A stretch of 59,596 bases of DNA from positions 1 to 59,596 of the IMG/VR virus record IMGVR_UViG_3300046006_003099. The stretch is one strand, 5' to 3'. The notes below the pieces were generated by a model. That model searched no databases. It was not told where the DNA came from and saw only the letters and a list, made by a program, of their open reading frames with translations. This document shows, piece after piece, positions 1 to 59,596 of the stretch (position 1 is its first letter; each line of letters begins with the position of its first letter). A program made the position numbers and the translations under genes. This DNA comes from a virus.

Positions 1-1759
1 ATAACTGATTATAACCTAGAATTTTACTTTCTAACTTTCTATTTTCTTCAATGAAATCAAAGTTTCTTTCATAGTCTTTAAGTAGGGATGTTTTTTCTCT
101 GTAATCAACTCTCATTCTATCGATTTCAATTTCAGTTTTATCTTTAGACATACTTAATTTATCGTACAAATCAGAATTCTTTTTTTCTCCACTAATTTTA
201 GTTAGTTTGTCACAAATCTTTTCTATTTTTGTGACAATAGTCTTTAATTCCTTTTCTTTAACTTTTAAAAGTTTTTCATTGTCTTTGATTTCTGAACTAT
301 GATCAACCTCATCTAAAGCCCTTTTACAGGTAGGGCAGATTTCCCCCTCTTTTAAATCTTTAATTAGTTTCTCTATTGTTTTTATGGAAGACTCAATACC
401 ATTCTTTTCCACCAATAAAGTTTTTTCTTCTGTACGATATTCTTCATGTACATCCTCATCATATGAAAATTTAGGTATAACTTTTATTTGTCCAGTTATA
501 TCATCTAATGTTTCTTTAAGTGTTACACCCTTTTTAGTTAGTACGTCTATTTCTTTTTTTAACGTATCAGGATTTACTTTCTTAATTTCATCATCAATAC
601 TATATCTTTTACCTAATAAGTCCTCCTTCTTAGTCTTAGCCGTATTTATTTTTTCTAAAACCTCACTTAACTTTTTATCGTTTTCTTTATTCGAAATCCT
701 ATTGTCACTAATATTTCTTTTATATTCTTCAATATCTATTTCTAATTGTTTAGTGTTAAATAGATTTGATTTCATTTTACTTTTGAATTCTGACATCAAC
801 CCTTTATTGATTTCTTCCTTCTTCTCAATAATTTCTAAACCAATAAACTTAGTCAGTAACCTACCTCTTTGGGTGGGTTTAGTTTCCATAAGATCCTCTA
901 AATTTTTTGAGGTGGCAACAATAGTCAACATAAAGTCATCATAAGAACCTATAGTATCTTCAATTAACTTATCTGTTTCTCTCCTCTGTTCACCTTCCAA
1001 ATTTTCTTTGGTTCCGTCTGACAACATCTTATAAAACTCTAAAGATGTAGAGACTTTGTATTCACCGTTCTTAGATAATTTTCTATTAAGTGTACGTTCA
1101 ATTACATATTCATCACCATCTATTTCAATATGCCCTCCAACCAATACATCGTCTTTATTTGAGAAAGTGTTAAACACTTCGTTATTAACTTCAGTTTTAG
1201 TTGTCTTACCAAAAAATAAAAATAACAATGAATCAATTGTAAAAATTGTTTTACCACCTTGATTCGCAGGTATTGAGTTTACTACTGTTAACCCATCTAA
1301 ATTTTTGTATTCAACCTCATTATTTTCACCAAAAGAAAGAAAATTATTTAACCATAACTTTTTAATACTCCATCTTCTATATCTAATATCCTCTTCTTCG
1401 TTATTGATGAGGATTTCATTTATCTTATCATCTAACCTACAAAGTCTTTCATAGTCAACCGTAACTTCATTCAACTTCAACCACTCCACAAATAACCCCC
1501 TTTGGTAGGCAGTATCCATAATGTTATCAATTAACCCCTCACTAATATCTATTACTTTACCAGCACTATTTTTTAGAATAGGTATGAAGTTTATTTTAAT
1601 TGCAGATTTGTGTACACCATATTTTTCTGAGAAATATGTTTTTACCCTATTAACAGTTTCTATTGACCTATTTTCAGGATAGTCTTGCCAATCAACTCTA
1701 ATTTGTGCCTTTTCAGGAACATCAATTAATTTTTTTGTTTTTTCTATTGTATTTTCCAT
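1..1759 (-). CDS. 46: gp46/SbcC/Rad50-like recombination ATPase subunit (C-terminus cut by window edge)
   Basis: The frame is open from an ATG at 1757-1759 to the left edge (at least 585 codons), so the C-terminal ATPase half is missing. About 130 N-terminal residues precede the ABC-ATPase start (NNFLSFGENNEVEY). A Walker A-like PANQGGKT follows (about 1240-1285), with Pro in place of the first Gly. Long Lys/Glu-rich coiled-coil stretches follow, and a CPTC zinc-hook motif is encoded at 326-337. In T4, gp46 pairs with the gp47 nuclease to resect DNA ends for recombination-dependent replication. Here gp47 lies upstream in the same operon (2290-3111), separated by one small coiled-coil gene. 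The gp46/47 assignment rests on the hook, the P-loop and this neighbour. Confidence 0.88.
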   Translation of the reverse strand, partial: MENTIEKTKKLIDVPEKAQIRVDWQDYPENRSIETVNRVKTYFSEKYGVHKSAIKINFIPILKNSAGKVIDISEGLIDNIMDTAYQRGLFVEWLKLNEVTVDYERLCRLDDKINEILINNEEEDIRYRRWSIKKLWLNNFLSFGENNEVEYKNLDGLTVVNSIPANQGGKTIFTIDSLLFLFFGKTTKTEVNNEVFNTFSNKDDVLVGGHIEIDGDEYVIERTLNRKLSKNGEYKVSTSLEFYKMLSDGTKENLEGEQRRETDKLIEDTIGSYDDFMLTIVATSKNLEDLMETKPTQRGRLLTKFIGLEIIEKKEEINKGLMSEFKSKMKSNLFNTKQLEIDIEEYKRNISDNRISNKENDKKLSEVLEKINTAKTKKEDLLGKRYSIDDEIKKVNPDTLKKEIDVLTKKGVTLKETLDDITGQIKVIPKFSYDEDVHEEYRTEEKTLLVEKNGIESSIKTIEKLIKDLKEGEICPTCKRALDEVDHSSEIKDNEKLLKVKEKELKTIVTKIEKICDKLTKISGEKKNSDLYDKLSMSKDKTEIEIDRMRVDYREKTSLLKDYERNFDFIEENRKLESKILGYNQL

Positions 1760-1762
1760 AAA

Positions 1763-2290
1763 TTATTTTTTTAATATATTAGATCCAAACCAACCACCTT
1801 TTTTTTCTTCCCCATAAAAATCAGTTTCTTTTTTAGGTTTTTTCTTTTCAGATTCTAATTCTGATTTAAGTTTTTCTATTTCATTATCCTTTAAAGATAA
1901 CTTATCATGGAAAATATTTTCCATTTCACCCACTTTAGTGGAAAATTTTTGTAACTCAGACTCACTTTCTCTTAGTTTAGTGGAAAATTCTTTATTCTCG
2001 TTCTCCAACTGTTCGATTTTTCCGAACAGTTCATTCTCACTTGTTTTATCACTAATATATTCTACTTTTGTGACAATTTTTTCAACTGGTACCTCTCTAA
2101 TTACCTCAACAACTTTTTCAACTATTTTTTCTACTTCTTTGACTTCAATCGCCCCTAAAGGTGTTGCACCAAATTTTTCGACACTATAACCTTGTCGAAT
2201 CATCTTAATAATAAATTCATCTATATTAGAAATGTCATTCAGACGACAATATTCCCATATTTCATCTTTTAATTTTTTAGGTACTTCCAT
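1763..2290 (-). CDS. Small coiled-coil protein between gp47 and gp46
   Basis: This is a 175-residue protein whose ATG overlaps the last base of the gp47 stop codon (TAATG), so the two are probably translationally coupled. Residues 1-45 could form a short helical domain resembling a ribbon-helix-helix fold (DEFIIKMIRQGYSVEKF). Residues 50-80 are Val/Glu/Lys repeats (VEKIVEKVVEVIREVPVEKI), and 85-155 is a charged coiled coil. The C-terminus ends in a short aromatic/glycine tail (GGWFGSNILKK) that looks like a docking peptide. No family was recognised. Its place between the two subunits suggests a helper of the gp46/gp47 complex, but this is inference only. Confidence 0.8.
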   Translation of the reverse strand: MEVPKKLKDEIWEYCRLNDISNIDEFIIKMIRQGYSVEKFGATPLGAIEVKEVEKIVEKVVEVIREVPVEKIVTKVEYISDKTSENELFGKIEQLENENKEFSTKLRESESELQKFSTKVGEMENIFHDKLSLKDNEIEKLKSELESEKKKPKKETDFYGEEKKGGWFGSNILKK

Positions 2291-3111
2291 TATGAATTTG
2301 TTAAATATTCTCTTTCATTATCAATATCTTCCAATGAATTTATTTTAAAAACATAATAACCGTAATCAGTTTTTATATCGTGTTCGGTATAGTCTAAATG
2401 TTCTACATCCCAAACAAGGTATCCGTGACCACTAACTCTTTCCCCAAAATCTTGTTGTATCAAACTACCACAATATGTTATATTACTACCTCTTCTCACA
2501 AAATTTTGTCTGTGGTGAATGTCTCCCATCAGTACTGCATCACAACCATCGAATTGTTCTAATTGTGTGTGATCCTCAAATTCAAAACCTACTGAAGTAA
2601 TTGCCCCATTAACTGGTGCATGAAATAACCCAATGTATTTTTTATCTTTACCGTATTGTTTCTTAGCCTCTTTAATGTTTGGTTGGGCGTTCTCTTCAAA
2701 AATAGAATAAACACACCACACTATATTTTCATCTAAATAACACTTGCTTTCTTTGAAGTACGAAACGTGTTCACTGAATGTTCTTTTTTCTATAACGGGT
2801 GTAAGGGAATCTACTCTCTCCTTATTATTTTCTAATAAATCGTGATTACCCGCAATAACTATTACTGGGCAAAGTTTAGTACACTCATCCAAAAACCAAG
2901 TAACTAATACAGATAACTCGTTTGATATTGTGATTTTTTGATGAACTATGTCACCTGCAATTACAATTCTAGCCTCATTATGTTTTAAATTATTTTCTTT
3001 TATGTAGTTAGAAACTTCTTCTAAAAATTTTTGACAGACTATCTCTGACTCATCCAATCTTTTATACGTCCTAAAGTGTAAGTCCGCAATATGGAATAAC
3101 TTTTTTACCAT
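2290..3111 (-). CDS. 47: gp47/SbcD/Mre11-like exonuclease subunit
   Basis: A 273-residue calcineurin-type phosphoesterase. The metal-binding motifs appear in order: ADLH (residues 9-12), AGD, AGNHD, LFHAP and MGDIHH. This is the SbcD/Mre11/T4 gp47 pattern for a manganese-dependent nuclease acting with gp46. T4 gp47 is about 340 residues, so the C-terminal capping region is short here. A perfect host-type promoter (3116-3146) ends 4 nt before the ATG, so the mRNA should be leaderless or nearly so. The gene is first in the gp47, coiled-coil, gp46 operon. Confidence 0.92.
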   Translation of the reverse strand: MVKKLFHIADLHFRTYKRLDESEIVCQKFLEEVSNYIKENNLKHNEARIVIAGDIVHQKITISNELSVLVTWFLDECTKLCPVIVIAGNHDLLENNKERVDSLTPVIEKRTFSEHVSYFKESKCYLDENIVWCVYSIFEENAQPNIKEAKKQYGKDKKYIGLFHAPVNGAITSVGFEFEDHTQLEQFDGCDAVLMGDIHHRQNFVRRGSNITYCGSLIQQDFGERVSGHGYLVWDVEHLDYTEHDIKTDYGYYVFKINSLEDIDNEREYLTNS

Positions 3112-3115
3112 TTTA

Positions 3116-3146
3116 CAAATATAATATATTTTTTTATTATTTCAAA
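3116..3146 (-). promoter_or_regulatory. Bacteroidota-type promoter for gp47 operon
   Basis: Read on the minus strand, this is TTTG, 19 nt, TATATTTG, a perfect match to the Bacteroidota -33/-7 consensus (TTTG / TANNTTTG). The -7 box ends 4 nt before the gp47 ATG, so transcription would start at or next to the start codon. The -33 box begins 4 nt past the stop codon of the nuclease gene at 3150. Confidence 0.85.
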
Positions 3147-3149
3147 GAG

Positions 3150-4061
3150 TTAGTTGAAGAATGTTCTGTTGGTTTTTAACACCTCAAACATATTATCAAC
3201 ATGATGGGAAAAGTCATCACAATTTATTACTTTATAGTTATCATTTTCCTCATTGAACCATACTAAGTGACAACTTCCAATTTTTAGATTAGTATTACGT
3301 TCAATTATTTTCTTATATATAGATAACTGCAATGAATATGTATTAAACTCACATTCATCTAACATCCAAAGACAGTCCTTCATTTTATTACCGAAGTCAT
3401 TCTTCATTCTAAGAGTGGTGTTAGTTTTCCAATCCCATATCTGTAAACACTGATACCTTTCGTTCCAAAATAATTGATCCACCATTCCACATAACATTAA
3501 ATCACTATCACCCACCACTAACTCAGACTTAACAGGAATTAATTTACCCTTAATAATAGTATCTTCGTAAAAATTATGAAAATGTCCCTTCATAACTTCA
3601 AATGTATCTTTAATTTCATCAAATTTTAAACCTTCTGGACTAAACTGAGGGTATGGTTTTATTTTATTACTCAAATAGTTTTCAATATAGTCGTGTAATG
3701 TAGAACCCTCATAAGTGGCATGATGATTTTTATATTTCCATAGTTTATCTATGTCTGATTCAGTAACCCATTCGGATTCAGGTTTTGGTTTTGAGTAGTC
3801 TGGTCTACCGTAAGGGTCATCTTCCATCGGAAGGAAGTTCTGTTTGTGGGCATATTTATCTGCCATACTTTTGGCTTCATATATATGTCCCTGTCTCTCT
3901 GCCCATTTATCAGCCTTACCTACATTATCTTCAAAATGATGTTCAAATTTACCAATAAACCCAGTACACGATAGTGTTTGTATACCATCAATGTAATATT
4001 TATGGGGTTCATCATAGTATTTTATATGATTAAATTTAGATAATTCCTTAATTATATCCAT
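3150..4061 (-). CDS. PD-(D/E)XK (RecB/Cas4-like) nuclease family protein
   Basis: The ATG at 4059-4061 (MDIIKELSKF) is preferred over one 8 codons upstream, giving 303 residues. The N-terminus has the beta-rich YYDEPHKYYIDG typical of phage PDDEXK_1 nucleases. The helix GSTLHDYIE, the conserved Glu in VKSELVV, the Asp in GMVDQLF, the IWDWKTN motif and a C-terminal YSLQLSIYKKII helix match the RecB-like nuclease fold in order. The product probably processes DNA ends during replication or recombination, which fits its position beside gp46/47. Exo- versus endonuclease activity cannot be decided from sequence. Confidence 0.8.
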   Translation of the reverse strand: MDIIKELSKFNHIKYYDEPHKYYIDGIQTLSCTGFIGKFEHHFEDNVGKADKWAERQGHIYEAKSMADKYAHKQNFLPMEDDPYGRPDYSKPKPESEWVTESDIDKLWKYKNHHATYEGSTLHDYIENYLSNKIKPYPQFSPEGLKFDEIKDTFEVMKGHFHNFYEDTIIKGKLIPVKSELVVGDSDLMLCGMVDQLFWNERYQCLQIWDWKTNTTLRMKNDFGNKMKDCLWMLDECEFNTYSLQLSIYKKIIERNTNLKIGSCHLVWFNEENDNYKVINCDDFSHHVDNMFEVLKTNRTFFN

Positions 4062-4116
4062 TAGCGTAATATTTATTATTAACAATTATAGTAAAAATTA
4101 ATTAAAAAGACAAATT

Positions 4117-4566
4117 ATGAGTAATGTATCAGATGATTATTTAAAGAAAATTTTTAAAATAATATATAAGTTCGCTAAATCAGAATTTCCTAGAATAGAA
4201 GTTTCTTGGTTATTTGATGATGCGTCGGTTTATGAAGATATTTTTATGTTCATACAGGACAAATTATCTCATAGTGATTCAGAAGAAGTAGACTTTATAT
4301 ACGCCAGTTTTAGTCGCAATTGGGAAATGTATGGAAGTTCGTTTCCAGAAATATATGGTGAAGTTGTTAGACCTAAATTAACTATGTATGAAGGTAGAAA
4401 AACTTATGGTGCAACAGTTGTATATAACGAGTTTTACCATCAAAGTACATATTTACCAGTGATGTTGGAATATATGATAAATGAATTTCAAATAAATGAA
4501 GATCATGTAGATACAGATATACGAGATACTTGGGATCACGAAATAAGTGTAGAAGAGAAAAAATAG
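4117..4566 (+). CDS. Hypothetical protein, plus-strand pair
   Basis: A 149-residue acidic, aromatic-rich protein of no recognised family, divergent from the nuclease at 4061. The 55-nt divergent gap is almost pure A/T. It contains no clear TANNTTTG promoter, but has AATTAATTAAAAA about 10 nt before the ATG, the A-rich leader usual in Bacteroidota. The next plus gene starts 2 nt after the stop, so the two form an operon. The C-terminus is charged (DHEISVEEKK). Confidence 0.75.
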   Translation: MSNVSDDYLKKIFKIIYKFAKSEFPRIEVSWLFDDASVYEDIFMFIQDKLSHSDSEEVDFIYASFSRNWEMYGSSFPEIYGEVVRPKLTMYEGRKTYGATVVYNEFYHQSTYLPVMLEYMINEFQINEDHVDTDIRDTWDHEISVEEKK

Positions 4567-4568
4567 TT

Positions 4569-5147
4569 ATGAAGTTTTCAGATATATTAAAAGAAGGTAT
4601 ACCAATTTATGGTGAGTATGAATCTAATATTAATAAAAAAATGTTAGAAAGACTGAAAAGTTATTATAAAAATACTCCCGAATATATATTAAATGATATT
4701 TTTAATACCAATATCAAACAACATACTAATGATATTGAAAAAAATTATTATAATGATCCTGCACTATTTTTGGCTAGGTTTGATGGTGGTTACTGGGATA
4801 GTTTCTTAAAAGGTCCTTGGAACTTAGAGATTATAAATGTTAACCCTGAGGACTTTGACGATAATACCGTAAACGCATTTTTAGAAAGAGACTTCGGTAA
4901 TATAGATTCTTATTTAGTCCCTAAAGATGAAGAAAGAACTTCAACACAACGAAGGCTCGCCAAATCTACTGGTATGAACGAGCCTGTCATTGTGGAAAGA
5001 AAACCTAATGGTAAATACGAACTTATAGAAGGTTGGCATCGTACTATGTCCATATTACTATTAGGTAATAACGGTGAAGACTTAAAAAACTGGAATAAAG
5101 TTAAAATTAGAGCCTTCGTAAGAGATATCTATAAAAAACCTTATTAA
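4569..5147 (+). CDS. ParB/sulfiredoxin-like domain protein
   Basis: The ATG at 4569 (MKFSDILKEG), 2 nt after the preceding stop, is chosen over a non-ATG start inside that gene, giving 192 residues. The C-terminal third reads PVIVERKPNGKYELIEGWHR then TMSILLLG. This resembles the ParB/Srx nucleotide-binding loop (a beta strand ending in G-x-H-R, then a helix), preceded by a likely DNA- or nucleotide-binding stretch. ParB-fold proteins of this size in phages include nucleases and modifying enzymes, and which applies here is unknown. The N-terminal MKFSDILKEG resembles short phage capsid-targeting peptides. The stop overlaps that of the convergent gene at 5144 by 4 nt. Confidence 0.65.
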   Translation: MKFSDILKEGIPIYGEYESNINKKMLERLKSYYKNTPEYILNDIFNTNIKQHTNDIEKNYYNDPALFLARFDGGYWDSFLKGPWNLEIINVNPEDFDDNTVNAFLERDFGNIDSYLVPKDEERTSTQRRLAKSTGMNEPVIVERKPNGKYELIEGWHRTMSILLLGNNGEDLKNWNKVKIRAFVRDIYKKPY

Positions 5148-5551
5148 ACGGTGTGTTCTATCTGAACTCTCACACAATTTTGTGGTAATCTATTTATATG
5201 TCTGTAGTTATTGATGTAACCCATCATATTAGCACTGCCGATTGCATTTGCCGAATGGATGACTACATCAACAACTGTATTACCATCCAACCATTTTTCT
5301 ACTAACCATTTAGTACAATCCATGCCAGTTTTTTCTGTAATATTATCATAATTTAATTCGTAATTATAATAAACATTTTTGTGCCATTCATTCATCGCAC
5401 TATCACCCAAATCGTGATCCAATGAAATAAGTTCGATATTATCTAAACCGATTTCATCTACTTTTTTTACAAACTCATCATAATTTCGAACTACTACCCA
5501 ATCACCTTGTATTGGTGTTCTTACATCATCTAAATAGATTTTACTTTTCAT
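5144..5551 (-). CDS. Cyclic-phosphate-processing receiver (cREC)-like protein
   Basis: A 135-residue protein. The opening IYLDDVRTP, the WVVVRNYDEF segment and ELISLDHDLGD match the receiver-like domain family (cREC) predicted to process cyclic phosphate ends of nucleic acids, with acidic pocket residues in LDDVR and LDHDLGD. It ends with a hydrophobic VVIHSANAIGSANM strand. It lies 5 nt downstream of the primase stop in the same direction, so it is probably co-transcribed. Enzymatic role is inferred from family only. Partner genes of an RNA-repair pathway, such as an RNA ligase, are not seen in the window. Confidence 0.7.
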   Translation of the reverse strand: MKSKIYLDDVRTPIQGDWVVVRNYDEFVKKVDEIGLDNIELISLDHDLGDSAMNEWHKNVYYNYELNYDNITEKTGMDCTKWLVEKWLDGNTVVDVVIHSANAIGSANMMGYINNYRHINRLPQNCVRVQIEHTV

Positions 5552-5556
5552 ATTTA

Positions 5557-6507
5557 TTATATTAAACTTTCTTTTATTTTTTTTGCGGTTGATAGTACAT
5601 CTATCACCCCTTTCTTACCTAATTTTTGATTTATATCTGATATATCATATCCATCAGGTAATTTTATTATTAAAACTCTATTATGTAATTTAGTTGAGTT
5701 TAGTTTTTTATATAGATTAATTGCGTCTTTGTAAGCGTCAGAGTCTAACAATATTATTACCTTACTTTCAGCCCTCTTAACTAATTTAGTGAATAATTCA
5801 TCACTTATAACTTTACCTAACATTGGTATACTGTTGGGTACTACGATATGATCGAATACACCCTCAACAATGTATATGTTCGCATCCCAATTAACTTTAC
5901 ACTCATTAAAAACAATTTCACTTTTTGGTATATCAGGGTTCTTATACTTTAGTTTGGTGTATTTTTCATAACTCCTACCTAAAAAATAATTTATGTCACC
6001 GTGTATATCGTATGATGGAAATATTACCCTTTTAGAGTACTCACCTATTTTACAATACCCTATATTGTATTTTTTAATAGTATCTAAATCAATATTTCTT
6101 TTAACTAAATAATCCATTGCAAGATTATAGTCCTCACCACTACCTTCTAAACTTAAAGATATAAATTCTTTAGGTAATCCTTTAATTTCAACCCTTTCTT
6201 TTTCCTTTTTATCCTTTATGGGTTCAGGGTTAATTAATTTATATTGTTTTAAATCGTTTTTGTTACCGTAATTTTTAATTAGTTTATATAAACTACCGTG
6301 TGTATCGTTTGTTTCAGAACACGCCCAACATTTATAGACATTATGTTCATAGTTTACTTCTAAATTACCTTTACCGTCACCTTTACTTAAACCTTTAATT
6401 TCGTAAGAACAAACAGGACAGTCAAAGGACATTTGTCCTTTATCTTTATGATGATTTTTAGGGTTTCCTAAAATACCTTCTAATATCTCAACTATTAATT
6501 CTGACAT
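5557..6507 (-). CDS. DNA primase (DnaG/T4 gp61-like)
   Basis: A 316-residue primase. The N-terminal zinc-binding domain has C30-x2-C33 and C60-x2-C63 (CPVC...CWAC). A Toprim domain follows: IYIVEGVFD with the catalytic Glu, then VIILLDSDAYKDA with the paired Asp residues. It would make RNA primers with the gp41-like helicase encoded at 38559-39950. A perfect host-type promoter (6516-6546) lies 8 nt before the ATG, so the transcript has almost no leader. It is followed at 5 nt by the cREC gene. Confidence 0.88.
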   Translation of the reverse strand: MSELIVEILEGILGNPKNHHKDKGQMSFDCPVCSYEIKGLSKGDGKGNLEVNYEHNVYKCWACSETNDTHGSLYKLIKNYGNKNDLKQYKLINPEPIKDKKEKERVEIKGLPKEFISLSLEGSGEDYNLAMDYLVKRNIDLDTIKKYNIGYCKIGEYSKRVIFPSYDIHGDINYFLGRSYEKYTKLKYKNPDIPKSEIVFNECKVNWDANIYIVEGVFDHIVVPNSIPMLGKVISDELFTKLVKRAESKVIILLDSDAYKDAINLYKKLNSTKLHNRVLIIKLPDGYDISDINQKLGKKGVIDVLSTAKKIKESLI

Positions 6508-6515
6508 AACTTTTA

Positions 6516-6546
6516 CAAATATAGTAATTTTTTCGTTATAAACAAA
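6516..6546 (-). promoter_or_regulatory. Bacteroidota-type promoter for primase
   Basis: On the minus strand, TTTG, 19 nt, TATATTTG, then 8 nt to the primase ATG. The geometry is identical to the gp47 promoter at 3116-3146. It lies just downstream of the terminator hairpin at 6556-6582, so primase transcription can restart after termination. Confidence 0.85.
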
Positions 6547-6555
6547 AAATTAAGC

Positions 6556-6582
6556 AAAAAAATATCGGCTTTTGACCGATAT
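6556..6582 (-). terminator. Rho-independent terminator after RuvC-like gene
   Basis: Minus-strand RNA folds as AUAUCGG (6582-6576), a 7-nt loop, then CCGAUAU (6568-6562), followed at once by a run of 7 U ending at 6556. It would end transcripts coming from the RuvC-like gene and the late operon upstream of it. Confidence 0.75.
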
Positions 6583-6593
6583 ATAGTAGTCAA

Positions 6594-6632
6594 TTGACCG
6601 ATATTTCTTTTTATCGGTCAAATAACCGATAT
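6594..6632 (-). repeat. Inverted-repeat array (ACCGATA half-sites), possible attenuator or operator
   Basis: A perfect 10-bp inverted repeat TTGACCGATA / TATCGGTCAA lies at 6594-6603 and 6612-6621. Another half-site, AACCGATAT (6624-6632), can pair with 6612-6618 instead. With the two arms of the terminator at 6562-6582 there are five copies of the core. The arms can form mutually exclusive hairpins on the RNA. The array begins directly behind the stop codon at 6632-6634. Confidence 0.7.
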
Positions 6633-7264
6633 TATGCCCACTTACCTTCTTTTCTCATTTGCCCTAAAACACATGCATAAGCATCAGTCATATCATAATT
6701 TTCTTTAACTAACTTTTGGTGTTTATCGTACATCCAAACAATTTGTGGTTCCCTCTCATTCACCTTCTCCCATATAACTACTTTTTTATCTATTTCCCAA
6801 TCGTAGTTACCAAAAAGGACTGGTTGTTTTCCACCTATTTCTTTTTCCGTATAATTTTCACCTTTTTTATTAGTCTTTCTTATTTGCATAAGTTCTGGAA
6901 ACGCAAATTTTCTAGCATCATATGATGATATAAATTCAGGTACTATATTTAAAACTTCATAAACTGATCTACAAATCATACCGTTAAACCTAAGTAATGT
7001 AGCAACTGTATTGACGTTATTTGATCTCACTAATGGTTCCTCAATAATAACTCTTTTAATATCAATATCACTATATTTTTCTAAAAACTCAAATTGGAAA
7101 ATTTGTGCTTTTTTAATTAATAATTCAATATTATCTTTAGGATTTGGTTTGACTTTAGGTGTAATGTGTGTCAGTAACTGTAATTTACCATTATCCCCAA
7201 AATCTTCAAAAAGGGATATCCCTATTGTTTTGGTGGACACGTCTAACCCTAATATTCTACTCAT
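6632..7264 (-). CDS. RuvC-like Holliday-junction resolvase / RNase H-fold nuclease
   Basis: A 210-residue protein. The RNase H-fold acidic motifs are in order: LGLDVSTKTIGISL (first Asp, strand 1), VIIEEPL (Glu) and MTDAYAC (C-terminal Asp). This is the RuvC-family layout seen in phage resolvases. T4 itself uses the unrelated endonuclease VII for this job, so this enzyme may debranch replication intermediates before packaging. It lies 17 nt after the 431-residue tail gene and is followed by the hairpin array and terminator. It could therefore be transcribed as the last gene of the long late operon. Confidence 0.82.
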   Translation of the reverse strand: MSRILGLDVSTKTIGISLFEDFGDNGKLQLLTHITPKVKPNPKDNIELLIKKAQIFQFEFLEKYSDIDIKRVIIEEPLVRSNNVNTVATLLRFNGMICRSVYEVLNIVPEFISSYDARKFAFPELMQIRKTNKKGENYTEKEIGGKQPVLFGNYDWEIDKKVVIWEKVNEREPQIVWMYDKHQKLVKENYDMTDAYACVLGQMRKEGKWA

Positions 7265-7281
7265 AAAAAACTTTTTTTAAC

Positions 7282-8577
7282 TTATATAATTATCTGTACA
7301 TCAAATACAACAAAATCGTTTTTCTTTTTTACTATTTGTCGATCTGTTTTACCGATAGCCAAAATATTTCCTGCCACATCTGTAATTGCAATTTCACTTA
7401 TTCTTACATCGTCATTAACTGTTAATGTAGGATTTTGTGAATTATAGAATTCTCCTCTAGCCGCAATACACACTATGTTTTGTACAAAATCATTTTGTAT
7501 ACTATCGATTGTGATATTATATGTATTGGCACTGTAATAGTAAAGTCCTAAACCATTATTTAAAGTATTGGTATTTGTATTACCACTAAAATTTAATGCA
7601 ATATTTTCTACAATATATGGATCAGTTATCGCAAAAATACCTTTATCTAAATACATTACACCCGCAATTTTATCTGAATAAATTTGCGTATCGGCTACTG
7701 TCTGTACATTAATTAGTTCTTTTGCGTTTAAACTAAATGGTTTAAATGAATCATATCCTGTTGACCAACTTTTAGTTGAGTCATTGTTTGGTTTTTGTAT
7801 ACTATCGGACACTAAAAATGATACATTGATGTCGTTTGCGAATAATGCCTTAGGATATGAACTAATATCTCTAAACTGACTATCTAAGGTTGTTTTAGGA
7901 ATTGTTGTTTTAGGGAATGTACTATAAATTTCATAGGTAGTAATTCCAGTAGGTGTTCCACCACTCGTAAAACCAGTATAAATAGGTAATTTTATCTTAA
8001 TACTTCTACCATCAATTATTTCACCATACTGACTATTATCAATTACACCTAATAATATGTTGCTTAATCCCAAACCACTAAATGGTGTATCTGACCAACC
8101 TCCATTTTTAGAAGTGGTTCCAGTATAAATGTTATTATCAACATCTCTAATAGGTAAAGATAAACTTTTAAAGAGGTTGGTAAATTTATTTGATGTGTCA
8201 CTTTTATCTAAAGTAACATAAGTTAAGTTAGTACCACTAACTGTAGTCTCACCCACAAAAAATGAGTTCATACTAATGGAAGATGAATTTGGCTCAACTT
8301 GTTTTTTAGTATTAGGTGAAACAGTCACATATAATTTACTATTGATGAATACATTTTCTGAAATGTTATCATTAGTACTTAAATTATAACCAATATCTCC
8401 ACTATTTGTGGGTATTAATCCAGATGTTAATTTTTCACTAGTATTGTAATTTGCGTCAGAATCACCTAAAGTGAAATGTGAAAAAATTTTATTATTATTT
8501 AATAATATTTTTTCCCTTCCAACCTTTGTTAATCTCGCCTTTACGGTTATTGTTGATGCACTATTTATAAATCCCAT
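7282..8577 (-). CDS. Virion tail protein, paralog A
   Basis: A 431-residue beta-rich protein of Ser/Thr/Asn/Gly-rich composition. It shares an N-terminal signature with the next gene upstream (INxxST..V...LT..GRE..., then F....GDS..nYN) and a C-terminal one (D.R.SEI.I.D..gN....GK..R.I). The two are therefore paralogs with the same ends and different middles. They are the last structural genes of the late operon that begins with gp25, and are probably tail or fibre-attachment proteins. No enzymatic motif is seen. Confidence 0.75.
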   Translation of the reverse strand: MGFINSASTITVKARLTKVGREKILLNNNKIFSHFTLGDSDANYNTSEKLTSGLIPTNSGDIGYNLSTNDNISENVFINSKLYVTVSPNTKKQVEPNSSSISMNSFFVGETTVSGTNLTYVTLDKSDTSNKFTNLFKSLSLPIRDVDNNIYTGTTSKNGGWSDTPFSGLGLSNILLGVIDNSQYGEIIDGRSIKIKLPIYTGFTSGGTPTGITTYEIYSTFPKTTIPKTTLDSQFRDISSYPKALFANDINVSFLVSDSIQKPNNDSTKSWSTGYDSFKPFSLNAKELINVQTVADTQIYSDKIAGVMYLDKGIFAITDPYIVENIALNFSGNTNTNTLNNGLGLYYYSANTYNITIDSIQNDFVQNIVCIAARGEFYNSQNPTLTVNDDVRISEIAITDVAGNILAIGKTDRQIVKKKNDFVVFDVQIII

Positions 8578-8589
8578 TTTATTGTTTAT

Positions 8590-10818
8590 TTAAAAGTCTA
8601 TTGTTAATTCTATGGATGCGGTTGTAGAGTCAGAAATTCTTATTGGTCTCGACAATTTCCCCACTAAAACTAAATTCTGATTATTATCTAATATACCTAT
8701 CTCACTTACATACCTATCATCACCAAACTCAAAAGTATTATTACTAGTAGTGGCGATACTTGCACCATCAACAGTTATATTAAATAACGTTTTATATATT
8801 GTTGCCCCTATGTGAGTTCTTAGGTTACCATAGAATAACCTTTCATCACCTAGTGTCATCTTACCATAATAACTTGCAGTAGACATATCTAATTCATCAC
8901 CCAAATTAAATGTAGTACCACCTGTGTATAAAGATCCTGTTAAAATAAATCCACTAATATTTGGATTTTGATTTTCAAATAATGAAGGACTTATTGTTTC
9001 ACCAGTGTTTACTGTAATATTTGTGGACGTAAAATCAATTACCTTCCAATTTGATGGTAAAGGTCTAGATTGTGTTGTTTTATCTACAACTTGTGCTAAC
9101 ACTTTAAATCTATCTGCAAAGAAACCGTACCCATCATAATTAACGTTTTCTCTTTTTCTCATATAAGGTAATTCATTAAGATTACCTATTCTAAACTGTA
9201 CGTCTTTATCTGTATTAGTCTTGTTATCAATTACAGTGTATCTTTGACAAGGTAGTGTTGGTGTAGTGACTGTGGTAGTACCAGTTGATCCCGTACCCAC
9301 ATTCTCTAACCAATATGTTAAATATAGTGATTCACCCGCCTTTAAAACACCTGTACAGTTACCACTAACTGGTGTTACTAATTCTGCAGCCAAATCAGGT
9401 AAACTATAATTTCTATTAGATTTATACGACATAGCCGCAATTAATTCTTCGTTATCAATAACTACTATCTTTAACTGAGGAAATACTTTACCAACTGACA
9501 ATGGTAATGTAGGGGTAACCGACATACCACTATACTCTATTAAATCGTAATATTCTATATCATTATTACTAGATAATGTTTTTCTAATTGTGTCTGAAGT
9601 AAATCTCATACCTAATGTAGTTCCACTACCAGTACCAATATCATTTCTTCTATGCCACATCACAGGTATATCTAAATTAAGTAATTTACCTGTTTCTTCA
9701 TCAATATAAAATTGTTCACCGTAGAAGTTTGATATACAACTATTGGTATAATGTAAAATACATATAGATTTATTAAATGTGTCCATATAACTCTTACTAT
9801 CCATCATTGAGTTGGTATCAGTAACAGTTATTTGTCTGTTGTACCCTAAATATTGTTTTGTACCCACAAATTGTTCTGAACCAAATAAATTGTTTTCATG
9901 ATAATTTATAGGTGAGTCTTTATATAGTCCCGCAGGATTTTCTGTCCATACATTATTCATATTCCAAACAGGAATGTTGTCTACACATATATCACAACTA
10001 TTTTGGAATGATAGTGTACCCGAATTCCAATACGCAGATAAACTACTAGCACCGTAATATGTGTCCATAGGATCATCACCTCCTGGTAATGTATAATAAG
10101 TTATGATAGTTCCACCATACGCACTAAGTGTTGGTAATGCCCTATCCACTTTAATGGTTGATCCCGCAATGCTGGTTATATTATAAACCGTATTTATTGT
10201 GGCAGATGTCATTGTTGATCCAGTAATATTACCCAATGTAGGGTTACTAAATCTAAAAATAATGTAATCGTTTACACTAGTTGCAGTTAATGGAGTGTTT
10301 AATGTTAAAACACCCTGTGTAAATGTAGTATAATCAGTAGCACCACTAAATTTATTTAAATTAATAGTACCTTGTTCTAAAATAAAATTAGAACTAGTTT
10401 GTGCGACTAAACCACTATCTACCGTAGAACCAGAGAAAAATCCTCTATCGTCCGCTTGATTTGTGACAATGCCTTTTATTAATTGTATATTACTTTGTTG
10501 ATTAAGTGGAAAAATGAATTGATTTGATTGATTAAGTAAAAAAGAAGAAAAGAAAGGGTTATCATCTTTAGGTCGTAAAACTTTAGAATATATATTTTTA
10601 ACTATATTCCCATCTGCCTCTGGGAACCAAAATTCTCCAGTTGACGCACCAATATTTGGTACAAATTCACTCCAACCTTTCACATAATTGTAGTCGACTT
10701 CTGAATCACCAATCATATAGTTGGCGAAAGTTAATTGTCCTTTTGCTAATTGTTCTCTACCAATATCAGTTAATTTTACTCTTACTAAGGTAGTACTTTG
10801 TTTATTTATATAACTCAT
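8590..10818 (-). CDS. Virion tail protein, paralog B (larger)
   Basis: A 742-residue paralog of the 431-residue protein 12 nt downstream. Residues 1-45 (GREQLAKGQLTF then GDSEVDYNY) and the last 45 (DRYVSEIGIL...GKLSRPIRI) match it, while about 300 extra central residues are beta-rich and contain a few Cys (NSCDICVDNI; LHYTNSCISNFY). It probably forms part of the tail periphery, where length variation between paralogs often reflects different fibre or adaptor positions. It follows the propeller protein by 46 nt. Confidence 0.75.
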   Translation of the reverse strand: MSYINKQSTTLVRVKLTDIGREQLAKGQLTFANYMIGDSEVDYNYVKGWSEFVPNIGASTGEFWFPEADGNIVKNIYSKVLRPKDDNPFFSSFLLNQSNQFIFPLNQQSNIQLIKGIVTNQADDRGFFSGSTVDSGLVAQTSSNFILEQGTINLNKFSGATDYTTFTQGVLTLNTPLTATSVNDYIIFRFSNPTLGNITGSTMTSATINTVYNITSIAGSTIKVDRALPTLSAYGGTIITYYTLPGGDDPMDTYYGASSLSAYWNSGTLSFQNSCDICVDNIPVWNMNNVWTENPAGLYKDSPINYHENNLFGSEQFVGTKQYLGYNRQITVTDTNSMMDSKSYMDTFNKSICILHYTNSCISNFYGEQFYIDEETGKLLNLDIPVMWHRRNDIGTGSGTTLGMRFTSDTIRKTLSSNNDIEYYDLIEYSGMSVTPTLPLSVGKVFPQLKIVVIDNEELIAAMSYKSNRNYSLPDLAAELVTPVSGNCTGVLKAGESLYLTYWLENVGTGSTGTTTVTTPTLPCQRYTVIDNKTNTDKDVQFRIGNLNELPYMRKRENVNYDGYGFFADRFKVLAQVVDKTTQSRPLPSNWKVIDFTSTNITVNTGETISPSLFENQNPNISGFILTGSLYTGGTTFNLGDELDMSTASYYGKMTLGDERLFYGNLRTHIGATIYKTLFNITVDGASIATTSNNTFEFGDDRYVSEIGILDNNQNLVLVGKLSRPIRISDSTTASIELTIDF

Positions 10819-10864
10819 TTTTCTCTTTTATTTATTTAATAAATATGTTGAATGTTATTATTTT

Positions 10865-13771
10865 TTAATATGCGTTCCCACTATTATATTGTATCTCTAT
10901 AGAACTTACATCACTATAAGAATAACTATATATAACTTCACCTATAATAGGTGTATAAAATTTTTCATTTTTTATTCTATATATAAATTTATCACCAGCG
11001 GACGCATTTGTCAATGTTACGAATATTTTATAAGTTTTTTCACCTACAACATAATCAGTTACACTACTATATTGTATATTCTGAAAATTAGTATCTGAAG
11101 GATCAGCAAACTCTATAGTAAATTTACCATTAACACTTATAGGTGCAGAATTTATTGACCAACTTATTGCAGGTGTATTTGTTGGAACTAATCCATTTAT
11201 ATTTGAGTTGGGTACATAGAAGGCTTCTATAATATCCCCAACATTTAATGTATCTTCTAAGATAATTCTTCTATCGTTAGATGTAGACGAATAGTACTCT
11301 ATACCTTTTGAAAGTATTGATCCATTTATCGATAAAACTATATCACTTGCAGGGGAAGACACTAAATAAAACTCATATTTATTTTCAGTCGTATTATAAA
11401 AAACTCTATCATTTGTAGTTTGGGTACCTGTGGATCCACTAACTATCGGTGAGGTGATTGAATATACGTCCCCATATAAATTATTAGATGTACCATTATC
11501 CACATACGCGTATGTCAATATTTGTTTATCTAAAGGTGTGAACAATAACTGTACATAAGGTGTTGAAGCCGTTGTGTTTGCACTATACTCTATACCTTTG
11601 GCTAAGACTGAACCATTATAACTAACTATTGGGTCAGATAAACCGTTAACTACATATTGTGTAGTACCACTATTAGTGAATACTGTTTGTACTACTAATG
11701 TATCTATACTAGCAGGTGCAGGTGCAACTGAATTATCAAACAACGGTTTTTCTGCCTCAAATAGACTAATAAAATACCAATCAGTTTCAGGATAATATAA
11801 ACCATAAAGAATACCTCTTTTATATGTATCTATATTATTCTTCCTAACTTCTTGTTGTTTCGCTAAAAAAGTATTTACATTGTACTGCCAATAAGATTTA
11901 ATTAAAAATTCTCCTTCACCTAAATTAACTGAAGGTAAATATATTGTATTACCAGTAGTACCTGTTAGATTTTCATAACCCACACTAAAATTGTATAATG
12001 CAGAATTAGTAAACCCACTATTTGTTTGATCATATTTATAAACCTCACCATAATAAGATAAATTTTTAGATTCAACAACATCGTTAACATTATTTACTAA
12101 AAGGTTAAATAAATACCCTAATCTACCACTATTAATTAGATAAACAAATCTATCAGGTGATAATGTTTTATTTGTAATTACATTAGGTAATCCCCATGTG
12201 GAAGTTGTTCCAGTCACACCCGAAGTTGTTAAATTAAATCCATTTTCTTCAAAATTACATAGTACTCCTAAACCGTTTGGTCTGTGTATCATATGTAAAT
12301 AATCTTTACCGTAATCCGCAACATATATTTTTTCATCAGGACCCATTTGTAACGCACCTAAACTAGCACCACTTAATTCCGCAACCTTTATAACATTCTC
12401 TTCAATTTTTGTAGATGAACTATAAGATAAATCAAACTGATATATTTCTTCTCCCGCACCTTCCGAAATATAAATTTTAGAAGAGTCTGAAGAAAATTCT
12501 AAACCGTATGGTCCAACATTATATGAAAAACCTGTAAGTGTTATTAAATTACTTAAAGTACCAGCAGAAGAATCAAAATCGAAAATGTCTACAATATCTT
12601 CATCATATAATAACGATACTAACTTAGTACCATCAGGTGAAGTTTTCATATATCCTCTCACAGTATTATGAGTACTACCAATACTTGTTACAACTGGACC
12701 ACTCAACCCACTTTGTGTTACTAAGTAGGAATAAAAATTTGTATTTCCACTTGTATGTGTTATAACCCAATAATCCTCACCATTACTATGTAAACACGAT
12801 GTAACTTTTTCTGTGGTAGGTGTAGTGAGTAATTTTATATTCTTACTTTCTATTTCTCCGTTACCACTTTGTAAATCCATATTTACAATAGAGTATTGAA
12901 ACCCATTTGTTGATCCACTGTAATCTGTTACAAATATAAAATACTTATTTGTGTTCGGTCTAGGTATTATAATTGATGATTGTGTAGATGTTCCTGAACT
13001 AGAAAGTCCTGTACCATTAACCATAACAGTATTACCACTCGTATAAACTGTTTGCCCATTCGTATAGAATAGTAAACTACCTTCTTTATTAGATATCGAA
13101 GATACCCCTTCTTGAGATACTACCGATCCACTAATGGATGTTGGTGTCCCTCCAGATTGTATAGGGTTAAAAGTGATTCCTGCGTTGGTACCAAAATACC
13201 AATTATAATTTAATCTATCATATGTGTAACCCGTATATGTTACTGGACCACAAAGTGTGTCTCCAGTAGATGTTGGGATTTTTCTAGTTCCACTTATCGT
13301 AACTTGTGGAAAATCAAAACTATCGAAATCTGTTCTCTCTATATGTGAGTACTTATAACTATTACTTAAAGGTTCCCAACCAAAATTTTCAGTTTCACCC
13401 CTACTAGATAATAAACTATATTTTTTACCTTTATCTATATACAATAAGTCATTATTCGGTTCTACCGATATAACCATATTACTATCACTACTGTTACCCG
13501 ATAAAGAAAATAATAAGTATTTTTCAGTTAAAAGGTTTGAGAAAATTGTATTACCGTAACTTTGTGGGTTACTTAACACATATAAATTTTTTGCGTTAGA
13601 TAAATCTAATGGTAGGAATAATGCAGTTTCCGTTTCAATAAAAGTAGTTAAAGATGAAGCATTAAAATGCACATCAGTAGATACTCTTACATCCACAGGT
13701 GATTCTATTTCACTTATCACATTTGCCGAAACAGAAATTGGATTTTCTATTTTACCTCTTATACTAGCCAT
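10865..13771 (-). CDS. Tail protein with Bacteroidota-type surface beta-propeller
   Basis: A 968-residue protein. Residues 1-187 are a virion-type N-terminal part. Residues 188-535 (nt 12167-13210) form a WD40-like beta-propeller that opens NWYFGTNAGITFNP. It continues through GSLLFYTNGQTVY, GEDYWVITH, MKTSPDGTKLVSLLY, PYGLEFSSDSSKIYIS and LQMGPDEKIYVADYG. This sequence of blades is the one found in large secreted Bacteroidota surface proteins, many with gliding or type IX secretion tails. Residues 540-968 are beta-sandwich repeats rich in Thr/Ser/Asn. It probably contacts the host surface. A TATTTATA motif lies 5 nt before the ATG. Confidence 0.82.
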   Translation of the reverse strand: MASIRGKIENPISVSANVISEIESPVDVRVSTDVHFNASSLTTFIETETALFLPLDLSNAKNLYVLSNPQSYGNTIFSNLLTEKYLLFSLSGNSSDSNMVISVEPNNDLLYIDKGKKYSLLSSRGETENFGWEPLSNSYKYSHIERTDFDSFDFPQVTISGTRKIPTSTGDTLCGPVTYTGYTYDRLNYNWYFGTNAGITFNPIQSGGTPTSISGSVVSQEGVSSISNKEGSLLFYTNGQTVYTSGNTVMVNGTGLSSSGTSTQSSIIIPRPNTNKYFIFVTDYSGSTNGFQYSIVNMDLQSGNGEIESKNIKLLTTPTTEKVTSCLHSNGEDYWVITHTSGNTNFYSYLVTQSGLSGPVVTSIGSTHNTVRGYMKTSPDGTKLVSLLYDEDIVDIFDFDSSAGTLSNLITLTGFSYNVGPYGLEFSSDSSKIYISEGAGEEIYQFDLSYSSSTKIEENVIKVAELSGASLGALQMGPDEKIYVADYGKDYLHMIHRPNGLGVLCNFEENGFNLTTSGVTGTTSTWGLPNVITNKTLSPDRFVYLINSGRLGYLFNLLVNNVNDVVESKNLSYYGEVYKYDQTNSGFTNSALYNFSVGYENLTGTTGNTIYLPSVNLGEGEFLIKSYWQYNVNTFLAKQQEVRKNNIDTYKRGILYGLYYPETDWYFISLFEAEKPLFDNSVAPAPASIDTLVVQTVFTNSGTTQYVVNGLSDPIVSYNGSVLAKGIEYSANTTASTPYVQLLFTPLDKQILTYAYVDNGTSNNLYGDVYSITSPIVSGSTGTQTTNDRVFYNTTENKYEFYLVSSPASDIVLSINGSILSKGIEYYSSTSNDRRIILEDTLNVGDIIEAFYVPNSNINGLVPTNTPAISWSINSAPISVNGKFTIEFADPSDTNFQNIQYSSVTDYVVGEKTYKIFVTLTNASAGDKFIYRIKNEKFYTPIIGEVIYSYSYSDVSSIEIQYNSGNAY

Positions 13772-13776
13772 TTATA

Positions 13777-13784
13777 TATAAATA
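13777..13784 (-). promoter_or_regulatory. Candidate late-promoter motif TATTTATA
   Basis: TATTTATA followed by TA, 5 nt before the ATG of the propeller protein. One of seven intergenic copies ahead of late genes. Confidence 0.45.
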
Positions 13785-13794
13785 CTTTTTAATT

Positions 13795-16700
13795 TTATTC
13801 TGTTGTACAATTATGTATTAATTCTTGATTATAAAAATCACCACCATCTTCCCAATCAGGATCCCCAATTATAGTCACATTACCTTCATATTCATTTGTA
13901 TCATATATCTGTGTTATGAATACTGTATTATAATCACTTATTAATGTATTAGATGCCCTAACACATTTATATATTTTATCTCTTAAAATTGCAATATAAT
14001 TTCTTTGTCTTTCATATAGTGTAGTACCATATATAAAGTTATTTAAATTATTTTCTGCCTGTAGTAAAGTTTCAGTAAGTCCACTACAACTCATAAAGTT
14101 ACTATAGTAATTTTGTTGTTGTAACAAATATTTAGTTTCTTCAGCACTTAAGTCAGTATATAAAGTACTTAATTGTGTTTCTAAATTATTTAGATTATTA
14201 GTTAATAATGTAATTTGTGCACTAACCGAATCAATCTGTGATTGTAAATTAGGGGTATCAAAATCCTGTAAATTAAGTGAACACAATATTTTATTTTGTG
14301 CAGCAATATTATCTTTTACTAACTCAATTTGTATATTTTTGATTCTTATTTGATTTTTAATATTGTTTATAGTATCATTAGTAGGGAACAATGGTATTTG
14401 TTCTACTAATGAATAAACATCTTCAGAACCAATACTAAAATCGGTGTACGCACTTAATGGACAACTATTTGTTGTCTCAATAAGATTTAAACTATATCTT
14501 TTATATTGGAATTTATTTTGATCAAAAATAGTATTTCTATAAATTTTACCTGAATTGTCACAACCTTCCCAAATTGTAGTTGCAGGTACCACTTGTTCTA
14601 ATAAATTTAACCAATAATCACCAATTTTATCCATAAATTCAAACATAATGTTATATGTGAATTTACCTGATAATTCTTTACCACAATTATTAGCATTTAA
14701 ATAAAGTTCGTAGAATAATCTTAGAAGTGGGTAATCACTTATAGTTTGTCTACTCTTTACATCTATTAAATTTGATTGAACTAATTGATCAAATACGTCC
14801 TTAACATTAATTTCTGACGGTTGTATATCTAAATAATCCAATGGATTAATACAGATATTATATGAACTACCAGTATAATACCCATTAGAACATTCATTTA
14901 AAGTTCCACAATATTCACAGTCTCCTTCACAAACACTACACCCGTCAATTGGTTTCCATAGACATTTTGATAAACTACTATCCCACTGATAGTTTTTACC
15001 TAAACCTAAACCTTCAGTACCCTCACCATTAAGTAAATTATTTATTGTTTTACAACATTCTTCGTTTACAAAGGTTGTTTGGTTAAATGTTTGTGCAGTT
15101 ACCCCACTTAAAACTTGTACTAATGTACCACCAGTATATGGTGTACTACCACTATAGATATATGATTCGTAAACTGATATTGTACCATCATAATTTTCAG
15201 TTATTAAACCAAATAAATTATTTGTTTGTTGGTTATTATTAATAACCAATGTATCAGTCCCACAATTATTGTTCTGAATTTCAAAATTAGAAAGACTATA
15301 ACCTAAATTTAATAAATCATAATATGTCGCATTTAATGAATTATTATAATCAGAAGTTAAGGTATAATATTGATTTTTTAATTCAGTAACTTGATTTTCT
15401 AAGATATCAGTAAACGTTGAACAACTAAATGTTAATCCTGTTGTAGATGCAGATAAGTCTAATGTATAATCTAATAATGTGGTAGAACTGTATACCATTC
15501 CACTATACACTACCGTACTGGCAGATGTACAACTTGTTGGGCAACCTCCATCACAGTCTATGTTTTTCCAATAATTAAATACGTCACACTCTATTGCCTT
15601 AGATGGGTCAATACTAAATGTAGTATTTTTAACATTTATTATTAAATCTGAGTGATTAACATCGTAGTTAGTATATCTATATTCTAAATCTGTCCACAAT
15701 CTTTCTTCAGGTGTGCCCATTTTAACTACTTGATAGTTATTGGTGGATGCAGTATTACAAGGACCGTCAGGATATACTGTTTCAGTAATAATTCCTTGAT
15801 CAGTATAAACCCAAGATTTTTTATTATCAATAACACAACTTAATTGTGGTATTAAACAATTATTTAATGAAACTAATCTTTCTGTTTTACAATCAGATAC
15901 ATTAATAATAATGTTATCTATAAGTAAACATACTGAACAGTTATAATTTTCTATTTCTACTGAGAAGAAAAATTCTTTGTTAGGGTATAATCTTCTTAAG
16001 TCATCACATACACATTCTGGTATAGTGAAATTAAATGTACCCCAATTAGGTTCAAATAAATTAGAATTATAAGGTGTATTAGAATTAGATAGTTCTGTAA
16101 ATACTGAATCTTGAATTAATGCAATATCTTGTTCACTACCATCTAAAATAATACCACTATACCCAACTGAAGGATCAAATTCCCAAAAAGGGTTTACCGA
16201 TTGAGTGTAGGGTAAGTATGTAAGATTTGAGTCTACTTGATTTGTATATACTAAATTATTATTATCAACAAATAATTTAAAATTAAGTTTTAAATTATCA
16301 ATTAATGTTAAATAACTTTCAGTATTATTAATATAATTATTGTACTGTGTTAATATTTCAGAATACCAATCATCATATAAAGATTCAGTAATATCAGTAA
16401 TTTCTAAAAGGTTTGTTTCAAGTAATTCTAAAGTATTATTTAAATAATTCAATAATTCTTGAGTACAACAAGGATTAGGTATTGTGGGATCACAAGGACT
16501 AGGTACTTCAGCCAAATCTTGTGTGATAACATCTACCACTTGTTCTGTAGTAAAAGTAGTTTTATTTACATTAGTTTCATTTATAGTAATGTCATATATT
16601 AACTCATCTTTTTGTTGTATTAAACTACTAACTTGTGTTTGATTTTTTTGTAATTCAATTGTTAATGTTATTTTTTCACTATCCGTTAAATCAATATAAC

Positions 16701-19700
16701 CTTCAACATTTGTAATTTCTTTAGGTGTAACACCCAGTATTTTTGCAGTTTCGTTTATAGTATTTTTATAGTCATTTTGATCCATTTGGGGAGTTTGTGT
16801 AACCTCATTCCCAATAATCAAATAATTTTTAGATAATGTATTTATGTTATCTTGAACTATACCGATTTCTTTAATCAACTGATTAATTAACTCCTGATTG
16901 TTTTGGAATTTAGCGTTTACTAATTCTTGTTCTAATGTATTGTTTTTATTACAATTACTTAATAATTCTAAATATATTTTCTTTTGTGCAGATAATCTTT
17001 CATTTTCTGTTTTAACACAGTTATTGAATAAATCCCTATCTCTTAAAGTAATTTCTTTTTTATCACCATAAATTTGTGTAGTACAGTATCCCTCAACATT
17101 GAATGAGTCTATAGCGTAAATTTCATTTTCATAAACTATACAATCTAAAGGTAATGTAACATCTGACAACGCTTTATTAATTATGTCAATTTGACTATTT
17201 TTTTGGTTTATCTGTACATCAATTGCAGTTAAATTAGTTTTTAATTTTGTATTTTCAGTAACTAAAAGATCAACTTGCGTATTCTTTTCCGAAATTACGG
17301 TATTTTTTTGTTTTTCTGAATTAATAATTTCATTTGTTAAAACCGCCTTAGTCGGTAAGTTTTCAGGAGTTTCTTCCACTACACAGTTTGACTCATATTG
17401 CGAAATTACGCCATTAATACCTTCAATAGTATTCTTATAGTCCATATATAAATTAGTCCAAAGCCCATACTCTAATGGTATTTCTAACATACAAATATTT
17501 GTAGTAGTAATGTATTTATTAAAATCTATAAAACAACCAGGTTCTACTATATTAAGGAAATAACAGTCCCCAATACTCCTTTCTAATTCTTTTTTGATAG
17601 AATTTAAGTTAGTACCATAAGTAATCAATTCACTATAATCAAAATCAAATGTATTTAATAACTGACTATTAGGTGTTGATATAATTTCTCCATATGTGTT
17701 AGTAATATTTCTAACCCAATTAAAGTTTACGGAATACGATTCTTTCAATTCGGTGATGTTACCACCAACGGCATTACAACATTGTAAAATAGGTTCATTT
17801 TGTTGTGTGTTTTGCCATATAACATACTCTTCAGTAACATCTTCATTATCGTTAAAATTATTTTCTAATAATGAACTATCTTCTTCACTATTTGTAAATG
17901 AAACAAAGTTCATACAATACAAACTATTAAGTGTGTTGTCGTGTATAATCGCAGGATAACAATCTATTCTAGTGACGCACTCTTTCAAATTCTCTGTCTG
18001 ATATTTTATCATATAGTCAAAAGAGAAATCAACTTTACAAGAACAATCTGTTACTTCAGGTAATTTAAAACCTGACCAAGCCTCACTCGCAAAAACTATC
18101 GATACATTATCTAGACTACCACAACCAATGTGGTTTGGATCTACTACCGCATTTGTAATGGAATTAGGGTTTTCAGTATATAAATTACCATTATCTACAT
18201 AAGGTATCAAATTATTAGTAATTGTATCAATATAAAATGAACCATAGGTATATTGAGTGAATAATGCTCCCACTGATTGGTATAATTGTGCCAATTGACC
18301 CGTTGCGTTCCAATCTAATACAAAGTCGTTATAATATTCTGTTGGTGTAAAACTAACTCTACCGTATTCATCTATTGTATGTACCACCCAATTTGTTGGA
18401 TCCATAAAATTTGGATCTTCAAATAATGAATTCAATATTGTTTCATAACAATCTATACAATCTTGACCAACACCTTTAACTATAATTGCTTCTTCTAAAC
18501 AATCATCGTAAATTGTTGTTGAATAATATTGCGGTACTTCACCTATTGGGTTTTGTAATTCCACGTACCCAATTGTTGTATCATATAATGAAGGTGGTAT
18601 TACAAAAGTTGAACTTAGATTAGGTGGTACTAATTCATGATAGATTTGAATTTGTTCTTGTATTGCGTTTTGTTCAATTTGGAAATTAATTTTTTTAAAT
18701 GTTGCACCTACTAAAGGTGTCTCTACAGTTTCTTTACCACTACCTACCATACCTATTGGATTAGTATTTGGTACTGTGGTACCTGCAAGACCAATAACTG
18801 GTGTTGAGGGTAAAGAAGGTACTGAAGGGTTGGTAAATGGAACAGGTTCACCTTTATCGGGTGTAGTACTAACTACGTTCCCATTAGTTCCTGATGTACC
18901 ATCTAATTGTGTCCCTAAATCGTTAATATATTCATCTATATCATTTGTTGTCGATGATGGTGTAGTTAAAGAACTACCCGAAGTACAAACAATATAACTT
19001 ATATCATCCTCTTCGATTATTTGGTAATTATACCCATACCACGCACAACATTCAGGACTACTAATTATAGTGGTTAACTGACACGCAACTTCTTTAAAGT
19101 ATATAGTAAATTGGCTTCCAGGCGCATTTGGGTTTAACCCATTTAAATAATTTTGTGGCGTTACAGGTGATAATAGATTGTTCAAGTATTTTGATCCTGC
19201 AGATGTTAACTGATAACATTTATTATTAAATGAATAAACGTTACTCGGCATTGTATTATTATTTAATTCAAATACTATAATACCGTTTGCTAATGTGTCT
19301 ACTGGATTACCTACACACGGTGCGTTTTTAGAACAGTACTCAACCACTCTACATTCTTCATTAGTATATGTAACATATTGTCCTCCTTCAGAAGTACAAC
19401 AAGACGCAAATTCATTAAATGATACTTTAGTACCACCAGAATTTACAAAATATATGTATGGATCACAAGTTACCGCACTTAATGATGAACAATCAATTTT
19501 AAAGTTATCTTGTGGTAATTCATTTACACAAATTTGTAGTGTTTGGTTGATATCACAATTTTCACTAGAAACTTCTAAAAGTGCATTGTTTTGTGCCACT
19601 GTATAGTTGTTTTGAATTACATACCATTCTGGCGAATACGCTAAATAACTATTTTGTAGTATCTGTTGTTGGTAATCTAAGTATGTCTCTTCCGCAGCCT

Positions 19701-21819
19701 CAAATTGTTGTTGGAATGTGGTTTTACCGTCATTCTGTAAAGGAGTTTCAATAATACTATAATTGACATCAACACAGTCTTCAATAAACTGATATGTGTT
19801 AATTGCAGGATTAAAAGTTAATTGTGTAGTAAAAAATTCAGTTGTCGCTGAAGGTACGCTATTAAATAACCCATGATTATAATTTAAAAAATAATTATCC
19901 CCTAAAGTTTTTGCAGTAACGGTTACTGTTGGTTCCGAATTAAAGTTTGGTATAAAACATCTACTAAAGTATTGTAAATACTCACTACCACCATCATAAG
20001 CCCCAACGTGTGGGTTATTACCATCCAAATTAGTTATTACATTAGAACCATAAGTCTCTCTATACCAACCACCCGCTTTTTGGAAATACATTTCAGTATA
20101 ATCATTCTCTACTAATTGTCCAGTGGTTTGATCGATATAATTTGTAATAACCAAATCACCGTTTATTGGTGGTAATGGAAAACCATTATCATCATATGGT
20201 ATATTATTAAAATTTACTTCACCTGTGTAAATATATAATAATTTTTTTATCTCTTCAACATCTAAAGGTTTATCTACTATTACAATATATTCATTAAAAT
20301 TAACTAATGATTCAGGTGCACCGATAAATCTAAATAAAAATTCTACCGCCTTTCTAGTTCCCTTACTCTTCCATAACCAAGCAATATTTAATATCAATCT
20401 TCTATATAGTTCGATATCAATTTCACTTTGTGTCATATTAGTAGAAGTACCACTAAATTCACCACCACCATTACTAGGTAAATATAATTTACTAAATGTG
20501 TTGTCCGTTATAAATGTTACAGGATCTAACCCTAACATATATGCCAAATCTTTGACTAACGCATCAGGTACATTATTTTTCTTGTCGTATGTAACAACGT
20601 GAGCCAATTTAATTCCATTAATATATTTTTTAATATAATCAAATTCAACCCCATATATCCTCAATAATTTAGTTGCCTTCTCACCATTTAAAACGTAGTC
20701 ATCTCCATCCGCCCTAGGTACGGTATCAAAACTATTTATCGCTTCAGTAGTATACTTTCTTATAATGATATCAGTCCTAGAATTATCTAAGTCTTCACCT
20801 AACTGATTCATTTTATCTAAGAAAGCAATATAGTAACTATCGAAAAAGTTTAGATTATATCCATCTTCTAATATTGGGAAATCAAATAATTTCTTAGATG
20901 TTAGTACCACACCATTGTCAGTGAATTTTGTACTATAAAATTGAGATGTATACTTTGGGTATATATTTCTATCTAATAAATTTAATTGTAATTCATTTAA
21001 ACTTGAAAAGAATTTTTCTATTTCAGATTCATTTGGTTTAATAAAATAGGGTATTGAACTATCTATAGGTGTACTTAAAAAAGATATTTGTGGTAGAATT
21101 AAACCTGTTAATTCTGGAAAAGGATTACCCTCCACAACTAATTCTATTTCAGAGTTAGTTTTTTGTGTTGCAGGTGTTATACTTTTTATATTTTTTCTTA
21201 TACCATTATGTTCAATTACATATGAAGTATTTTTTAATGTGAAATTTCTTAACGGATTTTCCGTTTGTTCTGTAGGTGTGAATTGTGCATCTACAGTATA
21301 TTTTATATTGTATGGATTAACAAAGAAATTACTATTTACCTTAAATGTAGATTCGTCCGCAGATAAATCATACACATAATCTGTAATATTATTACCCGTA
21401 ACACTACCAACCTTATTGTCTACATATATTGCAGCAGGATAATTATTTTGTATCTCAATTAAGGATGCCCTAATTAATTCTTTTGATGATCCATACCAAA
21501 CATAACTTATTGGATTTGTTAAATCTAAATTAAGTTTTGTTTTTAAATTTTTTTGTATTTCTAATTGTGGGGTATTTTCAGTTACTATATCATCTAATGT
21601 AAAAAATTTAGATTTAGTACCCTGCGTAAATAATACGTTTGGTTTCGGATCTAAATTTACTGATATAGAAAAATTACCATTAGTGAAAAGCGTAGTCCCC
21701 CCTTCACTAGTGAGTTGAAAACCTACTAAGTCGGGGCTGAAATTCCTATATTCAATGTTGTCGTTGAAAAATATTCTTTTAGCGTACCCTGCAATTTTTA
21801 TCCTTTTATTGTTCGCCAT
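13795..21819 (-). CDS. Giant gp7/P2 I-like baseplate wedge protein
   Basis: At 2674 residues this is the largest protein here; T4 gp7 is about 1030. The N-terminal 560 residues look like a wedge protein, including SKGTRKAVEFLFRFIGAPES. That segment resembles the P2 gpI/T4 gp7 motif in which a repeated short helix follows a Lys-Gly-Thr turn. The middle is Cys-rich beta domains (QCCNAVGG, NPCCTQELL, CPTSCTSAS). Two long coiled-coil regions are encoded, near 16700-17350 and 14000-14350. Order in the operon (gp25, gp6, then this after several proteins) supports a gp7-like role. Fibre-like domains appear to have been added to a wedge core. The N-terminal assignment is moderate and the rest is descriptive. 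Confidence 0.7.
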   Translation of the reverse strand: MANNKRIKIAGYAKRIFFNDNIEYRNFSPDLVGFQLTSEGGTTLFTNGNFSISVNLDPKPNVLFTQGTKSKFFTLDDIVTENTPQLEIQKNLKTKLNLDLTNPISYVWYGSSKELIRASLIEIQNNYPAAIYVDNKVGSVTGNNITDYVYDLSADESTFKVNSNFFVNPYNIKYTVDAQFTPTEQTENPLRNFTLKNTSYVIEHNGIRKNIKSITPATQKTNSEIELVVEGNPFPELTGLILPQISFLSTPIDSSIPYFIKPNESEIEKFFSSLNELQLNLLDRNIYPKYTSQFYSTKFTDNGVVLTSKKLFDFPILEDGYNLNFFDSYYIAFLDKMNQLGEDLDNSRTDIIIRKYTTEAINSFDTVPRADGDDYVLNGEKATKLLRIYGVEFDYIKKYINGIKLAHVVTYDKKNNVPDALVKDLAYMLGLDPVTFITDNTFSKLYLPSNGGGEFSGTSTNMTQSEIDIELYRRLILNIAWLWKSKGTRKAVEFLFRFIGAPESLVNFNEYIVIVDKPLDVEEIKKLLYIYTGEVNFNNIPYDDNGFPLPPINGDLVITNYIDQTTGQLVENDYTEMYFQKAGGWYRETYGSNVITNLDGNNPHVGAYDGGSEYLQYFSRCFIPNFNSEPTVTVTAKTLGDNYFLNYNHGLFNSVPSATTEFFTTQLTFNPAINTYQFIEDCVDVNYSIIETPLQNDGKTTFQQQFEAAEETYLDYQQQILQNSYLAYSPEWYVIQNNYTVAQNNALLEVSSENCDINQTLQICVNELPQDNFKIDCSSLSAVTCDPYIYFVNSGGTKVSFNEFASCCTSEGGQYVTYTNEECRVVEYCSKNAPCVGNPVDTLANGIIVFELNNNTMPSNVYSFNNKCYQLTSAGSKYLNNLLSPVTPQNYLNGLNPNAPGSQFTIYFKEVACQLTTIISSPECCAWYGYNYQIIEEDDISYIVCTSGSSLTTPSSTTNDIDEYINDLGTQLDGTSGTNGNVVSTTPDKGEPVPFTNPSVPSLPSTPVIGLAGTTVPNTNPIGMVGSGKETVETPLVGATFKKINFQIEQNAIQEQIQIYHELVPPNLSSTFVIPPSLYDTTIGYVELQNPIGEVPQYYSTTIYDDCLEEAIIVKGVGQDCIDCYETILNSLFEDPNFMDPTNWVVHTIDEYGRVSFTPTEYYNDFVLDWNATGQLAQLYQSVGALFTQYTYGSFYIDTITNNLIPYVDNGNLYTENPNSITNAVVDPNHIGCGSLDNVSIVFASEAWSGFKLPEVTDCSCKVDFSFDYMIKYQTENLKECVTRIDCYPAIIHDNTLNSLYCMNFVSFTNSEEDSSLLENNFNDNEDVTEEYVIWQNTQQNEPILQCCNAVGGNITELKESYSVNFNWVRNITNTYGEIISTPNSQLLNTFDFDYSELITYGTNLNSIKKELERSIGDCYFLNIVEPGCFIDFNKYITTTNICMLEIPLEYGLWTNLYMDYKNTIEGINGVISQYESNCVVEETPENLPTKAVLTNEIINSEKQKNTVISEKNTQVDLLVTENTKLKTNLTAIDVQINQKNSQIDIINKALSDVTLPLDCIVYENEIYAIDSFNVEGYCTTQIYGDKKEITLRDRDLFNNCVKTENERLSAQKKIYLELLSNCNKNNTLEQELVNAKFQNNQELINQLIKEIGIVQDNINTLSKNYLIIGNEVTQTPQMDQNDYKNTINETAKILGVTPKEITNVEGYIDLTDSEKITLTIELQKNQTQVSSLIQQKDELIYDITINETNVNKTTFTTEQVVDVITQDLAEVPSPCDPTIPNPCCTQELLNYLNNTLELLETNLLEITDITESLYDDWYSEILTQYNNYINNTESYLTLIDNLKLNFKLFVDNNNLVYTNQVDSNLTYLPYTQSVNPFWEFDPSVGYSGIILDGSEQDIALIQDSVFTELSNSNTPYNSNLFEPNWGTFNFTIPECVCDDLRRLYPNKEFFFSVEIENYNCSVCLLIDNIIINVSDCKTERLVSLNNCLIPQLSCVIDNKKSWVYTDQGIITETVYPDGPCNTASTNNYQVVKMGTPEERLWTDLEYRYTNYDVNHSDLIINVKNTTFSIDPSKAIECDVFNYWKNIDCDGGCPTSCTSASTVVYSGMVYSSTTLLDYTLDLSASTTGLTFSCSTFTDILENQVTELKNQYYTLTSDYNNSLNATYYDLLNLGYSLSNFEIQNNNCGTDTLVINNNQQTNNLFGLITENYDGTISVYESYIYSGSTPYTGGTLVQVLSGVTAQTFNQTTFVNEECCKTINNLLNGEGTEGLGLGKNYQWDSSLSKCLWKPIDGCSVCEGDCEYCGTLNECSNGYYTGSSYNICINPLDYLDIQPSEINVKDVFDQLVQSNLIDVKSRQTISDYPLLRLFYELYLNANNCGKELSGKFTYNIMFEFMDKIGDYWLNLLEQVVPATTIWEGCDNSGKIYRNTIFDQNKFQYKRYSLNLIETTNSCPLSAYTDFSIGSEDVYSLVEQIPLFPTNDTINNIKNQIRIKNIQIELVKDNIAAQNKILCSLNLQDFDTPNLQSQIDSVSAQITLLTNNLNNLETQLSTLYTDLSAEETKYLLQQQNYYSNFMSCSGLTETLLQAENNLNNFIYGTTLYERQRNYIAILRDKIYKCVRASNTLISDYNTVFITQIYDTNEYEGNVTIIGDPDWEDGGDFYNQELIHNCTTE

Positions 21820-21826
21820 TTACGTT

Positions 21827-22729
21827 TTAAAAATTAGTTATATCTGTAAAATCTTTTGTTGGGTCTATGGTAAATTTCTGTTCCCTAACTTCATACAATG
21901 GTTTACCTGTAAACTGATCTTTAACTTCATATAAGTTGTATTGTCTGTAAATCTGATTACCAAAATTGTATATAGTATAAATACCATCTTCCAAAGATTT
22001 TGTTTGGTTAGAGAATAGTGCGTATGCCAATGTTTCTTCATCGAATTCCACCATTTCTATTTCCAACATAACTGGATTAAAAAACGTATTTGTTATGATT
22101 ACATCCTGAAGAGGATTACCTATAAAAGGTATTGCGTTTGGTTTAACTGAAGGTGCCGAAGAAGGTGATACCGTACAAAATAAACTAGTAGAGTTGTCGT
22201 TAAATGTATATGCTTGTGATGCATTTGAATTACCCTGATTTTGTGATATAGGTAAAGCCCTATTATTAGACGTTATAATTCTAAATAAATTTTGAATTTT
22301 ATCTTGTCCCGTACCCGTTTGTTCTTTTAAATATTCTATCCGATAACCAACTAAATTACCATTTTCAAACCTATTTTGTAATTCCAAAGGTATTTGATTG
22401 ATGTCGAATACAATACCTTTTACATCTTGATTATCTATTAAAACACCACAATCTTGTATTGTTGTTCTTATTTGTTTAGGTCGTATTACTATACTATAAA
22501 ACCCTTTAGAACCAAATACTGATGTTGGTAATTTTAATGTATATAATCCACCAAATATTTCATTAACGTTGTTTGGATTATTTGCAGGAATCAATACCTC
22601 TGCAGGGTCTAATGATTGCAGTTCTACTGTAGTTAATGATTCCCTATTGGGTGTATAACTGTAAAATATTTCAACGTCATCTATTGATACATCTGCTGGT
22701 CTTATAGTTCCGTAATTTCCTGTTGCCAT
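21827..22729 (-). CDS. Virion (baseplate/tail) protein, unknown
   Basis: A 300-residue protein of no recognised family, 7 nt upstream of the giant wedge gene. It has several tripartite beta-strand patterns and a tyrosine-rich C-terminal part (YTIYNFGNQIYRQYNLYEV). It is co-transcribed with neighbouring 291- and 296-residue proteins of similar size and composition. The three may be successive layers or fibre-linking proteins of the baseplate. That is inference from order only. Confidence 0.7.
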   Translation of the reverse strand: MATGNYGTIRPADVSIDDVEIFYSYTPNRESLTTVELQSLDPAEVLIPANNPNNVNEIFGGLYTLKLPTSVFGSKGFYSIVIRPKQIRTTIQDCGVLIDNQDVKGIVFDINQIPLELQNRFENGNLVGYRIEYLKEQTGTGQDKIQNLFRIITSNNRALPISQNQGNSNASQAYTFNDNSTSLFCTVSPSSAPSVKPNAIPFIGNPLQDVIITNTFFNPVMLEIEMVEFDEETLAYALFSNQTKSLEDGIYTIYNFGNQIYRQYNLYEVKDQFTGKPLYEVREQKFTIDPTKDFTDITNF

Positions 22730-22739
22730 AACTTTATTT

Positions 22740-23615
22740 TTATATTCTTATAAATCCACCTCTATTTGTGTCGATATCATTACTTGTTTTTATTTCAGAT
22801 AATATTCCGTGTCTTTCAAATATATCCTCTATACCTCTATTTATAAATACTGCACTATCAACTTCTGGTTTAAAAACTATACCTAAATATTCTTCTTTTT
22901 TTAATGAAGCGTTTAATGACACATTATATTGATTCCATCCACCATTTTTCGATACAAATTTAGTAGTATTAAAACTCAAATCTTTATTATATTCATCTAC
23001 TGTTTTTGTAAATTGATTTTTAAATGTAGTAAATTCAACTCCTGTGTTTAATATATTATTATTATTTGCACCAATCTTATAGACTGTTTGTAAATTATTT
23101 TCAGATATTACACCACTAAAATTATTTTTAGGGTTATTAGATACATTCAAATTAGGTACATATATGTCATTACCTTGTGAATCTTTTCTATATGATTTTA
23201 CTTGTTTTAATAAGGAATCGTCTGTGTAACCACTAACTGTGACATTATTTGTATAATAAAAACTAACAGGTGCACCTGCCAATCTACCGTAAGTGAATGA
23301 ATTAAAGTTATCAGGTTTTACTGTTAATGTACTACTTTTAGGTACGAATGGTTCATCTGTGAATATACCCATATCGTCAATATCTTGTGTTAAAAATAGT
23401 GAAACATCTATTGTATTTACTATTTTTTGACCTAACTGAGTTAATATGTAATTCCCTTCGGAATCTATCTTATAATCAGGTATTTTCCCATAATAATATT
23501 TAGGATTACTTTCGTCAATAACCGTTTTACCTTCTGAATTTTTCACTAAAACACTTTTAGGTATATTCCTTACAGTGTAATATTCTAAATTTATTTTTTT
23601 TCTGATATATTCCAT
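22740..23615 (-). CDS. Virion (baseplate/tail) protein, unknown
   Basis: A 291-residue protein. The N-terminus is charged (MEYIRKKINLEYYTVRNIPK) and the rest is beta-rich with many Asn/Thr. No family was recognised. A TATTTATA motif lies 8 nt before the ATG, the only such motif between 13784 and 33618, so a separate late transcript may begin here. It is followed after 10 nt by the 300-residue protein. Confidence 0.7.
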   Translation of the reverse strand: MEYIRKKINLEYYTVRNIPKSVLVKNSEGKTVIDESNPKYYYGKIPDYKIDSEGNYILTQLGQKIVNTIDVSLFLTQDIDDMGIFTDEPFVPKSSTLTVKPDNFNSFTYGRLAGAPVSFYYTNNVTVSGYTDDSLLKQVKSYRKDSQGNDIYVPNLNVSNNPKNNFSGVISENNLQTVYKIGANNNNILNTGVEFTTFKNQFTKTVDEYNKDLSFNTTKFVSKNGGWNQYNVSLNASLKKEEYLGIVFKPEVDSAVFINRGIEDIFERHGILSEIKTSNDIDTNRGGFIRI

Positions 23616-23623
23616 AACTATTT

Positions 23624-23631
23624 TATAAATA
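23624..23631 (-). promoter_or_regulatory. Candidate late-promoter motif TATTTATA
   Basis: TATTTATA followed by AA on the minus strand, 8 nt before the ATG at 23615. Confidence 0.45.
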
Positions 23632-23633
23632 TA

Positions 23634-24524
23634 TTAAAGTATAGTTTGCCAAAATGTTAATGTAGGTATACCATTACCCGATGGATTTAAATTAACTCCA
23701 GGTGGCACCAATTGTTGTCTTGCATTGGGGGTAAATTTGTATTTATATACACCGTTATCATTTTTTAATATAACTTTAAGATAGGTTATCCCATTTTCAC
23801 CTTCTAAATTAGTTAATGTTATATTGTTTGGGCTAAAGTCTTTTGACGCAGCCATTTCATATATTTTACCATTACCCGCATTATTAAATTGTACCACTGC
23901 ATACATCTCATATTCTTGGTTTGGTGCATTATCAACCAAATCTTTAAACCAATAGATATGAAATCCTTCATGTACTTCTTCAGGTTGTAATACAGGATCA
24001 CCTATTGTTAATGTAATTGGGCAATTATCTAAAGGTAACACAAACCCGTATTGATTCTCTTGATCTTTACCTACTTGAGTGTAAATGTCTGAAAAAGATA
24101 ATAGTTGGTTTTTGCCACTATATGGGTTATCGTAAAGAGATAGTCTTATAAAACTATTGATGAATCTACTAGTTCTACAAAATATATCATCAAAAATAAA
24201 CCCAATATCTTTATATAAACCAGGTTCTGCCCCATTACCTCTATGTAAAGGATTACCTATCAGTATACTCGCTGGGGTGTAAAAATTTAAATTTATTTTA
24301 AATTTATCTATAATATTCCAATATTTATCACAAGGTTTAAATATAACTTTTTTATAGTCAACTATAGGATTTATAGATTTTTCTATCTCATCTTTAACAA
24401 ACTTATCCTCTATCAATTCCGCGTTATCGACAGGAAAGAAATTAGTCCCCAATGCAATATCGATAGTGGTACCACTACCTAAACTACCTATTAATATTTT
24501 TCTTCTATCAACAAACATCGTCAA
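23634..24524 (-). CDS. Virion (baseplate/tail) protein, unknown
   Basis: A 296-residue protein; the ATG at 24524 or the one two codons later (MFVDRRKI) could start it. It overlaps the preceding 724-residue gene by 17 nt, suggesting coupled translation. The composition is beta-rich with aromatic clusters (FHIYWFKDLVDNAP). No family was recognised. Position in the baseplate operon is the only functional hint. Confidence 0.7.
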   Translation of the reverse strand: MTMFVDRRKILIGSLGSGTTIDIALGTNFFPVDNAELIEDKFVKDEIEKSINPIVDYKKVIFKPCDKYWNIIDKFKINLNFYTPASILIGNPLHRGNGAEPGLYKDIGFIFDDIFCRTSRFINSFIRLSLYDNPYSGKNQLLSFSDIYTQVGKDQENQYGFVLPLDNCPITLTIGDPVLQPEEVHEGFHIYWFKDLVDNAPNQEYEMYAVVQFNNAGNGKIYEMAASKDFSPNNITLTNLEGENGITYLKVILKNDNGVYKYKFTPNARQQLVPPGVNLNPSGNGIPTLTFWQTIL

Positions 24525-26682
24525 TTTCTTTTTGTTTTAAGAATGATAAGTCTAAACATCCACCAGCCACATCTCTTTTACCTAATTCATATTCACCAAT
24601 ATAATCAGCCAATGTGACTTCAATATTTAAATTTGCCAAACCATTGTAATTTAATATATCTAAAGTATTTGCCGAACCGACATCTAATGTAAATATAACT
24701 TTAGTCCAATTATTACCATTGAATTGGTAGTAACCTACTCCGACACCGTTTACTATATCTGGATTCGTATTAAATACAATTAATCCTGATTGTGGATTTG
24801 GTACCGTAGTATTATCGTTGACGTTAACCAATGACGTTGCAGGTATATCTATCGTATAATTTAAGAATGTTGGATCATTTAATAATTTAATTAATTTATC
24901 CTGTTGGACGTTATTAACATCAGATGCCCCTAACACTATGTCCTCTGAAATTAATGAAAACTCACAAGGTGGATCCTGTCTTTGGAAATAAAATCTTTTA
25001 TCTAAATAAATATAATGTGCACCACTCTCAAAAGGATAGTCTACACCCGCACCTGAATTATCAAATTCACCAATTTCTAATAAATCTCTCCATTTAAATA
25101 CATTTGGTGCAATTTCAGTTGCGTAATCAGGTATTTGGAAGGACTTTCTTAATTCGTCTATTTCGATGGGATTTGTTATGTTGTACCTATCAATTACTAG
25201 TTGTAAATTTACAACTGGATTTATATAATTAGAAAGTTCTCTAATTTTAATTAAATTAAATGGTGTATATAAGTATCCTTCCCTTTTGTTACGTTTATTA
25301 CTATCTATAGAATTTAAAAATTCTCTATAAACAGTATTAACTCTATGATATACATTTTCTAATCTTCTTTCTAATAACTCACTTTCATTGTATTCTACAA
25401 TATCCCCATCAAAAATATTGTCACTTTCATCTATATTTTCATAATATGTTGACCCCTGATAAGTTGTATCCCCATAAGATTTAATGTTATAGTTTACACT
25501 GCTATCATCTTCTAATTTATAACCCGCAGAAATTTTAGTCCAAAATCTGATGTTATACGGTGGTGGTAACGTTTGTTGTTGTTGTAACCAATATTGTGTG
25601 TTTATTGATGCTGGATTTGAGTCATTATCATTTTTTAATATTGATAAGTACAGTTCTGTTATTGGTCTACCCAAATTATCTACTAATGAACTAACGTCAA
25701 TGTCATTTTTAAAATTAAATGCAACTACCTCATCGTTAAAATAGGTAACCCCATACGCTGCAGGATATAAATCATAATCTTTATAATCAGAACTAGTTAA
25801 AGATTTAAATCGTCTAACATAATAACTAGATAACTTATTATTTACACTTCTTTTTAATGTAGATATACCTAAAGTAAAATCAATGTCTGATGGATTTACA
25901 TCAATAACAAATGTTCTTAATTTATTATCATTTACTTGATTACCTAACTTAAAAACTCTATATAATCTAGTAGTTAGATTAAGTGTATTGTTAGGTGTAT
26001 TGTCAACAAAATTATATAATCTAATTTTATCACCGACATTTAGTCCGTGATTCATCGGTGTCCTAAATCCTGTGTATTGTCTACCATTTAAATCAATAGT
26101 AAATTGATCTATAATAGGTATACCGTCTTTAAGGGATATGTTTGAGTTGTTTTTAACTAAGGTAATGTCTCTAGTATTAAACGGATAAACTATTTTTAAT
26201 AAGTAATTTGAGGCACCGTCACTATCTAACATTTTCAATCTATCATATCCAGGATCAAAAGGAAAAAATTCACATAACGCACTTTTATTATCATTATATT
26301 GTATTTCATCAGTATTTGGTTCATCATTATAGGAACCAACCCAACCATCTTTTTCAAAAATAGAACTACTCATTATTGTTTTAGCAACAATTTGTGGGAC
26401 AGGACTTACGTTAGGAATTGGTTTAGGTTCTTTAACATATATTTTTATATTTTCATTAAATAAAACATTTGTGACGACTGGTTTCACCACACCATAAAAA
26501 CGATACCTTGTACATTCCTTTCTTTCCTTTTCAAATTGTTCAAATTGACTGACAGTTGTATCAATATCATTTAACGGTATAGGTTTATTAGTGTTATTTA
26601 AACCGAATTGAATTTGTGTGTTTACGTTAACATTATCAGGTAACTTAACACTATTCAATAATATTTTATTATTAATATCCAT
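24508..26682 (-). CDS. Virion protein with Bacteroidota-type surface motif
   Basis: A 724-residue protein starting within the stop of the upstream 1406-residue gene. Most of it is beta-rich with no recognised family. Near residues 627-662 it has PQSGLIVFNTNPD followed by VGYYQFNGNNWTKV. This pattern (P-x-G-L-I-V-Y/F-N-T ... Y-Y-x-F-N-G-x-x-W) is common at the end of Bacteroidota surface and fibre proteins. It supports a host-facing position and, with the propeller protein, a Bacteroidota host. The C-terminus has a Cys pair (CLDL...DDVC). Confidence 0.7.
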   Translation of the reverse strand: MDINNKILLNSVKLPDNVNVNTQIQFGLNNTNKPIPLNDIDTTVSQFEQFEKERKECTRYRFYGVVKPVVTNVLFNENIKIYVKEPKPIPNVSPVPQIVAKTIMSSSIFEKDGWVGSYNDEPNTDEIQYNDNKSALCEFFPFDPGYDRLKMLDSDGASNYLLKIVYPFNTRDITLVKNNSNISLKDGIPIIDQFTIDLNGRQYTGFRTPMNHGLNVGDKIRLYNFVDNTPNNTLNLTTRLYRVFKLGNQVNDNKLRTFVIDVNPSDIDFTLGISTLKRSVNNKLSSYYVRRFKSLTSSDYKDYDLYPAAYGVTYFNDEVVAFNFKNDIDVSSLVDNLGRPITELYLSILKNDNDSNPASINTQYWLQQQQTLPPPYNIRFWTKISAGYKLEDDSSVNYNIKSYGDTTYQGSTYYENIDESDNIFDGDIVEYNESELLERRLENVYHRVNTVYREFLNSIDSNKRNKREGYLYTPFNLIKIRELSNYINPVVNLQLVIDRYNITNPIEIDELRKSFQIPDYATEIAPNVFKWRDLLEIGEFDNSGAGVDYPFESGAHYIYLDKRFYFQRQDPPCEFSLISEDIVLGASDVNNVQQDKLIKLLNDPTFLNYTIDIPATSLVNVNDNTTVPNPQSGLIVFNTNPDIVNGVGVGYYQFNGNNWTKVIFTLDVGSANTLDILNYNGLANLNIEVTLADYIGEYELGKRDVAGGCLDLSFLKQKEIDDVC

Positions 26683-29600
26683 TAGTTAGACGAATTATTA
26701 GATACCCCCTGTGTTGTTAAAACAACATTCGGGTTATTTGGTGCAGTTATAGTACCTCCAACTTGTGTTGTCTGTATTAATGTTTCACCTAAACATGTTC
26801 GATAAACGGTAAATGGATTATCTACACCATTATTTATATTAGGTGAATTATTTATATTTTCACTAACAGTATCATTAGATGCGTTAAGACCTTCTAATGT
26901 AACTGCGTCAATTAAATCACCAAAGAATTGTGATACTGTTCTGTGTAATGCAGTTTTACCTGGGACTAAACCAAAATAAAGGAAGTAAGGTGTTTGGGTT
27001 CTATTGAATTTAATTCCATTAATTAGATTACTTCCATTATTAAAATCATCCACTATATTTATACCACTTATTTGGTTAATTTCATCAACCCCATCTAATT
27101 GTGCGGTTTGATTAAAATTAATTGTTTGATTACCATTAGGATAATTAATAAATGAAGATGTTTGTCCTGGTGCCAATCCATAAAAATAATCCCCACTTCC
27201 GTTTGTTTTTTTAAAACCACAGGCATCTCCAGGTATAAATGAATCACCATCATTATATTCAGAAAGTATCTGTTCACCATCTAAGTTATAATATAAATTA
27301 AAACCGTCAGATAATGTTATTTCAGGATAAGTATTATATAAATTATCAAACTCTAATGATCCTGGTCTTTGGTGGTGAAATGTTAAATTAGATGATTGAT
27401 ATCCATTAAATCTTTTACAGAAATAACTTCTAATATCTTCATCATGATCAAATCTTAAAAAACAATTACCAATCTCAATACCAATATCATTCTTATCTAT
27501 AATATCTACACCAATTTGGGAATGATTTACACTTGCAGAAGTATTTATACAAACTGTTTTAAAACAAGATAATTCTACATATGCCCTAAGATTTAACGAT
27601 ATATCTTTTTTATCGTCAAACTTAAGGATAGTTCTATTTCCCGTAGTACCGTTTATCTGTAACGTACCTAATTTATACTTCACATCCTCATAACTAACAT
27701 TAAATGTTGTTGGTGGTATGACATCCATTATAAATGGTATATCGTCAATATCGCAATATGTACTACTACCCAATTCCATTATTGTGGTAGGTAACATCAA
27801 ATTAGCCTTATATTCATTACTATTATATTTAACATCACCTTTTGGTATATAAGGTGTATAATATATACTACCGTCTGCCCAACTAATTAAACCGTGATTT
27901 ATTAACTTACTAAAATTATTATATTCAGTTTCATTATAGATACAAGGTGCAACACCATTAGTACTACAGTCAGGTGCACATGTGTAGGATGGACATCCTG
28001 AAGTTGGTGATGGAGGACTGCTAAGTTCTTCTTCCTCTGGTTGTGAAATATCACCAAATCCATCCTGTGCCTCATCTTCTGAAGGTTCATAATTACTAGA
28101 TTCAACACAATCTAATGATGTTTTGAAGTATTCTTTTCTTTCCATCATTCTAGTGTCGTCACAAATATTTCTATGATGACCGTGTCCACCAATATTTGTC
28201 CATGTTGAGTTACCTGCGGCGTCTTCTGTTTCGACATACTCAGGTTTTCCATGTTCACCTTGTACTTCTCTATCTTTTATTTCGTATTGTACACCAAATG
28301 TGTTAAATGTGTTTTGGAATGCGGAGAAATTATTAAATACTATTTTACATCCTTCAAAGTTACTGTTTTTACCTTTAAACTCTAATTCCTTTACCGCCAA
28401 ATTAAGATTAGGTGTTTGTAAATCATTTTCATTTGTACCATACCAATCCGTAACTCTTTTTGATCTTACTTTAGCCACACAATCATTAAGTACTATTGTA
28501 GGGGCGGAAATAAAGTTAGATGGTATTTTTATTCTCCATTGTTTAAAGGTAGGATCACCTTGAAAATTATTAGTGAATGAACCTAATATCGGACCTCTTT
28601 CCTTACAATCAAAATCACAAAATTTATCTTTTTTAATTTGTCCGAATTTTCTTTTTCTCTTTTTTAATTTATACTTTCTTTTAACTAATGGGAAATATAA
28701 TGAACCACCAACCCAATCGTTATAGAAATCAAATTTTAACATTCTTAAAAATACTGCAACAGGTTCCATAACACATGAAACCCAGTCTTTAATACCTGGA
28801 GTCTGTATACCACCACAATTTTCACAACTGAATGGTAAAACAAATTGAGCGTTACATCCTGAATCATCCCCAAATGGAGTTTTTATTAATGTTAATCTAT
28901 ATTCTTTACCTTCATCCGCACACTTTAGTGGGATTAATGGTACTTTAACACAACATTTAGAACAACAAGGTGGGTTATCTGGTGAACCTGCACCAGCTGA
29001 TACCTCTATAGTGGCGTTATTACTACATCCAGAAGGGTACGTTGGGTTATTTTGTGAACTAGGACAACAACTATGTGGATCACCACCACAAATATCTTTA
29101 CATTTTTTACAAAGTAATTTACTAAATATACACCTCCACTTTATTTTTAATGATAATTGTAATATTGATCCCCCACTAGCGTCACAATTATCACTACAAT
29201 TATTATTATTACAATTATTTCCACATGGGTAGGCGTTTTTATAATCATCACTACAAATTTCTATACCCGCAGGTAGATTTAAACAAAAAACAAAGTTTAT
29301 TGTTATACCGACAGGTATTTTAACTGAACATATTGATGTAATTAAACCATTAATAATATTTAAAATCCCATTTAAAAAACCTACAACGTGTCCAAATATT
29401 GTTAATATTAAACATATAATGCTATATAATGGGTTAAAATTAGTATCTAATCTATTAGTTGGGAATTTATTAACTCCATCTCCATTTAATATATCCTTTA
29501 TACCTATAAATCCTCTAGCCTCGTCACCATTCTTACCACCAATTTTTTGCATCCTTCCGATATACTGTTTAACGGTATATACTTTTTTCCATCTAAATGG

Positions 29601-30902
29601 ATAAAATTCTTCTAAGTAGTTATATTGATTGGTTAAGTCATTTGCGTAGGGAGTATTATCAGTTATAGTTGATAGTTGTTGGTTTATTTTAAAATCTGAA
29701 CTAGTTTTTAATTCATTAATTCCATATTCCCTAAAATTGAAGTTATTATTAGTGTTTGGTACTAAGTATTTTGCCCTCTCTCTTAATCTTTTGTCGTTAG
29801 ATGTTGCATCCATAGATACCCTAAACCTATAATCACCTTCAGTAGATACTCCTTTTATACCATCAGGTGACGGTACTAAGTTACCAAATTCGTCAGTAAC
29901 TACTTTTCTTATGTTCATAGGGACTAATACTGACCAGTTACCATTATCATCAATAGAATTATCTTTAAATGTAAATTTTTCAATGTTACCATCTACTGTT
30001 CTTCTAATCGCCTCTATTTTACCAGGACCCGTTATTACCTCATTTAGTTTACCCATTTCACGGGCAGGTTTACAGTTTTTATTTAGTGAATCTTTTTCAT
30101 CATCACTAAATATACTACCCATAAAGATTGCCGTAGGTATTAATTCTAAACTATCTATTGATATATCCAATCTGTTTATACCTAAACCACTACCCACATT
30201 TAAACTATCACACCAATAAGGTTCTACTCTAATTGGTATGTTTTCTGAAAATATTTGTGGGAGACTATCTAAGTTATTTGATGATTTAAATTTAAATCTG
30301 TCTTTAAATAAGTTATCACTATACCCTTGATCAATTAATTCAAATGGTCGAACTGATAAAAATCCGATATCACTGACATCCATATCATAATGAAGGAAAT
30401 GATCCCCCACAGGTACCCCAAATAATATATAATCGCCAGAAGTATTAGTTGTTGTGGTATATTTATAATATTTTTCGTAAATTTCTAATGTAGTATTATC
30501 ATCCAACACCTGTCTTTTCTTAGGAAAAGTACCCACTGGTGTATGATCTAATTTTTGTTGATTACTAGGTAGTACATTATACCTTATACCATTTCTATTT
30601 TTTTGATCGGGAAATGGTTCTGTATATGGATAAATTGCAGACTTTACTGGATCATTTAAATCTGCATCATCTACTGGTACAAATACCGATACTCTTACGT
30701 TTGGTACACCAAATCCATTGTTAATGATTACCCTACCTGCTATTACACCATATTCCGCACAATAACTTTGGTATTCATCTTTTTGTGAGATTTTTAAACT
30801 TAATATTTCTAAATGATCATAGTTTTGAGTTAAGTCAACATTAACTTTTAAATATCCATTATCTTCACCTGGTGTTGTCCTAATTCTATATGATTTAGAC
30901 AT
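26682..30902 (-). CDS. Large Cys-rich virion protein with carboxypeptidase-regulatory-like N-domain
   Basis: A 1406-residue protein. Residues about 45-200 look like a carboxypeptidase regulatory-like beta-sandwich (AGRVIINNGFGVPNVRVSVF, then SGDYILFGVPVGDH). Residues about 485-545 are strongly hydrophobic (YSIICLILTIFGHVVGFLNG and a second segment around FVFCLNLPAG). They are followed by a block with many CxxC and CC pairs up to about residue 690 (nt 28830-29265). A long beta-rich C-terminal region follows. The combination of membrane-like helices and metal- or disulfide-binding cysteines is unusual for a tail protein and may contact or enter the host envelope. It overlaps the 724-residue gene by one base. 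Confidence 0.72.
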   Translation of the reverse strand: MSKSYRIRTTPGEDNGYLKVNVDLTQNYDHLEILSLKISQKDEYQSYCAEYGVIAGRVIINNGFGVPNVRVSVFVPVDDADLNDPVKSAIYPYTEPFPDQKNRNGIRYNVLPSNQQKLDHTPVGTFPKKRQVLDDNTTLEIYEKYYKYTTTTNTSGDYILFGVPVGDHFLHYDMDVSDIGFLSVRPFELIDQGYSDNLFKDRFKFKSSNNLDSLPQIFSENIPIRVEPYWCDSLNVGSGLGINRLDISIDSLELIPTAIFMGSIFSDDEKDSLNKNCKPAREMGKLNEVITGPGKIEAIRRTVDGNIEKFTFKDNSIDDNGNWSVLVPMNIRKVVTDEFGNLVPSPDGIKGVSTEGDYRFRVSMDATSNDKRLRERAKYLVPNTNNNFNFREYGINELKTSSDFKINQQLSTITDNTPYANDLTNQYNYLEEFYPFRWKKVYTVKQYIGRMQKIGGKNGDEARGFIGIKDILNGDGVNKFPTNRLDTNFNPLYSIICLILTIFGHVVGFLNGILNIINGLITSICSVKIPVGITINFVFCLNLPAGIEICSDDYKNAYPCGNNCNNNNCSDNCDASGGSILQLSLKIKWRCIFSKLLCKKCKDICGGDPHSCCPSSQNNPTYPSGCSNNATIEVSAGAGSPDNPPCCSKCCVKVPLIPLKCADEGKEYRLTLIKTPFGDDSGCNAQFVLPFSCENCGGIQTPGIKDWVSCVMEPVAVFLRMLKFDFYNDWVGGSLYFPLVKRKYKLKKRKRKFGQIKKDKFCDFDCKERGPILGSFTNNFQGDPTFKQWRIKIPSNFISAPTIVLNDCVAKVRSKRVTDWYGTNENDLQTPNLNLAVKELEFKGKNSNFEGCKIVFNNFSAFQNTFNTFGVQYEIKDREVQGEHGKPEYVETEDAAGNSTWTNIGGHGHHRNICDDTRMMERKEYFKTSLDCVESSNYEPSEDEAQDGFGDISQPEEEELSSPPSPTSGCPSYTCAPDCSTNGVAPCIYNETEYNNFSKLINHGLISWADGSIYYTPYIPKGDVKYNSNEYKANLMLPTTIMELGSSTYCDIDDIPFIMDVIPPTTFNVSYEDVKYKLGTLQINGTTGNRTILKFDDKKDISLNLRAYVELSCFKTVCINTSASVNHSQIGVDIIDKNDIGIEIGNCFLRFDHDEDIRSYFCKRFNGYQSSNLTFHHQRPGSLEFDNLYNTYPEITLSDGFNLYYNLDGEQILSEYNDGDSFIPGDACGFKKTNGSGDYFYGLAPGQTSSFINYPNGNQTINFNQTAQLDGVDEINQISGINIVDDFNNGSNLINGIKFNRTQTPYFLYFGLVPGKTALHRTVSQFFGDLIDAVTLEGLNASNDTVSENINNSPNINNGVDNPFTVYRTCLGETLIQTTQVGGTITAPNNPNVVLTTQGVSNNSSN

Positions 30903-30925
30903 AAAAATTTCACTTTTTTACTTTT

Positions 30926-31348
30926 TTATTTTTTGTTTTCAAAAATTTCAATGTCGTCAAATTCTGTTTTAACTTCATCTACTTTTTGTTTTTCTACATT
31001 ACCTGTATATTCTACATTTTTTTCAAATTGTCTTTCTCTTTTTTTAATTTCCCTTTCATATTTAAATTTAGCGTAACTATTTAATATGTTAATAAAAAAT
31101 CCTTTAAATTTTTTACTGACTTTAGGTAAATGTTTTGGGAAAAAGAAATTCATGAAAATTTGTCCTAATAAAACTAAAATTATAAATGGTATTGCAATTG
31201 TTACAACTACAAACGCAATTATTTTAAAAAAGAAATTACCACTATAATCTCCTTCTTGAATAGATTTTGGTATTAGGTTGATTTCTAAATTATCACTATT
31301 TGGTGATTTTTTATTATTACTTTTTTCTTTACATGTTTTACATTCCAT
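30926..31348 (-). CDS. Small membrane protein in baseplate operon
   Basis: A 140-residue protein. The N-terminus has a CKTC motif and a Ser/Asn-rich start. Residues about 38-75 form a strong hydrophobic segment (FFFKIIAFVVVTIAIPFIIL then VLLGQIFMNFFFP) long enough to span a membrane once or twice. The remainder is a Lys/Glu-rich helix. It sits between gp6 and the 1406-residue protein. No family was recognised. A membrane protein inside a structural operon could help assembly at the membrane or be a virion component. Confidence 0.72.
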   Translation of the reverse strand: MECKTCKEKSNNKKSPNSDNLEINLIPKSIQEGDYSGNFFFKIIAFVVVTIAIPFIILVLLGQIFMNFFFPKHLPKVSKKFKGFFINILNSYAKFKYEREIKKRERQFEKNVEYTGNVEKQKVDEVKTEFDDIEIFENKK

Positions 31349-31395
31349 AACTTATTTTTTTAATAAAACTAACTATATTTTTAGAAAAGTAATTA

Positions 31396-33225
31396 TTATG
31401 ACGTAGAAATTGTCACCTTTATGTCTTTATTTGGGTATTTAATCTCAAACATACCATTAGGTTGTCCAAATAAAGTATATTTACCCAATAAATCAATTTG
31501 TCTTGTAGTCTCATCAATATAAGGTTGTGCAATCTCATTTAATGAATATTTACCATTTTCATTAACTTTATTAAAAACCCTTAAATCTGTTACGTTAAGT
31601 ACGCCACCTACATTATTAATGTTTTCTATAAGTTGGGATACATAGATGTTATCACCCATTTCCCATTTATTGATGTCAAAATAATCTGTAACACTACTGA
31701 TAACTCCCGCAATAATATCCCCTCTAGGAATTGACTTCTCTGCGAATATATCTATTTCAAAACCTAAGTTAATAACTCTACCGTTTTTAACTGTAACGTA
31801 ATCATTAATCATTCTATAGTCCGCCAAATATTCCGCAATATTTTGTTTCAGTGTTGATGTTGCCTCAGTGGTTAATTTAGAATTAGAATCTAACGCCAAT
31901 ATTGAAACGTTAATTTTATTTCTTTCTTCCCATACACCCGTTCTAAATGGTACACCAAATTTACCAGGCATTAATGGTATTCTAGACTGATAATCTTTAA
32001 TAGTTACACATCTATCTTGTGCGGAGAAATTATATCTAACTAAATTTCTAACCTCATCAATAGAAGGTTCTTCTTTACCACCTAATGCTGGTATTGGGTT
32101 ATTAACAGAAATACTATTTCTAATTATTCTATTAAGATCTGAAGAGTCACCATTTATAACTACGTTTATCGTACCCAAAGTGTTTATTATATTAACACCT
32201 ATATTACTATCTTCTCCACCACCTACTCTATATCTTACATAAATGGTGTTATTGGTTGGTGGTATTTGACCCAAAGATAAGTTATTAACTGTTTTACCAA
32301 TTCTCTCAATTTGTCCCTTACATCCAACAAAACTATTTAATTCTGAAGTATCTGCGTCACCCGCACCAAATATAATTTTACAGAAACCATTGTCTGTAAA
32401 TTCTTTAATAAATCTACGAGGTGCGTTTAACCATTTACCTACTGATATTCCCTCTCTATCCGATACTGTATTATCATCTATAACGTAAACTTCCGCCTGT
32501 GCCAATGCAGGTACCTCATACCAACTTAAATTAAAGTCATTAAATTCTTCTTCTGTTGGTTGGTTTACTAAATTGGTTCCTTCTTTAGTAAGGATATTTT
32601 CTATTGAAAGTACGTTGTCTTCAGGTAACACAATCTCAAGAAATGGAACATAATCACTCCTAGTTAATGTTCTTTTATATGTTTTGGTAATACCATTTAA
32701 CATTATTTCTCTTTTAGTAAGTGTATAGTTTTGAATTATACCACTTCCATCTATGTTTGGTACTATTAGTCTGTTTGGTATCCCACCAGTCGTAAATGGT
32801 GATGCAAAATCAGAATCCTCCATTAATTCAAAGACTTTACCCGCACCAGTGGCTTGTGAACCCTTTAAAATTTTTGGTGCGTAACTTATATCAAATGTAT
32901 CACCTTTAACAGGTATATTGGTTACTGTCCAGTCTACTATCGTAATACTCGGTCTTTTACCTGGTACATTTAATCCGAAAGTTCTTGCCAACTCTAAAAG
33001 TGAAGATCTTTCCTGTGCGTAACTAATTTGTGTTTCATTAAACATTCTATCAGTATGGAATGATAACATATCACCAACCGCAGCATTTAATTCCAATAAC
33101 ATCATACCTACAGACGCATCATTAAAATCTGAGAATATTTCTGGATAATATTTTTGTATGAACTCTATTAATTGTTGTCTAACATCTGAGAAGTTCCTAG
33201 CGTTGTAATCTATTTTTTTAGCCAT
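31396..33225 (-). CDS. 6: Baseplate wedge protein gp6/J-like
   Basis: A 609-residue protein. The start (DVRQQLIEFIQKYYPEIFSD then FNDASVGMMLLELNAAVGDM) is the classical baseplate J/T4 gp6 N-terminus. The core continues with SSLLELARTFGLNVPGKRPS and GCKGQIERIG, and RFRTG and YFDINKWEMGDN lie toward the end. In T4, gp6 forms the inner baseplate ring and binds gp25 and gp53. It follows the gp25-like gene by 2 nt. Confidence 0.93.
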   Translation of the reverse strand: MAKKIDYNARNFSDVRQQLIEFIQKYYPEIFSDFNDASVGMMLLELNAAVGDMLSFHTDRMFNETQISYAQERSSLLELARTFGLNVPGKRPSITIVDWTVTNIPVKGDTFDISYAPKILKGSQATGAGKVFELMEDSDFASPFTTGGIPNRLIVPNIDGSGIIQNYTLTKREIMLNGITKTYKRTLTRSDYVPFLEIVLPEDNVLSIENILTKEGTNLVNQPTEEEFNDFNLSWYEVPALAQAEVYVIDDNTVSDREGISVGKWLNAPRRFIKEFTDNGFCKIIFGAGDADTSELNSFVGCKGQIERIGKTVNNLSLGQIPPTNNTIYVRYRVGGGEDSNIGVNIINTLGTINVVINGDSSDLNRIIRNSISVNNPIPALGGKEEPSIDEVRNLVRYNFSAQDRCVTIKDYQSRIPLMPGKFGVPFRTGVWEERNKINVSILALDSNSKLTTEATSTLKQNIAEYLADYRMINDYVTVKNGRVINLGFEIDIFAEKSIPRGDIIAGVISSVTDYFDINKWEMGDNIYVSQLIENINNVGGVLNVTDLRVFNKVNENGKYSLNEIAQPYIDETTRQIDLLGKYTLFGQPNGMFEIKYPNKDIKVTISTS

Positions 33226-33227
33226 AT

Positions 33228-33611
33228 TTAAAATGTTAATGTAATTGTATCTGTACTTGTGAAAGTTCCTTCAGTAACTGTATAGGTTAATTCCACAATA
33301 ATTAATTCTTCGATGGCATCATTTCTAAATGATATATCATTAATCAATAAATTAGGTATAAACCTAATAATAGTTTGATTTAAATTGTCCTTAATTTGTT
33401 CATGAGTTATTTCATCATTGGGTTCAAAGATGAACTTTTTAAGGTCACTACCAAATTCTGGTAGATATAACCTTTCTCCCTTATTAGTTAACAATAAATG
33501 TAATAAGTCTGCCCTAATAGCGTCCTTATCAGTTTTGTTCATTTTAAAATAGAAACCATTGTCACTATCTCTAAAAGGAAAATCAATATTTATATAATTA
33601 GTCTTTGCCAT
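33228..33611 (-). CDS. 25: Baseplate wedge protein gp25/W-like
   Basis: A 127-residue protein with the family hallmarks: a short FPF start, LLTNKGERLYLPEFGSDL with the conserved E-F-G core, and an IRFIPNLLINDISF strand. T4 gp25 is about 130 residues. It nucleates contraction of the tail sheath through its EPR-type core, here seen as LPEFGSDLKKFIFEPND. It is the first gene of the long late operon, with a TATTTATA motif 6 nt before the ATG. Confidence 0.93.
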   Translation of the reverse strand: MAKTNYINIDFPFRDSDNGFYFKMNKTDKDAIRADLLHLLLTNKGERLYLPEFGSDLKKFIFEPNDEITHEQIKDNLNQTIIRFIPNLLINDISFRNDAIEELIIVELTYTVTEGTFTSTDTITLTF

Positions 33612-33617
33612 TCTCTA

Positions 33618-33625
33618 TATAAATA
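33618..33625 (-). promoter_or_regulatory. Candidate late-promoter motif TATTTATA
   Basis: TATTTATA followed by TA, 6 nt before the gp25 ATG, at the head of the 26-kb late operon. Confidence 0.5.
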
Positions 33626-33671
33626 TTGTACTATAAATTTTTTGAAAAGAAATGGTAAAATATTAAAAATT

Positions 33672-35744
33672 TTATTTACACTCAACTTTCATATTAAATA
33701 TTGTTCTATCCAATGGTGAAAATACTAATATGTTAATTGGGAAATCTTTTTGTTCTTTTGTTATAGTAAACGATGAATTTTTCTTCATTATAGGTCCATA
33801 AGATTTATATTTACCACCTAATTGTGTATTATAATCCCCCATATTTTCATTTTTAGTAATGTCAATATTTATGTTTTTTATTTCATCAGTTACTTTTTTA
33901 GCCTCTGTATCACCTTGTTTAAAAATAGAATCGACTTTAAGTTTACCACCTAATGAACCAATCGCAGCATTAATACTTTCAACTAATCCTTCTTTTTCTT
34001 TATAATACATTAGTTCACCAACAAAATTTCTAGGTGTATTTGTTGTAGAACTTAAGTCATCGTCTTTGGTAGTATTAATATAGTGAATCATACTTTTTGG
34101 TTGTATATATAACATTTTCTTTCTTTCGTCCGCACTAAGTGCAACTTGTTTGTACTCCGCATTCCAAACATCACCCATAAATCCACTAAAGAATTCTTGA
34201 TCACCGTACTTCACATAAAATGCATCGGGTACAACTAATGAATCAAAACTTATAGTTATAGTATCACCTTCACCTACAGGAAAACTACTATTAACCGATG
34301 CTGCTACGAAGTTGTTTGCCTTAACACCTCTAGCACCTTTAGTTTCTGCATTATAATTACACTTTAAAGGTGGTTTTTTTTCAGGTGTACAATTACAACT
34401 ACCTAAAACTCTTACAGGTTTATCTGTAGGACAAACACATTCACCTTTATCATTTTTCACTAAATCACCTGTACACTCACATTCTTTTTTATCTACATTA
34501 TATACTGTACATTCAGGACATTTTGGACAACTACAATCATCTAAAACAGGTATTTTACCTGCCGCATCACAATAACATTTGTCGTTTATTTGGAATGTAC
34601 CTTCTTTACATTTACAATTACCATCTTGGTCTTTTTCCATACATTTAGGGCAAGGACAACCACAATTTTCATCAGGTGCCTTCTTACCTTCTTTATCACA
34701 ATAACATTTACCGTCCGCACCTTTAAATAAACCTTCTTTACATTCACATTCACCACCTTCAACTAGTCTCTCCATACATTCAGGACATGGTTCTTTCTTT
34801 TTTTCAATACATTCACAATCTTTTTTTTCTTTTCCCGGTGGACATTCACATTGTTTAGTTTCTTCATTAAACGTCATTCCTTCAGGACATTTACATTTTC
34901 CGTCTTCGCCTTTTTTCATACAAGGATCGGAACAAGGTTCTTCACCTTTAAGTGTATAACAAACATTTGCGGTAACTGCAACAATTTGTCCAGGATTAAG
35001 TTTACCTTGACTAATAAATGTTTTCCATTGTTCATCAACGTTATCTTTAGTATACATTGTTCCACCCTCAATATATTTCGGGGTGGTGGTAGGGTCTACT
35101 CTCAAACCAATTGTTTTACCTTCTTTGTCTAATGTAGTTTTTATTGAATTAAATAGATTTTTTGCCCTATTAGACGCTAATTTAGTATTGGTGGATTGAC
35201 TACCAATATATTTTGTTTTAGATAGTTTTGTACCAGTATATTTTTTAAATTCAAAATCCGTACAAACCCCACCATAACCAGTGTCAGGTGGTATTGTCCA
35301 TTTTTTACAATAATCATTATCCCAAATAGGTTCTACTATACCAGAATAATAGTTACTAGCAAAACCTTGAAGGGTAATATCCCTAATATACATAGTACCA
35401 CTATCTAAACCTTTCTTATATTCAGGATTAGATTCAATAATTTGTCTAAATGCGTTTAAGAAATTATTCACTGCCTTAGAACCTGTAGGTACGTCAACAA
35501 CAAATCTACCAGTCGCCTTTACTATAAAACATTCAGTCTTATCCACAGACTGATTTTGTTCTTTATTCTCTGCAGGTTTATTTTCTACTGGTTTATTATC
35601 TGTAGGTTTGTTTTCTACTGGTTTATTCTCTGCAGGTTTATCACCCTCAGGTTCCGCACTAGTACTTACTTCAGTAATTGGTGTGCCTTTCTCATACACC
35701 ATTAAATTCTTTATCCTATCTAATTCTTCAAATAAATTTCTCAT
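33672..35744 (-). CDS. Virion protein with OmpA-like domain and Cys-rich repeats
   Basis: Residue numbers here count from an ATG at 35756; the one four codons later (MRNLFEELDRIKN, 35744) is preferred. An N-terminal helix resembles that of the 43549 gene. Five-residue repeats of the ENKPV type span residues 40-65. An OmpA-like domain follows at about 75-265 (ITLQGFAS, then LASNRAKNLFNSI, the N..L(A/S)..RA pattern of peptidoglycan binding). Cys-rich repeats of the type GKCYCDxxGK span 275-466. A beta-rich C-terminal domain completes it. The OmpA-like domain suggests contact with cell wall, and the Cys repeats suggest a rigid disulfide or metal-bound stalk. Confidence 0.78.
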   Translation of the reverse strand: MRNLFEELDRIKNLMVYEKGTPITEVSTSAEPEGDKPAENKPVENKPTDNKPVENKPAENKEQNQSVDKTECFIVKATGRFVVDVPTGSKAVNNFLNAFRQIIESNPEYKKGLDSGTMYIRDITLQGFASNYYSGIVEPIWDNDYCKKWTIPPDTGYGGVCTDFEFKKYTGTKLSKTKYIGSQSTNTKLASNRAKNLFNSIKTTLDKEGKTIGLRVDPTTTPKYIEGGTMYTKDNVDEQWKTFISQGKLNPGQIVAVTANVCYTLKGEEPCSDPCMKKGEDGKCKCPEGMTFNEETKQCECPPGKEKKDCECIEKKKEPCPECMERLVEGGECECKEGLFKGADGKCYCDKEGKKAPDENCGCPCPKCMEKDQDGNCKCKEGTFQINDKCYCDAAGKIPVLDDCSCPKCPECTVYNVDKKECECTGDLVKNDKGECVCPTDKPVRVLGSCNCTPEKKPPLKCNYNAETKGARGVKANNFVAASVNSSFPVGEGDTITISFDSLVVPDAFYVKYGDQEFFSGFMGDVWNAEYKQVALSADERKKMLYIQPKSMIHYINTTKDDDLSSTTNTPRNFVGELMYYKEKEGLVESINAAIGSLGGKLKVDSIFKQGDTEAKKVTDEIKNINIDITKNENMGDYNTQLGGKYKSYGPIMKKNSSFTITKEQKDFPINILVFSPLDRTIFNMKVECK
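34356..34934 (-). repeat. Cys-rich tandem repeat region in virion protein
   Basis: At least four units of about 40 residues, each ending in paired cysteines (CPECMERLVEGG, CKCKEG, KCYCDAAGK, CSCPKCPEC). The nucleotide repeats are divergent, so this is an old duplication, not a recent one. EGF-like spacing is suggestive only. Confidence 0.7.
35562..35639 (-). repeat. 15-nt tandem repeat encoding ENKPx units
   Basis: About five copies of a 15-nt unit visible on the plus strand as GGTTTATTnTCTnCn. They encode KPAENKPVENKPTDNKPVEN, a flexible Pro/Asn/Lys linker between the N-terminal helix and the OmpA-like domain. Copy number is likely to vary between relatives. Confidence 0.8.
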
Positions 35745-35760
35745 ACTTTTAACCAATTTT

Positions 35761-35792
35761 TTTGGCAGTTAAAAAAATATATACTATATTTG
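35761..35792 (+). promoter_or_regulatory. Bacteroidota-type promoter for secreted protease
   Basis: TTTG (35761-35764), 20 nt, TATATTTG (35785-35792), then a 21-nt leader to the ATG at 35814. It faces right, against the flanking late operons. Confidence 0.85.
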
Positions 35793-35795
35793 TTA

Positions 35796-35803
35796 TATAA
35801 ATA
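35796..35803 (-). promoter_or_regulatory. Candidate late-promoter motif TATTTATA (divergent gap)
   Basis: On the minus strand, TATTTATATAA stands 51 nt before the ATG at 35744 of the Cys-rich protein. On the plus strand the same bases read TATAAATA inside the protease leader, so orientation is ambiguous here. Confidence 0.4.
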
Positions 35804-35813
35804 CTTAACAACT

Positions 35814-36371
35814 ATGAAAAAAATACTTTTTATCCTTTTATTTTTAAATAGTATTTTATGTTTTTCTCAGAAAAACTTTACTATGGATGAGTTTAATAAG
35901 ATAACCGATAATGGTGAAAAATGGAAGTCTGATATAAAAATTTTTATGTATGGTGATTATACTATAGATGATTCGTTATCAGTTATTAAAAGTATAGAAT
36001 TATTTAATAAATTAATAGAAACTGTGGATATATCAATAGTTTCCACTATTGAATTGTCTAATAGTGTGATTTATTTTATAACTGACGATGAATTCATTAA
36101 ATTATTTAAATGGAGTGAGAAAGATATAAAAAATTGTACAGGTATAACATATACATCACATGTTGATGATAGAATTGTTAAGAGTAAAATTCATATTGAT
36201 ATTGTTGAGTGTAGAAAACATCAATGTACACCTATTACAATTAGACATGAGATGTTTCATATGTTGGGTTTTGATCATCAAGATAATGAAAAAAATACCA
36301 TCCTTAAAAGTCATAGTATTGAATTCACTGAAAAGGATAGGGAAATGATTTCTTTATTATATAAAAAATAA
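35814..36371 (+). CDS. Secreted metzincin-type zinc metalloprotease (moron-like)
   Basis: A 185-residue protein. The ATG at 35814 is chosen because it gives a typical signal peptide (MKKILFILLFLNSILCFSQ), cleaved probably after the SQ common in Bacteroidota. The zinc motif HEMFHMLGFDH spans residues 145-155 and fits HExxHxxGxxH with the general-base Glu146. The end IEFTEKDREMISLLY matches the helix following the motif in matrixin-like proteins. It would act in the periplasm or outside the cell. It is a single plus-strand gene between minus-strand operons, with its own host promoter and terminator. Not recognised as any known phage lysis or tail protein. Confidence 0.85.
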   Translation: MKKILFILLFLNSILCFSQKNFTMDEFNKITDNGEKWKSDIKIFMYGDYTIDDSLSVIKSIELFNKLIETVDISIVSTIELSNSVIYFITDDEFIKLFKWSEKDIKNCTGITYTSHVDDRIVKSKIHIDIVECRKHQCTPITIRHEMFHMLGFDHQDNEKNTILKSHSIEFTEKDREMISLLYKK

Positions 36372-36396
36372 AAGTCGGATTTCTCCGACTTTTTTT
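36372..36396. terminator. Bidirectional terminator between convergent genes
   Basis: AGTCGGA / TCCGACT (36373-36379, 36384-36390) with a TTTC loop. A T run (36390-36396) ends plus-strand transcripts of the protease, and an A-rich left side gives U on the minus strand. It also ends the replication operon arriving from the right, whose last stop codon is at 36395-36397. Confidence 0.85.
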
Positions 36397-36607
36397 ATTT
36401 TAAGTTTTTAGTTCCTTTTAAATGTTTTGGTTCATATGGACAGTGTTTACAACCACTTCCACAACAACTACCCCTTCGTTTATGATATTCTTCAGTCATT
36501 ACAATTCTTCCCTGATTATCATAATAGAATTCGTTAGGTTGTAGTTTAGGTCCAAACTCCCTCACATATAATTGTTGTATCCAATCATTAGATGCACCTA
36601 CATTCAT
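36395..36607 (-). CDS. DUF5522-like small Cys-rich protein
   Basis: A 70-residue protein with FYYDNQGRIVMTEEYHKRRG then CCGSGCKHCPYEP. This is the signature of the DUF5522 family common in Bacteroidota genomes, where function is unknown. The CC..GC..CPY cluster could bind iron-sulfur or zinc. It starts 2 nt after the reductase stop and is the last gene of the operon. It is probably captured from a host. Its link to the reductase next door is speculative. Confidence 0.72.
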   Translation of the reverse strand: MNVGASNDWIQQLYVREFGPKLQPNEFYYDNQGRIVMTEEYHKRRGSCCGSGCKHCPYEPKHLKGTKNLK

Positions 36608-36609
36608 AA

Positions 36610-38469
36610 TTACACTATTTCACATGCTCCCCCTGCACAAGCTGCCTCACCAGAAAGATTAGTATTATCTTGTAACTCAATTACTTTAGTTAAATCAACA
36701 CTACTCAAAGATTTCATCATCTTTTCATAAGTTTGTTCATCACAATCTTCAAAAGGTGCTTGTTGGTATGTTCCACCGTTATAAGGTAATACGGATAATC
36801 CATTATAGAATTTTCTATTTTCCCACATCCATTCACCAGCATATTCCCACTCATCCTCTTTTAAAGATATCGTTGCAGATACGTTGTGACTGTTTTGTCC
36901 ACCTCTATGACCAGGTTTAATCCATTCTTGAGATACTTTTTTAACTCTTTCTAATAAATCAAAAGATGATTCATATCTTAAAATAGAACCCTCAGGTGAT
37001 TTTTGTGGAATCGATATTACCGCAGTATCGTGTGGTCTGAATATTTCATCCTCAACTAATTCAGGGTGGTTGTTAGATAAATACGTGTAAATTGCTTCAT
37101 TTTTACCTACTCTAATTCTTCTAACGTAGTAATCATTATGCCAAGCATGAATACCTGAAGATGTACCTAAAACTAACGATGACGTACCTGAAGGTTTAAC
37201 CGTTGTAGTTCTAGCAGCGTTATTAATACCAATTAATTTCGCAACTCTCTCATTTTCTTCTTTAACCGCCTTAGCCGCCAATTTCATATCATAACCTAAA
37301 ACTACTCCAGATCCAATACCTGTCATACCAACGCCAATTAGTGCGTCTTTCTCAGTAGTTCTTTTCCATACATCTCTTAAATAATGGAAGTCTGTATATC
37401 CTGCCTGTAATGTACCAATAAATGCCGCCCCTTTAACTCTAGTTTCGAAATCTTCTTGTGATTCAATATCCGAAGCATTAACCTCACATAAATTACAGAA
37501 TTGGTATGGTCTCAATCCAATCTCACAACAAGGATTAGTTCCCCAATCTTTATCGTTTGATAAGTAGATTCCTGGTTCACCTGCCCCAGATAATTCAATT
37601 CTCTTCCACAAATCTAAGAAGAATTCTTTTGTGATTTTGTGTCTAAGTAATACTGCTGAGTTGTTAGCCCTTCCTCTTTGTGGGTTTAATTCCCACCAAT
37701 TACCAGATTTACATGAAATCATTTCATTGTCATCCGCACTAAATAAACTAATTAGCGCTGCTCTTCTAATACCACCCGCTAATACTGCATCTGCAATATG
37801 ACAAACAATATCATGAACCTCAATAGGTGATAATTTTTCTCCGTCAGATTTTGCATCTAATACTTTTTTAATATTATGTATACAATCTTTTAATGGTTGT
37901 GGTCCAGGTGCTTTTCCACCTGATGTAACTAATAATGCACCCTTTTGTCTAATATCCGAAAAATCAAATATCGGTGTAGATGACTTTATTCCAAAATAAG
38001 ATTCTACTAACATCTTAATTGCGTCCGCCCATCCTTCTATAGAATCACTAATTAGATATCTTCTATTTCTATTAGGGTTTGGTTTTTTGATGTCGGGTAA
38101 CGCCTCAACGTGATGTTTTTGTACTGAGAACCCAACACCTGTTCCACCTAAAAGTAAGAACATTGTTTCTGAAAATGCGTCAACATGATCAATAGGTAAA
38201 TATGCACAGTTATAAACTCTGTTAGGTGATATTTCTATCGGTTTTCCACCAAATTGTAAACTTCTCATTGATGGTAATATTTTTTTATCGTACACCAATT
38301 GGTAAACTCCCTCAATCTCATTTTTAATGTTAGGGTATTTTTTTTGATGCATTTCTTTGTTTCTAGTAACTAACTCTTCCCACGTTTCTCGTCTATTTTC
38401 TGTAGGTAGATATTTGGCATATTTCATATATACCGTAATGTCAGATAGAATTCTGTTTGATAACTCCAT
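36610..38469 (-). CDS. Class II (adenosylcobalamin-dependent) ribonucleotide reductase
   Basis: A 619-residue enzyme of the monomeric class II type. It has the N-terminal SMRSLQFGG, NCAYLPIDHVDAFSETMFLL and LLGGTGVGFSVQ. The active-site loop is FCNLCEVNAS, with the conserved N-x-C-E Cys/Glu pair. VKPSGTSSLVLGTSSGIHAW lies near the reductase barrel end. The C-terminus ACAGGACEIV carries a redox Cys pair. It reduces ribonucleotides using vitamin B12 from the cell, so no radical-generating partner subunit is needed; none is seen here. T4 uses the class I NrdAB pair instead. It is shorter than the roughly 740-residue Lactobacillus enzyme. Confidence 0.88.
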   Translation of the reverse strand: MELSNRILSDITVYMKYAKYLPTENRRETWEELVTRNKEMHQKKYPNIKNEIEGVYQLVYDKKILPSMRSLQFGGKPIEISPNRVYNCAYLPIDHVDAFSETMFLLLGGTGVGFSVQKHHVEALPDIKKPNPNRNRRYLISDSIEGWADAIKMLVESYFGIKSSTPIFDFSDIRQKGALLVTSGGKAPGPQPLKDCIHNIKKVLDAKSDGEKLSPIEVHDIVCHIADAVLAGGIRRAALISLFSADDNEMISCKSGNWWELNPQRGRANNSAVLLRHKITKEFFLDLWKRIELSGAGEPGIYLSNDKDWGTNPCCEIGLRPYQFCNLCEVNASDIESQEDFETRVKGAAFIGTLQAGYTDFHYLRDVWKRTTEKDALIGVGMTGIGSGVVLGYDMKLAAKAVKEENERVAKLIGINNAARTTTVKPSGTSSLVLGTSSGIHAWHNDYYVRRIRVGKNEAIYTYLSNNHPELVEDEIFRPHDTAVISIPQKSPEGSILRYESSFDLLERVKKVSQEWIKPGHRGGQNSHNVSATISLKEDEWEYAGEWMWENRKFYNGLSVLPYNGGTYQQAPFEDCDEQTYEKMMKSLSSVDLTKVIELQDNTNLSGEAACAGGACEIV

Positions 38470-38558
38470 TTTTTATTTTATTTTTTATTATTATTTATTA
38501 GGGTGTTTGTTTCCACAATGACTTATATTATAAACCATTTTTTTTATTAATTTATAAA
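38470..38558 (-). other. 89-nt gap between helicase and reductase genes
   Basis: It holds a TATAAT sequence without a matching -35 box, and a 15-codon open frame (38491-38538, MVYNISHCGNKHPNK) that could be a leader peptide or chance. No cobalamin riboswitch features (B12 box) are seen and the gap is too short for one. Confidence 0.4.
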
Positions 38559-39950
38559 TCAGTTATTATTCATTGGAGTACTTCTTTTCTTTTGTATTGT
38601 ACTAGCAATAAAATCGGAATCTTTCTTTTTCAAACCTTTTCCATGTTCTAAAAGTGTGACATCATTACTTTCACTAGTGTCAATAACTAAAGTACCATTA
38701 TCAAAAACTATATCATCGAAAACAACACCATCCTTACCAAATCTAGATTTAAGAATTGCCAATGTAGCCCTTCCTTCTTCTTTTTGATCTAATGTTTTTG
38801 CTACCGATAAAATAAAGTGACCTATCTGTCCCTTTTTAATAGAACCACCCATCATATTAGCCTCCACTAAATCTGCTCCAATAGAACTACGATTTCCTTG
38901 TACCGCAGTCCATCCAGCGATATCTAGTTCAGATAACATAGTTTCAAATTGTCTCATCACATTTCCTTCACCACTGTATTCGTCTTTAAAAACTTTAGTT
39001 GGTTGTACGCAGTCAATGTAATCTAAAAAAACAATATCAGGTTTAATACCAGAAGAAATTAATTTTCTAAGATATTGTTTGATGTGGGTAATTGTTGTAC
39101 CATCACTAGACATCTTTTTCAAAATTAAATTATTCTCTAAGTTTTGGAATCTTGGTAGAGCTTCTTTTACTTCTTCACTTCTATCACCTAATTCACTTAA
39201 TCCGATACCAGTGAAACAAGTAAAGTGTTTTCTTTGGATAACCTTAACATTGTCTTCGAAAAATATCTGAACAACGTTTTTACCCATCAAATACGCAGTG
39301 TTTGCCATTCTAGTCATAATAGTTGTTTTACCAACACCAAATGCGGCTAAAATAACACCCAATTCACCCTTAGATAATCCTCCACCCATAAGGTTATCGA
39401 TTCCCGTCAAACCTGTTGCGATAGGGCTTCTAAAATCTTCCGATAGCACATCTTCGATAGCGTGAAATATATCAACACCTTCATCCTTCTCTGTACCAAC
39501 TGATATAGCCTGTTTTACTAATTCTTCACATTCTTCATATCTATCAAAATCTCCATTATCTAATATCTTTTGGATTTTCTGAGTAGCCTTCTTAAGTTCT
39601 TGTTGTTTGCAGAACTTAATGGCAACATCTTGTATGTGTAAACAGTCTTTATTATCAGATTCTTTTACCTCTTTAATTAATTCTACTGCCGATTCTCTTG
39701 CTATTTCTCTACGGACTTGCGTTTTAATTAAATTAAAGATAGTTTCATAAGAAGGTATTGTTTCATACTTTTCATAGTAATCTTTCAAACTAGCCACAAT
39801 TAGTCTCATATACTCATTATCAAAATAGTTGGGGTCAACTATTGAAATGATGGTTTCTGAAAATTTATGATCTTCCACTAATTGTTTTACTAACTTTACT
39901 TGAAAACTATAGCCTAAATAGCCTAAGTTAATACTCTCATTTTTCGCCAT
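38559..39950 (-). CDS. 41: Replicative DNA helicase (T4 gp41/DnaB-like)
   Basis: A 463-residue RecA-fold hexameric helicase. Residues 1-150 are a DnaB-type N-terminal helical domain. The core has a Walker A-like AAFGVGKTT (residues 202-210), the Walker B strand VFLDYIDCV, and KKGQIGHFILSVAKT with the arginine-finger region after it. The C-terminus is Lys-rich. It unwinds DNA ahead of the replisome and recruits the primase. It is in the operon gp32, UvsX, nuclease, unknown, helicase. Confidence 0.9.
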   Translation of the reverse strand: MAKNESINLGYLGYSFQVKLVKQLVEDHKFSETIISIVDPNYFDNEYMRLIVASLKDYYEKYETIPSYETIFNLIKTQVRREIARESAVELIKEVKESDNKDCLHIQDVAIKFCKQQELKKATQKIQKILDNGDFDRYEECEELVKQAISVGTEKDEGVDIFHAIEDVLSEDFRSPIATGLTGIDNLMGGGLSKGELGVILAAFGVGKTTIMTRMANTAYLMGKNVVQIFFEDNVKVIQRKHFTCFTGIGLSELGDRSEEVKEALPRFQNLENNLILKKMSSDGTTITHIKQYLRKLISSGIKPDIVFLDYIDCVQPTKVFKDEYSGEGNVMRQFETMLSELDIAGWTAVQGNRSSIGADLVEANMMGGSIKKGQIGHFILSVAKTLDQKEEGRATLAILKSRFGKDGVVFDDIVFDNGTLVIDTSESNDVTLLEHGKGLKKKDSDFIASTIQKKRSTPMNNN

Positions 39951-39964
39951 TCTTATATCTGATT

Positions 39965-40456
39965 TTAGTTATTAATAAATATGCCATCTAGGTTATAACC
40001 GCAGTAATTTTTTGTATAATTTTCCATACTTAACCCTTGTTGCAAATAATCGATGATTTTAGGGATAATTTTTCTTATATCCACATCGTATCTAACATTT
40101 GGCGGGTAATCGTTACCACTAAATATTTTTTCACATATAACTCTATCCTTAACCTTTAACTGAAAAGTGAAGAAGTCTTCGTTGTCATATATGTCAACCT
40201 TTTCTGTTTCTTCTGCCGTAGTAAAAAAATTGGAATACTTTTCCATATAATCATATGTATTATTTTTAAAATGTTCTCTAATAACTTCTACTGCACTATC
40301 TACTACCTCTTTTACTTCATATGATAAAAGGGAGTCTCTATTGAAATTTTTAATATTAAAATTTCTTCCTACAATTGGGTTTCCGTTAATCATAAATAAG
40401 AATTCATACGGATAACTTTGATAATTTTGTTGATTTTTTTTCATTTCTTTAAACAT
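39965..40456 (-). CDS. Hypothetical protein in replication operon
   Basis: A 163-residue acidic, aromatic-rich protein of no recognised family, overlapping the upstream nuclease stop by 8 nt. An ATG four codons in (MKKNQQNYQ) could also start it. It could be a helicase loader by position, since T4 gp59 serves that role, but no sequence similarity to gp59 is apparent. Confidence 0.75.
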   Translation of the reverse strand: MFKEMKKNQQNYQSYPYEFLFMINGNPIVGRNFNIKNFNRDSLLSYEVKEVVDSAVEVIREHFKNNTYDYMEKYSNFFTTAEETEKVDIYDNEDFFTFQLKVKDRVICEKIFSGNDYPPNVRYDVDIRKIIPKIIDYLQQGLSMENYTKNYCGYNLDGIFINN

Positions 40457-41492
40457 TAATTTGACTAAAATAACTCTTTTCTTTTTTTATTATTGATAAG
40501 AATGGTTGTAAAAAATTTATATAACCATCACTACCACCTGGAATCGCCATCATCAAACCATCTTCTATCATCATTTTAATAACATTCTTTACCTCCCTAC
40601 CTTCAGGATCTATGGTGGTATTAAATATATAATCTAATTCAGTTTTAGTTGATTCTATTAATAACGGTTTTCTTAGGTTTATAATTTTTTCATTGACTTC
40701 AAAAATCATATCCTTTTGTGAACCTTTGGTAACTTTATTAAGGATGTTATCTAGTGATTTCAATCTATTCTTTCTTTCATTTTGTATAGTTACAATTTTA
40801 CTAAAAATATATTCTAAAGTCAAAGTTTTTTCTCTTATTTCGGGAAAAAAATTAACTAAAGTTTTTTCACTGATACCTTGTATACCTTTTATATTGTCAC
40901 TAGTATCACCAGTAATGATTTTTATTAATTTAAGATTGGATGGGTGGTGGTTAAAGTATGTTAAATAATTATCCTGTGTAATTATTTTCTTTAGATTTAA
41001 AACATATACACCAACTCTATCACTTATTAATTGACATAGATCTCTATCATTACTCATTATCACTACTTTCTCATCATCTGACATATTTTGAACGTAGTAA
41101 CCAATACAATCATCGGCTTCTATTATTTCATCCTTATACTGTCTTATGAAAAGTTCTTCACAATAAGAAATAACTCTTTCTTTTTGAAGATATAATTCTA
41201 AATCTGAAGGAGGTTGTTCATCATAAAAATTTTTACCTCTATTAGATTTATATTCTTTGTAGATATCATATCTTAATCTACCACTGAATGGTCCGTCCCA
41301 AAAAACATAGACTCTATCGAATTTATATTCATTTAACATTTTTCTAACCATAGTTAGAAATTGAAAAATACCGCCTATGTGGGTGTCTTTATAGTAAAGA
41401 TCTTTAGCCCCATGATAGGCGGTTTTAATCAACGAGTCACCATCAACAACAAGTGTTTTTTTAAATTTTTTCTTTTTTTCAGGGAATTTCAC
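40449..41492 (-). CDS. rnh: 5'-3' exonuclease / RNase H (T4 Rnh-like)
   Basis: A 347-residue flap nuclease. The PIN-like acidic residues appear as VVDGDSLIK, VYVFWDGPFSG, EADDCIGYYV and MSNDRDLCQL. The helix-three-turn-helix region is GDTSDNIKGIQGISEKT. These match T4 RNase H and the Pol I 5' nuclease. It removes primers and flaps on the lagging strand. It follows UvsX by 25 nt. Confidence 0.88.
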   Translation of the reverse strand: MKFPEKKKKFKKTLVVDGDSLIKTAYHGAKDLYYKDTHIGGIFQFLTMVRKMLNEYKFDRVYVFWDGPFSGRLRYDIYKEYKSNRGKNFYDEQPPSDLELYLQKERVISYCEELFIRQYKDEIIEADDCIGYYVQNMSDDEKVVIMSNDRDLCQLISDRVGVYVLNLKKIITQDNYLTYFNHHPSNLKLIKIITGDTSDNIKGIQGISEKTLVNFFPEIREKTLTLEYIFSKIVTIQNERKNRLKSLDNILNKVTKGSQKDMIFEVNEKIINLRKPLLIESTKTELDYIFNTTIDPEGREVKNVIKMMIEDGLMMAIPGGSDGYINFLQPFLSIIKKEKSYFSQINV

Positions 41493-41517
41493 ACATTCTT
41501 TATTGAAGGTTCAACAA

Positions 41518-42567
41518 TCAATCGTCAGAGTAATCTACAGGAGACTCAATTACGTTGTCTTCAACTACATCAAAAGATGTGTCATCAAATACACCATCAA
41601 ATACCTCAGCCCAATAATCTTTGTTATCAGATTTGTATTTGTCAATGTCTTTTTTATCATCTTCAATGAAACCGTGTGTGGTTGCAAGTATTTTGTTATC
41701 TGCGTAACCTAAACCATTCATATGGTTCTTATGGATACCCACTTTAGTTCTAATTGCGAAATTAACTTTTCTACCCTTATTAGTCGCAGAAAGTTTAGAT
41801 ACTCCAGAACTCTTTTGATTTCCAAACAAAAATACTAATGCACATGATAGGTAAATAGAATTACCACCTTTAGGTGCAATTGTTGGTTGTCCAAATGGAT
41901 TATCAGGTAATGCTACCCAAGGTTGGTTTACAAATACCATTGTGTTGGTATGTGGATAACTCTCTTTTCTAGAGGATGTTATTCTTTGTGCCAATCCCAT
42001 CCCCCATTTTTCAGATATTACTCTCGCAGTGTGTTGGTTTCCTCCTTTTCCATCAAAACTCATTTGACAAGGTATTGTACCAATAGAATCCCATAAAAAT
42101 ACTATATCATATGGTATTTCACCGTTCTTTTGAGCATCCAATACTTCGGTAACATAATCAAATGCTTGTTCTATATAATCAAAACCTAGTTTATATAGTA
42201 AGAATCCGTCCCAATACGCAGAAACTTCTCCTGTTGATTCATCAACTTCTTCAATATATTCAGTTTCTAAACCCATTTGTTTGGCGTGTTCGAAACTAAA
42301 TTTTTGTTCTGTAATAATGAAAACAGGTAAGATATTTTTCTTTTGTGCGTCTACCGCAGTTTGTAAAAGTGCAGTTGTTTTTCCAGTGTCAGAATGACCT
42401 AGAAGCATATTAATCTGACCCATAGCGGGTCCTGGTAATCCAGTCGCCTTTTGAAAGGCTTCCCCTAGATCGAAGTACCTTTGTTCTTTGTACTTCTCAC
42501 TAGAGGAAAACTTCTTTCTTATAGACGAAAAATCAGATGCTTTTTTCTTAAGTGGTTGTTTCGCCAT
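41518..42567 (-). CDS. uvsX: UvsX/RecA-like recombinase
   Basis: A 349-residue protein. Walker A is GHSDTGKTT, preceded by MGQINMLL as in RecA/UvsX. Walker B is DIVFLWDSIG. MVFVNQPWVALPDN is the DNA-binding loop region and GGNSIYLSCALVFLF completes the core. The C-terminus is acidic (PVDYSDD). It forms filaments on ssDNA coated with gp32 to drive strand invasion and replication restart. It begins 8 nt after the gp32-like stop and is under the same promoter. Confidence 0.9.
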   Translation of the reverse strand: MAKQPLKKKASDFSSIRKKFSSSEKYKEQRYFDLGEAFQKATGLPGPAMGQINMLLGHSDTGKTTALLQTAVDAQKKNILPVFIITEQKFSFEHAKQMGLETEYIEEVDESTGEVSAYWDGFLLYKLGFDYIEQAFDYVTEVLDAQKNGEIPYDIVFLWDSIGTIPCQMSFDGKGGNQHTARVISEKWGMGLAQRITSSRKESYPHTNTMVFVNQPWVALPDNPFGQPTIAPKGGNSIYLSCALVFLFGNQKSSGVSKLSATNKGRKVNFAIRTKVGIHKNHMNGLGYADNKILATTHGFIEDDKKDIDKYKSDNKDYWAEVFDGVFDDTSFDVVEDNVIESPVDYSDD

Positions 42568-42575
42568 AATATATA

Positions 42576-43478
42576 TTAAAACGGTAATTCATCATCATCA
42601 CCATCTAAAGACGTTGATTCAACATCAAAAGAATCTGTTTCATCATCACTGAAGTCCTGTTCAAAGGATTTTGTTGTTTCAGTTCTCATAAAATTAATTT
42701 CTTCTGTTAAAGACGCAGTTTCTTTTTCTTCTTTGTCTTCTTCAGCAACAAACTTCTTCTGTTCTGAATCCCAAATAGGTGTTTTGTTAGTTGCGACAAT
42801 ATCTAAGTATTCTTGTGTCTTTTTAGAATAAACATCTCTATGTGTTTCATCATTATTAAACCAATCATTAGCCTTTTCTTTGTCTTTAGTTAGGATAGAT
42901 GAATCATCTGCCATAATAGAATTAACAACACTAAAATTTTTGTCGTTTCTACCTGTAGTGATGATAATATCTCTACCTTCTCTAGGATCAGTAATATCAC
43001 CTTTTACTTTAAATAAAGGAATGATTTTATCCATAATACCGTCACCAGTATATTTGTGTTTAAATCTCCAAAATTTAACTCCGTGATCTTCATTCTCTCT
43101 GTCGATACCTTTAACTACATAGAATTTTCTAGGTATGAAGTCTTTCGCTAATTTCTTAGCCTTTTCTGAACCATCTTCATATAAGGCATCTTTAGCCTCA
43201 CATAGTGGACAGTGTTCACCATCGTTTAAATGGTTACAATAAATTTTATCCCAATTACCATTAACTAATTTTTCGTGATAGTAAACCTCCGTGAATGGAG
43301 AACTACCGTCTTTCTTAGGTAAGATTCGGAATGTTTTTGTGTGGGATTTGACCCCTTTAGGTAGTTTCTCACTGAAGTACTTTTTCAGTCGGTCTTCGTT
43401 AGAGAGTTTTTTACCACTTTTCGCTGGCTCAGTGTTTTTTTCGTACTGAGACAGAATTGCATCTAAAGTATTACTCAT
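42576..43478 (-). CDS. 32: gp32-like single-stranded DNA-binding protein
   Basis: A 300-residue protein. The zinc site is H68-x12-C81-x8-C90-x2-C93, the same arrangement as T4 gp32 (H64, C77, C87, C90) but one residue tighter. The C-terminus is acidic and ends DDDELPF, as in many SSBs where it recruits partner proteins. It coats ssDNA in replication and loads UvsX and the helicase. It is first in the replication operon, 27 nt downstream of a sigma70-like promoter. Confidence 0.92.
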   Translation of the reverse strand: MSNTLDAILSQYEKNTEPAKSGKKLSNEDRLKKYFSEKLPKGVKSHTKTFRILPKKDGSSPFTEVYYHEKLVNGNWDKIYCNHLNDGEHCPLCEAKDALYEDGSEKAKKLAKDFIPRKFYVVKGIDRENEDHGVKFWRFKHKYTGDGIMDKIIPLFKVKGDITDPREGRDIIITTGRNDKNFSVVNSIMADDSSILTKDKEKANDWFNNDETHRDVYSKKTQEYLDIVATNKTPIWDSEQKKFVAEEDKEEKETASLTEEINFMRTETTKSFEQDFSDDETDSFDVESTSLDGDDDELPF

Positions 43479-43504
43479 TGTATAAAAATTTTAAATTATA
43501 TACA

Positions 43505-43533
43505 ATTATACTAACGAAATATCAAAAAGTCAA
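43505..43533 (-). promoter_or_regulatory. Sigma70-like promoter for replication operon
   Basis: On the minus strand: TTGACT (43533-43528), 17 nt, TATAAT (43510-43505), followed by TG. This is 11 of 12 bases of the classic consensus at ideal spacing. The same unusual combination recurs at 55200-55228 with TATTAT. It differs from the Bacteroidota-type promoters elsewhere. Confidence 0.7.
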
Positions 43534-43534
43534 T

Positions 43535-43550
43535 AAAAAACGGGGTTTTT
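43535..43550. terminator. Weak terminator-like hairpin
   Basis: AAAAAC / GTTTTT stem with a 3-nt GC loop directly at the stop of the 243-residue gene. T-runs occur on both strands. Its small loop makes it a weak candidate. Confidence 0.3.
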
Positions 43551-44280
43551 AGTCATTTTCTTCTGTTTTACTAAATGAAAAAGATTTTCTTATGTCCTTT
43601 TCATTATAGTTGTCAACATCGCTTTGTTTAAGAACAAATTCTTCTTCTTCCTCTGTTGGTTCGTATCCTTCTTTATCTTTCCAAAAATCAGTTAACTTAA
43701 TACTATAAGGGAACGAATCCATAGATCTCATTTCTAATCTTTCGACAGGTGTTGGATTTCTTTTCTCAATTTCCCTTTCCAAATCATCAATTTTATTGAT
43801 TACATTGTCCATACCAGAAACTTGATTTTCTAAATCAGATAATTTAGTCAACAGTTCATCCATTTTAGTACTCATACCTTCTACAGAAGATTTAGTTTCT
43901 TCGGTTTTATCAACAATATCTGTCACATCTATTTCAACAGAACTATCATCAGTTCCAGTACTAGTCTCAGGAGTCTCAGCAGCAGGTTCATCCGCATCTA
44001 CATCTTCTACTTCCGCATCATCCGCCAATGGATCAGTTTCAGTTTTCTCCGCACCAGTCTCAGGTGCAGTTTCCGCTCCTGCTTCAGGGGCAGTTTCATC
44101 TCCACCTACTGACATAAATGGGTCGTCTCCAGCATCACCTGCAGGATCTTGTTCAGTAATGTATTTATCATCTGTAAGTAGATTACCATTTTCATCTTTT
44201 TCATTTTCAGGTACATAAAATGTGTACTCTAATAATTGTCTGTATCTTTTTAATTCCTCGGAAAGTACTTTTTTGTTCAT
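43549..44280 (-). CDS. Acidic coiled-coil protein, possible virion protein
   Basis: A 243-residue, very acidic protein. Residues 1-25 form a charged helix (MNKKVLSEELKRYRQLLEY) like that of the Cys-rich protein at 35744. Residues 45-115 are Glu/Ala/Thr-rich low-complexity sequence. Residues 120-175 form a coiled coil (MDELLTKLSDLENQVSGM). The C-terminus (SFPYSIKLTDFWKDKEGY) is more compact. No family was recognised. The composition resembles phage scaffold or core proteins, but no partner capsid gene is visible. Confidence 0.75.
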   Translation of the reverse strand: MNKKVLSEELKRYRQLLEYTFYVPENEKDENGNLLTDDKYITEQDPAGDAGDDPFMSVGGDETAPEAGAETAPETGAEKTETDPLADDAEVEDVDADEPAAETPETSTGTDDSSVEIDVTDIVDKTEETKSSVEGMSTKMDELLTKLSDLENQVSGMDNVINKIDDLEREIEKRNPTPVERLEMRSMDSFPYSIKLTDFWKDKEGYEPTEEEEEFVLKQSDVDNYNEKDIRKSFSFSKTEEND

Positions 44281-44281
44281 A

Positions 44282-44470
44282 TTACATTAATAGTTGTCTG
44301 CCGTCATTAGTTTTATATATCTTATTCACTCTTTCCACTATTTCTTTTCCATCGTTAATAAGACATTCTTCACCAACACACTCTTCATTTTTGGTGGTAT
44401 TATCGTTTAAAAAATCATTAAGTGATTTTTCTAAATTTTCGTTTTTTTTAGTATCTCTATTTGTTTCCAT
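44282..44470 (-). CDS. Small acidic protein
   Basis: A 62-residue protein starting 13 nt after a TATTTATA motif (44484-44491) and ending 2 nt before the ATG of the 243-residue gene. It has a Cys pair (ECVGEECLINDGKEI) and ends DGRQLLM. The Asn/Lys/Glu-rich first half may be disordered. No family was recognised. Confidence 0.7.
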   Translation of the reverse strand: METNRDTKKNENLEKSLNDFLNDNTTKNEECVGEECLINDGKEIVERVNKIYKTNDGRQLLM

Positions 44471-44483
44471 AATACTTTTATTA

Positions 44484-44491
44484 TATAAATA
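44484..44491 (-). promoter_or_regulatory. Candidate late-promoter motif TATTTATA
   Basis: TATTTATATAAT on the minus strand, 13 nt before the ATG of the 62-residue gene. Confidence 0.45.
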
Positions 44492-44499
44492 TTATGATA

Positions 44500-44922
44500 T
44501 TAAGAAAAATGTTTATTTATGTCGATAATTTTTAATTCATCGTTTTTTACGATTATCATTTTATTTTGATATTCGTCCCAATTTATTTTTACATTTTTAT
44601 AGTCTATGTTACCAACTTCGTGTTCACTGATTTTTTCTATTAATTTATTTAATGCATTAATAGTATAAAAACACTCACCTTTTTTATGAACAATTATTGT
44701 TGATGGGAAGAATGAAGAGGTTTCTACTTTTTGACCTTCTTCAACTTTAACTAAAAAAGTTAAAATTTTTTTATTAACTTCTTCAAAATTATATTGAAAT
44801 ATGTTTTTTTCTTTTATTCCAAATCTTTTATATAAATAATTCTTAAAACTTTCTATTTTATCTTGATATACAAAAGATGCTAATGTTATATTTTTACCGC
44901 TCGATTCCATTTCCATTTCCAT
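44500..44922 (-). CDS. Hypothetical protein
   Basis: The start is uncertain. ATGs at 44937, 44922, 44916 and 44910 are all in frame, and the second (MEMEMESSGKN) leaves only a short overlap with the preceding gene, giving about 140 residues. The fold is alpha/beta with a Lys-rich C-terminus. No family was recognised. It probably partners the 202-residue protein it overlaps. Confidence 0.65.
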   Translation of the reverse strand: MEMEMESSGKNITLASFVYQDKIESFKNYLYKRFGIKEKNIFQYNFEEVNKKILTFLVKVEEGQKVETSSFFPSTIIVHKKGECFYTINALNKLIEKISEHEVGNIDYKNVKINWDEYQNKMIIVKNDELKIIDINKHFS

Positions 44923-45502
44923 AAATGTAAGGGACAAATCTGTTTTTATTTTTTAATTTATATATTAAATCCCTACATTTATTAAATATCGTATAATCTA
45001 TCAAAGTATTACCATTTAATCTTTTTATCCTTTCGACAATTTTTTCTTTTTTACCTTGAAAATAATTTAAAACATTTAAATCTACCCCAAATATTATATT
45101 TTCACTATATATGTATACCATATCGTTTTCAGAAAAATAAACAATTGGTGATTTAAGTGATAATATTTTTTTTATTATCCTGTAATTTATTTTTCTACTA
45201 TTATAAAGGATATCTAAATAGACATATGGTATATTACTACCGAAAGATTCAAAACAATATTCTTTAAATTGTTCAATATCACTTTCATATTCAGATTTTC
45301 TTTCTGTTTTATCAAAAGTCCAAAATAACTTATTACTTACTTTTTTATGTATTATGGAAATACCTTCTCCTAATAGTTCTTTAGATAATTTCCTACCAAT
45401 TATCAATGTAGGTAACTCTTCATTAATACATTCTAAACTTTCACAAATTTTAAAATTTTCAATTTCAATTTTTGTCTTCGAAACAATATTCCCTATATTC
45501 AT
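44894..45502 (-). CDS. Hypothetical protein, host-type promoter
   Basis: A 202-residue Lys/Ile-rich alpha/beta protein of no recognised family. Its ATG is 4 nt behind a perfect TATATTTG (45507-45514), indicating a leaderless early-type transcript. It is followed by a second unknown gene overlapping its 3' end. It lies between two operons and could be a regulatory or host-takeover protein. That is inference from the promoter class. Confidence 0.75.
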   Translation of the reverse strand: MNIGNIVSKTKIEIENFKICESLECINEELPTLIIGRKLSKELLGEGISIIHKKVSNKLFWTFDKTERKSEYESDIEQFKEYCFESFGSNIPYVYLDILYNSRKINYRIIKKILSLKSPIVYFSENDMVYIYSENIIFGVDLNVLNYFQGKKEKIVERIKRLNGNTLIDYTIFNKCRDLIYKLKNKNRFVPYIYGNGNGIER

Positions 45503-45506
45503 ATTA

Positions 45507-45514
45507 CAAATATA
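45507..45514 (-). promoter_or_regulatory. TATATTTG -7 element (weak -33)
   Basis: TATATTTG on the minus strand, 4 nt before the ATG at 45502. Nineteen nt upstream is TTAA, not TTTG, so this is a half-match promoter. Confidence 0.55.
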
Positions 45515-45540
45515 GTGATTTTTTTTTAAAAAGTTAAGTT

Positions 45541-48500
45541 TTATGCAGGTTTAAAGTAATCTATCAGTGGTTGTTTGTCTTTTCCAATGAATATTGTAAG
45601 GACATTTTGTAACGTTTCTATTGATTTATCTACTGTTGGTGGTGACCATTGGTGTGCAGTATCAATACACTTTTTATATGTCGCTAAAGTACCATTATTT
45701 TTTTGGGATGTGTAGAAAAATGGTGAATTTACATCTTTACCCTTATAAAATTTCCATTGTGCAATTGATGCCTGTATTGCTCCCTCGACTGTATTACTTA
45801 ATTCATAAGGTGACTGTATTGCAACTTCACCACCTTTATTAAAATCTTCGTAAATTTGGTAATATTGTTTCCTACCAACAATATATAAGAACCCTCTAGG
45901 TCTAAATCTATAAGCATCTCCATCGAAAATATTGAAGTATTTAGTTGTGGTTATCTGATTTTTGTCTTCCTCATTTAAATTATCTATTATTTTATTTAAA
46001 GATGCTATTTTATTTGCGTTTGCGGGATCATTTGGATTCAATCCGTCTCTTTCTTTTATCTTGTCTTTTAGTTTAGATTCTATATTGTCATTTAACTGAA
46101 ATTCATTTAATTTCTCATTACCAGCAATTTGGTATGCCTTAGCAATATCTAACCCACTTACTGATGTAGGTGTAGATGATAAGGCACCATCTCCAGGTTT
46201 ATAAATATAATATCTTGTTTGTCCTGACGCAGGATCAGTATTAGGGAATTTAACAACGTGTTCTTCTTTATTAGGGTCATCCCAAGGCATTTCTTTATTA
46301 ACAAAATTTTCTGAATTTGCCAACATAGCAGATAACAACATAGTAACCTGTGTATTCGTTAAAATTTGATTCTTTTTAAATTCGTCAGTTAAAGTATTAA
46401 GAACTTTTGTTAAATCTGCATCGGTATATGTTGTCACACCTAAATTTCTAAAATTACTTAATCCTGTAACACCACCAAAATTACCTTCAAAGTCAAATAA
46501 ATCATCAGGAGTAATACCCTCTCTAACACCAAAACCTGATACTGTTTGTAAATTAGTAAATTCTATTTTAGGGACATCACTAATCTCATTTAAATCTATA
46601 TCTAAATCTGCAGTAATTTCTGTGTTTGGAGGGGCAATAAATTTAGATTGCCTTAAACCTTCAAAATTAGTAGTCATATGGTTTGGTGATATGTTATGAC
46701 TTACACTAGTTATTAGATACGCCCCATTAAAAAATGGTACGTTTTGTAAATCAAAATACATTAATGGTTGTATATTCATACAACCTAAAGATTCTACTTT
46801 ACACGAATATGATCTAGTTTTAAATAATCTAAGTAAATCTGTACCAACATATGTTTTTTGAGTCCCTCCTCTTTTATCAACTAAATCAGATAAAGCCTTA
46901 AAGTATTCACCCGTTTCCCTATGTTCTTGTTGACTTAGTGATACGTTTTTAAATATTGTTTGATTTTGTGCACCAAATGCCACCCTAAATGCGACTAACG
47001 AATTTTCACCATTGTTTAAAATATCTGGAGGTGCATCATTTTTACTGTTAGGGTCATTCGGGTTTGAAAAACTATATCCATCGTTTGAGAAGAAGTTATT
47101 ATTTCTTTCTTTAATATCTAATGCCTGTGACGCACCACCTATATATATACAACAAAATATTGGTCCTTGAGATTCACTACCTTCTAAAGTTGTTTGTGGT
47201 TTAAATATTTTTGCAACTTCTACTCTACTTTTATAATTGATATAAGTTGGTAATATCTGAAAAAGGAAATTACTATCTCTTAATAATTTAGACATAAAGA
47301 AATAAACACTAGTGTCTAAATTACTACCCAAAGTTAGAAAACTTTTTAAGTTAAATGTGGCTTTATCACCAATGTCATTCCATCCTCTATCTATGAATCT
47401 AAAATAATCAATTAATGGTGTTTCACTATTTCCACCACAAATATTAAAACCTTTTCTATCAGAACCAACCCACTTACTATTTATATTTTTAAAGTAATTA
47501 TATAATTGTAATTTTAATTTAACAGTACTTTTATTTTCACTTTGTTTAACCTCTTCACTATTACTACTATTACCATTTTTGTTGGTCTCTTCTTGTTTTT
47601 TAAATGAATCTTTAAAACTTTTTATATATTCCGCGATACTATTGTTTGAAATTTTAAGTGCTGATGGTTCTAATTTATCATAAAATATTCTTGGATTTAA
47701 AACAATCATGTTAGTTGTTTGTTTAAGTGCACTTAAAATAAACTCTTTTGATGAATTAACATCATTAGTATTACCACTAATAGAATTTAATGGAGATACC
47801 AAAGTATTTACATTTTTTTCAAAAGTACCATTAAAAGTATTATTAAAATTTTGATTGTCTACCCAATTTTTAAATAAATTTATTAATGTTGTTTTAGTAG
47901 ATATCGGTAATTTTTTTAAATTTTCTTCAATAGATTTTTTCTTATTATTATACCCTACTTTTGAAAAGTACTCTTCTTTTGGTGTTGCAAATTGTGAGTA
48001 ATCTTTGTTGTTGAATACTCCAAAATTTATAGGATCAATAGATGATTCATACCTCCATAACAAGCCACCTATAAAATATATATACATTTTAGGTATGTTT
48101 ATTATTCTAGCACCATTAAAGTTATCACCAGGAAATATAGAATTTAGAAATCCTTCTTTAAAATCTCTGAAAGGAAAGGTTGACAATAAAAGTAAAGCCC
48201 TCGCATAATTACTACTTTGATTCTTATAAAGATCACTATCTGTCATTAAATCATCATAGTCTACACTATTAGTAGTCTCTAAATTAGTTATATTAATATA
48301 TTTACTATTATATGTACCACCATAAGGGTTATAGTCCTCTAAATTTGTTTTATTTAAATCACCTAAAATATCACCACTAGTTTTAAGTAAGTTTTTACAT
48401 ACATCTAAATCCCAAACATTAAAGGAATTATATGTTGTTAAATTATTAGATTTACTATAGAAATTTTTATAAAAACTAGGACCCTTGACTATACTATTTA

Positions 48501-51150
48501 TACCATTTGCCGACTTCTCATCTATTAAATTTCCGTAAAGGGAATCTTCTCGTATCTCTTTAAACAAATTTTTAGAATTGTTTATTATATCATTAACATC
48601 AAAAAGTATGTATTCTGCCTCTGGACTAAACGCACCACTTATTTTAAAACCATCAATTTTAGGTAGTGAATTTTGTTCATTTAGAACAACTAAATTATTA
48701 CTGTCGATAGTTACATTATTTTTCCAATAATTTGTATTTTCATAAACAGTACTATCTCTATTCATTTCATCTAATAGATTTATTATTATTTCCCTCACAG
48801 TTTTTGAATATATTGTTCTGTTTGCTGCAATAGCCTCTAATTTTGAATAGTCCGATATAGAGTCTAATCCAGTACCTTTTCCAAATAAAGAATAGTTATC
48901 TAATAAAACTGATCTAGTAACAAATTTTTCAACAAGTTCTTCTTTTATACTATTAATATCATTTAATAAATTAATTTTTAACCAAGGATTTGTTTTATAG
49001 TCGATTGGGTTTATTGGAAACCAATTATCAGTATCTAAACCATTTTTTAATGTAGATGCTTTAGTTACCTCTTCTAATGTTTTCCTCTTTGATACTAATA
49101 TCTCAAAGACTTCCTCAGTAAATTTCCATTCAGGGAAATCATTAGGGTTAATCCCACTTACATCTCCAATATATATTTCTTCAGAACTACCGTCATTATT
49201 TTTTTGATAGACTGACGGCCATGCAGCACTATTAATACCTGTAGGTATATCAGTATCATACCTACTTAAAAGTGAACCTCTACTACTAGCCTTACTTTTT
49301 TGTTCTGACTCAGAACTGATATCGTAAATAGTTTCAATCATCGCCTGAGTATTATTCGCAATAATCTCAAAACAATTATCAATTGTTGGTTTAAAACCAA
49401 ATTTATCTTTAAAGTTTTTTAATAGTTGTTCATTAATTTCAGATTGTACAACCTCTCTTTGTACTTTAATAATTTCTTCAAGTTCAATTATAGAGTATTC
49501 TACTAATTCTCTTTGTTTTCTAAAATCAGCAACTAACACTTGACTATTTTTTGTCATTGTTTGGGAATAAAAAACACCATCAGTAACTAATTTTTTAAAT
49601 AAATCCATATTAAAAGAATTATTTTTACCTGATGTATCACCGTCATAACTATTACGAAGATTTAAATTATTTGTTCCACCACTAAAATAAAATAAATCTA
49701 AAATATCTTCATATTTTTTTGCAGAAATTTTACCGTCAGTGTTTTTTGTTGGAGGTACTATATAGTCTTCCCAAGCATTCTCATTTAAAATGTTTGGGAA
49801 CGAATTAATTAATTCTTGATCCTTTGCATTTGCTTTATTTTCATTTCCTGAAATTTTTTCTGTTTTCTTTTGGTTTTTTTCTTTTGCTTCCGTTACAGTA
49901 TTTGTTGGTTTATATTCAGTTCTTTTGTCTGATGACAAATATTTTTGATATTTTTCTATAATATCACTTAGTGTTGTTATATATGATTTAAATGCCCCCC
50001 TATTAACTGAATTAAATACTATGTAATCTCTTATTGAAAAATAATTATTTTTAACTTTAAGTTCATCGTCTTTTATTGTTGTCGTCTCAATAACATTTTT
50101 ATTATTCTCTAACTGGATGAATGGTTTACTATCCGTAACATTATTTTCTACGCTACCTTCATTGTTATTATTAGGTTCTTTAGTTAAACTTTTACCAATA
50201 AACGTTTGAATTGTTTTTAATATGTTTAACTTACCATTCAAATCTTTAAGAAATTGAAAACTATTAGAATCTGTTTTAATAACCTCAGTTTCTACTTGTA
50301 GTTTACCAATTTTAGTCATAAAATCATCGATTTTTCTAATATTTAAACCATCTTGTGTAATTACACCGTTACCTGCGTCACCTGTCCTTCTCTGAATTCT
50401 TTCATCAAAAATTCTATTTAAATTTGCAAAACCTTGTTCAGTATTTACAACACCAATAATATTACCCATAACCATATCGTTAAGGAATGCTTGTTGAAAT
50501 CCTAAGAAATTCGCTGAAATATCAAAATTACCTGTTGATCCATCAAAATTAGATGTCCAATTTACCATATGAAGACAATAATCCACCTTTTGCCCAAAAT
50601 AACCTTTTACTGAAAGTCTAAATACAGGATACGGCATTTTAAAAAATATACTATAGGGTGACAATCTATCATTATCTTCTATTACATCGAATAAGGCACC
50701 ACCTCTAACATCAGTAAAAGTTATATCAACTACTGGTACTAAACTAGCGTTGTATTTTATGTCAATAGATTTAATACCAAACCCTTCTAATATACCCGCA
50801 CTTCTAGTTTCTGAATTATTTAAACCACCAATCTGAGTCCATTCAGTGGTAGCATAAGTTTTTTGTGAAGATGGATCTATTTTACCATCTCCGTTGTAAC
50901 TTATTTTTGTTGAAATAAAATTAACTTCATCAGCTACACCACTATTAAATATAATTGGGTCACCTGCCAATGTGTTACCTCCATATGTAGTCCTACTTCT
51001 AGGATATGCGGAAAATTTGACATAAATAAATAAATCTTCAGGCGGTACTATGTCCATACCAGGTGGGTTGGGATCTACAACAAAAACACTCCCTTTGTTT
51101 TTATCATTATCTTTATTAGAACCTATTTCTTGTACATTATTTACATCCAT
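45541..51150 (-). CDS. Baseplate hub protein (gp27/gp5-like) with C-terminal GH19-like domain
   Basis: A 1869-residue protein. The N-terminal part has EGFGIKSIDIKYNASLVPVV, then SPYSIFFKMPYPVFRLSVKG, a hub beta-barrel pattern. Residues about 1440-1507 (LQNVPFFNGAYLITSVSHNI...TTNFEGLR) resemble the gp27/late-control-D hub. Residues from about 1590 on resemble a GH19/chitinase-like muramidase: TMLLSAMLANSENF, and FRPRGFLYIVGRKQYYQIYE, which matches the family's G-R-G-x-I-Q-L-T-G-R-x-N-Y segment. The expected catalytic Glu (family AHES) reads AANS-like here, and the QLT is changed too, so the domain may be inactive. The middle is large and unassigned. Confidence 0.75.
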   Translation of the reverse strand: MDVNNVQEIGSNKDNDKNKGSVFVVDPNPPGMDIVPPEDLFIYVKFSAYPRSRTTYGGNTLAGDPIIFNSGVADEVNFISTKISYNGDGKIDPSSQKTYATTEWTQIGGLNNSETRSAGILEGFGIKSIDIKYNASLVPVVDITFTDVRGGALFDVIEDNDRLSPYSIFFKMPYPVFRLSVKGYFGQKVDYCLHMVNWTSNFDGSTGNFDISANFLGFQQAFLNDMVMGNIIGVVNTEQGFANLNRIFDERIQRRTGDAGNGVITQDGLNIRKIDDFMTKIGKLQVETEVIKTDSNSFQFLKDLNGKLNILKTIQTFIGKSLTKEPNNNNEGSVENNVTDSKPFIQLENNKNVIETTTIKDDELKVKNNYFSIRDYIVFNSVNRGAFKSYITTLSDIIEKYQKYLSSDKRTEYKPTNTVTEAKEKNQKKTEKISGNENKANAKDQELINSFPNILNENAWEDYIVPPTKNTDGKISAKKYEDILDLFYFSGGTNNLNLRNSYDGDTSGKNNSFNMDLFKKLVTDGVFYSQTMTKNSQVLVADFRKQRELVEYSIIELEEIIKVQREVVQSEINEQLLKNFKDKFGFKPTIDNCFEIIANNTQAMIETIYDISSESEQKSKASSRGSLLSRYDTDIPTGINSAAWPSVYQKNNDGSSEEIYIGDVSGINPNDFPEWKFTEEVFEILVSKRKTLEEVTKASTLKNGLDTDNWFPINPIDYKTNPWLKINLLNDINSIKEELVEKFVTRSVLLDNYSLFGKGTGLDSISDYSKLEAIAANRTIYSKTVREIIINLLDEMNRDSTVYENTNYWKNNVTIDSNNLVVLNEQNSLPKIDGFKISGAFSPEAEYILFDVNDIINNSKNLFKEIREDSLYGNLIDEKSANGINSIVKGPSFYKNFYSKSNNLTTYNSFNVWDLDVCKNLLKTSGDILGDLNKTNLEDYNPYGGTYNSKYINITNLETTNSVDYDDLMTDSDLYKNQSSNYARALLLLSTFPFRDFKEGFLNSIFPGDNFNGARIINIPKMYIYFIGGLLWRYESSIDPINFGVFNNKDYSQFATPKEEYFSKVGYNNKKKSIEENLKKLPISTKTTLINLFKNWVDNQNFNNTFNGTFEKNVNTLVSPLNSISGNTNDVNSSKEFILSALKQTTNMIVLNPRIFYDKLEPSALKISNNSIAEYIKSFKDSFKKQEETNKNGNSSNSEEVKQSENKSTVKLKLQLYNYFKNINSKWVGSDRKGFNICGGNSETPLIDYFRFIDRGWNDIGDKATFNLKSFLTLGSNLDTSVYFFMSKLLRDSNFLFQILPTYINYKSRVEVAKIFKPQTTLEGSESQGPIFCCIYIGGASQALDIKERNNNFFSNDGYSFSNPNDPNSKNDAPPDILNNGENSLVAFRVAFGAQNQTIFKNVSLSQQEHRETGEYFKALSDLVDKRGGTQKTYVGTDLLRLFKTRSYSCKVESLGCMNIQPLMYFDLQNVPFFNGAYLITSVSHNISPNHMTTNFEGLRQSKFIAPPNTEITADLDIDLNEISDVPKIEFTNLQTVSGFGVREGITPDDLFDFEGNFGGVTGLSNFRNLGVTTYTDADLTKVLNTLTDEFKKNQILTNTQVTMLLSAMLANSENFVNKEMPWDDPNKEEHVVKFPNTDPASGQTRYYIYKPGDGALSSTPTSVSGLDIAKAYQIAGNEKLNEFQLNDNIESKLKDKIKERDGLNPNDPANANKIASLNKIIDNLNEEDKNQITTTKYFNIFDGDAYRFRPRGFLYIVGRKQYYQIYEDFNKGGEVAIQSPYELSNTVEGAIQASIAQWKFYKGKDVNSPFFYTSQKNNGTLATYKKCIDTAHQWSPPTVDKSIETLQNVLTIFIGKDKQPLIDYFKPA

Positions 51151-51153
51151 AGT

Positions 51154-51483
51154 TTATGATTTTTGGACATATAATGACTTATATTTATTAACTTGATCAA
51201 TATATTGTTGTAAACTATCCCTCAAAGGAAAAGGTATTCTTATTATTTCTTTATCAGGAATATTTTCTTCTACACCGCCAAATTGTGGATTTGCTAATAA
51301 AATTAACCAACCGTGATAAGGGTTGTCATAAAATTTTTGACTTAATTTATCTAAACGTGTAGTTATAGTATCGTAAACAACTGATTTATCACTACTTTTA
51401 GTAGGTAATATGATATAAGGTAATGGTAAATATTTACCATCAAACTTAAAACTCTGATATCTATCATAATATTCTTTTCCCAT
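51154..51483 (-). CDS. 53: gp53-like baseplate wedge/LysM-like protein
   Basis: A 109-residue protein. DTITTRLDKLSQKFYDNPYH then GWLILLANPQFGG, and IPDKEIIRIPFPL near the end, is the LysM-like pattern of T4 gp53. T4 gp53 is about 195 residues, so this is a shorter form. It starts 4 nt downstream of the 1193-residue gene and ends 3 nt before the hub. It would join wedge to hub. Confidence 0.72.
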   Translation of the reverse strand: MGKEYYDRYQSFKFDGKYLPLPYIILPTKSSDKSVVYDTITTRLDKLSQKFYDNPYHGWLILLANPQFGGVEENIPDKEIIRIPFPLRDSLQQYIDQVNKYKSLYVQKS

Positions 51484-51487
51484 AATA

Positions 51488-54400
51488 TTAGTTTATCCCT
51501 TTTGCGGTAACAGTAAAGTCTTTCTGAACTTTTGTTTTACCTTTATTTTTTGTGAAGTACGCAACCACTTTAATTTTATCAGATTTTGTCTTCAAATATA
51601 ATTCTTTATCTTGTTGCGCAAATTTTAAATTATTTTCTGCAGATTTTAGTGCTTTTTGAGTTGTTGGATTTTTATCATTTTCAAAAATTGCCTTTGCAGT
51701 TGCCAGTTCATTTTCTCTATTGGTAATGATGTTATCCTTTGTTTTAATTTCATCAACGTTTGCTAAACCCGTTATTTCTGATAATAGAAGTTTTAAATTA
51801 TCATCCGCTGGACCAACTTCAATATCCTCTGATCCAGCGGATTTAACTATCATAAAAAGTCGGTTTTCGGCATTTGCACTATCTTCTTTGTCGGTTGGGT
51901 TGGTTTTACTTGGTGCTTTCCCACCTCTTGTATTTGCAACTATCTCCTTATCATTTATTATTTTTATTTCTATTGGGTTATCTGATTCAACTTGTTCTGT
52001 GTTAGTATTTTTTTCATCTTGTTTTACTTGATTAATAGTGGGTTGAGTTTTTAAACTACCATAAATAGTTTTAACTTTATCCTTACCAATTAATTTTTCT
52101 TTAAGTTGACCTAATTTAACTCCATCCACTATTTTTCCATCTTTAACTGTATCGGAACGTACATCATACATTTCAGTATTTGCGTAATAATTAAAAGATA
52201 CTGCGTTTTGTAACCTATTAATTGGTCCAACTAATGAATGTCCACCTATTAAATCAATACTTAATTGGACTGAAGCAATCATTGGTTGTACACCAATACC
52301 CTCTGGATTAGTATCCCATTTAGGACCATCATAAGAAATTTGTAATGAGTTTATTGCGACTTTAGTGTGGAAGAAATCCCCAATTCTTAGAATACATATT
52401 GGAGGTCTACCAAAAGAAAGGTTTTGTGGTTGAACACCAACATCTACACCGTCCTTAGAAGTTGGTTTATCGTAGATACTTGGACCTTGTCTCATACACT
52501 GATTAAGGAATGTTAATCTACTATTAAACCCTTCTGGTGTTATACTATGAAAACCTGCATGAAAATATCTAATCTTTTCAGATATTGTTTTAAAATAGTT
52601 TGGGTAATTTGCATCGATAAAATCGAAATATGGTCCCTCATCAATAATTAGATTATCAATTAAATTAATTGCCTCTGTTGGATCTATTTCTTCAGGCGTT
52701 TCACCTTTTTCAGGTGGTTGTGCCTCCTTAGAGTTTTCAGTATCATTTTCCATCTGTACATCCACTCTATATGAATTAGCGTCGTTTGTACTAACACTAA
52801 CACCACTTTCAATTTTTATAGGGGATATGTTTTTATATGTTTTAATATCTAAATTTTGATTTAAAAAAGTTAATAATTTTTCTTTCAGATCTTTAGAAAA
52901 TGAGTCTGCCAATGTGGTGGGTATTACTGGGTTAACAAAATTACCTATTTGCACCTCTTGACTAGCAAAACCTTTAAGTGTTATTAAAACTTTAGGGTTA
53001 GTATTATTTAATTGTTTTTTTATAAACTCTAATACCTGTATTTTTATTTTATCAAAAGAAGGTTCATTTATTACCCTTTTAGCTTTACAATTTTCAGTTG
53101 ATACAGAACAATTTACATCTTCATCATAAATTACTGAACCTTTCTCCTGATTTTTTTCAGGTAAATTTGTTTTAGGATGTTCCTTTTCATTTATTTTTTT
53201 CTTAACTTCATCTAAATCAGTTTGAGGTACCACACACTCTAATGCCCTAATAAAATCTTCAGGTGTAACACAACCAGCAAAGAACCTTTCAACAAGGTTA
53301 TTATTTTGTCCTCTATAACAATTTATCACTCTTGGGTGATCGACTATTATCTTAAAAGATAAGGATCCACTTCTTTTAGAGTTGTTATATGTGTATACAG
53401 GTTCACTTCTACCTATAAATTCAGTAGGTGTCCAATTTGCACTAGTATTCTCATCAAATGTAAGTTCATAAGGTGGGAACCACATAATTCTACCTTTAGT
53501 ACCTGTTAATGGATCACCAGGACCAATTTCAAATAAAGGTAAATCTGCCAAATTATCTGCCCAAGCCAAATTTTCCAAAGATAACATAAATTTCTTTCTA
53601 GTAGTCTTTGAATCTAATATACTAGGATGATACTTAGGTATCCCATTCTCCATTAAAACACTAAGTGATGCCTTATCTTGTCTCGCTGAAAATCCTTCAC
53701 CAGGACTCTCCGCGTTAAAGAATAGTCCTGTGTTCCTGATTGCGTTGAAATAACTGTATCTATCGTTTACAGTCCATACCCTACAAAAATTAGTATTACC
53801 ATCTACGTCTATTAACGCCAATTCTCTAATTGCATTACCTCTACTTATAATCCTATCTTGTTCTTTATCTCTAAAGTATTTTTTAGTTTGGTTAATAAAG
53901 ACATCGTTTTCACTATTATTAACTAATTGTTGTGTTTTATATAATAATGTCTTAGGGTTAAAGTTTTGTTCACCACCAGTTGTCCAGAAAAATTTATTTT
54001 CTTCACCTGATGGTTCACCTACACCTTCAATAGTAGTTCTTAACCCATTACCAGTATTATCTGTTTCACCATTAAAGTCTTTACTAGTAAATCTTGTGGT
54101 TATTCTATTACCTCTGTTAGTATTTCTTTCGGTTCCAACATAGTATCTTGAATTAATTCCTGCGTTATCCGTACCTGACAATCTACTATCTTCATATTGT
54201 GGTCGGTAACTATTTCTGTTTAAAAGATTAAATGCGAAGGAGACTTGTTGGGTACTTGTTCTTTCAAACAATACTTTCATTCTCAATTCTGTTGATAGAG
54301 TAGGCTCAACTCCCGATTGTATATCTAAATTTGATTTTAATAATTCATCACCTGATTTAACACTACTATTATATTCATTCCAACCAACTGCTGCATTTGG

Positions 54401-55069
54401 TAGTGTATTATAGAATTGTGCACTACCTCTCATTCTATTAACATATTCGTTAACTCTATTACCTATAGGTTGGGTAATATACCCATGAATTAATTGTTCA
54501 TCATTGGTGAATCCTTCTACTTGACCAATTTTATCAATAATTGTTTTCTCCAATTGTTGTCCACCAAGAATACCTAATGAAGTTTCTTTTTGAAAATTTA
54601 GTGATTTATATGTATCGATAACATTAAAAGGGAAGTCTACACCTTTTTTAACTCCATTATTAATTAATGTGAATTGATCTTGATTATACGATATTGGATA
54701 AAATCCATTTGTTTTAGGACCAAATGATGTAGGTAATGGATACCATAAAACAGGTGGTACCTTTAATTCGAATGATATGTATTGATCATTTTGTGGTTTA
54801 TATTTATTTAAATTGACATTTTGTGTCATTCTAAATAATGTACCTAAAGGAAATAATTTCTTCTCTTCGTTATAATGGATAGGAATATTTTCACTCTGAG
54901 TACCCATCACAGGTACATTTATAACTTTACCAATGTCTTGTAATTTAGATACTAGTCCTGACTGAACTAATGTTTCGTTTACTGGTGGTGGTAAATTTCT
55001 ATTTAATAACCTATTCCTAAATTCTTGTGTAGAATAAATACCTTTATTATAATCTAATATTCCTGCCAT
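51488..55069 (-). CDS. Baseplate/tail tube-cap protein (gp48/gp54-like)
   Basis: A 1193-residue protein. Residues about 536-577 (TPTEFIGRSEPVYTYNNSKR, then SGSLSFKIIVDHPRV) carry the G-R-S-E-P-x-Y ... S-F-K-I pattern of tube-cap and LysM-tail proteins. Residues about 886-968 (PPICILRIGDFFHTKVAINS...GGHSLVGPINRLQNAVSFNY) are tube-like. Residues about 665-757 weakly resemble an OmpA-like fold (VLITLKGFAS). The N-terminal 500 residues and the charged C-terminus are unassigned. A TTGACT-type promoter and a TATTTATA motif both lie upstream, at 55200-55228 and 55089-55096. Confidence 0.72.
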   Translation of the reverse strand: MAGILDYNKGIYSTQEFRNRLLNRNLPPPVNETLVQSGLVSKLQDIGKVINVPVMGTQSENIPIHYNEEKKLFPLGTLFRMTQNVNLNKYKPQNDQYISFELKVPPVLWYPLPTSFGPKTNGFYPISYNQDQFTLINNGVKKGVDFPFNVIDTYKSLNFQKETSLGILGGQQLEKTIIDKIGQVEGFTNDEQLIHGYITQPIGNRVNEYVNRMRGSAQFYNTLPNAAVGWNEYNSSVKSGDELLKSNLDIQSGVEPTLSTELRMKVLFERTSTQQVSFAFNLLNRNSYRPQYEDSRLSGTDNAGINSRYYVGTERNTNRGNRITTRFTSKDFNGETDNTGNGLRTTIEGVGEPSGEENKFFWTTGGEQNFNPKTLLYKTQQLVNNSENDVFINQTKKYFRDKEQDRIISRGNAIRELALIDVDGNTNFCRVWTVNDRYSYFNAIRNTGLFFNAESPGEGFSARQDKASLSVLMENGIPKYHPSILDSKTTRKKFMLSLENLAWADNLADLPLFEIGPGDPLTGTKGRIMWFPPYELTFDENTSANWTPTEFIGRSEPVYTYNNSKRSGSLSFKIIVDHPRVINCYRGQNNNLVERFFAGCVTPEDFIRALECVVPQTDLDEVKKKINEKEHPKTNLPEKNQEKGSVIYDEDVNCSVSTENCKAKRVINEPSFDKIKIQVLEFIKKQLNNTNPKVLITLKGFASQEVQIGNFVNPVIPTTLADSFSKDLKEKLLTFLNQNLDIKTYKNISPIKIESGVSVSTNDANSYRVDVQMENDTENSKEAQPPEKGETPEEIDPTEAINLIDNLIIDEGPYFDFIDANYPNYFKTISEKIRYFHAGFHSITPEGFNSRLTFLNQCMRQGPSIYDKPTSKDGVDVGVQPQNLSFGRPPICILRIGDFFHTKVAINSLQISYDGPKWDTNPEGIGVQPMIASVQLSIDLIGGHSLVGPINRLQNAVSFNYYANTEMYDVRSDTVKDGKIVDGVKLGQLKEKLIGKDKVKTIYGSLKTQPTINQVKQDEKNTNTEQVESDNPIEIKIINDKEIVANTRGGKAPSKTNPTDKEDSANAENRLFMIVKSAGSEDIEVGPADDNLKLLLSEITGLANVDEIKTKDNIITNRENELATAKAIFENDKNPTTQKALKSAENNLKFAQQDKELYLKTKSDKIKVVAYFTKNKGKTKVQKDFTVTAKGIN

Positions 55070-55088
55070 ATATAATATTTTCTTATTA

Positions 55089-55096
55089 TATAAATA
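55089..55096 (-). promoter_or_regulatory. Candidate late-promoter motif TATTTATA
   Basis: TATTTATATAAT on the minus strand, 19 nt before the ATG of the tube-cap protein. Confidence 0.45.
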
Positions 55097-55199
55097 TTAG
55101 GTCTATAAAATTCAGGTGATTATTTATTATATAATATATTCAAGTATTCTTGTTTATTTAAAAATATAGAATTATTTCTTGAATAAACTGGTCCTTGCA

Positions 55200-55228
55200 A
55201 TAATAGTAATAATTTTCTGTAAAGTCAA
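55200..55228 (-). promoter_or_regulatory. Sigma70-like promoter for tube-cap operon
   Basis: TTGACT, 17 nt, TATTAT followed by TG on the minus strand. It is the same layout as the gp32 operon promoter, including the TT after TTGACT. The start site would be about 120 nt before the tube-cap ATG. Confidence 0.55.
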
Positions 55229-55258
55229 TAGTAAAATGAAAATATTTTATATTTTTTT

Positions 55259-57229
55259 TTAAACTGCCATATAATCAGAAGATTCTTTACTAGAAGGAAC
55301 ACCTCCATTTCTGAATGTACCATTTAAATGATTGATAATTGTTTTCTCAATCATAGGTTTTATAGACGCCATATCCATTTCTTTTGTAGAACCGTCAGGT
55401 GAAACTAATTCAATTCTACCTGATATATTTAAATTACCAAATTCAATTGTTGACGATGATGCCGTATTGTTACCACCAAATGCCCTATCCAACAACTTAT
55501 CTAAAGGTCCTCCTTTCTTTGCGCCAACAACATCATCCTCAGATGTAAACTTAGTTAATCCCCCACCAGATCTCGATAAAAAGTCATTATTTTCTTCTTG
55601 TGGTCCTCTATTATTCGTTGCGTCATCTTGAATTGTTCTAAGTTGTGTTAAAATATCATCTATAGATTCTGTAAAATCAATTTGATTTTTTGATAATAAT
55701 TCCTTTAAATCTTCTGATAAATTAATCTCAAATATTTTTTTAACTGTTTCACCTGAATCTAAACCTAAATTTTGTGATTGTTTTATCATGTCTTCTCTTA
55801 ACTTACCATATTGAGTTTCTTGTAATGCCGAAATCATAGTTGTAACTTGAGACTCTACTCCCTTAAATAAAGATTCCATACTTGGTCTCATTATATCTTC
55901 AGTAATTTCATAAGTATTAGATTCTGCAACATATCCTGTTTTCATCGCTTCTAAAATATTCTCTAAAATTTTGTTGGTAGTCATTGAGTTATAAGCCATT
56001 TCCATAATAGCCTCTTCCTCATTTTTAGGTGCTGCCAACATTTTTTCTGCTAAATCTACACCAATATCCTCAATACCTATTTCTTTTCCATCAAAATCTA
56101 CAACCCACTTACCATCTTTCATTTTAGCCATACTCGCTAAACCATCTCTCATATCCTCATCTTGAATATTTCCTGAAACGTTCATCTTAATGTCTTTAAT
56201 TTTTGATGATTGTCTAGCAATTTCTATCATACTATCAACATTGACACCTAATTGTTCACCAGCCGCCTTTAATTGCATTCTTGCCTCGGCAGGAAATTCA
56301 TATTCACCAGTTTCTTCATTAAACTGAATCATATTTTCAGTCATTGTCTGAACTTTCTTTGCCAACTCCTCAGGTTTGTTTCTTGCGAGATACATAGTTT
56401 CAAAAGGATCCCCAAATGCTTCTGCAACATCACCTCCTAACATTTGTAAATTTGCTACGGCTTCTATTGCTGCTTCAGGTTCATAAAACTTTTCTGCCAT
56501 ACCTAACATCTCACCTACATCCATTCTCATTTGCACTGCTAATTTAGCCATGTCAGTCATACCTTTTACCCCACCTTTAAATGACATAGTTGACATTTTA
56601 TCAAAATTATTGGATAATGTTTGTGCTACTTTACTAGCGTTTAAACCTAATTTTTGACTTTCTACAGTTAATGAATTTAACAATTTATTAGAATTATCAA
56701 CGCTCACACCCATCAAATCCATCCTTTCTAATAATTGACCAGCGCTTTGGTTGGTCAAATTTAAACCTTTAGTAAGTAAGAATATATTAGAAACTTCTTC
56801 AGGTGAAATTATTCTTGCCCTACCACTATTGTCTGCGAATTCTTCCATTATACTTTGAACATCCTGAGCCGATCCACCAAATTTTTGAATTTCAGAAGTT
56901 GCCCTATTAAATGTTTTAGTAAATTCTTGACTTCTACCTACTGATATACCTATATTTACTGCAGTACTTTTACTAGTTTCTGCTAATTTTTCCGCCCATT
57001 CATATTGAGCCTTAGAATCTGTAGCAAATTTCCTAAATTCTGTAGATATATTTTTTACTGAAAGTACTGCATCTTTTAATAAATTATTACTATCGCCAAT
57101 ATTTTTACTTACGCCAGCAGAAGACCTATCAATCTTGTCCATACTATCAGACATTTCATCTAATTTTGTATTTAGTTTATCAATCTGTTCCTGAAGGTCT
57201 TTTATGTCTTGTTCTGTAGGTGCTGCCAT
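55259..57229 (-). CDS. Tail tape-measure protein
   Basis: A 656-residue, mostly helical protein. Residues 1-50 are a coiled coil (EQDIKDLQEQIDKLNTKLDE). Long helices follow with Gly/Ala-rich hydrophobic patches (AVANLQMLGGDVAEAFGDPF) typical of tape measures. A beta-rich C-terminal piece (EFGNLNISGRIELVSPDG) probably attaches to the baseplate cap. T4 gp29 is 590 residues, so this predicts a tail of similar length if helical. It follows two or three small genes and the gp26-like gene. Confidence 0.8.
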   Translation of the reverse strand: MAAPTEQDIKDLQEQIDKLNTKLDEMSDSMDKIDRSSAGVSKNIGDSNNLLKDAVLSVKNISTEFRKFATDSKAQYEWAEKLAETSKSTAVNIGISVGRSQEFTKTFNRATSEIQKFGGSAQDVQSIMEEFADNSGRARIISPEEVSNIFLLTKGLNLTNQSAGQLLERMDLMGVSVDNSNKLLNSLTVESQKLGLNASKVAQTLSNNFDKMSTMSFKGGVKGMTDMAKLAVQMRMDVGEMLGMAEKFYEPEAAIEAVANLQMLGGDVAEAFGDPFETMYLARNKPEELAKKVQTMTENMIQFNEETGEYEFPAEARMQLKAAGEQLGVNVDSMIEIARQSSKIKDIKMNVSGNIQDEDMRDGLASMAKMKDGKWVVDFDGKEIGIEDIGVDLAEKMLAAPKNEEEAIMEMAYNSMTTNKILENILEAMKTGYVAESNTYEITEDIMRPSMESLFKGVESQVTTMISALQETQYGKLREDMIKQSQNLGLDSGETVKKIFEINLSEDLKELLSKNQIDFTESIDDILTQLRTIQDDATNNRGPQEENNDFLSRSGGGLTKFTSEDDVVGAKKGGPLDKLLDRAFGGNNTASSSTIEFGNLNISGRIELVSPDGSTKEMDMASIKPMIEKTIINHLNGTFRNGGVPSSKESSDYMAV

Positions 57230-57232
57230 TTA

Positions 57233-57379
57233 TTAAGATTTGTTTTCTTCGAAATCTTTTTTTATTTTTTCAAAATCTTTCTTTATTTTTTCAAAAATTT
57301 TCAAAATTTCGTTATATTCCGATTTAGTTTTAGAATTCTCTACAATTTTTTTTATATTTTTAGTTATATTACCTAACAT
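57233..57379 (-). CDS. Small Lys-rich coiled-coil protein (48 aa)
   Basis: ATG at 57377-57379, directly after the previous gene's TAA, and tandem TAA TAA stops before the tape-measure ATG. The protein is MLGNITKNIKKIVENSKTKS then EYNEILKIFEKIKK and a repeated KDFEKIKKDFEE, strongly helical. Tight spacing on both sides (1 and 3 nt) and the clean frame argue for a real gene. Position before the tape measure suggests a tail-assembly factor. Confidence 0.6.
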   Translation of the reverse strand: MLGNITKNIKKIVENSKTKSEYNEILKIFEKIKKDFEKIKKDFEENKS

Positions 57380-57380
57380 A

Positions 57381-57878
57381 TTATTTAGTTTCAATAATTT
57401 CAAAGGTGGTTTCTTCTTTTAAACCACTTCTAGTCTTTTCACCAGAACTAATGTATCCAAACTCATTATAAAAAAGTTGTAATTCACCGAATTGTCTTGA
57501 CCTTCTTTGTAAGGTTTCATAATATAATAATAAACCTATTCTATAGTCCCAATCATTTTTTTGTAAAATTATATAATCATCGGAAAAACCAACTACATTA
57601 AATTTTTCTTGTCCGTAAAATTCATACTCAGTTTTTTTAACTGCAGATCTTACTGACGCTTTAATTTTATAAATAAAATCAATAACAATTGAAGTGAAGG
57701 GTAAAGTTTCTTTATTCTCATCATACATAAGTCTACTTTGTATACGAGAGTTTAATATATCCATCTTTTCTTTAGTCCGTTTAATACTATCCTTAACGTT
57801 ATCAACGTCATCAGATGATACATTTTCTATAAGAAAATTTAAATATTTTACAGTATTTAAAAATTTATTGATATTCAT
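57381..57878 (-). CDS. Hypothetical tail-assembly region protein
   Basis: A 165-residue protein. The N-terminal half is helical with a possible coiled coil (DSIKRTKEKMDILNSRIQSR), and the C-terminal half is alpha/beta (GFSDDYIILQKNDWDYRIGL). It lies between the frameshift ORF (35 nt upstream) and the 48-residue gene. No family was recognised. A TATTTATA motif is 12 nt before the ATG. Confidence 0.75.
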   Translation of the reverse strand: MNINKFLNTVKYLNFLIENVSSDDVDNVKDSIKRTKEKMDILNSRIQSRLMYDENKETLPFTSIVIDFIYKIKASVRSAVKKTEYEFYGQEKFNVVGFSDDYIILQKNDWDYRIGLLLYYETLQRRSRQFGELQLFYNEFGYISSGEKTRSGLKEETTFEIIETK

Positions 57879-57890
57879 AGTACTTTTTTT

Positions 57891-57898
57891 TATAAATA
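57891..57898 (-). promoter_or_regulatory. Candidate late-promoter motif TATTTATA
   Basis: TATTTATAAAAA on the minus strand, 12 nt before the ATG at 57878. Confidence 0.45.
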
Positions 57899-57912
57899 TC
57901 TTAAATTTGAGT

Positions 57913-58074
57913 TTATTCTTTAGGAACTAAGTATGAAATAAAATATTTACGCATATAAGTGGGCATAATCAGAATATCTGAATATGTAAATCCCCTACCG
58001 ACTAAGAATAAAATTTCTTTTAAAAGATTTTGTTGGTGATTAGATGTCAGGCCAAAATAAGTTTTTATTGATCC
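57913..58074 (-). CDS. Frameshift extension of gp26-like protein (53 codons, +1 frame)
   Basis: This frame lies +1 to the gp26-like gene, starts inside its last 12 codons and runs 53 codons to a TAA at 57913-57915. It reads GSIKTYFGLTSNHQQ then NLLKEILFLVGRGFTYSDIL, then IMPTYMRKYFISYLVPKE. The helical, aromatic pattern with a MP-x-x-x-R motif is protein-like over its full length, and I believe it resembles short proteins next to phage gp26-like genes. There is no ATG, GTG or TTG in frame before the MPTYM ATG, which would leave only 17 residues. It is most simply read as the end of a 301-residue fusion made by +1 frameshift at 58073-58078. Confidence 0.72.
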   Translation of the reverse strand, partial: GSIKTYFGLTSNHQQNLLKEILFLVGRGFTYSDILIMPTYMRKYFISYLVPKE

Positions 58075-58819
58075 TAAGAAAGGTATTTACGGACTCTCCC
58101 CCCTGAGTCCGAGCAGTAACACTAAAGTTTATTCCTGGTTCAATATCAACAATATATTTGTTTAAACCTCTTATATCCATCAATGGTAAAGATTTTAAAA
58201 TATTGGAAATTTTAATTTTATCTCTTTCACCATCAATTGACATTATAGATCTCTCTAATCTAAGTGTAGTTTTTGAAGAAATATCAGTTTTATTTCTTTC
58301 CATTAATTCTGAATCTAATAAATCTATTTCTTCCTCATCTTTACCAGTTAAAAATCTAAATTTAATATTTTTATTACATTTTGGTAATAAAAAATCAAAA
58401 AACCCATTTTCATCAGGTTTTACTGTTAATTTTTTCTGTTCTAATTTAGTTAAATCAATTTCCCCCTCGACCACTTTTTTAGTAATTGGGTGAATAACTG
58501 GTTGCACATAATTTTCTCCAAAGGCAGAAACCCTTAAAAATAAAACTATTGCCATCCTATCACCTTCTAAAAGTAACTTATGATCAAAACCTAAATCTTT
58601 TACTTTTCTTTCAATTAAAACATCAATTAATCTACCACCCGCCAAAATATTTGGTGATGTAAGTACATTTTCATCGTATGCTGTTAAAAATTCAACTTTA
58701 ACGCTAGATTTTTTATTAGGATATAATAAACCTTGCGAAGGCAATTCTAATACATCATAAGGTACCTTATACTCATCAGGCACATAATTTGGGTCCATAA
58801 AACTTTGTCTTTCTTCCAT
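58040..58819 (-). CDS. gp26-like baseplate hub/tail-assembly protein (0-frame product)
   Basis: A 259-residue protein. VLELPSQGLLYPNKKSSVKV then DENVLTSPNILAGGRLIDVL, GDRMAIVLFLRVSAFGENY, and an FRFLTGKDEEEI middle match the phage T4-like gp26 family. The last 12 codons overlap a second, +1 frame. Normal termination gives the NLFWPDI end typical of this family. Residue 248 (Leu, CTT) is the predicted shift point. An unusually GC-rich hairpin lies upstream of it at 58090-58111. Confidence 0.8.
   Translation of the reverse strand: MEERQSFMDPNYVPDEYKVPYDVLELPSQGLLYPNKKSSVKVEFLTAYDENVLTSPNILAGGRLIDVLIERKVKDLGFDHKLLLEGDRMAIVLFLRVSAFGENYVQPVIHPITKKVVEGEIDLTKLEQKKLTVKPDENGFFDFLLPKCNKNIKFRFLTGKDEEEIDLLDSELMERNKTDISSKTTLRLERSIMSIDGERDKIKISNILKSLPLMDIRGLNKYIVDIEPGINFSVTARTQGGESVNTFLRINKNLFWPDI
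58072..58111 (-). promoter_or_regulatory. Candidate +1 programmed frameshift signal
   Basis: Minus strand: stem CGGACTC (58111-58105), loop AGGGGGGA, stem GAGTCCG (58096-58090), 11 nt, then CTT AGG A (58078-58072). CTT-AGG is the core of the Ty1 +1 site (CUU-AGG-C). A tRNA-Leu on CUU can slip to UUA because the next codon AGG is slow, and GGA follows in the new frame. Both codons read Leu. The hairpin codes for ARTQGGESV with codons (CGG, CAG, GGG, GAG, TCC) that look out of place in this AT-rich sequence. Confidence 0.65.
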
Positions 58820-58855
58820 ATTATAAAACTAATTAATTTTTATTAAAAGTAAATA

Positions 58856-59596
58856 TTAAGCCTCATCATCACCTATTATTTCTATAGGTATTATACTCAT
58901 ATTTAAATAAACCATATCACTTTTTTCTTCAGTAGATTTACCTTCTCCATCAACACCGCTATCATCAACGTCATTCACAGGACCATCATTATTAATTGGT
59001 ATTTCCCCTCCCTGATCTTTATTGTACCAATCTATACATCTTTGATCAACTTGTTTTTGTAAATCTTCTAATTGAGAAACACTTATTCTTTCTTTTTCTC
59101 CTGGAGGAGTTAATACTTTATCTAAAACATCATCCATTGTTGAGTCTTCTCCTAAACCTGCGTATTCTACTAAAAACCCAACAACTTGATTATCCTCTTT
59201 CTGTTTTTCTACACTTTCTTCAAAAGTAAGTATGCCATTTTTCATTTTAGTTATAGAATTTGTAAGTTTTAATTTTTTTCCATCAGCCCCTGAACAGAAT
59301 TTTTCTATTTCGGCTTCGTCCATACTTTCTAAATCACCAATTTCCTTAAGTGTTTTAGAGTAATCCTCTACTTCCTTTTTTAATTCTTCGAAAGTTTTTT
59401 TAGTTTCCTCAATTTTAGTAGTACATTCTATAAAACAAGGTGATTCGGTAACTTTTGATGGATCAATTCCTTCTTCAGTCTCACAATAATTTTTACACCA
59501 TTCGTTGTCTGCTTCCGCACTAGAAAAGTATTCTATAACCCCATCAATTTTATCTACAAAACCATCCATTACTGTATCTTTTAAGAAAAAAAGCTT
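58856..59596 (-). CDS. Acidic Cys-containing protein (start possibly beyond window)
   Basis: An ATG at 59567-59569 gives 237 residues, but the frame stays open to the right edge (KLFFLKDTV before that Met), so the true start may be further out. Residues 20-60 contain four to five Cys (CKNYCETEEG, CFIECTT). The centre is coiled coil (EETKKTFEELKKEVEDYSKT), and the C-terminus is Asp/Gly-rich and disordered. No family was recognised. It precedes the gp26-like gene in the same operon, with a 36-nt A/T-only gap. Confidence 0.7.
   Translation of the reverse strand, partial: KLFFLKDTVMDGFVDKIDGVIEYFSSAEADNEWCKNYCETEEGIDPSKVTESPCFIECTTKIEETKKTFEELKKEVEDYSKTLKEIGDLESMDEAEIEKFCSGADGKKLKLTNSITKMKNGILTFEESVEKQKEDNQVVGFLVEYAGLGEDSTMDDVLDKVLTPPGEKERISVSQLEDLQKQVDQRCIDWYNKDQGGEIPINNDGPVNDVDDSGVDGEGKSTEEKSDMVYLNMSIIPIEIIGDDEA

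Follow-up and report, generated by a model that had tools for sequence, protein, structure and literature searches.

The tail assembly chaperones gpG and gpGT of phage lambda and their relatives were reportedly described by Xu, Hendrix and Duda in 2004. In lambda a short protein is accompanied by a long form made by frameshifting, the second frame has no start of its own, and the locus lies just before the tape measure gene (PMC5009743). Such G–T frameshifting is conserved in long-tailed phages 'except T4' (Atkins et al. review, PMC5009743). T4 has two hub assembly chaperones, gp26 and gp51 (PMC3004832), encoded by separate genes with no frameshift, and the gp51 of cyanophages lacks the first 200 residues and has about 20% of the length of T4 gp51 (Sullivan et al., PMC3037559). 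A +1 shift in a tail-assembly gene was judged very likely in the haloarchaeal myovirus HSTV-2 (PMC5009743). Two other +1 sites are relevant here: CUU_AGG_C of yeast Ty1 (mechanism in PMC5009743), and UCC_UUU_CGU of influenza A PA-X, where eukaryotic ribosomes slip on UUU_C while an uncommon codon occupies the A site (PMC3498833).

In this work we analysed a virus record from IMG/VR (IMGVR_UViG_3300046006_003099, positions 1 to 59,596), the whole of which, 59,596 nt, is called the window. Its gp26-like gene is very likely a tail-assembly chaperone gene read in two ways, with a +1 slip at UUU_CUU_A giving a 'GT' form; the chaperone function itself is suggested by analogy with T4 gp26/gp51 and lambda G/GT. 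The parallel with lambda drawn in the preliminary description holds for the dual frames, the slippery site and the gene position: as in lambda, there is a short protein, a candidate frameshifted long form and a second frame without its own start just before the place of the tape measure gene. The locus differs from lambda in its protein family (PF12322), in the direction of the shift, +1 and not -1, and in the site, where UUU_CUU_A is preceded by a hairpin. It would have in common with HSTV-2 the +1 shift in a gene for tail assembly.

Sequences compared

The close-relative set consists of 42 IMG/VR loci, found by one protein scan, one DNA-pattern scan and one profile scan; with the window they make 43 sequences, of which 33 were left after removal of near-copies. 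A second profile used against IMG/VR gave at least 80 loci of a sister group, 73 of them distinct among the matches listed. In the tree, the window clade is a single group (100/100) that adjoins this sister group. A scan of genome contigs gave a single match, in a Prochlorococcus single-cell genome, which is insufficient to name the host, and no tRNA gene was found in the window.

Two overlapping reading frames

The gp26-like gene (the 'G' form, 58040–58819, minus strand) encodes 259 amino acids of the PF12322 T4_baseplate / phrog_150 type and ends in VNTFLRINKNLFWPDI*. The window protein matches PF12322 with 19.7 bits (E 7.6e-4) against a curated cut-off of 24.5, while four relatives score 56–100 bits, above the Pfam cut-off; relatives also match phrog_150, and the gp26-like protein of Microcystis phage Mel-JY01 gave no match to PF12322. 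The gene is followed by one for a 165-amino-acid protein (57381–57878, minus strand) and one for a 656-amino-acid protein (55259–57229, minus strand) that stands at the place of the tape measure protein, an assignment made by position only; no sequence match was found between it and the tape measure protein of Flavobacterium phage immuto (L005). A TTG-started, Lys-rich small ORF of 56 amino acids (57233–57403) lies between the 165-amino-acid gene and the putative tape measure gene. In L005, L008 and L153 the annotated order is sheath, tube or its counterpart, gp26-like gene, extension where present, and tape measure, the annotated tape measure genes of L005 and L153 coming after the extension. 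The gp26-like gene is thus placed between the tail tube and the tape measure, in the window by position only.

On the minus strand, the zero-frame TAA at 58040–58042 terminates the unshifted product, and the extension in the +1 frame, LGSIKTYFGLTSNHQ...VPKE* (57913–58077), which would be reached after the shift, is open and conserved in all members of the clade. The +1 frame is open for 57 codons stop to stop, from just past a TAA at 58087–58089 (minus strand), two codons 5' of the slip site, to the TAA at 57915–57913. The preliminary description had found no usable start in this frame, and indeed its only two ATGs leave 17 and 13 residues, and there is no GTG or TTG in the +1 frame of the window.

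Both frames are kept in 43 of 43 sequences (33 non-redundant), and they are also present in the contig of the Prochlorococcus single-cell genome. The two overlapping frames are real and conserved. A single break of frame resembles an indel, and the second frame could accordingly be taken for a decayed or sequencing-broken part of one gene; the same break is found in 43 sequences from many assemblies, with coding conserved in both frames, and its presence in the 42 loci and in the single-cell contig excludes both a sequencing indel and gene decay, so that the probability of this explanation is practically negligible. Among the loci examined there is no relative with the two parts in one frame. 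As for a clear ATG for the second frame in relatives, the other observation that would have spoken against a frameshift, the window has none that is usable, and some named relatives do have one upstream or at the junction (see below).

In 16 of the 33 sequences a +1-frame stop lies two codons before the slip site, which means that ribosomes on these messages cannot enter the +1 frame earlier, and no +1-frame stop (0/33) lies between the slip site and the zero-frame stop. In the -1 frame, stops follow right after the slip site in nearly every sequence. When the overlap is reshuffled synonymously, an average of only 17% of trials leave it open, a figure to be read with the common ancestry of the sequences in mind. 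With both frames kept, TTTCTTA invariant and no usable start, the +1 programmed frameshift claimed for this spot by the preliminary description is strongly supported, and the two frames are very probably joined in this way.

The second frame might instead be translated alone, coupled to termination at 58042 and begun by reinitiation or at a non-standard start (ATA or the CTG at 58050–58048). Throughout the clade this CTG is kept, CCTGA being present in all sequences, and in the T4-like relatives KVP40, phiN3, P-SSM2 and Yut3 an ATG lies at the junction. However, the usable stretch in the window is devoid of ATG, GTG and TTG, the CTG is explained by a Leu in the +1 frame and is replaced by CTA in L006 and L007, and separate translation leaves unexplained the TTTCTTA motif, the hairpin, and an openness of the +1 frame that begins exactly at TTTCTTA, upstream of the CTG. 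We regard separate translation as quite improbable.

Slip site and upstream hairpin

The proposed +1 slip site, TTT CTT A (UUU_CUU_A, 58075–58081, minus strand), is invariant in 33 of 33 non-redundant sequences, which have a common ancestry and do not represent 33 independent events. The TTT is as invariant as the CTT that it precedes. Elsewhere in the gp26-like gene CTT makes up about 9% of Leu codons, and TTTCTT encodes one of 51 FL dipeptides. The codon after CTT is AGA in 27 sequences, AGG in three, and AAC, ACG and ACA in one each; this phage uses AGA more than any other Arg codon. Per 1000 codons, CUU is used 8.3 times and UUA, the commonest Leu codon, 54.4 times, figures that describe the codon usage of the phage.

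These observations bear on the Ty1-like mechanism named in the preliminary description, in which slow decoding of an AGG in the A site lets the tRNA-Leu on CUU slip to UUA. The likeness to Ty1 consists in the CUU followed by A and in the +1 direction; CTT-A is invariant, and after a slip to UUA a tRNA-Leu with the anticodon UAG would pair well. The AGG is not conserved, being found in only 3 of 33 sequences while the common AGA occupies the position in 27 and AAC, ACG or ACA in three, so that a CUU followed by a slowly read AGG is not what the clade carries, and the invariant TTT would be superfluous in a Ty1-like slip. We therefore consider the latter rather unlikely, and the mechanism differs from that first named. 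The motif had been given as CTTAGGA: the location was right, and the conserved motif begins one codon earlier. Similarly, of the features whose conservation across related loci was to be expected, the hairpin and the second frame are conserved and the AGG of CTTAGG is not.

Compared with a slip on CUU before a hungry AGG, a slip of the P-site tRNA on UUU_C with CUU as the A-site codon is the better fit. To judge from the sequence, the site is of the UUU_C type with an uncommon A-site codon, the logic of PA-X, and this reading is the best one because it explains why TTT and CTT are both fixed, tRNA-Phe pairing better with UUC. Most ribosomes would terminate at 58042 and produce the short 'G' form, and a fraction would slip one base forward at UUU_CUU_A (58081–58075) and read the +1 frame to 57916, yielding a 301-amino-acid 'GT' form with a small three-helix domain. 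In the most likely step, with the uncommon CUU in the A site, peptidyl-tRNA-Phe would move from UUU to pair anew with UUC, which overlaps it, and decoding would resume in the +1 frame at the abundant UUA. The junction peptide, TFLGS, would be identical whether either tRNA slips singly or both slip in tandem. The ribosomal event, its efficiency, the exact tRNA step and the role of the hairpin are all deduced here from comparison of sequences.

The +1 frame could also be reached by a -2 slip, as used by Mu (PMC5009743), or by slippage of RNA polymerase, which the run of seven Ts of the sister group could allow. A -2 movement at ACC UUU CUU would leave both tRNAs mispaired, whereas a +1 movement offers them UUC and UUA, and the slip site of the window has no T run longer than three. 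Both routes appear highly improbable for the window.

The 5' hairpin, CGGACTC-AGGGGGGA-GAGTCCG (58090–58111, minus strand), is formed by a 5' arm at 58111–58105, a purine-rich loop AGGGGGGA at 58104–58097 and a 3' arm at 58096–58090. The perfect 7-bp hairpin 11 nt upstream of CTT reported in the preliminary description is exact, its base lying 8 nt before the preceding TTT; hairpin and slip region of the window fold at -12.5 kcal/mol. In the 28 sequences that share one register, 91.3% of cells are paired and 13 cells have changed on both sides, as in GGACTC/GAGTCC, CGACTC/GAGTCG, GGATGC/GCATCC and GGACGC/GCGTCC. The covariation score was reached by none of 500 shuffles, and slid versions score far lower. 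In 5 of 33 sequences the hairpin pairs only in a shifted or interrupted register, and the z-score in single sequences is modest (-1.5). Synonymous variation is depressed at the hairpin, even though half of the sequences have a closed +1 frame upstream, and the first loop codon is never GGT (0/33), though GGT accounts for 64.5% of the Gly codons in the window; the missing GGT points to a constraint at the nucleotide level, where the +1 frame is often closed. The compensatory changes in particular strongly support the idea that the hairpin is part of the frameshift signal. It may re-form behind the ribosome at the mRNA exit, its base 8 nt 5' of the P-site codon, and so favour forward movement. 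On paper, the purine loop could also pair with the pyrimidine slip site to form a pseudoknot.

Other roles for the loop were considered and rejected. After a -1 shift at its G_GGG_GGA heptamer a ribosome would soon run into -1-frame stops, and in the window and half of the sequences the +1-frame stop at 58089–58087 excludes a shift by +1 or -2 at GGGGGGA. In prfB an internal Shine-Dalgarno sequence lies 3 nt from the P-site codon; at about 15 nt, the G-run is too far away to act in that manner. Rfam returned a single sub-threshold antisense match, to RgsA (20.7 bits against 88.4), and a GC-rich contig with no gp26 frame around the match also carries the hairpin pattern (L019:824–841); we take both matches to be due to chance.

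The extension and T4 gp51

The folded part of the extension, or 'T' domain (57916–58053, minus strand), is confidently predicted by AlphaFold2 to form a three-helix domain (pLDDT 92.0), while the prediction for the G part alone came out poor. No significant match to the T domain was returned by Foldseek from PDB or BFVD. The extension profile of the window clade matches the sister-group extension with a probability of 98.3%, and matches the C-termini of gp51 with 88.8% (E 2.5e-6); the sister-group extension matches gp51 with only 33%, and full-length fusion profiles match it weakly.

Both gp26 and gp51 of T4 belong to PF12322. Aligned to phrog_150, gp26 goes no further than position 235, and gp51 extends to position 280 of 282. 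As at the present locus, gp26 ends where the zero frame ends and gp51 continues with an extension-like C-terminus. T4 gp51 also matches phrog_634, which in Syn9 matches a -1-frame ORF after gp26, and in the KVP40 record a small protein is annotated as resembling the C-terminus of T4 gp51. We propose that T4 may have split G and GT into two genes, gp26 and gp51, which would offer a simple reason for the 'except T4' in the rule of tail-assembly frameshifting. With some reserve, we lean towards a broader model in which a frameshift-linked gp26/gp51 pair would be ancestral in T4-type tails, by -1 in T4-like phages and by +1 in a large uncultured group, T4 being an apparent exception because a duplication left it with gp26 as the G copy and gp51 as the fused GT copy, and in which UUU_CUU_A with its close covarying 5' hairpin would be a +1 recoding signal of a new kind in bacteria. 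Such a signal, a slip site and an upstream hairpin, is compact and directly testable in bacteria. No paper joining gp26 and gp51 by frameshift was found in the literature searched, little of which was subscription-only.

Related arrangements in other phages

In the sister group the extension lies in the +1 frame in 72 of the 73 distinct loci listed, TTTTTTT is present at the FFWP end in 69 of the 73 distinct loci among the matches listed, and the upstream +1 stop can lie one codon before TTTTTTT. The same +1 shift thus appears to take place at UUU UUU U in the sister group, an independent parallel. At the gp26 end of these loci (L071–L150) the TTTTTTT homopolymer could also let RNA polymerase slip. 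The sole listed sister locus with a -1 extension (L134:2190–2260, TTC TTC TGG) may owe this to an indel in the assembly or to a shift that has changed direction.

The +1 arrangement is also found in Flavobacterium phage immuto, Microcystis phage Mel-JY01, Listeria LIS04, Bacillus SP-15 and Streptococcus GXN1, with upstream starts in the +1 frame in four of them (ATG in LIS04 and GXN1, TTG in immuto and Mel-JY01). In immuto (L005:3028–3991) the 35-amino-acid gene annotated after gp26 covers an internal part of a longer extension in the +1 frame.

A -1 arrangement occurs in Agrobacterium Atu_ph07 and a 595-kb uncultured phage, as well as in nine phages: the cyanophages Syn9, P-SSM2 and S-RIM2, and KVP40, phiN3, Astolliot, AS-szw, Yut3 and D504. 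The slip heptamer of these nine is T TTT TTC in seven and T TTT TTT in phiN3, and is absent in D504. The short 'gp51' of cyanophages and KVP40 resembles the extension described here in being a small ORF that overlaps and directly follows gp26 and is similar to the gp51 C-terminus (PMC3037559), and differs from it in its -1 frame, mostly behind U_UUU_UUC, and, in some, in a junction ATG. This ATG is present in the -1 frame of four of the eight heptamer-bearing phages (KVP40, L166; phiN3, L167; P-SSM2, L165; Yut3, L170), so that coupling or reinitiation is an alternative there, though a frameshift could work too. In Syn9 (L164:1138–1392), S-RIM2 (L172), Astolliot (L168) and AS-szw (L169), T_TTT_TTC lies just before the gp26 stop and the gp51-like -1 ORF has no junction ATG, the annotated gp51 starting at an inner ATG or being unannotated. 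A -1 frameshift has probably been missed in T4-like phages such as these four, and it would explain the short cyanophage gp51; the text of Sullivan et al. (PMC3037559) that was searched does not contain the word 'frameshift'. If the frameshift reading holds, hundreds of genomes should encode a second protein that gene callers overlook or give a wrong start; Syn9 gp26 is matched by 684 records.
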